A stretch of 52,625 nucleotides of DNA. It comes from Archaeoglobi archaeon. GTDB taxonomy: Archaea > Halobacteriota > Archaeoglobi > Archaeoglobales > Archaeoglobaceae. The notes under the pieces were generated by a model. It worked only from the letters and a program-made list of their open reading frames with translations, ran no database searches and had not been told where the DNA came from. The first letter of the stretch is position 1. Every line of letters starts with the position of its first letter. Position numbers and translations under genes: made by a program. Positions 1-52,625 of the stretch are shown piece by piece. The stretch lies in the NCBI GenBank assembly GCA_029259345.1, contig JAPDIX010000034.1, positions 1 through 52,625 on the forward strand, in the 5' to 3' direction.

Positions 1-188
1 ATTTGAATCCAATTGAGAACGTCTGGAAGAGTGTAAAAAGAGTTGTTTCAGAGAAATCACCGCTTAATGTGGACGAACTGAAAGAAGTGATTGTTAAGTC
101 TTTCAAAAAGCTGACAGAATCAATATCTTTTGCAAAAAGGTGGATTGAGAAGTTTCTGGGTAATAAGTTTAAGAGGTTATGCACTTAA
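1..188 (+). mobile_element. C-terminal part of a DDE transposase (IS630-like), truncated by window edge
   Basis: Translated (L)NPIENVWKSVKR...; the 'NPIExxW' motif is typical of the IS630/DDE_3 C-terminus; open at the left edge. Confidence 0.7.
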
Positions 189-221
189 CCATAATAATCT
201 TGTTTCTAATTCTGGTCTTGC

Positions 222-431
222 ATGCGAAATGTCAGAACGAATGGCGGTTACATAGTTGCTGGTTCGACAGAACTTTGGAATGGTGAGTGTGATATCTATA
301 TACTAAAGCTCTCTTCAATAGCCTCAGAACCCAAGCAGCCTAATTTCCTGAACCCTGTAAAGAACTGGCTTGACAACAAGCTTAGTAGCGTTCAGGAACT
401 GCTGAACATGATAATGAAGTGGCTTAAGTAA
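222..431 (+). pseudogene. C-terminal remnant of a secreted beta-propeller-repeat-type protein
   Basis: NGGYIVAGSTELWNGECDIYILKLSS resembles one 'GGYIVAGST...D.YLIKLD' propeller repeat; only about one repeat is present and it lies directly next to the transposase end. Confidence 0.5.
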
Positions 432-656
432 TTCTCTTATATTTTTATTTAAAAGAGCCGAGTTAACTTCTTCCATGCTCTCTTCACCCTCGAATTTTTT
501 GTAGTTTCTTGCAGTGGTCTGCAATCTTCACGACCTTTCTTGAGGCATCCATCAAAGCAAGAGACTTCACACCAGCATTTCTCTCAAATTTGAGAAGATG
601 TTTTGTGAAAATGTGAGGGAGAACCCTTTAATAGCTGCCCATAGTAAGATTTCTTT

Positions 657-929
657 GTGAAAGCAAGGATTGATTTCTACGCCACACTCAGGGAGAAATA
701 CGGAAAGAGCGTAGAGATTGAATGTGACGGAACACTCAGAGGAGCCTTTTTAGCTGCTGCCGAAAAGCTGGGAAAGGATTTTCTGGAGGAGATTTTTGAT
801 GATAAAGGCAACTTCAGAGACGACAGAATCATCACGGTCAACGGAAGGAACATAAAGGACGAGATGGTCGAAAAGTTACCAGAAAATGCGAGAATAGCTG
901 TTTTTCCACCAGTGGCAGGTGGATCATGA
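657..929 (+). CDS. MoaD/ThiS family ubiquitin-like protein
   Basis: GTG start; RIDFYATLREKYG ... IAVFPPVAGGS; MoaD-like C-terminus but with an extra Ser after GG. Confidence 0.85.
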   Translation: MKARIDFYATLREKYGKSVEIECDGTLRGAFLAAAEKLGKDFLEEIFDDKGNFRDDRIITVNGRNIKDEMVEKLPENARIAVFPPVAGGS

Positions 930-2068
930 AGTTTGACAAAATACAGATTGAGACTACCACCTTCTGCAATCTTGAATGTGGTTACTGTCATGGACGTAAT
1001 TTACCGGTTATTGACATTGCTGAAGAATTGTTTGAGAAAATGGCAGGTTTGGCAAAGGAATACGTACTCTACGGTTACGGTGAGCCCTTGCTCTATCCCA
1101 ATCTTATTAGAAGGGCTGAGATTCTGGGAGGAGACATTGTGATAAGCACAAACGGGATGGTTGAGATTGATAGACACACAGTTGAGCTTGCGGACAGAAT
1201 TGGCGTTTCCGTAGATGTTGACGACAGATACAGAAAGGGTTTGATTGTTGATTCAGCTCTGAAAAAATTTGAACTGCTGGGGGAAAAAGGGTTGGCACAG
1301 ATCGTTGTTACGAAGAGCAATGTTCACAAATTGCCGGAATTTTTTGAGAAAGTTGCCCAGTATGGATCAGGTCTTCTTGCAACAAATGTTGTAGCCCCAA
1401 ATCCTGAAATATATAATGAGGCGGTTTATTTTGAAGGAAGTAAGAGAAATGTCGAGTTTGTGATGGATCTGGATGAGAAGATCCTGGTTGAGGCGATAAG
1501 GGACTGTTCGAGGGGAGGTGGGAGGGCTTTAACCCTATACCGCTCCCTCCTTAGCGAAGTTTATTCACAAGGGTACTCTATAAACTTAATCTCCATATTT
1601 GAATTCAGGGATAGAATTAGAAGAGCAATAGAGGCTGAGAGTGTTTTTGAGCGGATAGAAGAGATCGCAAGAGATTACGGGGTTGAACTGATAGCTCCCA
1701 AGTTCTTCGGAGATTCGAAGTCGAGGGAGTGTCCCTATAAAAATTCGATTTTCGTAAGGGCTGATGGGGCGGTTTCATCCTGTATGAGCTTCGCCTATGC
1801 ACACAGAGAATACGTGAACGCCCATTGGAAGAGAATAGCAGGTTATGAGGTCGGCAATCTGAATGTTCAGGATATAGATGAAATAAAGGAAAATCTGGCA
1901 GAATTCGAGAGACTTAGAGAAGATATGGAGAACTTTCCATGGTGTGCAGATTGCCCTTACGTTAGGGGGTGCTGGTTTGCAGAAAGAGATCTGGACTGCT
2001 ACGCCAATCAACCATCATGCAGTGAATGTCTTTACAGCAGCGGAATTGCGAAATGTCTTCTGGGATAG
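926..2068 (+). CDS. Radical SAM protein with C-terminal SPASM-like Cys-rich domain
   Basis: CNLECGYC (CxxxCxxC) motif; C-terminal CPYKNSIFVRADGAVSSC...CADCPYVRGCWF...C...CSEC; ATGA overlap with the MoaD-like gene. Confidence 0.88.
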   Translation: MKFDKIQIETTTFCNLECGYCHGRNLPVIDIAEELFEKMAGLAKEYVLYGYGEPLLYPNLIRRAEILGGDIVISTNGMVEIDRHTVELADRIGVSVDVDDRYRKGLIVDSALKKFELLGEKGLAQIVVTKSNVHKLPEFFEKVAQYGSGLLATNVVAPNPEIYNEAVYFEGSKRNVEFVMDLDEKILVEAIRDCSRGGGRALTLYRSLLSEVYSQGYSINLISIFEFRDRIRRAIEAESVFERIEEIARDYGVELIAPKFFGDSKSRECPYKNSIFVRADGAVSSCMSFAYAHREYVNAHWKRIAGYEVGNLNVQDIDEIKENLAEFERLREDMENFPWCADCPYVRGCWFAERDLDCYANQPSCSECLYSSGIAKCLLG

Positions 2069-2210
2069 CCGTTTTTCTTTTTTAGAAGATAGCTTTAATT
2101 TGTTAATTTACTATCTCAGAGATTGCGGGGCTGCGAGATTGATAAGCCGAGAAACCTGGCAAAGAGTCGAGTGATCAAGAACTTTATATTCTTCTTTCAA
2201 AATTCGTAAC

Positions 2211-2858
2211 ATGAAGGTTGCAGCGATTAAAAATCATCCGGCAGAGGGGCTTGGCTACTTTGAGGAAGTTTTTGAAAACAAGGGTATTGATTACTATTAC
2301 ATCGAGGCGTACAAAGAAACAAGGGTTGGAGATTTTGATGCCCTTGTAATCCTCGGTGGCCCAATGGGTGTTTACGAGGCAGAGAAGTATCCGTTTCTCA
2401 GATGGGAGATGAACTTGATTAGGGAGAATTACAGAAACAAACCCGTTCTTGGTGTATGTCTTGGGGCGCAGCTAATCGCTGCAGCACTTGGTGAGAGAGT
2501 TTATCCATACATTAAGGAGATCGGATGGAGGAAGGTGAAGAAGGTAAGCGACAGATTCCCATTGCCTGATACTATAGAGGTTTTTCAGTGGCATGGTGAC
2601 ACCTTTGACCTTCCTGCTGGTGCTGAGCTGGTATATGCTGGTGACGAGGTTAAGAATCAGTGTTTTGTCACGGAAAAGGCAATTGCAGTGCAGTTCCACG
2701 TAGAAATAACGCTTGAGCTTATTGAAAAGTGGACTTCTGATCCAAAAGCGAGATTGAGTGAAGAGGAAAGAAAAAAGATTCTTGAAGAGAGTAGAGAAAA
2801 AATTGAAAATCACAACAAGCTATGTGAGAACTTCGTTGACCTCTTTTTGAAAGTTTAA
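2211..2858 (+). CDS. Class I glutamine amidotransferase (GMP synthase-like)
   Basis: VLGVCLGAQLIAAALG nucleophile elbow, ILGGPMGVYE, QFHVE motif. Confidence 0.88.
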   Translation: MKVAAIKNHPAEGLGYFEEVFENKGIDYYYIEAYKETRVGDFDALVILGGPMGVYEAEKYPFLRWEMNLIRENYRNKPVLGVCLGAQLIAAALGERVYPYIKEIGWRKVKKVSDRFPLPDTIEVFQWHGDTFDLPAGAELVYAGDEVKNQCFVTEKAIAVQFHVEITLELIEKWTSDPKARLSEEERKKILEESREKIENHNKLCENFVDLFLKV

Positions 2859-2861
2859 AAA

Positions 2862-4103
2862 TTATCCTCTACTCTCCTTCACTTCAAGCTTCTTTATCTT
2901 CTCATATAGCAGGGGGAGAAACAAACCGACGTCTGTAACAACTCCAATGGCCTGATGTGTTCCCCTATCCATTAGCTTTGTGACTGTTGCTGGATTCATG
3001 TCAACACAGATAGTTTTCACGGTTGAAGGTAGAATATTGCCTACAGCGATGCTGTGTAGCATTGTTGCGAGCATTATAACCATGTTTATCCCTCTTAAAG
3101 CCTTCTTCATCTCTTTTTTAGCCGTCATAACATCCGTTATAACCTCAGGCAGAGGTCCATCATCTCTTATTGATCCTGCGAGTATGAAGGGAACGTTCCT
3201 TTTCACACACTCATACATTATTCCGTCCCTAACTATCCCCTTCTCCACAGCCCTCTTTATACCACCAGCAGCGATAATTTTGCTTATCGTATAGAGATGG
3301 TGCCTGTTTCCTCCTGGCACAGGTCTGCCTTTATTCACATCCATGCCAAGTGATGTGCCAAAGATTGAGATTTCTATATCATGAACGGCAAGAGCGTTGC
3401 CCGAAAGCAGCAAATCAACATAGCCGTCTCTTATCAAAGCTGCAAGTGCATTTCTTGCAGAGGTGTGGTCAATTGCCGGTCCGGCCACAACAGCAATCTT
3501 ACCACCGCTGAGTTTTAGATCGTAGATCTCCTTTGCTATTGCCTCTATCATTCTCTCAGTCGGCCTCTCCGAAGACACTCTTCCTCCCATGAACTCGAAA
3601 TATGTGGACTTTCTCGGTCTCTCAGGTGGAACTACCCTCACACCTTTTTCGCCGACTACAACCAAATCTCCTTTAACTACTTCATCTATGGGCACGCAGT
3701 AGGCTTTACCATCTCTTATCACGATTACTCTGTCCATACTTATGTCCTCGACTTCAAGCCACTCCCCGCGATACCTGACAAAGGTCGGATGGTTTGTTGT
3801 AACGTAGAACCCATCTGGCAGGACTTTATCTGCCGGCGCTTTTGCAACCTCAACATCCTCAACCTCAACAACTCTCGCACCTATTCTGTGTAGCTCCTTC
3901 AGAATCTGGTCAAGGTGCGCATAATCTTTACCAAAAACTATCATTCTCGCATAACTGTGATCCTGCTTCATCTTCCCAATCCTGAACTCTAAGATCTCGA
4001 ATTCACCCTCAAGATCGAGTATGGTGTCGAGAGCCTTGGGTAGTATCATCGAATCAATCAGATGTCCTTCAAACTCAAGCTCCTTGGCTTTCACAACCAT
4101 CAC
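2862..4103 (-). CDS. TIGR00300 family protein (LOR/SDH-like; archaeal ornithine cyclodeaminase type)
   Basis: Full-length 413 aa ORF; AKELEFEGHLIDSMILPKALD N-terminus and Rossmann-like C-terminal half; adjacent to argB. Confidence 0.75.
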   Translation of the reverse strand: MMVVKAKELEFEGHLIDSMILPKALDTILDLEGEFEILEFRIGKMKQDHSYARMIVFGKDYAHLDQILKELHRIGARVVEVEDVEVAKAPADKVLPDGFYVTTNHPTFVRYRGEWLEVEDISMDRVIVIRDGKAYCVPIDEVVKGDLVVVGEKGVRVVPPERPRKSTYFEFMGGRVSSERPTERMIEAIAKEIYDLKLSGGKIAVVAGPAIDHTSARNALAALIRDGYVDLLLSGNALAVHDIEISIFGTSLGMDVNKGRPVPGGNRHHLYTISKIIAAGGIKRAVEKGIVRDGIMYECVKRNVPFILAGSIRDDGPLPEVITDVMTAKKEMKKALRGINMVIMLATMLHSIAVGNILPSTVKTICVDMNPATVTKLMDRGTHQAIGVVTDVGLFLPLLYEKIKKLEVKESRG

Positions 4104-4864
4104 CCCACATACTTAGAGATGTAATCTTTACTTTCGAGTATCGCATTTTCCTCTCTCACCTCAATGGTTAAAAAACCTGAGTACTCGTTAAGTCTGAATT
4201 TTCCAAGATCAACATTTCCTCTGCCCATGGCAAGATGCAAATCCTTCTTGCCATCGTTGTCGTGCAGATGCATGTTGACAACTCTCTCAAAGTTCTCCAT
4301 AAAGAAGGGATTCTCCCGAATGGTGTAGTGCCCCACGTCAATCGTCAGACCGAGATCGGTTGACTCGATAATATCTGTTAGCGCTCTCTCAAGTCCACCC
4401 TCTATCAAAATCGTGTTCTCCAGTGCAAGTTTTACCGGGCAGGATTCGACGAAGGGCTTGAATTCCGTCAGCAAAACCGTCTCGTTATGTTTGTCGAAGA
4501 GTGATTTATTAAAGTAGAACTGGCCATTGCTGATAAACGCCGGATTCCAGCCTATGTGAAGGGTAACCACTTCAGCACCACATTTATCTGCGAAATAGCA
4601 GACTTTTCTCATCTCCTCGTAACTCGCCTTCCTCATGTCCTCGCTGAGAGAGATAAAATTCGTGCTTGTTGCAGGAGCGTGGATAAGCAAATCTAGATCG
4701 TAACTCCACTTAAGCTCAATTACCTCCACATAACTCAGATTTTTGAGGGAATAAAGAGGATGATCCATCAGTATTTCTACGTGCGTAAAACCATTGTTTG
4801 CAGCAAATTCAAAAGCCTCTTTCGGGCTGTGCCTAACATCAGGCTGAATTCCAAGCTTGTTCAC
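4100..4864 (-). CDS. Sugar phosphate isomerase/epimerase-like TIM barrel (AP_endonuc_2 fold)
   Basis: FTHVEILMDHP..., LDLLIHAPA, VVTLHIGW, LALENT, LGLTIDVGH, VVNMHLHDNDG motifs. Confidence 0.78.
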   Translation of the reverse strand: MNKLGIQPDVRHSPKEAFEFAANNGFTHVEILMDHPLYSLKNLSYVEVIELKWSYDLDLLIHAPATSTNFISLSEDMRKASYEEMRKVCYFADKCGAEVVTLHIGWNPAFISNGQFYFNKSLFDKHNETVLLTEFKPFVESCPVKLALENTILIEGGLERALTDIIESTDLGLTIDVGHYTIRENPFFMENFERVVNMHLHDNDGKKDLHLAMGRGNVDLGKFRLNEYSGFLTIEVREENAILESKDYISKYVG

Positions 4865-5733
4865 GGTTCCACCATCGTCCCTATGCCCTCCTTTGTGAAA
4901 AGTTCGATAAGTATCGAATGGGGCTTGGAGCCATCAATTATATGGGCTTTTTCCACTCCACTCCTGAGTGCCCTCGCAATAGCCTCGAATTTTGGTATCA
5001 TCCCTCCCATCAGTATTCCCTTCTCCCGCATCTTCTCAAGTTCAGAAAGGTTTATTCGAGAAATCAGCGATCCCTCATCTTCAGGGTCTTTAAGAATTCC
5101 CGGAACATCCGTGAGCATTACGAGCTTTTTCACCTTTAGTGCTGCGGCAATCTCGCCAGCAACTATGTCTGCGTTAAGGTTGTATGTGTTACCCATAAGA
5201 TCTGTTGCAACAGGGGAAACTACGGGAATGAACCCATACTCAAGTAAAATTCTCAGAATATCCGGATTTATGTACTCGGTTTCACCAACAAAACCGAGAT
5301 CAACAATTATCTCCTCCTCACCTCTCTTCATTCTCATTTCCTTCTTTTTCGCAACGACAAGCAACCCATCTTTTCCGCTCAATCCCACAGCTTTTCCACC
5401 GTTTCTTATGAATGTCGTGACGATTTTGGAGTTAATTTTTCCATCAAGAACCATCTCAACGACTTCCATCGTTTCCCTATCAGTCACTCTCAAACCCTCC
5501 ACGAACTTTGGCTGCAAACCAAGCTTTTCCATTTTCTCTGAGATTTCAGGCCCACCACCATGAACCACTATTGGCTTGATACCGACAAAATACAGGAGGA
5601 GTATATCCTTTATCGTCTCTTCCAGAACCTTGTCATCCACCATCGCATGACCGCCAATCTTTATAACCATCGTGGTTCCGTGAAAGTCCTTTATGTATGG
5701 CAGAGCTTCAATCAGCAGCTCAACATTTTCCAT
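4861..5733 (-). CDS. argB: Acetylglutamate kinase (start placed at MENVELLIEALPY rather than the longer ORF start at 5796)
   Basis: MVIKIGGHAMVDD, VVHGGGPEIS, GLSGKDG, LNADIVAGEIA, GGMIPK motifs. Confidence 0.92.
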   Translation of the reverse strand: MENVELLIEALPYIKDFHGTTMVIKIGGHAMVDDKVLEETIKDILLLYFVGIKPIVVHGGGPEISEKMEKLGLQPKFVEGLRVTDRETMEVVEMVLDGKINSKIVTTFIRNGGKAVGLSGKDGLLVVAKKKEMRMKRGEEEIIVDLGFVGETEYINPDILRILLEYGFIPVVSPVATDLMGNTYNLNADIVAGEIAAALKVKKLVMLTDVPGILKDPEDEGSLISRINLSELEKMREKGILMGGMIPKFEAIARALRSGVEKAHIIDGSKPHSILIELFTKEGIGTMVEP

Positions 5734-5861
5734 GCCGACTCTCTCAAACATGAGGTACTTAAGGATTATCAGATCATTAAGTATTCCAGTCAACAATCCT
5801 ACTTCAGAAACTTAGCTCTCTGCTGATGCCAATAATAATAAAGCTGCTGTGACTATTCTGG

Positions 5862-7790
5862 ATGGTGAAAGTTGAAAAATTCCGAAAGAAGCTAATTGAT
5901 CTCACAGAAATTGAAAGAAGGGCACAAATTGATGCGATGCTCAGTGAGATCCGTAGACTCAGTGGAGAGAAGAGAGAGAAGAAGGGCAGAGCGATTCTTG
6001 GATTGAGAGGAAAGGTTGTGGGTGAAGAGTTCGGATATAAGCTTGTCAGATACGGCAGGAGAAAACTGATCGAGACGGAAATATCCGTAGGAGATGAAGT
6101 GTTGATAAGTAGGGGTGACCCGCTGAAAAGTGATCTGAGAGGAGTAGTGGCTGAGAAAGGGTCGAAGTATATAACCGTCGCTCTCGAATCCGTCCCGGAC
6201 TGGGCTCTTAAAGATGTTAGAATTGATCTCTATGCAAGCGATCTGACCTTCAAAAGGTGGATTGAGAACCTAAACAATCTGAGCGAGAACGGGTTGAGAG
6301 CTTTGAAATTTGCTCTCGGATTGGAGACTCTATCTGAAATTGAAGAAGTCAGTTTTGAGCCCGTTGATGGTCAGCTGAATGCTAGTCAGAGAAGAGCGGT
6401 ATCTCTTGCTCTCGCAACGGAGGATTTCTTCCTCATCCACGGGCCTTTTGGAACTGGCAAGACGAGGACGATAGCCGAGGTTGTTAGGCAACTTGTTAAA
6501 AGAGGTCAAAGGGTTCTCGTCACTGCTGAAAGCAACACTGCGGTTGACAACCTCGTTGAAATTCTCTCAGACTTGAAAATCGTCAGATTGGGTCATCCAT
6601 CGAGGGTTGATGAAAAGCTCAAGCGTTTCACTCTCTCCGCTAAAGTTGCTGAGCATGAGCGCTACATAAAGGTGATAAGGTTGCGAGAGAGAATCGAAAG
6701 GCTTGAGGAGGAGATGCAAAGACTTGTCAAACCCTCTCCCGCCATGCGAAGAGGTTTGAGCGATGAAGAAATTCAAAAGCTCGCTAAGACTGGAAAAGGA
6801 ACGAGAGGAATTTCAGCAGCAAAAATCAGATCAATGGCAGGATGGATTGAGCTCAGAAAAGAGTTGGATGGTTTATATGATGAGTTAAAGAGGACTGAGG
6901 ATGAAATTGCGAGAGAGGTTGTGGAGGGTAGTGAAGTTGTGCTTGCAACAAACTCATCAGCTTTTCTTGTCGAGGAATCCTTCGATGTTGCTGTTATAGA
7001 TGAGGCAAGTCAGGCAACAATTCCAAGTGTCCTGATACCAATAAATAGGGCAAAAAGATTTGTTCTGGCTGGAGACCACAAACAGCTACCCCCAACGGTT
7101 GTGAAAGCTCAGGAACTGAGCAAAACTCTTTTCGAGATGCTTATTGAAAGATACCCGACCAAATCACAGCTTCTTGAAGTGCAGTACAGGATGAATCCGG
7201 CTATAATGGAATTCCCGAATCGGGAATTTTATGAGGGGAAGATAAAAGCCCACAAAAGCATTGAGAATATTACGCTCAGAGATTTAGGGATCAAATCCAA
7301 GTCAAATGGTTTCTGGCGCGTTCTTGATCCTGATGAGCCAGTAGTCTTTATTGACACCTCTCGCTGTCCTGATAAAAGAGAGGGAAAGCTTGCAGATTCA
7401 ACATCAAGATATAACGAGCTTGAGTGCAGGATTGTTGAGAAAGTCGTTAATGAACTGCTCAGGATAGGGGTTAAGAAAAACTGGATTGGTGTCATAACTC
7501 CATACGACGATCAGGTTGATCTCTTGCGGAGAAGACTTGATGTTGAGACGAGCACGGTGGATGGATTTCAGGGCAGGGAAAAAGAGGTGATAGTGATATC
7601 CTTCGTCAGAAGTAATCGGAATAAGGAGATTGGATTTCTTGAAGATTTGAGAAGGTTGAATGTGTCAATAACTAGGGCGAAAAGAAAGTTAATAATGGTC
7701 GGCGATTCGGAAACTCTCAGCGTTAATGGCACCTACAGAAGACTGATAGAGCATGTTAGGAGAAAGGGATTTTATTTTAAATACTGTTAG
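5862..7790 (+). CDS. SF1B helicase, IGHMBP2/UPF1-like
   Basis: GPFGTGKTRT Walker A, VIDEASQATIP, LAGDHKQLPPTV, YRMNPAIMEFPN, VSTVDGFQGREKEVIVISFVRSN. Confidence 0.9.
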   Translation: MVKVEKFRKKLIDLTEIERRAQIDAMLSEIRRLSGEKREKKGRAILGLRGKVVGEEFGYKLVRYGRRKLIETEISVGDEVLISRGDPLKSDLRGVVAEKGSKYITVALESVPDWALKDVRIDLYASDLTFKRWIENLNNLSENGLRALKFALGLETLSEIEEVSFEPVDGQLNASQRRAVSLALATEDFFLIHGPFGTGKTRTIAEVVRQLVKRGQRVLVTAESNTAVDNLVEILSDLKIVRLGHPSRVDEKLKRFTLSAKVAEHERYIKVIRLRERIERLEEEMQRLVKPSPAMRRGLSDEEIQKLAKTGKGTRGISAAKIRSMAGWIELRKELDGLYDELKRTEDEIAREVVEGSEVVLATNSSAFLVEESFDVAVIDEASQATIPSVLIPINRAKRFVLAGDHKQLPPTVVKAQELSKTLFEMLIERYPTKSQLLEVQYRMNPAIMEFPNREFYEGKIKAHKSIENITLRDLGIKSKSNGFWRVLDPDEPVVFIDTSRCPDKREGKLADSTSRYNELECRIVEKVVNELLRIGVKKNWIGVITPYDDQVDLLRRRLDVETSTVDGFQGREKEVIVISFVRSNRNKEIGFLEDLRRLNVSITRAKRKLIMVGDSETLSVNGTYRRLIEHVRRKGFYFKYC

Positions 7791-7878
7791 TTTGGTAATC
7801 CCACAAATCTGCATGAGTTTTGTATTAGCCCGACTGCAATTGTTTCCGCTCATAACTTTCCAGTTCTGACGAGAAAAT

Positions 7879-8604
7879 TTAATCCAAAATACCCATACAG
7901 AGTTTCTCAAACTTCTCGTGCTCCAGCAGGTCATTGGATTTTCCGCTGAAGGCGACTCTACCGCTGACGAGCAGATATGCATCATCACTAATCTCCAGTG
8001 CTCTCTGCACATTCTGTTCTACAAGCAGAATCGTCAGCTTCAGGTCGTCTCTAAGCTTGATAACTCTGTCGAAGATAAGTTCGGCAAACTTTGGCGCAAG
8101 CTGAGCGGTTGGTTCATCAAGCATCAGAACATTTGCCTTTCTCACTAATGCGGTTGCCATTGCAAGCATCTGCCTCTCTCCACCGCTAAGCGTGCCAGCT
8201 TTTCTTTTCATAAATCTTTGGAGTTCAGGAAAGACGTCCAAAGCAGTATCTATTCTGTCTTTGACCTCATCTTTGTCCACAGTATAAGCTGCAATTCTTA
8301 GGTTTTCCTCTACTGTGAGGTTGGCAAAGACGTTGTCTGTCTGGGGTAGGTATGCTATGCCCATCTTTGTTCTTGTGTGGGCTGGATAGTTTGTGATTTC
8401 TCCTCCATTGAAAAACACCTTTCCTGAATGGATTGTTGCAAGGCCAAAGATTGATTTCAGTAGTGTTGACTTACCAGAGCCGTTAGGTCCAACTACCGTG
8501 GTAATCTTGTTCTTTCCCATCTCCGCATTCACATCAAAGAGGATATGGAGTTCCTTATACCCCGCATTCAACTTCACTGTCCTGAGCACCCAGATACACC
8601 TCAA
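7879..8604 (-). CDS. livF: Branched-chain amino-acid ABC transporter ATP-binding protein (LivF-like)
   Basis: [30 protein letters not shown]. Confidence 0.88.
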
Positions 8605-9337
8605 CCACTTTCGGATTGTTCAAGATATCATCTTCCTTGCCCTCTGCAATCACACTGCCATTAGCCATAACATAGATGTAGTCTGTGTATTTAAGTACTA
8701 TGTCCAGTCTGTGCTCGACGATGAGAAAACTCATACCCCTCTTTTTGAGTTCAACGAATCTATCAAGCATATCATGCGATAACATCGGGTTAACACCGGC
8801 TATCGGTTCATCCATGATGATCAACTGTGCATCTTTCATCATCGCTCTCGCCACTTCAAGAAGTTTCAGCTGTCCACCACTCAGGTTTTGAGCTTCTGAA
8901 TCCCAGAGATGGTCCAACTTTAGAAATTCAAGTATCTTGAAGGCTCTCTCTACTATCTCTTCCTCCTTTCTCATCCATCTCCCACTAATCGTATTCAGAA
9001 TGTTCTCCCCATATCCTTTTGGAGCTATCAGCAGGTTTTCAAGGACTGTCATTTTCTTCAGTGGTTGGGGAATCTGGAAGGTCCTCACTATGCCAAGTCT
9101 GCTGATTTCGTGGGGTGGTTTGTTGGTTATGTCCTTGTCCTCAAAGAAAACCTTTCCCTCGTCAGCCCTATAAAAGCCTGAAACAGTGTTGATGAAAGTG
9201 GTTTTACCGCTCCCGTTTGGACCTATGACAAGAGTTATACTACCCTTTTCTACACCTATATTAACTCTGTTTAGGGCTTTAAGTCCATCAAAAAATTTGG
9301 AAAGATTTTGGGTTTGAAGTGCTCTCATTTCATTCAT
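8555..9337 (-). CDS. livG: Branched-chain amino-acid ABC transporter ATP-binding protein (LivG-like); start near [10 protein letters not shown]
   Basis: [45 protein letters not shown]; the 290 aa ORF runs upstream into livK in another frame, so a shorter start is preferred. Confidence 0.87.
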
Positions 9338-10595
9338 ACCATTCGATCTTCTGCTCCACGAACTTCCACAATCCAGCAGTCTTCCAGCTGCACTCCTCTG
9401 TGACCTCATAGATTGCGTAGTCTCCACTCGCTCTGTCGTTCCACTCGTTGAGTTCGATGTATCCTGAAACTGGCTTCACTCCGTATTCACCCTTGCTGTA
9501 TTTCTCGGTAACTTCAGGAATCTTTGCGTTCATAGCATCTGCATCGTAGCTGCCCTTTTCGTTGACAACTTCAATGTAGCTCAGAACGAGAACCCATGCG
9601 CCATCATAAGCGTTCAGAGCATACTGATACGGACTGTCTCCAAATCCTCTCTCCTTGTACTTCTTTGCAAGTTCATCGTACGCCTCACCTTTTGACTCGA
9701 ACAGTGTGCTGAGCATTCTAACCTTGCTCGCCTTGTCACATACTTCAAGCATTTTGTCGCTCAAAGCGGTTCCGTCACAGCCAATCCACACTACATTGAG
9801 CAGTGGGCTGTCATCCTTTGTCTGAGCAAGCATGGTTGCCGCTTCTTCGTAGCTGAAGGCTACAACTGCAACCTCTGAGGCATCGTAGGTTTGAAGAAGG
9901 TCATTAAGCTGTCCCTCAAGCTCTGCGATGAATGGCGAAAAATCAGCCGGTGGTGGTTCAGGATACTCTACGTAGCCTTTAATTTCAATACCTGCATCGT
10001 CAAGCTTTGGTTTTATCGTCTCGTAAAGTCCCTTACCCCAAGCGTTTCCAATGTAGGTTATCAGAACTGCCTTTACACCGAGAGCCTTAAGCTCGGCTGT
10101 AATCGCGTCGGTCTGCAAATCATCAGTTCCAACGAATCTGAATACGTACTTCTTGTCCTCTGGCTTGGTAAGACCAAGCAGAGATGGCAGGGCTGTTGAG
10201 GACGGTGAGATTATGATAATCTTGTTCGACTGGACGTAGCCCATGATGTTCTTAACCTCACCACTTCCCATTGGGCCTATAGCCAGATTTATGCCCTTCG
10301 AATGCAGACTCTGCACTTTCTCAAGGGACACCTTGGGGTCGACTTTCGTATCTTCTACATAGAACTCCACTGTATAGGGCAGCCCCTTCTCCTCGAGATA
10401 TGCGTCTATATCCTCCTTTGCAATTTCAAGGGTGTTCTTAATGCTGTTTCCGTAGGTTGTTAGTGGCCCAGACAGGTCAATCATTACCCCAATCTTAGTA
10501 GGGGTTTTCTCTGCAGTTTGTGTTGGTTGTGCACAAAGTGCAATCACCACTGCCATTAAAACGGCAGCTACCAAAATCTTGCTCTTCCTTCGCAT
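9330..10595 (-). CDS. livK: Branched-chain amino-acid ABC transporter substrate-binding protein
   Basis: Signal/lipobox-like ALCAQPTQTAE; TKIGVMIDLSGPLTTYG periplasmic-binding fold. Confidence 0.85.
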   Translation of the reverse strand: MRRKSKILVAAVLMAVVIALCAQPTQTAEKTPTKIGVMIDLSGPLTTYGNSIKNTLEIAKEDIDAYLEEKGLPYTVEFYVEDTKVDPKVSLEKVQSLHSKGINLAIGPMGSGEVKNIMGYVQSNKIIIISPSSTALPSLLGLTKPEDKKYVFRFVGTDDLQTDAITAELKALGVKAVLITYIGNAWGKGLYETIKPKLDDAGIEIKGYVEYPEPPPADFSPFIAELEGQLNDLLQTYDASEVAVVAFSYEEAATMLAQTKDDSPLLNVVWIGCDGTALSDKMLEVCDKASKVRMLSTLFESKGEAYDELAKKYKERGFGDSPYQYALNAYDGAWVLVLSYIEVVNEKGSYDADAMNAKIPEVTEKYSKGEYGVKPVSGYIELNEWNDRASGDYAIYEVTEECSWKTAGLWKFVEQKIEWYE

Positions 10596-10611
10596 AGCGT
10601 TTGATATAACG

Positions 10612-10623
10612 TTAAAATTTTAA
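10612..10623. promoter_or_regulatory. Perfect palindrome TTAAAATTTTAA in the divergent livK/livH intergenic; candidate bidirectional TATA
   Basis: About 22 bp from the livK ATG and about 26-30 bp from the livH start. Confidence 0.45.
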
Positions 10624-10646
10624 AACTTTACTAAAGGTCTGGGTTG

Positions 10647-11585
10647 ATGGATGTCATTTTCGACCCTGAGATAACAAAAAATATTATAGAAGGTTCTCTG
10701 ATTTACTCCAATCTACTTGTTTTGCTGAGTATAGGCCTCACAATCACATATATAACAACTGCAGTTCCAAATTTCGCTCAAGGCAGCTTTGCAATTTTTG
10801 GCTCGTATATCGCTTTAACAATGCTAAGGCTTTTTGGCATTCATCCCTATACTTCCTTGCCAATTGCCTTTATTTTTGGTGGATTGCTCGGTATTGCCGC
10901 CTACATATTCATTCTTCGCCCCCTTATCAGTAGAGGGGCATCAGTTGTCATTTTGATGATAGCCACCCTCGCCTTTGATTTAATACTTCTGGGAATAATT
11001 GGCTCATATTCCGATACTCTCGCAACCATCACAAGAAAGTCGGCATCCAAATTCACTTTTATTCCCACAGATTTTACAATTCTTTCCTTTTCCGCATCTC
11101 TTTTCGTTTCCTCCCTTGTAATAATCCTTATTCTTGCATCCCTTGTAACTCTGCTTTATAAAACAAAATTTGGAATTGCTTTAAGAGCCTCAATGGAGAA
11201 CCCTGCGCTGGCAGAGGTTATGGGTGTTAATGTTGAACACACAAGAATTTTCTCCTGGTTTCTGTCTGGGGCTTTGGCAGCCATGGCTGGCTGCCTTCTC
11301 CCATTCAAGTATGAAGTAGTGCCGAGCACGGGAGCAATAATAATCGTCTCGATATTTGCCTCAAGCATTGTAGGTGGTCTATCAACAATCTACGGTGCCT
11401 TGCTTGGCGGCTACATCATAGGCTTTTCGGAGACTAGCGTTACTTACGGGCTTTCGACCATCTTTGGGTCGGGGATTCTGCTTTATGGACGCGTTGTATC
11501 TCTACTGGTTCTTGTAGCAACCTTAATCCTCGCGCCAAAGGGACTGACAGGAGTTAAATGGAGGCGATTGCTATGGAGCAAATAA
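10647..11585 (+). CDS. livH: Branched-chain amino-acid ABC transporter permease (LivH-like)
   Basis: Multi-TM; PNFAQGSFAIFGSY; SSIVGGLSTIYGALLGGYIIG. Confidence 0.86.
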   Translation: MDVIFDPEITKNIIEGSLIYSNLLVLLSIGLTITYITTAVPNFAQGSFAIFGSYIALTMLRLFGIHPYTSLPIAFIFGGLLGIAAYIFILRPLISRGASVVILMIATLAFDLILLGIIGSYSDTLATITRKSASKFTFIPTDFTILSFSASLFVSSLVIILILASLVTLLYKTKFGIALRASMENPALAEVMGVNVEHTRIFSWFLSGALAAMAGCLLPFKYEVVPSTGAIIIVSIFASSIVGGLSTIYGALLGGYIIGFSETSVTYGLSTIFGSGILLYGRVVSLLVLVATLILAPKGLTGVKWRRLLWSK

Positions 11586-12616
11586 TTCTCAACATCGCTT
11601 TATGGTTTGGCTTGTACACAATTGTAAGCTTGAGTCTCAACATAGAGTACGGATTTGCCGGAATACCCAATTTCGGTAGAGCACTGGCAGTTTTGATGGG
11701 GGCTTTTACTGTAGGAGGGATCATGAACAGAATTCTGATGTTTTTCTTTGGTATTCAGGGAGGAGCGCTAACAGAGGCAACGGGACAGCTTGCATCTAAC
11801 GTCAATGGTATTATTGCCAGCAATCCGGCTTTTGGGATTGGACTGATTTTTCTTGCGGTGGTTCTATCCATGATTGTTGGTGCTGTGACCGGAGCGCTGT
11901 TCATTCTTCCAAGCGCAAAGCTATCTGAGGATTATCTGGCCATCACCCTGCTTGCCATAAGTGAGGTTGCCTTTATGGTCTTCTACTACCACACAGGCAT
12001 TATTGGAGGGTATTATGGAGTTTCCGTTCCTGATGTATTCGCCTTCATTCCCGGCCAATACAGATCACACGCCTTTGCTGTCCTAGCGCTCTTTTTTGCC
12101 GCAGTTGTTTACATCTTCGTGGAAAGGTTGCTCAACTCTCCCTACGGCAGACTTTTGAGGGCGATGAGAGAGAATGAGAGTGTGGTTGAGGCAATGGGGA
12201 AGAGTGTAATGATTCTGAGAATAAAGACCGCTGCCATAGGCTCTTCCATAGCCGCTATTGCTGGAGCCCTCTTCTCTCTTTACTCCGTCAATGTCATAGC
12301 AACAAGCTTTTCGAGAGTTGAGTGGACGTTCTACCCCTTCCTAATGGTTCTGCTTGGAGGGGCTGGGAACAACAGAGGTGTTGTTGTCGGCACCTTTACC
12401 TTCGTTCTCGTGAAAATAATGCTGACCATGTACAAATACGAGATAAAGAGTGCCCTCATGCTTCCCTTCGAGGCAGTCTGGCTTGAGTATATCCTCTTCG
12501 GCCTGCTAATGTACTTCGTCCTGCTTTACCGCCCGGAGGGGCTAATTAAGGAGAGGCCAATTTTCACAGCACCCATCAAGAAAGTTGTAGCGAAAATCAA
12601 GCATGAAGTGGCTTGA
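11558..12616 (+). CDS. livM: Branched-chain amino-acid ABC transporter permease (LivM-like)
   Basis: Multi-TM; GIPNFGRALAVLMGAF; RLLRAMRENESVVEAMG; LLGGAGNNRGVVVG. Confidence 0.86.
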   Translation: MEAIAMEQIILNIALWFGLYTIVSLSLNIEYGFAGIPNFGRALAVLMGAFTVGGIMNRILMFFFGIQGGALTEATGQLASNVNGIIASNPAFGIGLIFLAVVLSMIVGAVTGALFILPSAKLSEDYLAITLLAISEVAFMVFYYHTGIIGGYYGVSVPDVFAFIPGQYRSHAFAVLALFFAAVVYIFVERLLNSPYGRLLRAMRENESVVEAMGKSVMILRIKTAAIGSSIAAIAGALFSLYSVNVIATSFSRVEWTFYPFLMVLLGGAGNNRGVVVGTFTFVLVKIMLTMYKYEIKSALMLPFEAVWLEYILFGLLMYFVLLYRPEGLIKERPIFTAPIKKVVAKIKHEVA

Positions 12617-13025
12617 AGAGAAAGGAGTAAGATTGGAGAAGGACGAAGGGGTTGAATTGGAGCTTGATGGTAAAAATTTTTTGGTAAAATGTACTTATCT
12701 CGGATTTTTTGAAGGCAAACTCCTTTTGTGTGTTGATTTCGCCTCTCCAACAGCTTCTGAACCCGTGAAGAGGTTTATGGAGAGCTATGCGAGAATAAGG
12801 GGAGCGAGATACGCAGTTGTTGAGGCTGGAGAAGATGTATGGATTTACGATGTGCAGAGAAAAGAGAAATCTGAGGATGTTGATTTGAGAGAACATTCTA
12901 GGATAGAAGTTGATCCCGACAGCAAGGATTTTAGAGTCGCAGTTGCTTATTACAGTTTGATACACTGTCAGTGTGGTGTTGACAATGAAGGTAATAGCGT
13001 TTGTGGGCTACCCTTTGAGCGGTAA
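12603..13025 (+). CDS. Small conserved-looking protein, possible restriction-type nuclease fold (weak)
   Basis: 140 aa ORF overlapping livM stop and next gene's start; LLLCVDFASP...YARIRGARYAVVEAGEDVWIYDV pattern. Confidence 0.6.
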   Translation: MKWLEEKGVRLEKDEGVELELDGKNFLVKCTYLGFFEGKLLLCVDFASPTASEPVKRFMESYARIRGARYAVVEAGEDVWIYDVQRKEKSEDVDLREHSRIEVDPDSKDFRVAVAYYSLIHCQCGVDNEGNSVCGLPFER

Positions 13026-13941
13026 GAGCACAGCTGCGCAGGTTGTAAGAGAGGTTGGGATTCCGGTTGTGGTTTTGGGAGATGTTGTGAGAGAGGAGGC
13101 TGTGAGAAGGGGAGTCGAGCTTACGGATGAGAATCTGGGGAGAATTGCATCTGAACTCAGGCAGAAGGAGGGTATGGATGCAATTGCAAAGAGATGCATC
13201 CCGAAAATAAGAGAGCTTGGGAGCAGTAAGGGGGTTGTGGTTGTTGACGGGATTAGAGGTATAGCTGAAGTTGAGAAGTTTAAAAAAGCATTTGGAGACG
13301 ATTTCGTTCTTATAGCTATTGAAAGTCCACTTGAAGTGAGATTTGAAAGGGCAAAGATGAGGAAGAGGAGCGATGATGTCGAGAAGCTTGAAGATTTGGT
13401 GAAGAGGGATAAAAGGGAAGAATCATGGGGTTTAAAAGAGGCAATGGAAATTGCAGATTTTACAATAGAGAATAAGGGAAGTTATGAGGATTTTATTGAG
13501 ACTGTAAAGCAAATTTTACTCAACATTGCCAGAAATATTGAGGTTGAAATCGAAACAGAAATTCATCCGACGGAGAGCGAGGAAAAGGTTGTTAACGCGA
13601 TTAAAAACATATTTCCGGATGCAGAGATCAAAGTTGAAGACGGTAAGTTGGTGGGTAAGGCTAAAAATCTTGAAAGATTTAGAGAGCTGCTCCGAAGGCA
13701 AAAGATTCTCGACACAGCAAGGAGTGAGATGCTGAAGAGCAGGAAAGGAAACGAGGTGACCGTTTATCTGAACAAGCAGACGGCTACTGTGTCTAAGATT
13801 AACTTCTGTGATTCCGATGCCGTCCTCTCACCGTTAAGAGTAACCTTCAGGCTGAACAATATATCGTTTCAGCTCTTCCTCGATTATCTAGCTCCTGAGA
13901 CAAAGGATGGCAGGCCTGTTAAGGAGATAGACAGATTATGA
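12985..13941 (+). CDS. UPF0200/UPF0201 fusion protein (dephospho-CoA-kinase-like P-loop domain plus C-terminal RNA-binding-like domain)
   Basis: MKVIAFVGYPLSGKSTAAQ P-loop; VVDGIRG; C-terminal EVEIETEIHPTESEEKVVNAIKNIFPD UPF0201-like. Confidence 0.85.
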   Translation: MKVIAFVGYPLSGKSTAAQVVREVGIPVVVLGDVVREEAVRRGVELTDENLGRIASELRQKEGMDAIAKRCIPKIRELGSSKGVVVVDGIRGIAEVEKFKKAFGDDFVLIAIESPLEVRFERAKMRKRSDDVEKLEDLVKRDKREESWGLKEAMEIADFTIENKGSYEDFIETVKQILLNIARNIEVEIETEIHPTESEEKVVNAIKNIFPDAEIKVEDGKLVGKAKNLERFRELLRRQKILDTARSEMLKSRKGNEVTVYLNKQTATVSKINFCDSDAVLSPLRVTFRLNNISFQLFLDYLAPETKDGRPVKEIDRL

Positions 13942-14429
13942 ACGCAATACATCGAATTCTGATGACCACGGATGGGTCAATAACTGCGATAATAGAGGCG
14001 ATAACCCAAAGAGAGGTTAAGGTTCAAACCGTTGAGCAGAAGATTGTTAGGGCTGATGAAAAAACATCAAAGCTCCTCAATGTAGGTGTTGGGGAGGACA
14101 TCAATTACAGGGTTGTGTATCTGAAAGTGGATGGAGATGTTTATGCAAAAGCAGTATCGTACACGCCGATTAAGAGGCTTGACGATAATTTTAAAGAAGA
14201 TTTAATGAGAGCAGACATCCCGATTGGCAGGATAATGAGAAAACACGGAATTGAGGCGAGGAGGGAGATAAGGTGGAGCAAGGTAATTGATGCGAATGAA
14301 AGACTTGCTGAGGAGCTTGGGATAAAAGAGGGGGGAAAAGTTATTGTGAGGAATTACAATATAATTAAGGGTGGAAACGTCCTTATACACATAACAGAGT
14401 TTTTTCCAGTCGAAAAATTTGATTTGTAG
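13938..14429 (+). CDS. DUF98 / chorismate lyase-like protein
   Basis: RILMTTDGSITAIIEAITQREVKV...R.VYLK...; ATGA overlap with the preceding gene. Confidence 0.75.
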   Translation: MNAIHRILMTTDGSITAIIEAITQREVKVQTVEQKIVRADEKTSKLLNVGVGEDINYRVVYLKVDGDVYAKAVSYTPIKRLDDNFKEDLMRADIPIGRIMRKHGIEARREIRWSKVIDANERLAEELGIKEGGKVIVRNYNIIKGGNVLIHITEFFPVEKFDL

Positions 14430-14451
14430 GCACTCCATTAAATTTAAAAAA

Positions 14452-15432
14452 TTATAGAATAATTTCAATACCGAGCTTTTCAGCCAACTCCTTGTAGCGA
14501 TTCCTTATTGTTACTTCGGTAACCCCGGCAACTTCTGCGACCTCTCTCTGAGTCCTCCTCTCACCCAGCAGGATGGAAGCAACATATATCGCCGCAGCAG
14601 CCACGCCTGTTGGACCTCTACCGCTCGTCAGCTCCCTTTCCTCAGCTTTCTTTATAATCTCGATCGCCTTCTTCTGAACCTCTCCACTCAAGCCTAAGGC
14701 GGCACAGAACCTCGGCACATAATCTGCCGGGCTAGTGGGCATGAGCTTCAATCCAAGCTCTCTCGTGATGAACCTGTAAGTTCTGCCTATTTCCTTTCTG
14801 TCAACTCTTGAGTATGTGGCAATTTCATCAAGTGTTCTGGGCACACCTGCCTGTCTGCAGGCAGCATACAGAGCTGCAGCTACAACGCCCTCAATGCTCC
14901 TACCTCTGATGAGGTTCTTTTCAACAGCCTTACGATAAATGACTGCGGCAGTCTCTCTAACACTTTTCGGCATTCCGAGGGCCGAAGCCATTCTGTCAAG
15001 CTCGCTAAGAGCGAAAGCAAGGTTTCTCTCAGTAGCATTGCTTATTCTGATTCTCCTCTGCCACTTTCTAAGCCTGAAAAGCTGTGCCCTGTTCCTAACC
15101 GATATGGCTTTTCCGTAGTAATCTTTGTTGCTCCAGTCAATGATGGTTGACAAGCCTTTATCGTGGATAGTGTAGGTTACGGGGGCGCCAACTCTACTCC
15201 TTTTATCTCTCTGCTCGCTATCAAAGGCTCTCCACTCAGGGCCAGCATCTATATATTTGTCTTCGATTACAAGCCCGCAATCCTGACAGATGAATTCCCC
15301 CCTACGATAATCGCGAATTAAACGCGGGCTTCCACACTCAGGACAGATTTCAATATCCTCCTCTCTTTCTATCTCCTTTCTTTCTACTTCCTTTTCTACT
15401 TCCTTCTCCTTTACCTTTTCTACCTCCGCCAT
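14452..15432 (-). CDS. tfb: Transcription initiation factor B (TFB/TFIIB)
   Basis: Zn ribbon [24 protein letters not shown]; two cyclin repeats; C-terminal [24 protein letters not shown]. Confidence 0.96.
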
Positions 15433-15667
15433 ACTCCTTCACCGCAAATAAATCTTCAAACACGATTCTCTCGGAGTTTTTCGGTCTGATGAGTGCGTAA
15501 GGGGATGATACTGGACCGATAATGTCGTTAACAGCACCAATATATTCCATCTTCCTTGTAACAACCTTATCCCCAATTTTGGGGATGTATGCAGGATTTA
15601 AAGCAACTACAAGCATTCCAGACTTTGACATGTGTTTAATTTTACCGAGCGGTCTGAGCTTTTTCAT
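15350..15667 (-). CDS. gar1: H/ACA RNP component Gar1
   Basis: [20 protein letters not shown]...[31 protein letters not shown]; Lys/Arg/Gly-rich tail; upstream of tfb. Confidence 0.88.
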
Positions 15668-15690
15668 GCAGTATATAAGGTTTTCGCAAG

Positions 15691-15702
15691 AGTATATATA
15701 CT
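15691..15702. promoter_or_regulatory. AGTATATATACT palindromic TATA upstream of gar1-tfb
   Basis: 12-bp perfect palindrome about 30 bp upstream of the gar1 ATG. Confidence 0.5.
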
Positions 15703-15730
15703 TTTCGCTGAACTCATTTATAATGTTAGT

Positions 15731-15754
15731 GGTTGGTGTGGTGTGGTCGGTTGG
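15731..15754 (+). other. G/T-rich tract with six GG runs, potential two-tetrad G-quadruplex
   Basis: GGTTGGTGTGGTGTGGTCGGTTGG. Confidence 0.4.
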
Positions 15755-15789
15755 TCTTTGGTGTTCCTTCCCAAAAGTATTTAGTAAAT

Positions 15790-15809
15790 CATGTTCAATT
15801 TAGAACATG
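15790..15809. promoter_or_regulatory. Perfect inverted repeat CATGTTC-N6-GAACATG over the start codon of the hydroxyacyl-CoA dehydrogenase gene
   Basis: Read directly; the right arm contains the ATG at 15807. Confidence 0.5.
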
Positions 15810-16919
15810 CTAAGGGTGGGGGTTGTAGGGGCAGGAACGATGGGCGCTGCGATAGCCGCTCTTTTTGCCAACGCTGACTATGACGTGGTTCTTGTTGACG
15901 TAAGTGAGGGAGCCCTGAAGAAGGCTAAGGAAAGGCATGAGGGGGAGATTTTGAGGGAACTTATGGAGGCTGGCTTAAAGAAGAGGGATGATCTGGTTTC
16001 GAAAATAAAATATATCTTGGATATAAAGGACTTGGAAAACTGCTCCTTTGTCGTTGAAGCAATTATTGAAAAGCTCCCCGTAAAAATCGAGCTTTTCGAA
16101 AAGCTTGAGCATATCTTGTCTGAGGACTGCATAATCGCGACCAACACCTCATCATTTAAACCCTCCGAGCTTGCTGTAAAGTTGAAAAGACCAGATAGGT
16201 TCACTTTGTTCCACTTTTCCAATCCTCCCATACTGAGAGAGATTGTAGAGGTCGGAGGAGAGACACTGGCTGAGGAATATATGTCTAAGGTGATTGAAAT
16301 TGTAAAAAGCATAGGGAAAGAGCCCGTCGTGCTGAAAAAAGATAGCAGAGGACACGTATTCAACAGGTTTCTCTGTGCTGCCGTCGCAGCTATAGGTTGG
16401 GACGTGGGAAAATTCTCGCCACCACAAGTTGATGCAGCGGTAAAAAGCCTTGGTTCACCTGTAGGCTTTTTTGAATTGATTGACTACATCGGGATAGACG
16501 TCCTTCTGATGGTTCAGGACAGCCTTATAGAGGCTCATGGTGATAGATTTGAGCTTTCAAAGGGTTTCAGATGGCTGCTTGAAAGGATGGTTGAGTGGGA
16601 CAAACTGGGTAAAAAGAGTGGGGAGGGATTTTACAGGTGGATAAACGGCAGTGCTGCAATTCCTGAAGCTGAACCAGCAGATATCCTTCCAATGGCGGCC
16701 GCAACGGTAAATGAAGCTCTTAGAGAAATTGAAGAGGGTTTAGCTGATAGAGATACCGTGAACAGAGCCTACAGTCTCGCACTTGGCTCACCTGCGGGGG
16801 TGATAGATATTGCAGAAATGCTCGGCTACGCGACAATCCTTGATGTGCTGGATAAAAAATATGGGGAGACGGGGGCGGAGACCTTCAAACCCTGTGAGAT
16901 GCTAAGGAGGATGGTATGA
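15807..16919 (+). CDS. 3-hydroxyacyl-CoA dehydrogenase
   Basis: VGVVGAGTMGAAIAALFA Rossmann; EAIIEKLPVKIELF; NTSSFKPSELA; HFSNPPILREIVEV; C-terminal HCDH domain repeats. Confidence 0.92.
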   Translation: MLRVGVVGAGTMGAAIAALFANADYDVVLVDVSEGALKKAKERHEGEILRELMEAGLKKRDDLVSKIKYILDIKDLENCSFVVEAIIEKLPVKIELFEKLEHILSEDCIIATNTSSFKPSELAVKLKRPDRFTLFHFSNPPILREIVEVGGETLAEEYMSKVIEIVKSIGKEPVVLKKDSRGHVFNRFLCAAVAAIGWDVGKFSPPQVDAAVKSLGSPVGFFELIDYIGIDVLLMVQDSLIEAHGDRFELSKGFRWLLERMVEWDKLGKKSGEGFYRWINGSAAIPEAEPADILPMAAATVNEALREIEEGLADRDTVNRAYSLALGSPAGVIDIAEMLGYATILDVLDKKYGETGAETFKPCEMLRRMV

Positions 16920-18376
16920 GGGAGATAATCTTCAACGGGGATAAGGTTGAAATTTACGACTTTCCGGATGAAGTTGACGTAATCTACCCTCCCGAACCAG
17001 TCTCCACATCTAAACCAGCCCATGAGATTGTAAAAAAGGCGATAGATGATGCAGAGATAAAAGTGAGCAAGAACTCCAAAGTGGTCATAGCCTTTGATGA
17101 CGTAAGTGTTCCTCTACCCCTCCCTCAAACCGATCCAAGAAGGCTCATGGTTAAAGAGGTTTTGAGAAAGTTGAAAGGTATTGGTAAAGACCAGGTGACG
17201 CTTGTATGCGCTACGGGAATGCACAGGAAATGCAGTAATGCGGAACTCAGGCAAATGCTCGGGGAAGTGGCATCAGCTTACAGAGTGGTGAACCATGACT
17301 GCAGGGATGTTGTATCGCTTGGAGAAACCGAAAGTGGATACGTCGTTGAGATAAACAGGTATGCTGCCGAATCGGATGTGATAATCTATCTGAGCGTACC
17401 ATTCCTCCCGATGAACGGAGGATGGAAGTCAATTGCTGTTGGGCTGGGGAGTTACACCTGCATCAGGCAGCATCATCTCCCTCAAGTCCTGAAAAAATCC
17501 TCATATATAAATCCGCATTCAGATATGCACAGAATTATAGAGGAGATTGGCAGGCATGTTGCTGAGCGAATTCCTGTCGTTCATGTTGATGCTGTGTTGA
17601 ACAACAGCTTTTACAGAGGATTTGTCAGCAAAGCATGGGGAAATGTCAGGGGAAACGATAAACTTGGCCAGAAGCTTTTGATGTCTTTATCCAACATGAT
17701 GCCCTCACACATAAAATCAGCAGTAAGGAGAAGATACAGAGCAGGTTACGAGGTTGCCTACGTTGCAGCAGGCGAGGTTGATGAAGTGCATCCTGAAGTG
17801 CTCCAGAGAGTTTACGAGCACAGAGGATTGAAAGTCGGGGAGAAGTACGATGCCCTCATATTCGGACTGCCGAACATGTCCCCTTACAGCGTAAATTCGG
17901 AGCTTAACCCGATTCTGTTCCACACAATGGTAAGGGGATATCTGTGCAACATGTTTGAGAAAATGTTAAGGAAGAGAGCATTTTTTGTTGTTCAGAATCC
18001 TGTTTATGAGGTTTTTGATGAAAAGCAGCATCCCGCTTACCGGGAATTTTACTACAAATACATTTCCAAGGGAAAGACGGACTTTGATGGACTTGAGAGT
18101 GCCGAGAGGCAGCTTGTTGAAAATTCAAAGCTCATGAATGCCTATGGGAATGGACTTGCATATCATCCCGCCCATGCCGTGATTGCCTACTACTGGGGTG
18201 CTCTGGGCATGGAAAGACTTGAAAAGGTTGTAGTTGCTGGCAGCAAGTCCCCAGCTTTAAAACCACTTGGATTCGAGTCGGCTAAGAACATGGATGAGGC
18301 GATAAAAATTTTAAAGGAAATGGGTTGCGGGAAGATTGCTTACGTGAGCATTCCACCCGTATTTTTCACCTATTGA
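16916..18376 (+). CDS. LarA-like (nickel-dependent lactate racemase superfamily, DUF2088) protein
   Basis: FDDVSVPLPLP, CATGMHRKCSNAELRQMLG, HDCRD, GGWKSIAVGLGSYTCIRQHH. Confidence 0.8.
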   Translation: MREIIFNGDKVEIYDFPDEVDVIYPPEPVSTSKPAHEIVKKAIDDAEIKVSKNSKVVIAFDDVSVPLPLPQTDPRRLMVKEVLRKLKGIGKDQVTLVCATGMHRKCSNAELRQMLGEVASAYRVVNHDCRDVVSLGETESGYVVEINRYAAESDVIIYLSVPFLPMNGGWKSIAVGLGSYTCIRQHHLPQVLKKSSYINPHSDMHRIIEEIGRHVAERIPVVHVDAVLNNSFYRGFVSKAWGNVRGNDKLGQKLLMSLSNMMPSHIKSAVRRRYRAGYEVAYVAAGEVDEVHPEVLQRVYEHRGLKVGEKYDALIFGLPNMSPYSVNSELNPILFHTMVRGYLCNMFEKMLRKRAFFVVQNPVYEVFDEKQHPAYREFYYKYISKGKTDFDGLESAERQLVENSKLMNAYGNGLAYHPAHAVIAYYWGALGMERLEKVVVAGSKSPALKPLGFESAKNMDEAIKILKEMGCGKIAYVSIPPVFFTY

Positions 18377-19891
18377 TTATTTTCTGCTCTTCATCTTCAA
18401 AAGGTAGTTCACAGCGTTCATCACCGCATCTATGGATGCCATGACAATATCCTGCGCTGCACCTCTGGCTGTGAAGGAGTGCCCCTCGTCATCCTCAACC
18501 GTGACGTACACCTCAGCCAGAGCATCACTACCGCCGGTAATGGCATCCATTCTGAATTCAGTTATCTTCACACTCTTCCCCAGAAGCCCAGTGACAGCTT
18601 TGAGCGACGCATCTACTGGCCCAACACCGATTGCAGAGGTTACCTTCCTTTCCCCAAAGACCTCTGCGTTCAAAACCGCAGTCGGTGTAATCTTATTACC
18701 GGTAAGCACGGTAACTTCATCAACAAGTATCGCTTTCTCCTCCTTCTTGAGCTCTCCTATCACAACCTCCGCAATGGCAAAGAGGTCAAGGTCTGTAACC
18801 CTCTTGCCCCTATCTCCAATCTCTTTGACCCTCTCGAATATCTTGTTGAGAATCTCGTCATCAACAACGTATCCCGCATCTTCCAGAATCTTCCTGATCT
18901 GGTGCCTGCCAGCGTGTTTCCCGATGACGATTCTCCTCTTATGCCCAACCATCTCGGGGGTTATAACTCCCGGTTCGAAGGTTGAGAACTCCATCAGCAC
19001 TCCGTGGGCGTGAATTCCACTCTCATGGCTGAAGGCATTATCCCCCACAATAGGGGTGTTGGGGGGCATTTTAATCCCTGTGAGCCTCTCTACGAGTTTT
19101 GATGTTTCGAAAAGATGTTCAGTTCTAACATTTGTCTTGATCCCCTCAATCGAATGCAGAATCATTACTACCTGAGCTAAGTCAGCATTACCGGCTCTCT
19201 CTCCTATACCATTCACCGTAACCTGCACTTCATTTGCTCCGGCAAGAACTGCTGCGTAGGTATTTGCCACTGCAAGACCAAAATCGTTGTGGCAGTGAAC
19301 GTCAATTGGGACTTTCAGGTGTTCTCTGAGCTGCTTTATCACCTCGTGGAACTTGAATGGTGTTGCAACACCAACGGTGTCAGGAACATTCACAATGTCA
19401 ACATTGGCATCTTCAACAGCCTTGAATATCTTCTTTAGATAAGCAATATCTGTTCTCGTGGCGTCCATTGCGGAAAACATGCATTTTAAACCGTGAGACT
19501 TGATATACTCTACACATTCAACAGATTTCTCGATAATTTCTTCCTTAGTCATTTTTACAGTGTGTTCAATCTGAATATCAGAGGTGGGAACGAAGATATG
19601 AACCATATCAACGTCAGCATCAAGGGCAGCGTCAATATCTTCTTTAACAATTCTTGCAAGCCCGCAAATGTCAGCATTGAGGTTTAGTGAACTTATCTCC
19701 TTAACAGCTTCAAACTCACCTTTCGTGGCAGAGGGAAATCCAGCTTCGATAACATCAACCCCAAGCTTGTCGAGTTGCTTCGCAATCCTCACTTTGTAGT
19801 TCAGGGGCAAAGAAACTCCTGGCATCTGCTCTCCATCTCTGAGAGTTGTGTCAAACACCTTAACTTCGTTCATTATGTTCACAAATTGCAT
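18377..19891 (-). CDS. leuA: 2-isopropylmalate synthase family (LeuA/CimA)
   Basis: FDTTLRDGEQMPGVSL, DVHCHNDFGLAVANT, VNGIGERAGNADL, SGIHAHGVL, C-terminal LeuA_dimer domain. Confidence 0.9.
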   Translation of the reverse strand: MQFVNIMNEVKVFDTTLRDGEQMPGVSLPLNYKVRIAKQLDKLGVDVIEAGFPSATKGEFEAVKEISSLNLNADICGLARIVKEDIDAALDADVDMVHIFVPTSDIQIEHTVKMTKEEIIEKSVECVEYIKSHGLKCMFSAMDATRTDIAYLKKIFKAVEDANVDIVNVPDTVGVATPFKFHEVIKQLREHLKVPIDVHCHNDFGLAVANTYAAVLAGANEVQVTVNGIGERAGNADLAQVVMILHSIEGIKTNVRTEHLFETSKLVERLTGIKMPPNTPIVGDNAFSHESGIHAHGVLMEFSTFEPGVITPEMVGHKRRIVIGKHAGRHQIRKILEDAGYVVDDEILNKIFERVKEIGDRGKRVTDLDLFAIAEVVIGELKKEEKAILVDEVTVLTGNKITPTAVLNAEVFGERKVTSAIGVGPVDASLKAVTGLLGKSVKITEFRMDAITGGSDALAEVYVTVEDDEGHSFTARGAAQDIVMASIDAVMNAVNYLLKMKSRK

Positions 19892-20067
19892 TCGCTCTAA
19901 ATTGTTTTCGGTGGCAAAATTAATTATTTTAACTTACAAAATAAAATTCTCTGAAGGTAGTACAAATCAAATACGTATCCGAGATATTTCTATCCTCTAA
20001 ATTATGTATTGTAGCAGCATTATTTGAAAAAAGGTTTTTAAATCGGAAGTTTTAGCTTTTAAACTGG

Positions 20068-21588
20068 ATGTTCAGTAAAGTGCTGGTGGCAAACAGAGGG
20101 GAAATAGCGGTAAGAGTGATGAGGGCCTGCAGAGAGCTTGGAATCAGAAGTGTCGCCGTCTACAGCTCAGCAGACAAGAAAGCATTCCATAGGGTTTACG
20201 CGGATGAAGACTACTATATCGGCAAGGCTGATCCGAGAAAAAGCTATCTGAATATTGAGAGAATTCTTGAAGTGGCGAAAAAGGCTGAGGTTGATGCCAT
20301 TCATCCCGGTTATGGGTTTCTTGCAGAAAATGCCGAATTTGCTGAGAGGTGTGAGGAAGAAGGGTTTACGTTCATCGGCCCAAGCCCGGAGGTTATCAGG
20401 ACGGCCGGGTCTAAAGTTAGATCAAGGGAGAAGATGATAAATGCTGGTGTGCCAGTTATTCCCGGTTCACCGAAAATTGATAGTGTTGATGACGCCTTTG
20501 AATGGGCTGAAAAGCTCGGCTATCCCGTAGCTGTTAAGGCGTCCGGCGGTGGGGGGGGCATAGGTATTGTAATTGTAAACAACCCTTCTGAGCTGGAGGA
20601 AGCCTTTAAGAAGTCCAAAAAGCTGGGAGAGAGTTATTTCAAGGACTCAACGATATATCTTGAAAAATATCTCGCAACGCCGAGACACATTGAGGTTCAG
20701 ATTATCGCAGATGAACACGGAAGCGTAATTCATCTGGGGGAGAGGGAGTGCAGTATACAGAGAAGGCATCAGAAGTTGATTGAGGAATCACCTTCTCCAG
20801 CAGTTGATGAGGATTTAAGGGAAAAAATCGGCGAACTTGCGGTAAGAGGTGCTAAGGAGATCGGATACACCAACGCGGGAACATTTGAATTTCTGTATGA
20901 GAATGGTGAGTTTTACTTCCTCGAGATAAACTCAAGACTGCAGGTTGAGCACACGATTACTGAAATAGTCACGGGGATAGATATTGTGAAATATCAAATT
21001 CTGATAGCTGATGGAGAACCATTACACTATGATCAGGAGGATATTACGCTCAGAGGGCATGCGATAGAGTGCAGAATCAACGCTGAAGACCCCATTAACT
21101 TCTATCCAAGAAGCGGAAGGATATTGCACTACAGAAGTCCGGGTGGGATAGGTGTAAGAGTTGATAGTGGCATCCATATGGGTTATCGCATTCCGGAGGA
21201 ATATGACAGTATGATTTCAAAGCTTGTCACATATGGGGAGACAAGAAGAGAGGCAATTGCAAGGATGAGGAGGGCCCTCTACGAATATGTGATTGAGGGT
21301 GTTGAAACTAACATTCCATTCCATATTGCAGTGATGAACGACGAAGAGTTTGTGAAAGGAAACATCCACACGAAATTCGTTGAGGAGAGGAACATTGCGG
21401 AGAAAGTGAAGGGATATATAGCAGCTTTCAGACCGATAAAGGCAAAGCTGGACGAAATATTCATGGAGAGCGACTTCACAAGAGAGGAAATTTCAGCAAT
21501 CATTACAGCCATTGATCTTCACGAAGAGGAGGAGAGGCTTGGAATTGAAGAAAGGATTTGGGAGGCAATTTTCAGCTTGGGGGCTTAG
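20068..21588 (+). CDS. Biotin carboxylase (pyruvate/acetyl-CoA carboxylase subunit A)
   Basis: [70 protein letters not shown]. Confidence 0.94.
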
Positions 21589-21596
21589 CTTTTACA

Positions 21597-22277
21597 CTAA
21601 GCGAAGTAATCTTTCTCTATCTCCTGTAAATTATCAATCGTCCCCTCATTTACAACCTCACCGCTTGCAAGAATGTATGCTCTGTCTGCAACATCAAAGG
21701 CCATCTGTATATTTTGTTCGACTATGAGGATTGATATGTCAAGTTCATCCCTTGTTCTGTCTATAGCCTCAGCTATTGTTTCAACAACGATGGGGGCAAG
21801 ACCCATGGAGGGCTCATCAAGCAACAAAAGCTTCGGTTCGAGCATCAAAGCTCTTGCGATGGCAATCATTTGCTGCTCTCCACCGCTCATGTTTTTTGCA
21901 AGCTGCTCTCTCTTTTCCTTTAAATTTGGAAACAGGTTGTAAACGAATTCGAGCATCTCACCGTTTCCAGCAAGTAGCAGATTATCTTCAACCGTCATTT
22001 CGGGAAACAACCTTCGACCTTCAGGACTTATGGCAATTCCGAGCTTTATTCTTTCGTGGGGCTTCAGTTTGGAAATATCCGCTCCGTTAAATCGAATCTC
22101 CCCCTTAGTTTCAACAAGTCCGCAAATGGATTTAAGTAGAGTCGTCTTTCCAGCACCGTTTGGGCCTAAAACCGCTACAGATTCTCCCTTCTCAACGTAA
22201 ATGCTTATATTTCTGAGTATTTCGGCTTTTCCGTAATACGCGTAAAGGTTCTTGATTTCAAGCAAATACTTTTGCAT
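21597..22277 (-). CDS. livF: Branched-chain amino-acid ABC transporter ATP-binding protein (LivF-like), second locus
   Basis: GPNGAGKTTLLKSICG; MSGGEQQMIAIARALM; LLLDEPSMGLAPI. Confidence 0.9.
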   Translation of the reverse strand: MQKYLLEIKNLYAYYGKAEILRNISIYVEKGESVAVLGPNGAGKTTLLKSICGLVETKGEIRFNGADISKLKPHERIKLGIAISPEGRRLFPEMTVEDNLLLAGNGEMLEFVYNLFPNLKEKREQLAKNMSGGEQQMIAIARALMLEPKLLLLDEPSMGLAPIVVETIAEAIDRTRDELDISILIVEQNIQMAFDVADRAYILASGEVVNEGTIDNLQEIEKDYFA

Positions 22278-22947
22278 ACTTTTTACCGAGATACGCCTCT
22301 ATAACAGACTTTTCCTGCACAACTTCATCGGGTTGCCCCTCGAATATTATTCTCCCTGAATTCAAGACCAGAACCCTTTCCGCAACATCGAACAGGTCGC
22401 TGAGCCTGTGCTCAATTATCGCGGTAGACTGGCCGTTGTAATGTATGTCCCTGATTATGTCTGCAAGCTCCCCCGCCTCCTTAGGACTAAGGCCGGAGAA
22501 CGGTTCATCGAGCAAAAGCAATTTCGGGTTAGAGGCAATAGCAAGAGCAATGCTCAGTTTTCTGAGTTCTCCGTAGGATAGATTTGCTGCAATCTCTCTT
22601 CTTTTTTCCCATAAACCGAAATCCCTAAGGTAGTCAAGATCAGAGGAGATGGTTAGCAGGTTATCTTCAACCGTCATGTTGCTGAACACCTTAACAATCT
22701 GGAATGTTCTGACCAACCCCATTTTTGCAAGCTTATTCGGTCTTAAACCAACAACGTTTTTGTTCTTGAATAGAATCTTGCCATCATCTGGTCTGAGAAA
22801 ACCGGAGATTATGTTGAAGAGGGTCGTCTTTCCAGCCCCGTTTGGGCCTATAATACCAACCCTCTCACTCTTGTCAACCTTAAGATTTACACCTTCAAGA
22901 ACCTTGAGTTCACCGAAACTCTTGTGCACCTCTTTGACTCTTAGCAT
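22258..22947 (-). CDS. livG: Branched-chain amino-acid ABC transporter ATP-binding protein (LivG-like), second locus
   Basis: GPNGAGKTTLFNIISGFLRPD; LSYGELRKLSIALAIA; LLLDEPFSGLSPKEA. Confidence 0.9.
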   Translation of the reverse strand: MLRVKEVHKSFGELKVLEGVNLKVDKSERVGIIGPNGAGKTTLFNIISGFLRPDDGKILFKNKNVVGLRPNKLAKMGLVRTFQIVKVFSNMTVEDNLLTISSDLDYLRDFGLWEKRREIAANLSYGELRKLSIALAIASNPKLLLLDEPFSGLSPKEAGELADIIRDIHYNGQSTAIIEHRLSDLFDVAERVLVLNSGRIIFEGQPDEVVQEKSVIEAYLGKKYAKVFA

Positions 22948-22999
22948 AACCTTTAATGTTTGAGGAAGGTTTAAATACTTTGCTGTGCTCGTTCACAAC

Positions 23000-24259
23000 A
23001 TGAGATATGCTAAAGCTGTGCTAACACTCTTAATACTGCTCGCTGCTGTAACATCACTGTGTGTGCAGGGAGGACAGAAGGCTGAGAGGGGAAAGGTGGT
23101 AATCGGTGTAATTGGTCCCATGTCTTCACCAGAGGGGATGGCAGAAGAGAAAGCTGTGAAGCTTGCTGTGGAGGAAATAAACGCCCAGGGAGGTATACTC
23201 GGATATCCGGTTGAGGTGGTTGTTGGAGACACTAAGCTTGATTCTAATACAGCCTCAACAGAGTTTAGGAGACTTGCGACCATAGAAAATGCTGATGTCG
23301 TAATCGGTGGTTTTTCGAGCGGTGTGATGCTTACGATGATGGAGACGATGGCAGAGACAAAAACCCTATTCCTTGCAGATGCATCCTCACCCGCACATGC
23401 CAAAAAGGTCGCTGAGAACTACGACAGGTACAAGTACTGGTTCAGAGTTACTCAGAACAACGGCTCAACCTTTGCACTCGATCTGGCTGATATGGTTAAA
23501 TTCCTGAAAGACAGCGGATATGATGTCAAGAAGGTCTACATAATCAGGGACGAGCACGTTTGGACAGACCCTGTTGTAGAGGCTCTCATACCTCTGCTTG
23601 AAGAGCAGGGGGTTGAAATTGTTAAAGATGTTAGAGTTCCCAGAGGCTATTCAGAATATGAGCAGCTCATTCAGGAAGCTGATAGCTTGGATGCTGACCT
23701 CATAATGCCAATACTTGCAATTGTCGGTACGGGAGATATATTGACCAAGCAGTGGGTAACGCTGAAACCGAACATTCTGCTTGCCGGGCACGATCTCGCT
23801 GCAATTGACGCTGAGCTCTACAACAAGACAAATGGAATGGCAAATTACGAAGTATTCCTCGCTGATGGTGGTGCTCTCATTACTGCTCCTCCGACAGAGA
23901 AATGCAAGGAGTTTGTTGAAGCTTACAAGAAGAAATACGGCCACTATCCAGAGTCGCATCAGGCGTATGGAGCTTACGATGCAGTTTACCTCTACAAGAC
24001 AGTAGTTGAGATGGCGGCAAAAGATGGTGAGGATGACCCCTTCAACCCAGATGTTCTGGTAAACTATCTTGAGAAATTCGATGCTTCAAATCCAATTATG
24101 CTGACAAGACCCATTGCCTTCTACAAGAACCACGACCTGATGTGGGGTGACAACTACGTCAGGAACTGGATATCACAGTGGCAGGACGGGAAGCAATACA
24201 TTATCTATCCGGAGAGCGTTGCGAATGGAGAGCTAAAGTTACCACCGTGGATAGAGTAA
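23000..24259 (+). CDS. livK: Branched-chain amino-acid ABC transporter substrate-binding protein, second locus
   Basis: Signal peptide with lipobox-like SLCVQGG; VVIGVIGPMSSPEGMAEEKAVKLAVEEINAQGGILGYPVEVV. Confidence 0.9.
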   Translation: MRYAKAVLTLLILLAAVTSLCVQGGQKAERGKVVIGVIGPMSSPEGMAEEKAVKLAVEEINAQGGILGYPVEVVVGDTKLDSNTASTEFRRLATIENADVVIGGFSSGVMLTMMETMAETKTLFLADASSPAHAKKVAENYDRYKYWFRVTQNNGSTFALDLADMVKFLKDSGYDVKKVYIIRDEHVWTDPVVEALIPLLEEQGVEIVKDVRVPRGYSEYEQLIQEADSLDADLIMPILAIVGTGDILTKQWVTLKPNILLAGHDLAAIDAELYNKTNGMANYEVFLADGGALITAPPTEKCKEFVEAYKKKYGHYPESHQAYGAYDAVYLYKTVVEMAAKDGEDDPFNPDVLVNYLEKFDASNPIMLTRPIAFYKNHDLMWGDNYVRNWISQWQDGKQYIIYPESVANGELKLPPWIE

Positions 24260-24290
24260 GGTAAATAAAACTTAGATAACGCAGAGGCAC

Positions 24291-25145
24291 ATGATAGATG
24301 TCCTACTCAAGATCATAGTGTTTGGCACGGTTGTTGGAGGAATTTGGGGTCTCGTGGCCTCAGGATTCTCCTTAATTTTTGGAGTATCGAGAATTCTGAA
24401 CTTTGCTCATGGTGCGGCTTTTGTTTGTGCAGCCTATGTGGCAATTTTACTTTCTGGAAGCGGATTTAACGTTTATTTAAGTATTCTCGCCGGTCTGGCA
24501 GTCTCAGGTTTGCTCGGATACCTCGTTTACCTGCTAACCCGACCAGTCCGCAAGAATGAGGTGATGGTCATAATCGTAACTCTTGCTCTTGCCCTACTCA
24601 TTCAGCAGATTTTGCTTGTTAATTTTGGTGATAAAGGGATTTCCATGCTCCCTCTGGTTCAAGGATTTGTAGAGCTAAACAATATTAAGGTTACAAATAT
24701 GAGGATAGCATCTTTTGTTCTCGCTGTGGCATCCTTGGTCTCCCTTGACCTAATGGTCTCAAAAACGAGGATCGGAAAGAAGATAATTGCAACATCACAA
24801 GACAGTGAGGCAGCAATGCTTACCGGGATAGATGTTGAGAAGGTCCTCATTCTGGTTATGGTTCTCTCATCCATTCTTGCAGGATTTGCTGGTATCCTTT
24901 ACGCACAGATTTTCGCGATATCTCCTGAAACTTCGCTCAAAGCTTTAATCTATGCCTTTGCCATAGTCATACTCGGTGGGCTTGGTAGTTTGAGGGGGAG
25001 CATAGTCTCGTCCTTCATAGTGGGCTACATACTGGTTCTGACGATAACCTTTCTTGGAGCAAGATGGTCTGAATTTGTCATGCTTCTTGCAATAGTGACG
25101 ATACTGGTTGTAAGACCGACAGGGTTGTTTGGGGTGGAAGAATGA
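24291..25145 (+). CDS. livH: Branched-chain amino-acid ABC transporter permease (LivH-like), second locus
   Basis: RILNFAHGAAFVCAAYV; VILGGLGSLRGSIVSSFIVG. Confidence 0.9.
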   Translation: MIDVLLKIIVFGTVVGGIWGLVASGFSLIFGVSRILNFAHGAAFVCAAYVAILLSGSGFNVYLSILAGLAVSGLLGYLVYLLTRPVRKNEVMVIIVTLALALLIQQILLVNFGDKGISMLPLVQGFVELNNIKVTNMRIASFVLAVASLVSLDLMVSKTRIGKKIIATSQDSEAAMLTGIDVEKVLILVMVLSSILAGFAGILYAQIFAISPETSLKALIYAFAIVILGGLGSLRGSIVSSFIVGYILVLTITFLGARWSEFVMLLAIVTILVVRPTGLFGVEE

Positions 25146-26098
25146 AGAATATCCCAAAGCTTTTTGGATTCTTAATGATCCTCGTCTCTGCAGCCCTTCC
25201 GGTAGTAATTCCAGAAGCATACCTCTACCTCATCGGCCTGACATATCTCTTTGCAATCCTTGCGATAAGCTGGGATCTGATGGTAGGATATACGGGACAG
25301 GTAAATCTCGGTCATACGACCTTCGTGGGACTTGGGGCATACGTTGCAGCATTGCTCCAAACTCCGCTGAGAATGGGAATTGCAATTCACCCCTTAGCTG
25401 CAATAATCATCGGCGGGCTTGCGGCAGCACTCGTCGGCTTTTTTATTGGTATAATCACTCTTAGATTGAGGGGATATTACTTCTCACTTGTGACGGCTAT
25501 TCTCCCCCTCGTCTTCATGCAGACGGTCTTCGTCTGGAGGGACGTTTTTGGCGGAGAGGAGGGGTTCTCAATAGCAGGATACTCTTTGGTTGACACCACC
25601 CTGTCGAAATACTACTTCTCCCTTGCCTTACTCCTCATCTCAGTTGCCGCGATGCGATGGATAGTGAAAAGCAGGATAGGGTTGAGGTTCATGGCTATAA
25701 GAGATAGTGAGGAACTTGCAGAGTCAATCGGGATTGACACAACAAAATATAAGGTGCTGGCTTTTGTTTTAAGCTCCTTTTTCGCTGGCATAGCTGGAGC
25801 GGCAATCGTGAACTACCGCTATACGGTCGGCCCGGAGCTATACGATGTCCCCCTGATGCTTCTCATAATCTTATCTGCAGTTCTTGGCGGTCTCGGAACA
25901 ATTTATGGCCCTTTAATTGGTGCTGTTGTCATTTACCTTGCCAAAAACTGGTGGCTGAGAGATCTGATAGAAATTACATCGCTCCCGGTAAACGATGAAG
26001 TAGTACTTTATGCGGTTCTGATTGCAATCGGAATCTTAATGCCACATGGAATCTTCCACGAACTCAGAGAGAGGGTTGGGGAAAGAGTTAAACATTAA
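25142..26098 (+). CDS. livM: Branched-chain amino-acid ABC transporter permease (LivM-like), second locus
   Basis: GYTGQVNLGHTTFVGLGAY; LRLRGYYFSLVT; VLGGLGTIYGPLIGA. Confidence 0.9.
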   Translation: MKNIPKLFGFLMILVSAALPVVIPEAYLYLIGLTYLFAILAISWDLMVGYTGQVNLGHTTFVGLGAYVAALLQTPLRMGIAIHPLAAIIIGGLAAALVGFFIGIITLRLRGYYFSLVTAILPLVFMQTVFVWRDVFGGEEGFSIAGYSLVDTTLSKYYFSLALLLISVAAMRWIVKSRIGLRFMAIRDSEELAESIGIDTTKYKVLAFVLSSFFAGIAGAAIVNYRYTVGPELYDVPLMLLIILSAVLGGLGTIYGPLIGAVVIYLAKNWWLRDLIEITSLPVNDEVVLYAVLIAIGILMPHGIFHELRERVGERVKH

Positions 26099-26128
26099 AT
26101 TCTTTAAACCCTTCGCAAAAATTCTTCC

Positions 26129-26650
26129 ATGAAGGAAAGGCTCGAGTTAATTTTCAAGAGGGTCTCGATAAGGAGATTCACCAGTGATGATGTTGACGAT
26201 GAAACTCTTCAACTCATACTTGAAGCTGCCAATGCTGCCCCATCAGCTGGAAACCTGCAGGCAAGGGATTTTGTTGTTGTTCGGAACAAAGAGAGGAAAA
26301 TCAAGCTGGCAAAAGCGGCATTGAAACAGATGTTTATCGCTGAAGCTCCGGTTGTTGTCGTTGTGTGTGCGAACTATCCGAGAAGCATGAGGGTTTATGG
26401 AGAGAGGGGAAAGCTCTATGCTGAACAGGACGCAACGGCAGCGGTTGAGAACATACTGCTGGCTGTAACAGCTCTTGACCTTGGAGCGGTTTGGGTTGGT
26501 GCCTTCGATGAGAGAGAGGTATCCAAGATCTTAGACCTCCCGGAGTTCGTAAGACCGATGGCAATCGTGCCAATAGGACATCCAGCGGAGAGTCCGGGTA
26601 GAAGAAGCAGGTATCCTGTGAGCATGTTGACCCACTACGAAACATGGTAG
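26129..26650 (+). CDS. Nitroreductase family protein
   Basis: [63 protein letters not shown]. Confidence 0.9.
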
Positions 26651-26658
26651 GTTTGAGG

Positions 26659-28518
26659 TCAGAAATTATACACGTCCAGAGTTTTAATCTCATCAAATAC
26701 TCCTACTACCTTGTAGAATGCCGTAACGTTCTTAAGATCCTTTAAATCATCCTCGCTGAGTACTGCCTCCACCTCAACGAAGAATACGTAATCTCCTAAT
26801 CCTGTTCCAGCGGGTCTTGATTCAAGCTTTCTCATGTTAAATCCCTTCCTGTAGAAAACCTCTAAAACATCCTTCAGTGCTCCTGGCCTGTCTTCAACTC
26901 CAAAGAAGAGAGAGGTAATCTTTCCTTCTCTCCTACCAGTTTTACGTCTTATCAGGTAGAATCTCGTTATGTTTCGCCCTTTCAAATCCTGAATTCCCTT
27001 TCTCAATACATGCAGCTTGTAGAACCTTGCAGCATATTCTGACATTATCGCTGCAGAATAATCATCAAGCATCTTTGCGGCATCGCTTGTCGAAGACGTG
27101 TAACGAATGCTCGCGTTTGACAGATAATTGTTTATGAAGCCCATGCACTGTGCAACTGCCTGAGGATGAGAGTAGATAGTCTTGACGTCCTTCAGCTCAA
27201 TCTTACGTTTCGCGACGAGGCAGTGATTGACTTCGAGCTTTGCATCGCCAAAAACCTCAACATCATGGCTCATTAAAGCGTCAAGGACCGGTAGAACAGT
27301 TCCGTTAACCGAGTTCTCGATAGGAACGATACCATAATCAACCTCACCTTTCTCAACCAGCTTTATAATCTCATCTGTTGTGGCGCAGTATCTCAACGGC
27401 ACTCTCGAACCGACAAGCTTTAGTGCCATCTCATCGCTGAAGCTACCTTGAGGACCGAGAACGGCGACGGTTCTCTGTATTCCAGTAACTCTGTATTCTT
27501 CCTCCTTTGTAAGTGCCATTATGCTTTCAAAGATATCCTTCACTCTGATGGGGTTAAGTCTGGTTTTTGAAATCACATCCATTATCTTCTCCTCCTCCAC
27601 ATCTTTGATCTCTATGGGCTCACCCCTCTCAGCTTTTATTCCCGCTATCTCTCTTGCAGCCTCTACCCTTCTCTCCAACAACCTTAGTATGAGGGAGTCA
27701 ATAGACCTTATACGCCCCCTGAGCTCTTCAAGGCTCTCTGCCTTCTTTGTTGCTTTGTAAGCCTCCAGAATTATTGTGCTCGACTCGTAATCGGTGTAAA
27801 TTTTCCTCAAATCCTCAAAAGTTTCTTTGAACCTATCGTAGCTCTTTAAATTTTCGTGGAGTTCCAAAGCTCTCTTCAAAAATTGCTGCCTAACGTCTTC
27901 AGCATTTTTCTGAATCCTGTAGTACATCTCCCAGTTCTGGTTGAGTATCCTGCTTGCAAGTTTGTAAAGAACTGTGAAAATCGGAGAGGTGTATCTTAGT
28001 TCATCTTTCTCGTATCTCAGAAAATCGGCCATCGAGACAAGCAGAAAATGAGCCACACCCTGAATCTCTGCCATCTTTCTGTCGTGCTCTTCAACATCCA
28101 GCCTGCTTATCACCGCCCCACTCTTTACAAACTCACTGAGGATCACACTCTCTTCTTCTCTACCCGACTCGTGAACTACGATAATATTCGAGAGTGCAAT
28201 CTCACTGTCACCCCCAAACATGGGGTGAATGCTGAGAAAGTCAAAACCAGATTTCTCGAAGATTGGAATTGAATACTTCTTTACCGAGGAAATATCAACG
28301 AGCAGGGAAGTTGGGTCAGCTTCTCTCATCAGGTGTTTAATAGAATCTTCAAGCACATACATGGGTGTGCAAACAAAAATCACGTCAAAGCCTGAAATGC
28401 TGTTTGTATCCCTTTTCATCTCATCAATATCGTATCCCTTTACGTAGTAACCCCTACTGTAAAACAAGTCTCTGAAAAGCTTTCCCATGTTCCCGACACC
28501 GTATATCAGAATTTTCAA
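26659..28518 (-). CDS. pheA: Trifunctional prephenate dehydrogenase-chorismate mutase-prephenate dehydratase fusion with C-terminal ACT domain
   Basis: N-terminal IYGVGNMGKLFRDLF (PDH); RIRSIDSLILRLLERRVEAAREIAGIKAERG (CM); VAVLGPQGSFSDEMALKL...GIVPIENSVNGTV (PDT); RPGALKDVLEVFYRKGFNMRKLESRP (ACT). Confidence 0.93.
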   Translation of the reverse strand: MKILIYGVGNMGKLFRDLFYSRGYYVKGYDIDEMKRDTNSISGFDVIFVCTPMYVLEDSIKHLMREADPTSLLVDISSVKKYSIPIFEKSGFDFLSIHPMFGGDSEIALSNIIVVHESGREEESVILSEFVKSGAVISRLDVEEHDRKMAEIQGVAHFLLVSMADFLRYEKDELRYTSPIFTVLYKLASRILNQNWEMYYRIQKNAEDVRQQFLKRALELHENLKSYDRFKETFEDLRKIYTDYESSTIILEAYKATKKAESLEELRGRIRSIDSLILRLLERRVEAAREIAGIKAERGEPIEIKDVEEEKIMDVISKTRLNPIRVKDIFESIMALTKEEEYRVTGIQRTVAVLGPQGSFSDEMALKLVGSRVPLRYCATTDEIIKLVEKGEVDYGIVPIENSVNGTVLPVLDALMSHDVEVFGDAKLEVNHCLVAKRKIELKDVKTIYSHPQAVAQCMGFINNYLSNASIRYTSSTSDAAKMLDDYSAAIMSEYAARFYKLHVLRKGIQDLKGRNITRFYLIRRKTGRREGKITSLFFGVEDRPGALKDVLEVFYRKGFNMRKLESRPAGTGLGDYVFFVEVEAVLSEDDLKDLKNVTAFYKVVGVFDEIKTLDVYNF

Positions 28519-29132
28519 GCATATCCCCCCAGAATTTTCAGTATCTTGTGAGCATCATCAAGGTGAATCTGTCCCGGAGCCTTGGATTCGCCAACATAGC
28601 AGTAAATGAAAGGCGATCCTAAGAAAGCAGCCATTATGCGGGTGAAGGAAAACTCCTTACCCATAAGAAAAGCAATCACACCATCAAACTCCAGAAGTAA
28701 TCTGACCATCTTTCCAACATCTTCTTTGCCCCTCCCCATCGTCACAACCTTAACGATGTCTCCCCTCTTTCCCTCAACTATACTTTTGAGTTCAGAATAC
28801 TCAGGCGTCTCCTTGAAGTTATGGTAGGATTCGATTATTTTACAATCAAAATTGAAGGCTGAATCCGGCATGTCACACTCAATGTCCACATAAGCTGCAT
28901 TGGTCTCCTCAACAAACTTTCTCAAAACCTCAATTCTCTCCTCTTCATCTCCCTTAAACTTCCCACCATCCCCCTCTCTTCTGCAGGTTACAATCATTTC
29001 CTTTTCAATCTGTTTTATCTCTTCAATAGCCTCCCAAACTCTGTTGAACAGGTCAAGCCTGATTTCAATTAAATCAGCCTTCTCTGCAAGTTTTATCTCT
29101 TTAAGACTTGAAACTGTGGCAACGAGCTTCAT
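28515..29132 (-). CDS. aroD: Type I 3-dehydroquinate dehydratase
   Basis: ADLIEIRLDLFNRVWE, VTCRREGDGGKF, IIESYHNFKETP, DIVKVVTM. Confidence 0.9.
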   Translation of the reverse strand: MKLVATVSSLKEIKLAEKADLIEIRLDLFNRVWEAIEEIKQIEKEMIVTCRREGDGGKFKGDEEERIEVLRKFVEETNAAYVDIECDMPDSAFNFDCKIIESYHNFKETPEYSELKSIVEGKRGDIVKVVTMGRGKEDVGKMVRLLLEFDGVIAFLMGKEFSFTRIMAAFLGSPFIYCYVGESKAPGQIHLDDAHKILKILGGYA

Positions 29133-30103
29133 CGTTCCACAATAAATTCATCAACCTCAACGCCAAAATGTCTTGCTTTCTCACCAATCCAGACGAGCAC
29201 TTCATCACCTTCTTTTAGCTCGGAAACCGAAATGTGCTCTCCGTCTGGGGCGATAAGCTTTATCGTTTCAGCATTCTGAAGTATGACGCTACCCTCTTCC
29301 CCATTCACAGATGCCTTGACAAGGATAAGCGGTCTCCTCTCAATCTTAACTCTCCCCACGTAGCTCTCCCTCGCTCTCCCGTCATAACTCACAATTTCAA
29401 CCTCATCACCAGCTTTGAGCTCGGCAAGATACTTCGTCTTATCTCCCACTTTCAGATAAGCGTTGACACTTCCAGCATTCACTCTGAAAGGTCTTGAAGC
29501 GACGTACTCACTCTCCTCACTCTCACTCGCCACAAGAAACATGAAAGCAGACCTGTTGCCAACAAGCATCCCCTCTCCGGGAGTCATCAGTGTCACGGTG
29601 TCGATGCAAACTCTCTCACCGACTCCAAGGGGCTTTATTTCTACAATTTTACCTCTCAGAAGTTCAATGCTCTCTTTCTGCTCTTTAACCAATCTGTAGT
29701 AGTTCGTCAGCTCTTCCCTATCGCCTTTGACCGCTATACCATCCGCACCTTTTTCCAGTGTTGTCAGAACCAGCTTTGCTTCCTCTATGTCATCAACTGC
29801 AGCGATAGCTTTCCCACCTTTTTTCATTGCCACAATGTTCTCAAGCGGGATAACCTTCCAGTCTTCAAACTTCAGGATGACGACATCACCGCTTTCAACA
29901 GCTCTAAGCTGGTCGTCTGCCGAACTTATTTTCATCAAAGCCCTCTCAAGGGGCAGGAGTTTTATTCTCCCAAGCTTTTTTGCCTTATCCAGAAACTTTT
30001 CACTCACAACAGCACCGTCGAATCCGATCTCAATCGCATCTTTCAGCATCTCTTTGGCAACTTCCCAGCTTTCAGTTTCAGCCAACAACCATATTTCCTT
30101 CAT
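29129..30103 (-). CDS. Archaeal 3-dehydroquinate synthase (type II, AroB')
   Basis: KEIWLLAETESWEVAKEML; VCIDTVTLMTPGEGMLVGNRSAFMFLVASES; position between ADH synthase and AroD. Confidence 0.9.
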   Translation of the reverse strand: MKEIWLLAETESWEVAKEMLKDAIEIGFDGAVVSEKFLDKAKKLGRIKLLPLERALMKISSADDQLRAVESGDVVILKFEDWKVIPLENIVAMKKGGKAIAAVDDIEEAKLVLTTLEKGADGIAVKGDREELTNYYRLVKEQKESIELLRGKIVEIKPLGVGERVCIDTVTLMTPGEGMLVGNRSAFMFLVASESEESEYVASRPFRVNAGSVNAYLKVGDKTKYLAELKAGDEVEIVSYDGRARESYVGRVKIERRPLILVKASVNGEEGSVILQNAETIKLIAPDGEHISVSELKEGDEVLVWIGEKARHFGVEVDEFIVER

Positions 30104-30860
30104 ACTCCATCACGTCCTCCGCTCTCAGGTTGTTATGGACTATCATGTGCAACGCCTTGGCAACCTTAGTTGGATGGCTGCTGTTAAATATGTTTCTCCC
30201 AACAGCGACTCCAACAGCACCCCTGTTCATAGCATCCTCAACTTTTCTGTAAAGCTCATACTCACTCCCCTTACTTCCACCAGCTATGACAACAGGCAAA
30301 TCGCAAATTGCCGTAACCTTCTCGAACTTGAAGGTGTATGGAACCTTTATTATATCCGCTCCCAGCTCATATCCAATTCTCGCCGCATGTTTCACAGTTT
30401 CAGTGTTGACCTCAATACCTCCTCTCGGATACATCATCGCAAGCAGTGGAATGCCATACCAGTCGCACACCTCAGACACTTGACCAAGCATCTCTATCTG
30501 CTTAGCCTCGGTTTTGCTTCCTATATTTACATGCATGCTCACACCATCCGCCCCAAGAGAGATTGCTTTCTCTACTGTTGTCACTAGTCTCTTATCGTTC
30601 GGGTCTTCAGCCCACATTGTGGAACCGCTTAAATGTATAATCAGTCCAGCCTCCATCTCTGCAATAACCTCCGACCTCTTCGCAACTCCTTTGTGTATGA
30701 TTATGGCATCCACATATTCCTGTACCGCTTCGACAACTCTGTCAACTTTTTCGATCCCCTTCTCTGGCTGAGTGACTCCATGATCCATTGGGAGTATTAC
30801 TGACCGCCCATTCTTAATTATTCTTTTTATTCTTCTTTTTTTACCAACCATATAAAACAC
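30078..30860 (-). CDS. 2-amino-3,7-dideoxy-D-threo-hept-6-ulosonate (ADH) synthase / class I FBP aldolase-like (AroA')
   Basis: ILPMDHGVTQP, MHVNIGSKTEAKQIE, DIIKVPYTFKFEK, VVIAGGSKGSEYE, GAVGVAVGRNIFN. Confidence 0.9.
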   Translation of the reverse strand: MFYMVGKKRRIKRIIKNGRSVILPMDHGVTQPEKGIEKVDRVVEAVQEYVDAIIIHKGVAKRSEVIAEMEAGLIIHLSGSTMWAEDPNDKRLVTTVEKAISLGADGVSMHVNIGSKTEAKQIEMLGQVSEVCDWYGIPLLAMMYPRGGIEVNTETVKHAARIGYELGADIIKVPYTFKFEKVTAICDLPVVIAGGSKGSEYELYRKVEDAMNRGAVGVAVGRNIFNSSHPTKVAKALHMIVHNNLRAEDVMEYEGNMVVG

Positions 30861-31099
30861 CTCTTATATTTTTAGACCATAGACATATACAAACACCAGA
30901 AGCCAACGCAGTTCACCTCCTTTTAAAAGCTAAAGCTGTATCTAAAACCAAAGAAAAATCCGTAGGGGTTTTCGAATCTTGACACTAAACCCATTGTCTG
31001 TTTGTTTGCCATGCAGTATTTAAAAATTTTGTTGCGTGTTCAGATACAAGCTTAGGAAAATTGCTTTAAAGGCGGCAACAGAGCGCTGCCGGCAGGATT

Positions 31100-31793
31100 A
31101 TGGGTGACGAAACTAAAAAACTCGTTAGAGAGGCGAAAGATGCTTCAACTCTTATCATAGAGGGAACTAGGGCTGGCAGGGGGGAAGACATTAACGTTTC
31201 AGAAAAAGACATCAAGACAGCTTGTTGTCACAGCCAAAGAAGCATACATACTCCACGCCATAGAGCTCGTTGACGGCGAGAGCAGGATGGATGGGGTTGG
31301 GATATACGGGGAACTTAAAGACAGAAGGGAGAAGTGGGAGACCAACATTGTGATGGAAAAATGGGATGAAAACTACGTAGATCCGGTGGAGATAAGGCGA
31401 AATCCTGACGGCTACATCCTCTGCTTCTCGTTCTACGACATGAAGCACCTGCTGGACATCAAGCCCGAAGGTGGAGTTTACGTTTATTCAGCTAGCGAGG
31501 CCTTCAGTGAAGAGAAGGAGTTTGACTTCCTCAGGCTTTACAAATGGCTCGAAACATTCAACTTCAGGGTTTACGGCTTCGAGATGGTTTTTGAAAGTGA
31601 AAGGCCTGAGCCGAGGTTCGTGAAGGGCTACCACGCCTCAGGACATGTATCGAAAGACGATTTGAGGTGGATTATTGAAGAAATTGATCCCGATACAATT
31701 ATTCCAGCCCATACTGAGAATCCTGAGTGGTTTGCTGAGAACTTTGACGGTGTTGCTGTCCTCAAAAATGGGGACAGTGTAGAGGTAAGCTGA
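31100..31793 (+). pseudogene. Decayed RNase J/metallo-beta-lactamase-fold protein (N-terminus missing, internal frameshifting deletion)
   Basis: Frame 1: MGDETKKLVREAKDASTLIIEGTRAGRGEDINVSEKDIK; frame 2: RQLVVTAKEAYILHAIELVDGESRMDG...GYHASGHVSKDDLRWIIEEIDPDTIIPAHTENPEWF; no HxHxDH region present. Confidence 0.75.
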
Positions 31794-31843
31794 CCCTATG
31801 TAAAACTCAATTCCGGCACTAGTTCAACTGAGTCAAATTTTTG

Positions 31844-32965
31844 TCATGACTTCAAAGCCTCAAGCACAACCTCGGAGATATCTCTAACATCCAGTTCGAG
31901 CCCCTCATCACTTACAGCATTATCAAGCATCATCAGGCAAACTGGACAGGACGTAACAAGAATTTCAGCAGTCTCAGCGGCCTCCTTAACTCTCATCCTT
32001 GCGGGACTATCTTTACCACCAAGGTAATCGGTGTAGAAATTTCCGCTTCCTCCCCCGCAGCAGAAGGAATCTTTGCGGTTTCTCGGCATTTCGTAAAAAC
32101 TTCCAATTCTCGACAGCAGTTTTCTGGGCTCTTTGTAAACGCCATTCCACCTTCCGAGAAAGCAGGGATCGTGGTATGTTAGCTTCCCCTCAACCTTCCC
32201 CACTTTCAGCTCTCCGTCATTCACAAGATTCCAGAGGAGCTGAGTGTGGTGAACTACATCCAACCCGTAGTAATTCCTGAAGGCGTTGAATGCGTGTGGG
32301 TCTGGCGTTAAGACCTTCTTCACACCTCTCTCCTCAAATCTTTTCCGATTTTGCTCCATAAGCTGCTCGAACAGTCCAAATTCACCCATGATGACTGCCT
32401 CGTTCCCCTCACAAATTTCATCACTGAAAACACCGTAATCCACACCTGCAACATCGAGCAGCTCCAGCAGAGCTTTCAGTGACTTTTTTGCCCTGTCATC
32501 GTATGCGGCAACACAGCCTGCATGCAGCAGAAACTCGTTGTTGGCGTAATCCCTTCCAACCCACTCAAGTCTCTTGGCAGCGTAGCCCCATGGGTTGCCA
32601 AACTTCGCTAAATTGTTGAAAAACTCCCCAACCTTCTTCGGAACCAGTCCCCTCTCAACCATATCGCTTCTCGCAGCAATGAAAACATCTACGAGCTGCT
32701 CGTTAAACTTGAAAACGCAGTGCTCAACACAGTTTCTGCAGGTTGAGCAGGAGTACATTATCTCTCCGAGGTGCTCGCTCCACTCTATCTCGTTGTTCAT
32801 CCACGCTCTTATCAGCCACATCCTCCCGCCGGAGAAGTACGTCTCGAATCTATATTTTGCATACGATGGGCAATTGATCTCCGAGTAGTCTGACGGGAAT
32901 TTGCAGTATCCACATCTGAAGCAGCGGTGAACGATTTCTGCGTAATTGACCTTTTCCAACATCAT
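31844..32965 (-). CDS. CCG-domain Fe-S oxidoreductase (HdrD/GlpC-like)
   Basis: CFRCGYC, CSTCRNCVEHC, HDPCFLGRWNGVY, FCCGGGSGNFY, TSCPVCLMML. Confidence 0.88.
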   Translation of the reverse strand: MMLEKVNYAEIVHRCFRCGYCKFPSDYSEINCPSYAKYRFETYFSGGRMWLIRAWMNNEIEWSEHLGEIMYSCSTCRNCVEHCVFKFNEQLVDVFIAARSDMVERGLVPKKVGEFFNNLAKFGNPWGYAAKRLEWVGRDYANNEFLLHAGCVAAYDDRAKKSLKALLELLDVAGVDYGVFSDEICEGNEAVIMGEFGLFEQLMEQNRKRFEERGVKKVLTPDPHAFNAFRNYYGLDVVHHTQLLWNLVNDGELKVGKVEGKLTYHDPCFLGRWNGVYKEPRKLLSRIGSFYEMPRNRKDSFCCGGGSGNFYTDYLGGKDSPARMRVKEAAETAEILVTSCPVCLMMLDNAVSDEGLELDVRDISEVVLEALKS

Positions 32966-34332
32966 TTCACCTCCCAGTTTCCGGGGTTCATTACGCCATT
33001 GGGATCCAGCATCTCGATCACACTCTTTATCAGCCTCTTCGCCCCTTCATCCATACTTTCCAGTATCAGCTGCTGCGCTGGAGCCTCAGCCTTCCATGGT
33101 ATTCCACCCATTTCCAGTACAGCTTTGTTGGTTTCATGCAGAGCCTTTCTGGCCCTTTCAACATCCTCCTCGTCAGCTCTGTTAAAAGGATAGGCGTAGG
33201 CGAACATCATGCAGTGCGATCTTCCGATGATACGTATGCTGAAGGCCCAGTCAATTCCCAGCCTCTCCACGATCTCCAGACCCTTCTGGTAGGCAACATC
33301 GAAGAGATCAACTGGTAGAATTGCCCCAACATATTCGAATCCTCCTCCCCTCCTGACGTCAGCAAACCTGACAAGCTGGGACATCGGCTCTTGAAGGAAC
33401 ATCGCCTTCATTCCAGGTGTAAGGTACAGAAATCCCCCTTCCTTCTGCTTTATGTAGTCCATCAGGGCATTGCGAATAATCTTCTTCTTGAATTCGAGCT
33501 CTTCCTCGCTGTCTGCTGTTACATAGATGGTGGTGTGCTGAAATCCCTCGGCCCACTCAGGCCTTGGCTGCGCCCACACTGTGATATCCTCTGCCATCTC
33601 GGTATGGGCGACCCTCCATATCACGTCGCTCACATAAGACGGATTCTCGGTTACGAAGATCATCACGTCTCTGTAGCGGTGCTTGGGGAAGAGCTTGATG
33701 CCCAGCTTGGTAACGATTCCTGTCCTTCCGAACCAGCCGATGAACAGACCTGCAAGGTCGGGCAAGGGGGAGCGGGAGAACCAGTAGGGAGAAACGCTGC
33801 ATGAACCAACCCTGCATATCTCTCCTGTCGGCAGTACTACCTCCATCCCAGTTATCATCTCCGAATGGAAGCCGTAGATCTGAGACAATCTGCCGGATCC
33901 GTGAATAAGGGCATTGGCGGTAACAGTAGCTATTGGTGGTGCGTCTGGAGTTGAAATGCGGAGAGAAGGATACTTTTTGTCGAGGTAGGCCTTGAGCCTG
34001 CCCTCACTCACTCCTGCTTCTATTACAGCGTACCTCGCCTTCTCATTTACCTCGATTATTCTGTCCATTCTCTTCATGTCGACAACTATCCCGCCCCTAA
34101 GAGGCCTGACCAAACCGCTCAGCGACAATGCCCCTCCCATCGGCACAACCGGAACCTTATGCTTGTTTGCCAGAAGAACGATTTTCTGCACCTCTTCAGT
34201 TGTTTTGGGCATCACAACGTAATCCGGCTTAACCGGCGGCATAGTTCCAGGGTCTGAGGAGTAAATGTATAACTCCTCCGGCTCCTTTGAAACGAACTCT
34301 TCTCCAACAATCGCCTTAAGCTCCTCGTACAT
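32962..34332 (-). CDS. FAD-linked oxidase (GlcD / D-2-hydroxyacid dehydrogenase family); start near MYEELKAIVGEEF
   Basis: VVPMGGALSLSGLVRPLRGGIVVDMKRMDRI; MLDPNGVMNPGNWEV C-terminus. Confidence 0.9.
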   Translation of the reverse strand: MYEELKAIVGEEFVSKEPEELYIYSSDPGTMPPVKPDYVVMPKTTEEVQKIVLLANKHKVPVVPMGGALSLSGLVRPLRGGIVVDMKRMDRIIEVNEKARYAVIEAGVSEGRLKAYLDKKYPSLRISTPDAPPIATVTANALIHGSGRLSQIYGFHSEMITGMEVVLPTGEICRVGSCSVSPYWFSRSPLPDLAGLFIGWFGRTGIVTKLGIKLFPKHRYRDVMIFVTENPSYVSDVIWRVAHTEMAEDITVWAQPRPEWAEGFQHTTIYVTADSEEELEFKKKIIRNALMDYIKQKEGGFLYLTPGMKAMFLQEPMSQLVRFADVRRGGGFEYVGAILPVDLFDVAYQKGLEIVERLGIDWAFSIRIIGRSHCMMFAYAYPFNRADEEDVERARKALHETNKAVLEMGGIPWKAEAPAQQLILESMDEGAKRLIKSVIEMLDPNGVMNPGNWEVK

Positions 34333-34333
34333 C

Positions 34334-35365
34334 TTAATCACGCCCCGGAAGTTTCGGCATCTCACCAATTGCGAGCCTGCACAGATCGCTGACGAGAATT
34401 GGCATCAAACCAGCCTTCGCAGTTCTTTCTGCCAGTGCAACGTAGCACATGGGACAGTTAAATACAGCAAACCTCGCTCCAGACTTTGCCATGTCCTCCA
34501 CGTTCTTCTTCTGTACTTCCTCTGCCAGCTCATATTCACCCCACATCTGAAACACGGCTCCGCAGCAGATCCCATTCTCCCTGTCGTACTCCCTCTCGAC
34601 CCTCTCTGCACCTATGAGCTCGAAGACCTTGTCGAGAATCCTGTCCGTTTCGGGGCTGAGCCTGTTGGAGCAGTTCCTCTGGTAGGCAACCTTGACGTTC
34701 AGCTTCCTTATCTTGTCCTCGTTCTCCTTCAGCCAGTTGTACAGGTACTCGTAAAGATGCACAGTTTTGAAAGGCACCTCAATGCCATAGGCCTTGGCAT
34801 AGGAGTTGAAAAAGCCGTAGCACTCGTCGTGGAAACAGACAAGCTCATCCACACCATACTTCTTTATGTTCTCTATCGTCTGCCTAGCTCTTTCCTTTAT
34901 AACAGACATGTTAGCGAAGTGTAGATATACGAGGTTGCAGAAGATCTGTCTTCCCATTATAACCGGCAGACCCTCGAAAAGCTTGCTCTTCACGTTGTCT
35001 CTCAAATCGGGGAAAAGACAAAGGGAAAGAGCTTTGCTACCAACCTCCCTTATTGCAGCCAGATCCTTTTCCTTTGTCGCATACATTTTAACAAGCTGCT
35101 TGGAGATCGGTTTCGGAGCAAGATTTATTCCATACTCCTCCTGAAGCTCGACTATGCGGTAAAAGGGGTGGTTGCCGTAGGGACAGTATTCTTCACAAGA
35201 ATAGCAGGTTTTGCACTCCTCAAGAACCTTGCTGTACTCTCCCTTCGCGATCTTTATCCTCTCCTCCCTCGCAGACTCAAAATCGTAATTCAGATACTGA
35301 CATTTCGTCAAACAGGCATAGCTATCGCAGTTAAAACACCTGTCTGGATCAAACTTCAGGTTCAT
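34334..35365 (-). CDS. CCG-domain Fe-S protein with N-terminal Cys clusters
   Basis: CFNCDSYACLTKC, CKTCYSCEEYC, CCGAVFQMWGEYE, NCPMCYVAL. Confidence 0.85.
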   Translation of the reverse strand: MNLKFDPDRCFNCDSYACLTKCQYLNYDFESAREERIKIAKGEYSKVLEECKTCYSCEEYCPYGNHPFYRIVELQEEYGINLAPKPISKQLVKMYATKEKDLAAIREVGSKALSLCLFPDLRDNVKSKLFEGLPVIMGRQIFCNLVYLHFANMSVIKERARQTIENIKKYGVDELVCFHDECYGFFNSYAKAYGIEVPFKTVHLYEYLYNWLKENEDKIRKLNVKVAYQRNCSNRLSPETDRILDKVFELIGAERVEREYDRENGICCGAVFQMWGEYELAEEVQKKNVEDMAKSGARFAVFNCPMCYVALAERTAKAGLMPILVSDLCRLAIGEMPKLPGRD

Positions 35366-35377
35366 AACGTCACCTCC

Positions 35378-35578
35378 TCATAAATTCCTCCAAACCCAAA
35401 TTCTACGTACTCGTCCAATCACACTTCTCTGCATGAGGTCATCCTTAAGCTTTGGCATCCTCCCACTAGCCCTACCCAGAAGACGTTCTTCTGGCTCCCC
35501 CTCTTTTATAGCAAGCATACAGCAAGATGCACATGTGTCTGGTGCGCTTTCCGGAATGTAGAACAATCCCCATTTCAT
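35378..35578 (-). CDS. Small Cys-containing protein (66 aa), function unknown
   Basis: ORF with ATGA-type overlap to the upstream acyl-CoA synthetase; CASCCMLAIKEGEPEERLLGR. Confidence 0.5.
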   Translation of the reverse strand: MKWGLFYIPESAPDTCASCCMLAIKEGEPEERLLGRASGRMPKLKDDLMQRSVIGRVRRIWVWRNL

Positions 35579-37275
35579 CTCTCCATAAATCTCTCTCTTA
35601 GCTTCTTCTTATCCATCTTACCTGTGCTCGTCTTTGGTATTTCGTCAACAAAAACTACCTTGTCTGGAAGCCACCATTTTGGCATCAGGCCCTTGTCGAC
35701 GCACTCTTTCATTAAAAACTCCTTTATGTCCTCTTCGGTCACGTCTCCCTCTGCAACAACGACTGCCATTGGCCTCTCGACCCACTTCGGATCATGCATT
35801 GCAATAACTGCCACCTCCTTTACTGCTGGATGAGTCGAGATGAATCCTTCAAGCCTTGCCGAAGGGATCCACTCTCCACCACTCTTTATTGCATCCTTCT
35901 CCCTATCGACGAACATTATGCAGTAATGCTCGTCAATCGTGCAGATGTCATCAACGTCGAACCAACCAAATCTCCATGCACGATCGGTTTTTTCTTCGTC
36001 TTTATAGTACCCTCTAGTTATAGAGGGTGAGCAAAACAAAGCCCGGCCAGGGGTTTTTCCGTCATGCGGCAGAGGGTCCCCCTCGTCATCCACCAGCTTT
36101 ATTAGAGTGAGCGGGACTGGAACACCGAGGCTGTTGTTAACAACAAAGTGATCCCTCAATTTCTCCTCGTCAGTACCCATCCTCATCCACAGGCGTGGAA
36201 TGAAAATTGAGCGGGTTATGGCCGTTAAAGTTTCCGACGGTCCGTAACCGGTCACTACATCGATGCCCAGCTTCTTTGCATCTTCATAGAGTGCAAGGGG
36301 CAAAGCTTCCCCACCGTAGCCGAACTGAAGTCCTTTAAGTTCTGCCTTCATCTTTTTTGCCTCGTTGACAATTGCGTAAAGCATGGTTGGTACGCCAGAC
36401 GCAACAACCTTTCCATCAACTTTCTTGGCTATTGGAAGGTAGTTCATAATTTGCTCGGTCACGTGTCTCCACTCGTATCTGCCGGGGAAAACCATCATGT
36501 TTCCACCTATAAAAGACGTGTAGGGTGTCATCCAGCCAAAGATGTGGAAGTAAGGGACCAAGGTAAAAACGATGTCTCGATTGCTGATTCTAAAGGGCCT
36601 CTCCGCCTGAGCGATTGATAGCTGCATTGATGATATCACAAACTGCCTGTGAGTGTGGTACACGCCCTTGGGCCTCCCAGTGGTTCCTGATGTAAAGAAA
36701 AGGCCTGCAACAACGTACTCATCAAGATCTGGCCACTCATAGCTTCTACTCTGCTCCTTAAGTGCTTCCTCGTACTCAGCAACCTCAAAGTCAAACTCTG
36801 GGATCTCCCCTTTCCCCGTGCAGGTTATCTTGTCGCTCATCACCACGACCTTTTTGATCGAGCTGACCATTTGCAGAATTGGCTTCAAATACTGGGCAAA
36901 GCTCATATCTACGAAGAGGATCTCAGGCTCTGCAACATTCATTGTGTAAATTATTTCTTCCGGTGCGAGCCTTATGTTGACCGTGTAAAGTGTAGCTCCA
37001 TACATTGGTACGGCATACATGAGTTCCTGATACCGTATGCTGTTCCAGTCCATCACTGCAACTCTCGTTCCCATCTCCCACTTCTCTTTTCCTCTCTTAA
37101 CCCCTAGAGTTTCAAGAAAACTTCCGAGTCTATTAACCCTCTCGGCAAATTCTGCGTAGGTAAATTCTTTGCTGGGATAACTTGGCGGGGCATAGACGAG
37201 CTTTTGGTCTGGAGCTATTTGCTGTGAATAAAAGAAGATTTTGTCAACGGTCAATTGATAGTCACGGCAAATCAT
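35575..37275 (-). CDS. AMP-dependent acyl-CoA synthetase
   Basis: FFTSGTTGRPKGVYHTH, YGPSETLT, CIMFVDREKDAIKSGGEWIPS, DEIPKTSTGKMDKKKLR. Confidence 0.92.
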   Translation of the reverse strand: MICRDYQLTVDKIFFYSQQIAPDQKLVYAPPSYPSKEFTYAEFAERVNRLGSFLETLGVKRGKEKWEMGTRVAVMDWNSIRYQELMYAVPMYGATLYTVNIRLAPEEIIYTMNVAEPEILFVDMSFAQYLKPILQMVSSIKKVVVMSDKITCTGKGEIPEFDFEVAEYEEALKEQSRSYEWPDLDEYVVAGLFFTSGTTGRPKGVYHTHRQFVISSMQLSIAQAERPFRISNRDIVFTLVPYFHIFGWMTPYTSFIGGNMMVFPGRYEWRHVTEQIMNYLPIAKKVDGKVVASGVPTMLYAIVNEAKKMKAELKGLQFGYGGEALPLALYEDAKKLGIDVVTGYGPSETLTAITRSIFIPRLWMRMGTDEEKLRDHFVVNNSLGVPVPLTLIKLVDDEGDPLPHDGKTPGRALFCSPSITRGYYKDEEKTDRAWRFGWFDVDDICTIDEHYCIMFVDREKDAIKSGGEWIPSARLEGFISTHPAVKEVAVIAMHDPKWVERPMAVVVAEGDVTEEDIKEFLMKECVDKGLMPKWWLPDKVVFVDEIPKTSTGKMDKKKLRERFMER

Positions 37276-37300
37276 AAATCATTTGAAATTTACAAATATA

Positions 37301-37860
37301 TTAAGATTTTGTTTCCTGTTTCATCATACTTGGAATTTCACCCCCCACATAACCATTACCAACCAACTTCCCAATAAACAATTCGTACCTATCTTTCTCA
37401 GCATATCTTCTCAGCAGCAAATTCAGCAAATTTCTTACTTCTCTGGCACTCTAGGACATCCATTTGTTCTTCAGTCTCTTGCTTGTCTCTCCCATAAGCC
37501 TCTCCATCCAGTTGTTGTGCCACGGAATTGCTATCCCTTCAAGCCTCTTGCAGGCAAAGAGAAGGACGCACTTTATGTGTTTCCTGAAGAACTTCGAAAC
37601 CTTCCAGTAGTCTTTCGATTCCGTCTCCTCAGCAAATCCATTCAGGGCCTTTTCTGTCTTTATTCTGCTCTCTAAATCAGGCTTGTCGAGGGAGTACTTT
37701 AGCTTCAGCAGAATTCCCTTTACCTAATTGACATATCTTTTTCCTTTTTCGAGATCCACTCCATGCTGCCACAGCTTGTAATTGGCTTCTCTCCACCTGA
37801 CCTATTGCCATAATTCCTCCCTCGCCGCATTCCTTCCGCATTCTCTAGCATGTCTTGCTG
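37301..37860 (-). pseudogene. Degraded transposase (C-terminal part), interrupted by in-frame TAG codons
   Basis: Frame reads VRWREANYKLWQHGVDLEKGKRYVN*VKGILLKLKYSLDKPDLESRIKTEKALNGFAEETESKDYWKVSKFFRKHIKCVLLFACKRLEGIAIPWHNNWMERLMGETSKRLKNKWMS*SAREVRNLLNLLLRRYAEKDRYELFIGKLVGNGYVGGEIPSMMKQETKS(TAA). Confidence 0.7.
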
Positions 37861-37879
37861 ATTCCTAGGCCCAAGTATC

Positions 37880-38119
37880 CTCAGCATCACAAGCGTAAAT
37901 TCTCGACGTTGCAGGAGCGTTTGTTCCAACAAGTGCTCCAACACCGATTATTAGTGGATTTGAAGGACTTAGTGGAGTTATTCTAGACTTAATAAGGTCA
38001 CAAGCAAGTTTTGCACAAAATCCGAACCCCCCAATGTAGTTCTTGGCCAAATCGGAATCATATTTGTTAATTTTGCGATTAGTTAAATCAACACGAAGAA
38101 TTTTGCCAGCGAAACTCAT
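37880..38119 (-). pseudogene. N-terminal fragment of aldehyde:ferredoxin oxidoreductase (AOR, tungsten enzyme)
   Basis: MSFAGKILRVDLTNRKINKYDSDLAKNYIGGFGFCAKLACDLIKSRITPLSPSNPLIIGVGALVGTNAPATSRIYA; the remaining ~500 aa are absent. Confidence 0.8.
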
Positions 38120-38312
38120 TTTACCATCTCCAGCGCCCCATAAAAGCACTGCTCAACACACTTCCCACATTCATTACAATCTTCAGTGAACTTGCCATGT
38201 ACTCTCTTATTTTTATCCTTGAAGCTGAGAAGCTGAATTTTTTGGTGTATGTGTAAGAACATACGAGCATACAGCCAGTGCAGTTCTCAGGGTGAACAAC
38301 AATCATCCACAA
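38116..38312 (-). pseudogene. Frameshifted 4Fe-4S ferredoxin-like protein (AOR partner)
   Basis: Frame A: IVVHPENCTGCMLVCSYTYTKKFSFSASRIKI; frame B: HGKFTEDCNECGKCVEQCFYGALEMVK*, whose stop overlaps the AOR ATG. Confidence 0.65.
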
Positions 38313-38345
38313 CCCTTACCTTAGCCAATTCGCTGTCTTATTATC

Positions 38346-38475
38346 TCACCTATATTTCCGCTTCGTCGCTTCAAATTTGGAGACTTTTTTCTCGTCTCCT
38401 ATTACTTCTGAGACCAAAATGACTTTTGGTACTTTGTAGGGTGCTAAACGCTCACCACTGACAAGCTCTTCATTT
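38346..38475 (-). pseudogene. Possible C-terminal remnant of an AMP-binding acyl-CoA synthetase
   Basis: VSGERLAPYKVPKVILVSEVI resembles the 'LAPYKVPK.I.FVDEIP' C-terminal motif; no catalytic region present. Confidence 0.4.
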
Positions 38476-38727
38476 TTTTGATGTAAATTCTCATGTTTTT
38501 TATATAAGAATATATGAAAATTTCGATGGAGGGTAAAAGCAGAATAATCCAAAATTATACTTACTATCTATATTGGAGGCTATGGTTAATTTTTTAAATG
38601 TATGTCCTCTACGGCTTTATAAATTCTCATTGCTATAGTGGCGAACTCTTATCGATAGCATTAAGCTAAAATAAGTTTTAGAGAAAAATAAAATAAGGAA
38701 AGTAGGATTCTTGCATTCGGTTTTTCA

Positions 38728-38800
38728 CGCCGCCGGCAGGATTCGAACCTGCGACCGTCCGGTTAACAGCCGGACGCTCTACCAGCTAAGCTACGGCGGC
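38728..38800 (-). tRNA. tRNA-Asn (GTT)
   Basis: Reverse complement GCCGCCGTAGCTTAGCTGGTAGAGCGTCCGGCTGTTAACCGGACGGTCGCAGGTTCGAATCCTGCCGGCGGCG folds as a cloverleaf; anticodon GTT. Confidence 0.95.
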
Positions 38801-38897
38801 TCATCAGCTTCTTTGCCACAATGAATTTAAACTTTGTCCTGAAAATGGAGATGTTTTGTCACAATTTTAAAAACTTCTAAGTTAAGTTTAAATACTG

Positions 38898-38923
38898 TGA
38901 CCAATTGTAGTTAAAATTGGTGA
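38898..38923. promoter_or_regulatory. Inverted repeat TGACCAATT-N8-AATTGGTGA downstream of TATA (TTTAAATA), operator-like
   Basis: 8/9 symmetric positions; lies at the expected transcription start of the acyl-CoA synthetase gene. Confidence 0.5.
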
Positions 38924-38929
38924 TAGAAG

Positions 38930-40591
38930 ATGCGATTTGTGAGAGGTTTTCCGTCTACAATGATGGACGACTACCAGTTGAATATGTTAAACATCCTGAA
39001 ATACGCAGCGACGAACTTCCCGGAAAGAGAAGTAGTTTCAAGGAATTTGGATGGAAGTTTGTTCAGATACAGCTATGGCGAAGCCTTCAAAAGGGTTTCA
39101 AAACTCGCCAATGCACTCGAAAGTTTGGGTGTTGACGTCGGAGACAGGGTAGGGGTTCTGAGCTGGAACACCCACAGGTTCTACGAACTCTTCTTTGGAA
39201 TCTCCGGGATTGGTGCTGTGCTTCTTGAGATGAATCTTAGGCTGCATCCGAAGGAGATAGCTTATGTCGCAAATCACAGCGGAGCAAAGGTAATATTCGT
39301 TGACGAATCTCTGTTACCGCTTGCTGAGGCCATAGCTCCAGCGATAAAGGTGGAGAAATATGTTGTAATGGCGGATGGTGAAATTCCTGAGACGAAGCTG
39401 CCAGAGGTTTACAGCTATGAGGAACTGTTAGAGGATGCTGACGAAGAATACGACTTTCCCATGGTTGATGAGACCTCTGCTTATGCTGCATGCTACACTT
39501 CCGGCACCACAGGGAACCCGAAGGGTGTGTACTTCTCCCACAGATCAATGGTTATGCACTCAATCATAGCAGCGGTTGGAATGGGGCTCAAACCTGAAGA
39601 TGTCTATATGCAGATTGTACCTATGTTTCACGCAAATGGCTGGGGAGTGTTCTTCGCAGCTACGCTTGCAGGAAGTAAGCTAGTATTTCCCGGAAGGTAC
39701 ACAGCAGACAACCCCGCCCCAGTGGTTGAGCTTATGCAGAGTGAAGGCGTGACGGCAACGGCAGGAGCTCCGGCTATATTTATCCCTCTGCTGAACTATC
39801 TACAAAAGATGGAGCCGAAGCCGAAATTCAACATCAGGGGCTGGAGCGGAGCAACAGAGCCACCGCTTGCGATGATGAAGGGTCTAAAGGAGTTTGGCAT
39901 AGAGATCATCCACGCCTACGGGGCAACAGAAACGTCTCCGCTTGTCTGCTACAACTTCGTCAAGCCGGGTCTTGAGAAGGAAATGTCTGAGGAAGAGTTG
40001 TGGGAGCTGAAGAGGAGGCAGGGAATCCCTGTATTTGGTGTTGAGGTTATGCTTGCCGACGAAGAGGGGAACAGGCTACCCCATGACGGAAAAACAATTG
40101 GGGAGCTTTGCATAAGGGGACACTGGATTACTGGAAGCTACTACAAGGATCCGAGAACTTTCGAGTCCTTCATTGAAGATGGGGTCATGAAGTGGTGGAA
40201 GAGCGGAGATGCGGCAACAATTGACGAGTATGGATACATCAAGATCGTTGACAGGTTCAAGGATTTGATAAAGAGTGGCGGGGAGTGGATAAGCAGCGTT
40301 GATCTGGAAAACCACCTGATGGCACATCCGAAGGTCTTTGAAGCCTGCGTTATTGGCATACCTCATCCCAAATGGGAGGAGAGACCGCTGGCCTTTGTTG
40401 TTCCAAAGCCCGAGTTTAAGGATAACATAACCAAGGAGGAGCTTTACGAGCACCTCAAACAGAGGTTTGCGAAATGGCAGCTGCCAGATGACATAATAAT
40501 CATAGATGAGATTCCAAAGACGAGTGTCGGGAAGTTCAGTAAAAGAATGCTGAGGGAAAAGTACAAGGATTATTACATGAAACAACAGTAG
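38930..40591 (+). CDS. AMP-dependent acyl-CoA synthetase (medium/long chain type)
   Basis: CYTSGTTGNPKGVYFSHRS, YGATETSP, KIVDRFKDLIKSGGEWISS, DEIPKTSVGKFSKRMLR. Confidence 0.93.
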   Translation: MRFVRGFPSTMMDDYQLNMLNILKYAATNFPEREVVSRNLDGSLFRYSYGEAFKRVSKLANALESLGVDVGDRVGVLSWNTHRFYELFFGISGIGAVLLEMNLRLHPKEIAYVANHSGAKVIFVDESLLPLAEAIAPAIKVEKYVVMADGEIPETKLPEVYSYEELLEDADEEYDFPMVDETSAYAACYTSGTTGNPKGVYFSHRSMVMHSIIAAVGMGLKPEDVYMQIVPMFHANGWGVFFAATLAGSKLVFPGRYTADNPAPVVELMQSEGVTATAGAPAIFIPLLNYLQKMEPKPKFNIRGWSGATEPPLAMMKGLKEFGIEIIHAYGATETSPLVCYNFVKPGLEKEMSEEELWELKRRQGIPVFGVEVMLADEEGNRLPHDGKTIGELCIRGHWITGSYYKDPRTFESFIEDGVMKWWKSGDAATIDEYGYIKIVDRFKDLIKSGGEWISSVDLENHLMAHPKVFEACVIGIPHPKWEERPLAFVVPKPEFKDNITKEELYEHLKQRFAKWQLPDDIIIIDEIPKTSVGKFSKRMLREKYKDYYMKQQ

Positions 40592-40592
40592 T

Positions 40593-41759
40593 TCAAATCA
40601 GGTAAAGCACCCACACAAGTATTGCGACGACAACTGCAGTAAGGGCAAGTTGCCTGTATGTCCTGCTCACATCTGTGCCGAAGTATTCAGCAGTCAGGAC
40701 GTAGCATAGATGCATTGGAGAAAGCATAACACCAAGATAGCCAGCAGCTATTACGAGCATGAGGTTCTTTGGATTGACAGCTTCAATTCCCGTAAACCCG
40801 GTGAGCAGAGGAAGTGCGATAGAGGAGTAGCTCATCTCAATGCCAGTTGCAAAACCCACGATCAGAGTCAGAATGAAGGCTGCAATGGGTGTGGGAAACA
40901 CTGCAGATATGTCAGTTAGCAGGCTCTCGGCAACACCACTCAACTGTATAACACTTTTGTAACACATAACAGCAAAGACCAACACCATTATTTTTCTATC
41001 AACAGTTTTCTTCAGAATTTTTTCAAAATCCTTTAAACCACCCCTTCTGTGGATCGCGACTGCGAAGATGGCGATCAGTAGTGAAATCAGAAGATCTAAC
41101 TTGAGGATTACAGAGAGGAGTAGCAGGATGGCTATTGGGTAGAGGTGGATCAAGGCTTTGAAGGTATCTCCCGAAATACGGAACCTTCTCTCGAGCCCCC
41201 TCATTAGCATTAGTCCCGAAACAACCGCTAATATCGCGATAGGAAAAGTTGAGGCTGCGAAGGTGAAGGAATTGATGTTAAGGACTGCAGCACCAATTAT
41301 CACGCTCGGATACAGAGGCCAGAAGGAGACCCAAACGTGCCTGAACCAGTAGTTCAGCAAAGTCGCTTTTTCTGGGGATAGAGCGTATTTTTTCATAAGT
41401 GGGCCGAGCATAACAGCGGAAATCAAGGCTCCACCCGGCATTGGAAGCAGTCCGATGAGAAGAGGTATCATAACGAAGCTCAGAGCTCCAATGGACTTTG
41501 AAAGCTCATCTGCAAGTTCGTTCAGCATTCCGAAATATTCCATGGAGTAGCCGAGTGTGAATGCAAGGATGACTACCACAACAATTTCTAAGGTTTGGGG
41601 GCTGGTAAGGGATTGTAGAAGTATTTTGAACCCATCAAACCCGAATAATAGGTAGCTGAGCACAGCTGAGCCAATGAATAGAGACACTCCAATGCCCAGC
41701 CTTTTGATAAGTATGAGAACGAGTGCAATTGATGCGAGCAGTGCGAAACTCTGATTCAT
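40593..41759 (-). CDS. DUF401 family integral membrane protein (putative organic-anion permease)
   Basis: Multi-TM; IGLLPMPGGALISAVMLGPLMKKYALSPEKATLLNYWFRHVW; GFATGIEMSYSSIALPLL; LSPMHLCYVLTAEYF. Confidence 0.75.
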   Translation of the reverse strand: MNQSFALLASIALVLILIKRLGIGVSLFIGSAVLSYLLFGFDGFKILLQSLTSPQTLEIVVVVILAFTLGYSMEYFGMLNELADELSKSIGALSFVMIPLLIGLLPMPGGALISAVMLGPLMKKYALSPEKATLLNYWFRHVWVSFWPLYPSVIIGAAVLNINSFTFAASTFPIAILAVVSGLMLMRGLERRFRISGDTFKALIHLYPIAILLLLSVILKLDLLISLLIAIFAVAIHRRGGLKDFEKILKKTVDRKIMVLVFAVMCYKSVIQLSGVAESLLTDISAVFPTPIAAFILTLIVGFATGIEMSYSSIALPLLTGFTGIEAVNPKNLMLVIAAGYLGVMLSPMHLCYVLTAEYFGTDVSRTYRQLALTAVVVAILVWVLYLI

Positions 41760-41830
41760 CTCTCATCCGTAGTTCCTTGTCTTTTAACTTTTTTCACAGA
41801 CTTTATATTTCTGCCCCCTGAATTGCATTC

Positions 41831-43486
41831 GTGAAAGATCTTATAATGAAGTATGTGGTTGCTAACGCAGCAAAATACGGAAAGGCGAACGAGAAGGCAG
41901 TATTGGGTAAGGTGATGGCAGAGAACCCTGAACTGAGGAGTAGGGTGAAAGAAGTACTTGAGATGGTCAGAGAGTGCATCGCTGAATTTGAAAGCCTGAG
42001 TGAGGGTGAAAAAGAAGAGTTAATCCAAAAATTCAGTGTTGAAAAGGCTGAAAAGAAAAAGGAGCAGGTTGTAGCTTTACCCCCTCTCGAAAAAGCAGAG
42101 AAGGGAAAGGTCGTGATGCGGTTTGCCCCTAACCCTAACGGCCCACCAACGCTCGGCTCTGCGAGAGGGATAATTGTCAATGGAGAATACGTGAAAATGT
42201 ATGGTGGAAAGTTCATCATCAGATTTGACGATACCGATCCGAGAACGAAGAGACCGATGATTGAGGCGTATGATTGGTATCTTGAAGACATTGAGTGGCT
42301 GGGTTACAAGCCAGATGAGGTTCTCTACGCTTCAAAGAGAATCCCTGTGTATTATGAGTATGCCAAAAAGCTTATTGAGATGGGAAAAGCCTACACGTGC
42401 TTTTGCAGTCAGAAGGAGTTCAAGGTATACAGAGATAATGGTGTTGAGTGCCCTCATCGTGAAATTTCACCCGAAGAAGCTCTCGAAGTGTGGGAGAGGA
42501 TGTTAGATGGTGAATACGAGGAGGGGGAAGTCGTTCTCAGGATCAAGACGGACATGAAACACAAAGACCCTGCGATAAGGGACTGGGTCGCTTTCAGGAT
42601 TATAAGGGAGTCTCACCCTTTGACGGGGGACAGTTTTGTTGTGTATCCAACCCTCGACTTTGAGTCTGCGATTGAAGACCATCTTTGCGGGATTACGCAC
42701 ATAATAAGGGGTAAAGATTTGATAGATTCTGAGAGAAGGCAGAGGTACATCTACCAATACTTTAACTGGGAGTATCCGCTTACCAAGCACTGGGGCAGGG
42801 TGAAAATATTCGAGTTTGGCAAACTTTCAACCTCTTGGCTGAGAAGGGATGTGGAGAGTGGGAAATATGAGGGATGGGACGATCCGAGGTTGCCGACGAT
42901 CAGAGCCTTCAGACGGAGAGGGTTTGAGAGTGAAGCGATCAGAAATTTCTTCATTTCGCTTGGGGTTGGGGAGAATGACGTTTCCATCAGCCTTAAGAAT
43001 CTCTATGCGGAGAACAGGAAGATTATCGACCCTAAGGCTAATCGCTACTTTTTCGTCTGGGATCCTGTCAGGATTGAGATTGAAGGTTTATCCGAGGAAG
43101 TTGAGGTTGAATTACCCCTCAACCCAAATAAAGGGACGATTAGGAGGCTGAGGGGGAAGAATGTAGTTTATGTAACAAGGGATGACTTCGAGAGGCTTAA
43201 AGGAAAGGTAGTGAGGTTGAAGGACTTCTGCAACATCTTGCTTGATAAAAAGGCTGAGTTCAGAGGATTTGAGCTTGATGATGTGAAGAAAGGAAAGAAC
43301 ATAATCCACTGGCTTCCAGATGGGGAAACTCTCCAATGCACGGTTTTGGGAGAGAAAACGTGGGAAGGTATGGTGGAAAAGAACGTTGTGCAGGATGAAG
43401 GGAAGGTTGTGCAGTTTGAAAGATTTGCGTTTTGCAGGATTGAGAAGGCTGGAGAGGAGGTTTTGGCGATTTATACTCACCCGTGA
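41831..43486 (+). CDS. gltX: Glutamyl-tRNA synthetase (archaeal type)
   Basis: GTG start; MRFAPNPNGPPTLGSARGIIVNGEYVKMYGGKFIIRFDDTDPRTKRP; KLSTS-like FGKLSTSWLRR. Confidence 0.95.
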   Translation: MKDLIMKYVVANAAKYGKANEKAVLGKVMAENPELRSRVKEVLEMVRECIAEFESLSEGEKEELIQKFSVEKAEKKKEQVVALPPLEKAEKGKVVMRFAPNPNGPPTLGSARGIIVNGEYVKMYGGKFIIRFDDTDPRTKRPMIEAYDWYLEDIEWLGYKPDEVLYASKRIPVYYEYAKKLIEMGKAYTCFCSQKEFKVYRDNGVECPHREISPEEALEVWERMLDGEYEEGEVVLRIKTDMKHKDPAIRDWVAFRIIRESHPLTGDSFVVYPTLDFESAIEDHLCGITHIIRGKDLIDSERRQRYIYQYFNWEYPLTKHWGRVKIFEFGKLSTSWLRRDVESGKYEGWDDPRLPTIRAFRRRGFESEAIRNFFISLGVGENDVSISLKNLYAENRKIIDPKANRYFFVWDPVRIEIEGLSEEVEVELPLNPNKGTIRRLRGKNVVYVTRDDFERLKGKVVRLKDFCNILLDKKAEFRGFELDDVKKGKNIIHWLPDGETLQCTVLGEKTWEGMVEKNVVQDEGKVVQFERFAFCRIEKAGEEVLAIYTHP

Positions 43487-43532
43487 TTTTACCAAAATTC
43501 TTAAAAACCTCACAGCCCTAAGCCTTAAAGAA

Positions 43533-43642
43533 GCCCGGGTGGTGTAGTCCGGCCTATCATGCGGGCCTGTCGTGGAGTTGGAGTAGGTAAAATCCAATTC
43601 CGCGGAAAGCCCGCGACTCGGGTTCAAATCCCGGCCCGGGCG
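43533..43642 (+). tRNA. tRNA-Asp (GTC) with a 35-nt intron (about 43573-43607)
   Basis: Acceptor GCCCGGG/CCCGGGC, T-loop TTCAAAT, anticodon GTC at 43569-43571; intron TGGAGTTGGAGTAGGTAAAATCCAATTCCGCGGAA after position 37 with internal hairpin GGAGTTGGA/TCCAATTCC. Confidence 0.93.
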
Positions 43643-43799
43643 TCTTTTCTTCGAGTTCAAAGCCCAAACAACTTTCGAAAAGGGGTCTAAGTTGAAATAC
43701 TGTTTTATGGGTTCTCCACTCCTCCACAGAAAATATTCCACCCTGAATGCAATCCTTTTATATACCGACGAGATGGTGATTAACGCAGCTAACCATCAA

Positions 43800-44432
43800 T
43801 CAGACGAACTTGATCGCCAGCTCTCCAGTTTTATTTCTCGCCATGATGTTAATTATGAGTGGCGTAACGGATTCGAGTAGCGACGAGTTCCTCAATGGAC
43901 CGGCGTCTAAGACCCTGAAACCCATTTTTTCAGCGATCTCGGCAACAATTACCTTTGCTTCATCATCTCCGCACAACGGCAAATCCCAGTCGATCTTTTC
44001 GTTCAAATCGGCAAACCTCGCCGCAGGGACTGAATGGAAAGTTGCGACGACTTTACTGTCGAGAGTTTTCGCGAGCTTTTCAGCTGCTGACCCCTCTGGC
44101 AATCTTACGTACATAAAGACTCCGTTCTCCTTCTTCATCGGAACAAGTGGGGATACGACGATTTTGTTTCTAAGCTCTTCTCTGAGGCTCTCGGCTGTTG
44201 TGAACACATGTTCCCAGGGGATCGTGAAGAAAGCAACATCACAGAGCTTTGCGGCTTCACTGTTCACAGTCCCCTTCACTTCGACTCCTGCTACTTTGGA
44301 ATATTCCTCAGCAAGTCTGAGAGCCTTCTCCTCGCTCCTAGATCCAACGATTACCTCATAGCCGAGCAGCGAGAGCCTTACTGCCAAGCCTTTGCCAAGG
44401 TTACCTGTTCCTCCGAGCAGTGCTATCTTCAT
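43800..44432 (-). CDS. fno: F420H2:NADP+ oxidoreductase (Fno)-like
   Basis: MKIALLGGTGNLGKGLAVRLSLLGYEVIVGSRSEEKA; TIPWEHVFTTA; KIVVSPLVPM; PAARFADLNEKIDWDLPLCGDDEAK; LDAGPLRNSSLLESVTPLIINI. Confidence 0.9.
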   Translation of the reverse strand: MKIALLGGTGNLGKGLAVRLSLLGYEVIVGSRSEEKALRLAEEYSKVAGVEVKGTVNSEAAKLCDVAFFTIPWEHVFTTAESLREELRNKIVVSPLVPMKKENGVFMYVRLPEGSAAEKLAKTLDSKVVATFHSVPAARFADLNEKIDWDLPLCGDDEAKVIVAEIAEKMGFRVLDAGPLRNSSLLESVTPLIINIMARNKTGELAIKFV

Positions 44433-45778
44433 TCCACCACCCGCTCAGCTGGTGGCGGGTTAATGAATCCAAGCTCTTGAAGAGTTTTGATCTTCTCCTG
44501 TGTAGCTGTAATCATCTCCTTAGCACTCTCGTGTATCTCTTCCTCGCTCATCTCAAGTTTCGCTAAACCCATCTCTATTGCTTTCAAAGCCACGGCTGTA
44601 GCTACTTCCGGAAATACGTCGCTTTCAGTCATCTTCGGAATGATGTACTCCTCATTGATCCCCTTTCTCTCCGCATACGCTGCCAAAGCTTTGGCAGCAG
44701 CAATGCACATTTCATCAGTTATCTTCTTAGCCCTAACCGTGAAAATGCCTCTAAAGACAGCTGGGAATACGAGGGAGTTGTTTATCTGGTTCGGGAAGTC
44801 ACTCCTCCCCGTTCCGACTATCCTCGCCCCTGCCTCCTTCGCCTCCCAAGGCCAGATCTCTGGAATGGGATTGGCCTCCGCAAACACTATGGCGTCCCCG
44901 TTCATCTCTGCTACCCACTCCTTCTTAATTACACTTGGTCCGGGTTTGCTTGCTGCTATTACGACATCTACACCCTTCATGGCCTCCGCTATCCCCCCAG
45001 TTTTGCCCTCACCGTTCGTTTCAAGACATAGCTGCCACTTGTACGGGTTCTCACTCTTCTTAGCTTCGAGATCCTTCCTATCCTTGTGCAGAATCCCCTT
45101 GCTGTCGACGACGAACATCTTCTTTGGATCTGCCCCAGCGGCTTTGAGTAGCCTGTATGTCGCAATGTTTGCAGCTCCAGCTCCGATTATAGCTATCTCC
45201 ACATCTGAGAGCTCCTTTCCGACGATTTTTAGAGCATTGTATAAAGCGGCGAGCGAGGCAGTAGCTGTTCCCAGCTGGTCGTCATGCCATACAGGTATGT
45301 CGAGCTCCCTCTGCAACCTTTCGAGGATGTAGAAGCATTTCGGAGTGGAGATGTCTTCGAGGTTTATCCCACCAAAGGTCGGTGATATAGCTTTAACTAT
45401 TTCGACAATTCTATCAGCGTTTTGCTCGGCCAGTACGATCGGGAAAGCGTCGACGCCTCCCAGGTACTTGAAGAGAAGAGCTTTTCCCTCCATAACTGGT
45501 ATAGCGGCCATTGCCCCTATGTTGCCCAAACCAAGAGTTCTTGAACCATCGCTAACTATCGCAACGGTGTTCCACTTGCTTGTGTATTCGTAAACTTTCT
45601 CCTCATTCTCATATATTTCACGGCATGGAGATGCAACTCCTGGAGTGTACCAGATGCTGAAGTCGTCGAGACTCCTTATTGCGCACTTAGGCAGCGTTTC
45701 GATTTTACCTCTGTAGAACTTGTGCCATGCAGCAGCAACCTTTTCGGGCAATCTAGCTTTATCCTCAAGTTCTTTCAT
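44429..45778 (-). CDS. NAD(P)-dependent malic enzyme (malate dehydrogenase, decarboxylating)
   Basis: IWYTPGVASPCREIYE; IVSDGSRTLGLGNIGAMAAIPVMEGKALLFKYLGGVDAFPIVL; INLEDISTPKCF; WHDDQLGTATASLAALYNAL; FPNQINNSLVFPAVFRG. Confidence 0.95.
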   Translation of the reverse strand: MKELEDKARLPEKVAAAWHKFYRGKIETLPKCAIRSLDDFSIWYTPGVASPCREIYENEEKVYEYTSKWNTVAIVSDGSRTLGLGNIGAMAAIPVMEGKALLFKYLGGVDAFPIVLAEQNADRIVEIVKAISPTFGGINLEDISTPKCFYILERLQRELDIPVWHDDQLGTATASLAALYNALKIVGKELSDVEIAIIGAGAANIATYRLLKAAGADPKKMFVVDSKGILHKDRKDLEAKKSENPYKWQLCLETNGEGKTGGIAEAMKGVDVVIAASKPGPSVIKKEWVAEMNGDAIVFAEANPIPEIWPWEAKEAGARIVGTGRSDFPNQINNSLVFPAVFRGIFTVRAKKITDEMCIAAAKALAAYAERKGINEEYIIPKMTESDVFPEVATAVALKAIEMGLAKLEMSEEEIHESAKEMITATQEKIKTLQELGFINPPPAERVVE

Positions 45779-45808
45779 ACGTTACTTGTCTACTATTGTC
45801 ATATATAA

Positions 45809-45824
45809 AAATTTCGTGAAATTT
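45809..45824. promoter_or_regulatory. Perfect inverted repeat AAATTTC-GT-GAAATTT adjacent to the malic enzyme TATA
   Basis: Read directly; contains TTCGTGAA, repeated at 45861-45868. Confidence 0.5.
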
Positions 45825-45887
45825 GTATTATGAGATTAAAATATGTATCAAACATTATAGTTCGTGAATTTTTTTATTATTTTAAGC

Positions 45888-45908
45888 TTTCGAATATTAG
45901 TTCCGAAA
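45888..45908. promoter_or_regulatory. Imperfect inverted repeat TTTCGAA-N6-TTCCGAAA next to the TRAP-operon TATA
   Basis: Read directly; abuts AAATTTTATAG. Confidence 0.4.
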
Positions 45909-45951
45909 ATTTTATAGCTGTCTAGATCATCAAAATTAATGAGGTGAAAGT

Positions 45952-47001
45952 ATGAAAAAAGGCGTTATAGCTGTGCTGGTTGCAGCTACGATCGCTGTTT
46001 TGATTGCGGGCTGCGCAACCCCAGAAGAGGGTACCGGAGGTAAAGAGAAGAAGACCCTCGTTTGGGCCACAGCAGATCCCGGTTCGTACGGATACAGAGT
46101 TATAAGCGGGCTCGTAGATACGATAAAAGCCAATACACCCGAATATGAATTTGCAATAAAGCCATACTCGTCGACGACGGCAGCTATTAAAGGATTTTGT
46201 AAAGGAGAGTCTGACTTCGTATACTCGGCTGATCTTGTATTCCCCAAGCTGTATGGCTTCACTGGACCCTTCGAAGGGTTCAAGCCCGAAGTCAAGCAGA
46301 TGCCTGTCCAGACACTTTGGGCCTACACGATGGAGACATTCCTGCTAATACCAGAGGAGAAGGCAGACGAGATAAAGAGCTGGAGCGATCTAAATGGCAA
46401 GCCTGTTTACTTGACCCCAGCTGGATACATGAACCACCTAAACATATGGAGAGGCCTTAATGCTGTCGGTGTAGAGCCTAACCATGTAGAGGTGGACTCG
46501 AAATTCGTCTGCAAAGCTCTTGAAGAGGGGACGATAGTCGCTACCGCCCTCTACACAACCGCAAGAACATCGCTGCCCACGTGGGGGCAGGAACTCATGG
46601 TCAGCTGTAAAGGCAAGCTAGTCCCGCTCAACCCGAGCCCTGAGGAACTCAAGAAGCTCGAAGAGGCCGGACTGCAGGTGGTTGAAGTCGATGCAAAGAA
46701 GGTCGATCCTGAGATGGAGGGTAAGATCTACGCCATACCATTCTACTTCGGATACCACGGCAGCGTTAAGACCTCTGAAGATGACGTGTACAAGATCCTA
46801 AAGGCACTTGAAGGGAATGCCAATAATCTTCCGAACGTCGATCCAGGTCTCCAACCGCTCGCCGAAGATGTTGCGAAATTCCAGTATCTCGGTGTTAAGT
46901 CAGCGGATCCGAGTTTGGTTCCGATTCACCCAGGCTTAGCGAAGTATCTCAAAGAGAAGGGGCTCTGGGAGGATGAGTGGGATAGTTATATCGCCAAGTA
47001 A
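45952..47001 (+). CDS. TAXI-family TRAP transporter solute-binding protein
   Basis: Lipobox VLIAGCATPEEG; TLVWATADPGSYGYRVISGLVDTIKA; solute receptor pattern, followed by TRAP permease. Confidence 0.85.
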   Translation: MKKGVIAVLVAATIAVLIAGCATPEEGTGGKEKKTLVWATADPGSYGYRVISGLVDTIKANTPEYEFAIKPYSSTTAAIKGFCKGESDFVYSADLVFPKLYGFTGPFEGFKPEVKQMPVQTLWAYTMETFLLIPEEKADEIKSWSDLNGKPVYLTPAGYMNHLNIWRGLNAVGVEPNHVEVDSKFVCKALEEGTIVATALYTTARTSLPTWGQELMVSCKGKLVPLNPSPEELKKLEEAGLQVVEVDAKKVDPEMEGKIYAIPFYFGYHGSVKTSEDDVYKILKALEGNANNLPNVDPGLQPLAEDVAKFQYLGVKSADPSLVPIHPGLAKYLKEKGLWEDEWDSYIAK

Positions 47002-47032
47002 ATTCTAAATTTTTTTATTTTGGAGGGATTGG

Positions 47033-49009
47033 ATGGAAGAGGAGGCTAAAAACAATAAACTCATTTCTGTCACACTTTTCATATTCTGTCTGGCTTATTT
47101 TGCTGGTGCAGTCTTCTATTATCTTACAGGATACATGGGAGCGATGTTTTGGGTTCTCGCCCTCGTTCCCTTAGCTTACATAATTTACGTTTTAGAGAGG
47201 TTAAAACACGGTACACTTTATCCGAAACTCGGAAAACTTCAATACGTAGTTGGTATATTCTATATAGGTTTATGCGTGTTTATTGCTATATATTTACCAA
47301 TGAATTATATGAATGTAATATATTATAGAGCTGGCTCATATACTTTTCTCGACAAGACCATAGGTTCCGTTCTCTTGCTCCTAATGTTAGAATATGCGAG
47401 AAAAGAGCACAAAGTATTGTTCGGGTTAACGATACTTTTAATTGTTTATTGCTTATTTGGGGAGTATTTCCCCGGTCCTCTCCGCAGTCCTGGGATCTCG
47501 CTTGAAAGAATTGTTACCTCATCGACCGTTGAAGTCAAGCTTGGAATGTTCGGAACTTATGCCCAGGTTGGGGTCGGCATAATCGGCGCCTTTTTACTTC
47601 TGATGGGAGTTGCGAGGGGTTTCAAGGTGGAGAGGTCGCTGATAAAAACAATCATCGGTACTTTTGGGAAGAAGCAAACACTTGTTCCTCAAACTGCCGT
47701 TCTTAGCTCAATGGGCGTCGCAATGTGCACAGGTTCAGGAGCAGCAGACTCTGCCCTCGTAGGACAGTTCACGATACCGGCCATGAGAAGAGCCGGCTTC
47801 CCGGCATTATACGCAGCGGCTACTGAAGGAAGTGCAGCTCTTGGTGGCCTGGTGATGCCGCCAGTTATGGCAATAGCAGCCTTTATAATGGCTGAATTCT
47901 TAGGTGTGAGTTATTTCGAAGTTGTAGTTCGTGGCTTCGTTTTGGCCTTCATATACTACATCTCCATAGCTTTAACAGTATACTTGCTGACGCTCCAATA
48001 CATCAAACCGGGTAAAACATCGTCTGATGGGTTAGTTTCCCAGATCGGGAAGGTAACGATGCTCGACAAGCTCAACACAGCCACGTTCTTCTTTGGCCTC
48101 CTTTTCCTCATTTACTTAATGGGTGGCCTCTGGTGGCCGGAGATAAGAGCTGCTCTTACGACTGTCTTCATATTCATTATAATAGCCTCAATACTCCGGC
48201 TAATATTCCACAATAACTATTCACTCAAAGAGCGGGTCAGGGATCTCGTTAGCTGTTTGAAAGACTCTATAGAGAGTTATCCTATCCTGGTGGCAGACAT
48301 TCTGTTGCTCCTCGCAGTCCTTGGTATTCTAATAAACCTCTTCACCGTCAGTGGGTGGCTGCTTAAGCTAGGAATGATGCTGATGGATGTCGGAAGGGAT
48401 AATATATTCAGCCTAATCTCCATAGGCTTCCTATTTGCATTCTTCCTCGGGTTCGGACTTCCGCCGTCGGCAGTGTACATTCTCACAGCTGTACTCGTTG
48501 CACCCTACTTCACGTTCTTCGGAATCAATCCATGGGTAGCCCACTTTTTCGTATTCCTTGCCGCAGCTATCTCGGAGTTTACACCACCCGTAGCTTTGAT
48601 AGCAGCTGTGACATCCAGAATAGCCGAAACACCATTCGCGAAGACGGCGTTTTACACTCAGAAGTGGATAATTCCAATATATCTTCTGATCTTCGTTGTC
48701 TTCAGCTGGCCAGATCTCGTTGTTAAGCCGGGGGCTCAAATGCTTGTAGCGTTCGGAATCGTACTCATTGGGTGCTTAACGGTAACTCTCGGATCTTTCG
48801 GCAAGTTCAGCGACAACAGGGTTATGGATTTACTCACAAGATGTGGGCTAATCGCGCTTGGTTTGGTCGTCCTCTATCACCCGGAAAAGACAATATCGAC
48901 GACGTTAGCACCGGTACTTCTGATTGTAACTGTATTCGGCATTAAACGAACTCAAAAAATTTCCCTACATCTCCAAAAGGGAAAGGTAAATACAAGCGAC
49001 AGTGGCTAA
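47033..49009 (+). CDS. TRAP transporter fused permease (DctQM-type)
   Basis: Multi-TM; SSMGVAMCTGSGAADSALVGQFTIPAMRRAGFPALYAAATEGSAALGGLVMPPVMAIAAFIMAE. Confidence 0.92.
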   Translation: MEEEAKNNKLISVTLFIFCLAYFAGAVFYYLTGYMGAMFWVLALVPLAYIIYVLERLKHGTLYPKLGKLQYVVGIFYIGLCVFIAIYLPMNYMNVIYYRAGSYTFLDKTIGSVLLLLMLEYARKEHKVLFGLTILLIVYCLFGEYFPGPLRSPGISLERIVTSSTVEVKLGMFGTYAQVGVGIIGAFLLLMGVARGFKVERSLIKTIIGTFGKKQTLVPQTAVLSSMGVAMCTGSGAADSALVGQFTIPAMRRAGFPALYAAATEGSAALGGLVMPPVMAIAAFIMAEFLGVSYFEVVVRGFVLAFIYYISIALTVYLLTLQYIKPGKTSSDGLVSQIGKVTMLDKLNTATFFFGLLFLIYLMGGLWWPEIRAALTTVFIFIIIASILRLIFHNNYSLKERVRDLVSCLKDSIESYPILVADILLLLAVLGILINLFTVSGWLLKLGMMLMDVGRDNIFSLISIGFLFAFFLGFGLPPSAVYILTAVLVAPYFTFFGINPWVAHFFVFLAAAISEFTPPVALIAAVTSRIAETPFAKTAFYTQKWIIPIYLLIFVVFSWPDLVVKPGAQMLVAFGIVLIGCLTVTLGSFGKFSDNRVMDLLTRCGLIALGLVVLYHPEKTISTTLAPVLLIVTVFGIKRTQKISLHLQKGKVNTSDSG

Positions 49010-49017
49010 AGATATCC

Positions 49018-49998
49018 ATGATGATCGGAAAAGGCATGATACAGATAGAAATTCTGAAAACTCTGGCAGATACTGGTAAGCCACTTAGCTGTCGAGAGAT
49101 AACTAAAATTCTCAATAAGAAGGGAATCAATGTTAGCGAGAGAACGGTCAGGAAATACGTCACGAACTTAATGAGGAAGGATTGCATTAAGATGGGTTCC
49201 TCCAAAGCAACGATTACGGAGCAGGGAATGGAAACACTTAAGCGCGCTACGGTGTTCGAGAGGCTTGGAGAGTTTAGAGACCTCGTTGAATATAACATGT
49301 TCAACTCAACCTTTAGTTTATATACCTTAGACGGTACTGTTCCAACAAATCTGGCAATTGTGGACAAAGATAAAATCGATAAATGCCTGGAACTTATGAA
49401 AACCATCGCTGACGCAAACCTAACAACTTCGAGGCTGATTATGGTAGTAGATGAAGAAGAGACTCTAGACATAATTGAAGTCCCGAAGGGAAAGATGGCT
49501 ATAGGGGCAATATCAAGCACAATCTATAACGTAATAATGCTGAATATCGGGATCGTTCTCGGTAGCGAGTTTGCTGGATTACTCAAATATGAAAACTCGA
49601 AGCCGGTAGGTTTTACGGAGATGATCAACTACAGCGGAACGACAATAAGTCCGGGATTGTTGTTTATCAGGGGTGGCTACACGTCGCTTTACGAAGTCGC
49701 GAGGACCGGTAATGGATATGTTGTTACGGCTGTCAAGAGTTTCAGTGAGTATGCGTATGAGTTCGTAGAAAGAGAAGTTATGCTCGCAAACGCCCGAGGG
49801 ATAACAGGGGTGTTAACAATTTCATCGCCGATGGATAACAAGCTAAACTTGCCCGTCTACAAAAAAGCACTGCTGATAGTCCTCGCTGGTGTGAATAGTC
49901 TCGCACCCCTTTATGAAAAAGGGTTGAACCCAGAGCTTAAAATCAACGAGATTCTCCTTGATTTCAAAGAATTTAAAGATATTGATAGATTAATTTAA
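49018..49998 (+). CDS. NrpR-like regulator: N-terminal winged helix plus DUF128 domain
   Basis: IEILKTLADTGKPLSCREITKILNKKGINVSERTVRKYVTNL wHTH; GAISSTIYNVIMLNIGIVLGSEFAGLLKYENSKPVGFTEMINYSGTTISPG DUF128-like. Confidence 0.8.
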   Translation: MMIGKGMIQIEILKTLADTGKPLSCREITKILNKKGINVSERTVRKYVTNLMRKDCIKMGSSKATITEQGMETLKRATVFERLGEFRDLVEYNMFNSTFSLYTLDGTVPTNLAIVDKDKIDKCLELMKTIADANLTTSRLIMVVDEEETLDIIEVPKGKMAIGAISSTIYNVIMLNIGIVLGSEFAGLLKYENSKPVGFTEMINYSGTTISPGLLFIRGGYTSLYEVARTGNGYVVTAVKSFSEYAYEFVEREVMLANARGITGVLTISSPMDNKLNLPVYKKALLIVLAGVNSLAPLYEKGLNPELKINEILLDFKEFKDIDRLI

Positions 49999-50243
49999 CA
50001 ATACTATTGGTGCTAATTATAATTAGGACATGCTCCTCTAAGCGCTTTATTCAAAATACTCTTTTTCTCGTCATCTTCAAATAATTTTCCAATCAATTAA
50101 CTCCTGTGAAACTCATGAAATGCGGTTGCTTATGCTCCTCTCAAATAGGAGTGCCAACAACGAGAAGATGGTAAATAATAAAGGAAGGAGAGAAGACACA
50201 GCATACAACAATTTTTTAAGGAATTCTTACTTTATTATACTGT

Positions 50244-51434
50244 ATGTTTGAAGTTATTTGGTTAACTCTTTGTATAGGATTACTTTTAGTTCTGAATTTG
50301 AAAGGATTTGACTTGGCTTTAGCAATACTTGTTGCTACGACACTTTACTTAATGGTGTATCCACAACTTATCCCGGTATTAGCTATTAAAACGCTCACAA
50401 ATTACAAAGCAATTGAGTTGGCACTAACTATCGCTATGATAAGTGTTTTAAGCCACCTAATGGAAATTAACAAGCAAATTGAGAACATATTGGGCTGGTT
50501 GCAAACACATCTCAAACCAAAGTGGGTTATGATATCTATTCCGGCCTTTTTGGGATTGCTACCTTCCCCAAGCAGCGCCCTTTTTTCTGCAAATATATTA
50601 AAAAATCTTGAAAAAAAGTATGACGGAAAAGAGATACTCACACTTATTAATGTATGGTATAAGCGCTCGATGTCTTTCATCCATCCCTTAATGCCAAGCT
50701 TGTTACTACTCACCAAATTTTCGCAAACAAGTGTATCAGCAGTCATTCTTTTACAAATTCCAACATTTCTTTTCGCATTTTTGATTGGTCTATTGCTGAC
50801 AAAAAAATTCAATGATTCACTGGAGTCAAATCTTAATCGAACAATACAGACAACAGAATACAACTTCTTTGTGAACCTTGCTCCGATTGTCGTACCAGTA
50901 TTTTTAACTCTCGCTGGAATCCCTATTATTTTATCCGTTACCGCTGGAATACTTACGAGTTTACTAATAACTAAAGCGCAAAGAGTTAAAAAATTATTTT
51001 TAGGATTTCGAGAATTTGACATTAAACTATTCTTTGCTGTGATTGGGATATTCTATTTTGTTGAAGCAATTCAAACAACTGGTACATTTAGCCTAATATT
51101 TAATTTAGATAAAAACTATAACAATTCTTTGCTTATAGTAACGGTACCGTTTCTCGTAGCTTATCTTGTGGGAGTTCCATTTGCTGCAGTACCGATCTCA
51201 TTTATAATTTTATCTCCAATAATTTCAACTCCTACAGATGTCTCTCTTTTTTATGTGGCATCTACATGTGGTTCAATACTTAGTCCTCTTGATATCGTTA
51301 ATGTTGTATCCATGAAGCAATTCGAGATCAGATACAGTTTGTACTTTAAGCGAATTTTTGTTTTGGTCATTACAACACTCATTTTCCACTTTACTTTGAT
51401 GAGTTGGTGCCGTTACATCTTCCTTGGAAATTAA
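50244..51434 (+). CDS. DUF401-like integral membrane protein, AT-rich paralog
   Basis: Same layout as 40593-41759 product: PAFLGLLPSPSSALFSANILKNLEKKYDGKEILTLINVWYKRSMSFIHPLMP. Confidence 0.65.
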   Translation: MFEVIWLTLCIGLLLVLNLKGFDLALAILVATTLYLMVYPQLIPVLAIKTLTNYKAIELALTIAMISVLSHLMEINKQIENILGWLQTHLKPKWVMISIPAFLGLLPSPSSALFSANILKNLEKKYDGKEILTLINVWYKRSMSFIHPLMPSLLLLTKFSQTSVSAVILLQIPTFLFAFLIGLLLTKKFNDSLESNLNRTIQTTEYNFFVNLAPIVVPVFLTLAGIPIILSVTAGILTSLLITKAQRVKKLFLGFREFDIKLFFAVIGIFYFVEAIQTTGTFSLIFNLDKNYNNSLLIVTVPFLVAYLVGVPFAAVPISFIILSPIISTPTDVSLFYVASTCGSILSPLDIVNVVSMKQFEIRYSLYFKRIFVLVITTLIFHFTLMSWCRYIFLGN

Positions 51435-51543
51435 TCAACCAGACATAGCTGGCAGGAACTTGAGAGATCAGTGTGAGCTTGCTTGGTTGGTAATTTACAA
51501 AATGGGGGTGAAACTCCGGTATGATGGAACAAGGTCTAAAAAA

Positions 51544-51897
51544 TTAAATTGAAAATAGGAGATAAAGCCCGTAAACGAAGGCCAGAAGGAAAGCCAGTAT
51601 TGTCAGGGTGTTGATGGTTTTTCTGCCCTTCATCCCTGCAGTGGTGTCAAGAAGTATTGCCTTCAGACCGTTAAACGCGTGGAAAGACACTACAAGCAGT
51701 AAAGCCGCATACATGGCTTTGAATTCTGGCTGGGCAACTCTGCTGACCACTTCAGCATACTTAAGCGCTTCATGGGATGTCATATGAGTGACATAGAAGT
51801 GTAGCGTGACGAGCAGAATCATTGCCAGTCCTGTGAGCATCTGGAAAATCCATGCCACCGGTTCCATAACACTCTTTGCTGACTCCATTTTAACCAC
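51544..51897 (-). CDS. sdhD: Succinate dehydrogenase membrane anchor subunit (SdhD-like)
   Basis: Three TM helices; LHFYVTHMTSHEALKYAEV; downstream of sdhC/sdhB. Confidence 0.7.
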   Translation of the reverse strand: MVKMESAKSVMEPVAWIFQMLTGLAMILLVTLHFYVTHMTSHEALKYAEVVSRVAQPEFKAMYAALLLVVSFHAFNGLKAILLDTTAGMKGRKTINTLTILAFLLAFVYGLYLLFSI

Positions 51898-52264
51898 CTG
51901 TCAGAGAGTACATAACGTAGCTGGCATACAGCCACACCACTACAGCTATCACAGTAAAGATGGCCAGCAACGGCTTCCTGTATTCGTATGCTATTCCGAA
52001 CTCATGCAGGATGATCCTGAAGCCATTAACGCCGTGGAAAACTCCGCATAACACAAGCAGTATATCGAAAACCAGAAACTGCCTTGAAACGGTAATTGCA
52101 ATCCAGCCTTCGTAAGTTACTCCTGTTCTGTCAAGGAGAGATGAGAGGTAGGTGAGGTGAGCGAGCAGATATAATAGCAAAACAATTCCTGTCAGTCGCT
52201 GAAATGTAAAAGCCCAGCTGAAAGGACTTCTTCCCTTAAACCTGAACCAGCCTGAAACGCCCAT
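51890..52264 (-). CDS. sdhC: Succinate dehydrogenase cytochrome b subunit (SdhC-like)
   Basis: FSWAFTFQRLTGIVLLLYLLAHLTYLSSL; GVFHGVNGFRIILHEFG. Confidence 0.85.
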   Translation of the reverse strand: MGVSGWFRFKGRSPFSWAFTFQRLTGIVLLLYLLAHLTYLSSLLDRTGVTYEGWIAITVSRQFLVFDILLVLCGVFHGVNGFRIILHEFGIAYEYRKPLLAIFTVIAVVVWLYASYVMYSLTGG

Positions 52265-52265
52265 T

Positions 52266-52625
52266 TTACCACCCCAAAAGGCTTTTGAGTATGCTGAAGG
52301 CCGTCTTCCTTCTCAGCAACTGCACAGCCTTGGCCGGCTCGACATTCTTCGGGCAAACTTCGCTGCACTCCATAGCAAGGTGACATCTCCACACTCCGTT
52401 TGAAGAGCTTACTATTTCATACCTCTCTTTCTGCCCCTCATCCCTGCTGTCTGCACAGAACCTGTAAGCTGCGGTCATGGCAGCGGGGCCGAGATACTCG
52501 TCGAGAGTTGCTGCTGCAGGGCAGACTGAATAACATGCACCGCATTTGATGCAGAGGGTGAAGACGTAGTACTCATTCAGCTCCTCTGGGGTTTGCAGCA
52601 ATTCTTTGGGCTCAGCAGAGGGGGC
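52266..52625 (-). CDS. sdhB: Succinate dehydrogenase iron-sulfur subunit, 5' end beyond window
   Basis: CIKCGACYSVCPAAATLDEYLGPAAMTAAYRF; CHLAMECSEVCPKNVEPAKAVQLLRR. Confidence 0.9.
   Translation of the reverse strand, partial: APSAEPKELLQTPEELNEYYVFTLCIKCGACYSVCPAAATLDEYLGPAAMTAAYRFCADSRDEGQKERYEIVSSSNGVWRCHLAMECSEVCPKNVEPAKAVQLLRRKTAFSILKSLLGW

Follow-up and report, generated by a model that had tools for sequence, protein, structure and literature searches.

How does an enzyme of the LarA type operate when one of its two catalytic histidines is missing? The lactate and malate racemases of this family carry two such residues (H108 and H174 in LarA numbering), whereas a protein encoded by an Archaeoglobi archaeon has H103 for the first and no equivalent of the second. 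Its gene lies in a stretch of 52,625 nucleotides (contig JAPDIX010000034.1, hereafter the window), where it overlaps the gene for a 3-hydroxyacyl-CoA dehydrogenase (3HCDH; Table 1). The missing H174 is not new to this window, as homologues without it are known in groups 14, 15 and 17 of the family. LarAH groups without the H174 and K298 equivalents have already been reported, with the suggestion of another hydride-mediated reaction (PMC7583248), and groups 14 and 15 are described as devoid of H174, with Asn in its place in group 17 (PMC12611868). Cryo-EM has yielded structures of LarA_Bw and of an NPN-bound LarA_Sp (PMC12611868), but both LarAH14 of Frankia (PMC7583248, Table 1) and LarA_Sp (PMC12611868) were inactive on the substrates tested. 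Structures are thus available for H174-less LarAs but activities are not, and the puzzle is how a one-histidine site works. What is new here is the identification of the single-His LarA_Sp as the nearest solved relative, an invariant Tyr and HxxH motif in the C-domain, a co-inherited pairing with a dehydrogenase that recurs in a distant Firmicute, and the presence of larB in ten of ten genomes whose only LarA is of the H174-less type.

The reading frame is uninterrupted and its 486-residue product matches the Pfam Lar_N domain (PF09861) well above the curated cut-off (5.7e-31, 107.7 bits against 23.3). The NCBIfam model NF052592 (LarAH_14_15_16, covering LarAH14/15/16) is matched over its full length (3.1e-109, 365.7 bits; cut-off 740). 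These two matches, together with the invariant equivalents of D72, H108, K184 and H200, exclude chance. Among solved structures, LarA_Sp (PDB 9q2u) is matched at 9.6e-29, and a profile of the family aligns with it over the whole length (2e-95). An AlphaFold model built from 66 sequences is predicted with a pLDDT of 93 and a pTM of 0.92; when it was searched with Foldseek the best match was 9q3k, also LarA_Sp, with a TM-score of 0.79, against 0.59-0.67 for canonical lactate racemases. A quick tree, in which some long branches meet and the deep joins are unsure, separates the canonical LarAs from the window protein, its relatives and LarA_Sp. Judged by sequence and predicted fold, the gene is a true LarA homologue of the H174-less type, an archaeal variant of a branch that has already been described and whose function is uncharacterised.

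Table 1 Coordinates of the dehydrogenase-LarA locus in the window
Feature	Position	Strand	Basis
3-Hydroxyacyl-CoA dehydrogenase, 370 aa, upstream partner	15807..16919	+	Pfam 3HCDH_N 1.5e-50, 3HCDH 2e-29
AAGGAGG, ribosome-binding site of LarA-like gene, within the end of the dehydrogenase gene	16904..16910	+	Sequence read
ATGA, 4-bp overlap of dehydrogenase stop (TGA) and LarA-like start (ATG)	16916..16919	+	Sequence read
LarA homologue without His174 equivalent (P0001, 486 aa)	16916..18376	+	Lar_N, NF052592, 9q2u, AlphaFold/Foldseek
D62 codon (LarA D72)	17099..17101	+	Invariant in alignment
V65 codon, at LarA R75 position	17108..17110	+	Alignment; Arg never here in family
H103 codon (LarA H108, retained catalytic His; in GMHRK)	17222..17224	+	Invariant in alignment
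Shortened loop D154-K171, where LarA carries H174	17375..17428	+	Residue counts in alignment
K171 codon (LarA K184, cofactor-tethering Lys; in GGWK)	17426..17428	+	Invariant in alignment
H187 codon (LarA H200, nickel ligand; K171+16)	17474..17476	+	Invariant in alignment
Y324 codon (LarA_Sp Tyr307)	17885..17887	+	Invariant in family; aligned with 9q2u Y307
H417-P-A-H420 codons; H420 (LarA_Sp His401) candidate substitute acid/base	18164..18175	+	Invariant; alignment

The nearest solved relatives, by both sequence and fold, are the single-His proteins of group 17, LarA_Sp (9q2u, 9q3k) and LarA_Bw (9q3j). These share with the window protein the absence of His174, the NPN-site Lys, the nickel His, the H108 and D72 equivalents, and a C-domain with a Tyr, an NP and an HPxH motif. 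However, LarA_Sp has a loop of full length, an Asn in place of His174 and a Lys at the R75 position; its His306 corresponds to Pro323 in the window protein, and the genomic context is also different. Filing under group 17 was rejected, since the invariant Asn at the 174 position is absent and the loop is shortened. Groups 14 and 15 also lack H174, keep the NPN Lys and His and have no known activity, but filing under NF052592 was rejected because the score, though from a full-length match, is below the 740-bit cut-off, as are the scores of the nearer bacterial relatives tested. The LarAs of Lactiplantibacillus plantarum and Isosphaera pallida, which are racemases of lactate and short-chain 2-hydroxy acids, have the same N-domain fold and agree with the window protein at D72, H108, K184 and H200; they differ in that it lacks the H174, R75 and K298 equivalents, and the C-domain is poorly alignable.

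The residues that are kept and lost were read from an alignment that combined 78 relatives, recovered by scanning genome contigs, with canonical LarAs taken from other loci and with segments of 9q2u and 2yjg. The D72, H108, K184 and H200 equivalents are invariant across the 78 relatives wherever a row covers them, so that the GMHRK His, the GGWK Lys and the His 16 residues beyond it, picked out in the initial annotation, hold as H103, K171 and H187. The same annotation placed a Val where LarA has H174, and here the picture is divided. Aligned with the solved and canonical LarAs, the window protein indeed has no His at the 174 position, and the residue ten before K171 is V161; but an in-place exchange of H174 for Val161 was rejected, as it is the loop itself that is shortened. 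The segment from D154 to K171 spans 18-19 residues in the family, where the canonical LarAs and LarA_Sp have 22, the H174-bearing loop being 3-4 residues shorter in 79 related proteins, and where a His does occur within it (16 relatives) it is never at a conserved place. The initial annotation did not notice that the R75 and K298 equivalents of the two-His racemase type are also absent, being V65 and S328 in the window protein, with Ser at the latter position in most of the family. In LarA_Ip the Arg binds the carboxylate of the substrate, lactate (PMC12611868), and its loss suggests, though as a suggestion only, a substrate without a free carboxylate, for which a thioester would fit. Alternatively, as this Arg contacts the NPN phosphate too, cofactor binding may be altered in its absence.

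What might then take the place of H174? In the C-domain both histidines of the H417-x-x-H420 motif are invariant in all 76 rows with residues there, and they align with H398 and H401 of 9q2u; Y324 and the N331-P332 pair are likewise invariant, each over 77 rows. In LarA_Sp the ligand density adjoins His115, His306, Tyr307 and His401 (PMC12611868). As H420 and Y324 align with the ligand-site His401 and Tyr307, a second acid/base contributed by the C-domain is plausible, with H420, perhaps together with Y324 or H417, as the putative substitute. This invariant Tyr and HxxH set offers a first lead on the one-histidine puzzle, as a candidate replacement for the missing residue.

A second lead comes from the neighbouring genes, as dehydrogenase and CoA-transferase partners narrow the likely substrates to hydroxyacyl compounds. 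The 3HCDH partner of the window contains NTSS, FHFSNP, IVEV and FNRF, which we take to be the motifs expected of an active enzyme of this family, and from its sequence it looks catalytically intact. The overlap of the two genes had been read as a link between them, and this has held up: the pair is co-inherited, with the 4-bp overlap, in four of four Archaeoglobaceae, namely the window and three relatives with 91% (L050), 73% (L051) and 66% (L052) identity. In the last of these (genome G170) the pair is kept although its surroundings differ; the liv transporters, leuA and accC near the window pair were dropped as substrate clues for that reason. Orthologues of the dehydrogenase (69% or more) are limited to these 4 of 55 family genomes, in which other copies reach 61% or less. 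On a distant branch of the tree, the Firmicute Desulfovirgula (L073) has the two genes in reversed order, with the LarA-like gene first and a 3HCDH 29 bp downstream. Elsewhere an unrelated dehydrogenase occupies the same place, as in relatives of the Desulfobacterota type, which have a short-chain dehydrogenase (SDR) no more than 60 bp away and in the same orientation (10 loci). Those of Actinomycetota have a CaiB CoA-transferase within 100 bp (5 loci) with an AMP-binding ligase nearby. The neighbours of the nearer relatives therefore point to hydroxyacyl metabolism. Within the library of papers that was searched, there was none on LarA homologues with Archaeoglobus, nor on NPN with 3-hydroxyacyl-CoA dehydrogenase.

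The reading that we prefer, with a probability of about 0.5, is that of an NPN enzyme which serves the neighbouring dehydrogenase by inverting the stereocentre of a hydroxyacyl compound and draws its second acid/base from the C-domain. It builds on the homology, the residues kept and lost, the fold and the pairing. In such an enzyme K171 would hold the NPN cofactor and H187 would ligate the nickel, and the hydroxyacyl substrate, either a hydroxy acid or a CoA thioester, would give up a hydride from its carbinol carbon. H103 would serve as one acid/base, and H420, perhaps with Y324 or H417, would replace the other. The stereocentre would in this way be racemised or epimerised, making the substrate usable by the co-translated, stereospecific and NAD-dependent 3-hydroxyacyl-CoA dehydrogenase. 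Against this reading, some relatives adjoin sugar kinases or a PLP enzyme, such that the substrate may differ between clades, and no member of an H174-less group has a known activity. A narrower version, in which the clade acts on hydroxyacyl-CoA thioesters and not on free 2-hydroxy acids, with an HxxH His of the C-domain as second acid/base, is put forward only tentatively and is in itself rather unlikely. If true, it would represent a second way to build an NPN racemase site and, to our knowledge, would place an NPN enzyme in acyl-CoA metabolism for the first time. The archaeal pair, with its dehydrogenase partner, provides a starting point for a coupled NADH assay.

The initial annotation favoured a one-sided hydride reaction, in which H103 would be the sole base and a single enantiomer would be handled, whether by a one-direction racemase or in a non-inverting hydride reaction. 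In its favour, no member of the family has an H174 or K298 equivalent, and the possibility has been stated for groups of this kind (PMC7583248, PMC12611868), the authors of the LarA_Sp study proposing a one-direction enzyme together with a carbohydrate-phosphate ligand (PMC12611868). However, the C-domain has the invariant HxxH and Tyr, and since the last His of the motif lines up with a His at the LarA_Sp ligand site, a second acid/base may exist; at equilibrium, too, racemases have no preferred direction. One-sidedness is thus not established by the missing His, and we hold it to be somewhat unlikely.

An improbable alternative is that the protein has its place in the metabolism of sugar acids or carbohydrates, the role put forward for LarA_Sp and LarA_Bw; the partner of the 3HCDH family would then act on a polyol acid in place of an acyl-CoA. 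Such a role would suit the glycolytic neighbours of these nearest solved relatives and the density modelled as a sugar phosphate (PMC12611868), as well as the Chloroflexota relatives, five of which lie beside a pfkB kinase (three others are beside a PLP enzyme), but the closer clade is partnered by 3HCDH, SDR and CaiB CoA-transferase and not by sugar enzymes.

The preferred reading also requires the cofactor. The source genome (1.49 Mb, 80% complete) carries larB, two larC-type genes and larE, so that all the maturation genes for which a search had been advised are found. Their presence was nevertheless rejected as a weak test of NPN use, because the genome also encodes a canonical LarA (C45) and larB is close to universal in Archaeoglobaceae, where 51 of 55 genomes have it above cut-off. 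More telling are the host genomes of the relatives. Above-cut-off larB occurs in 43 of 50, and in the ten where the H174-less protein is the sole Lar_N match, at positions consistent with those of the loci, larB is found in all, with larC and larE in eight each. The baseline rate of larB, in the phylum of one of those ten hosts, is 74 of 150 genomes, and Fisher tests against it give p = 0.0016 (10/10) and 2.6e-6 (43/50), in a comparison that is made between different phyla and ignores relatedness. For reference, larBCE occur in the absence of larA in about 15% of genomes (PMC11796402). K171 most likely carries NPN, with nickel ligated by H187, although for this particular protein we infer the loading. 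That it is a degenerate LarA which no longer uses NPN and has taken another role is improbable: neither R75 nor K298 has an equivalent and larB does not track the LarA-like gene within Archaeoglobaceae, but the residues matching the cofactor Lys, the nickel His, H108 and D72 do not vary over many phyla, larB is present in all ten genomes whose only LarA is of the H174-less type, and LarA_Sp, also devoid of H174 and the Arg, has been shown with NPN bound (PMC12611868).

Several further observations concern the wider distribution of these genes. The two LarC-type (Ni_insertion) genes of the source genome are at C14:533-1654 and C20:23758-24915, and four related Archaeoglobaceae have one each. 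Many of the 51 larB-bearing Archaeoglobaceae are without a LarA matched by the window protein, and NPN may serve other proteins there. In Peptococcaceae BRH_c4a (L127:6989-10067) a distant LarA-like gene (24%) encodes a protein without the cofactor Lys (GGMTGCG) and immediately precedes larB and larC, with an acetoacetyl-CoA-synthetase-like gene further down. Tandem arrangements are also found: in a member of the Dehalococcoidales (L108:4838-7576) 33 bp separate an H174-less LarA from one that retains the H174 His, and at another locus (L116) two LarA-like genes follow one another. Finally, Archaeoglobaceae (L090, L095, L113 and L045) have a further H174-less LarA that is more remote (about 33% identical) and in three genomes adjoins, on the opposite strand, genes resembling 3-isopropylmalate dehydratase and dehydrogenase (named by eye).
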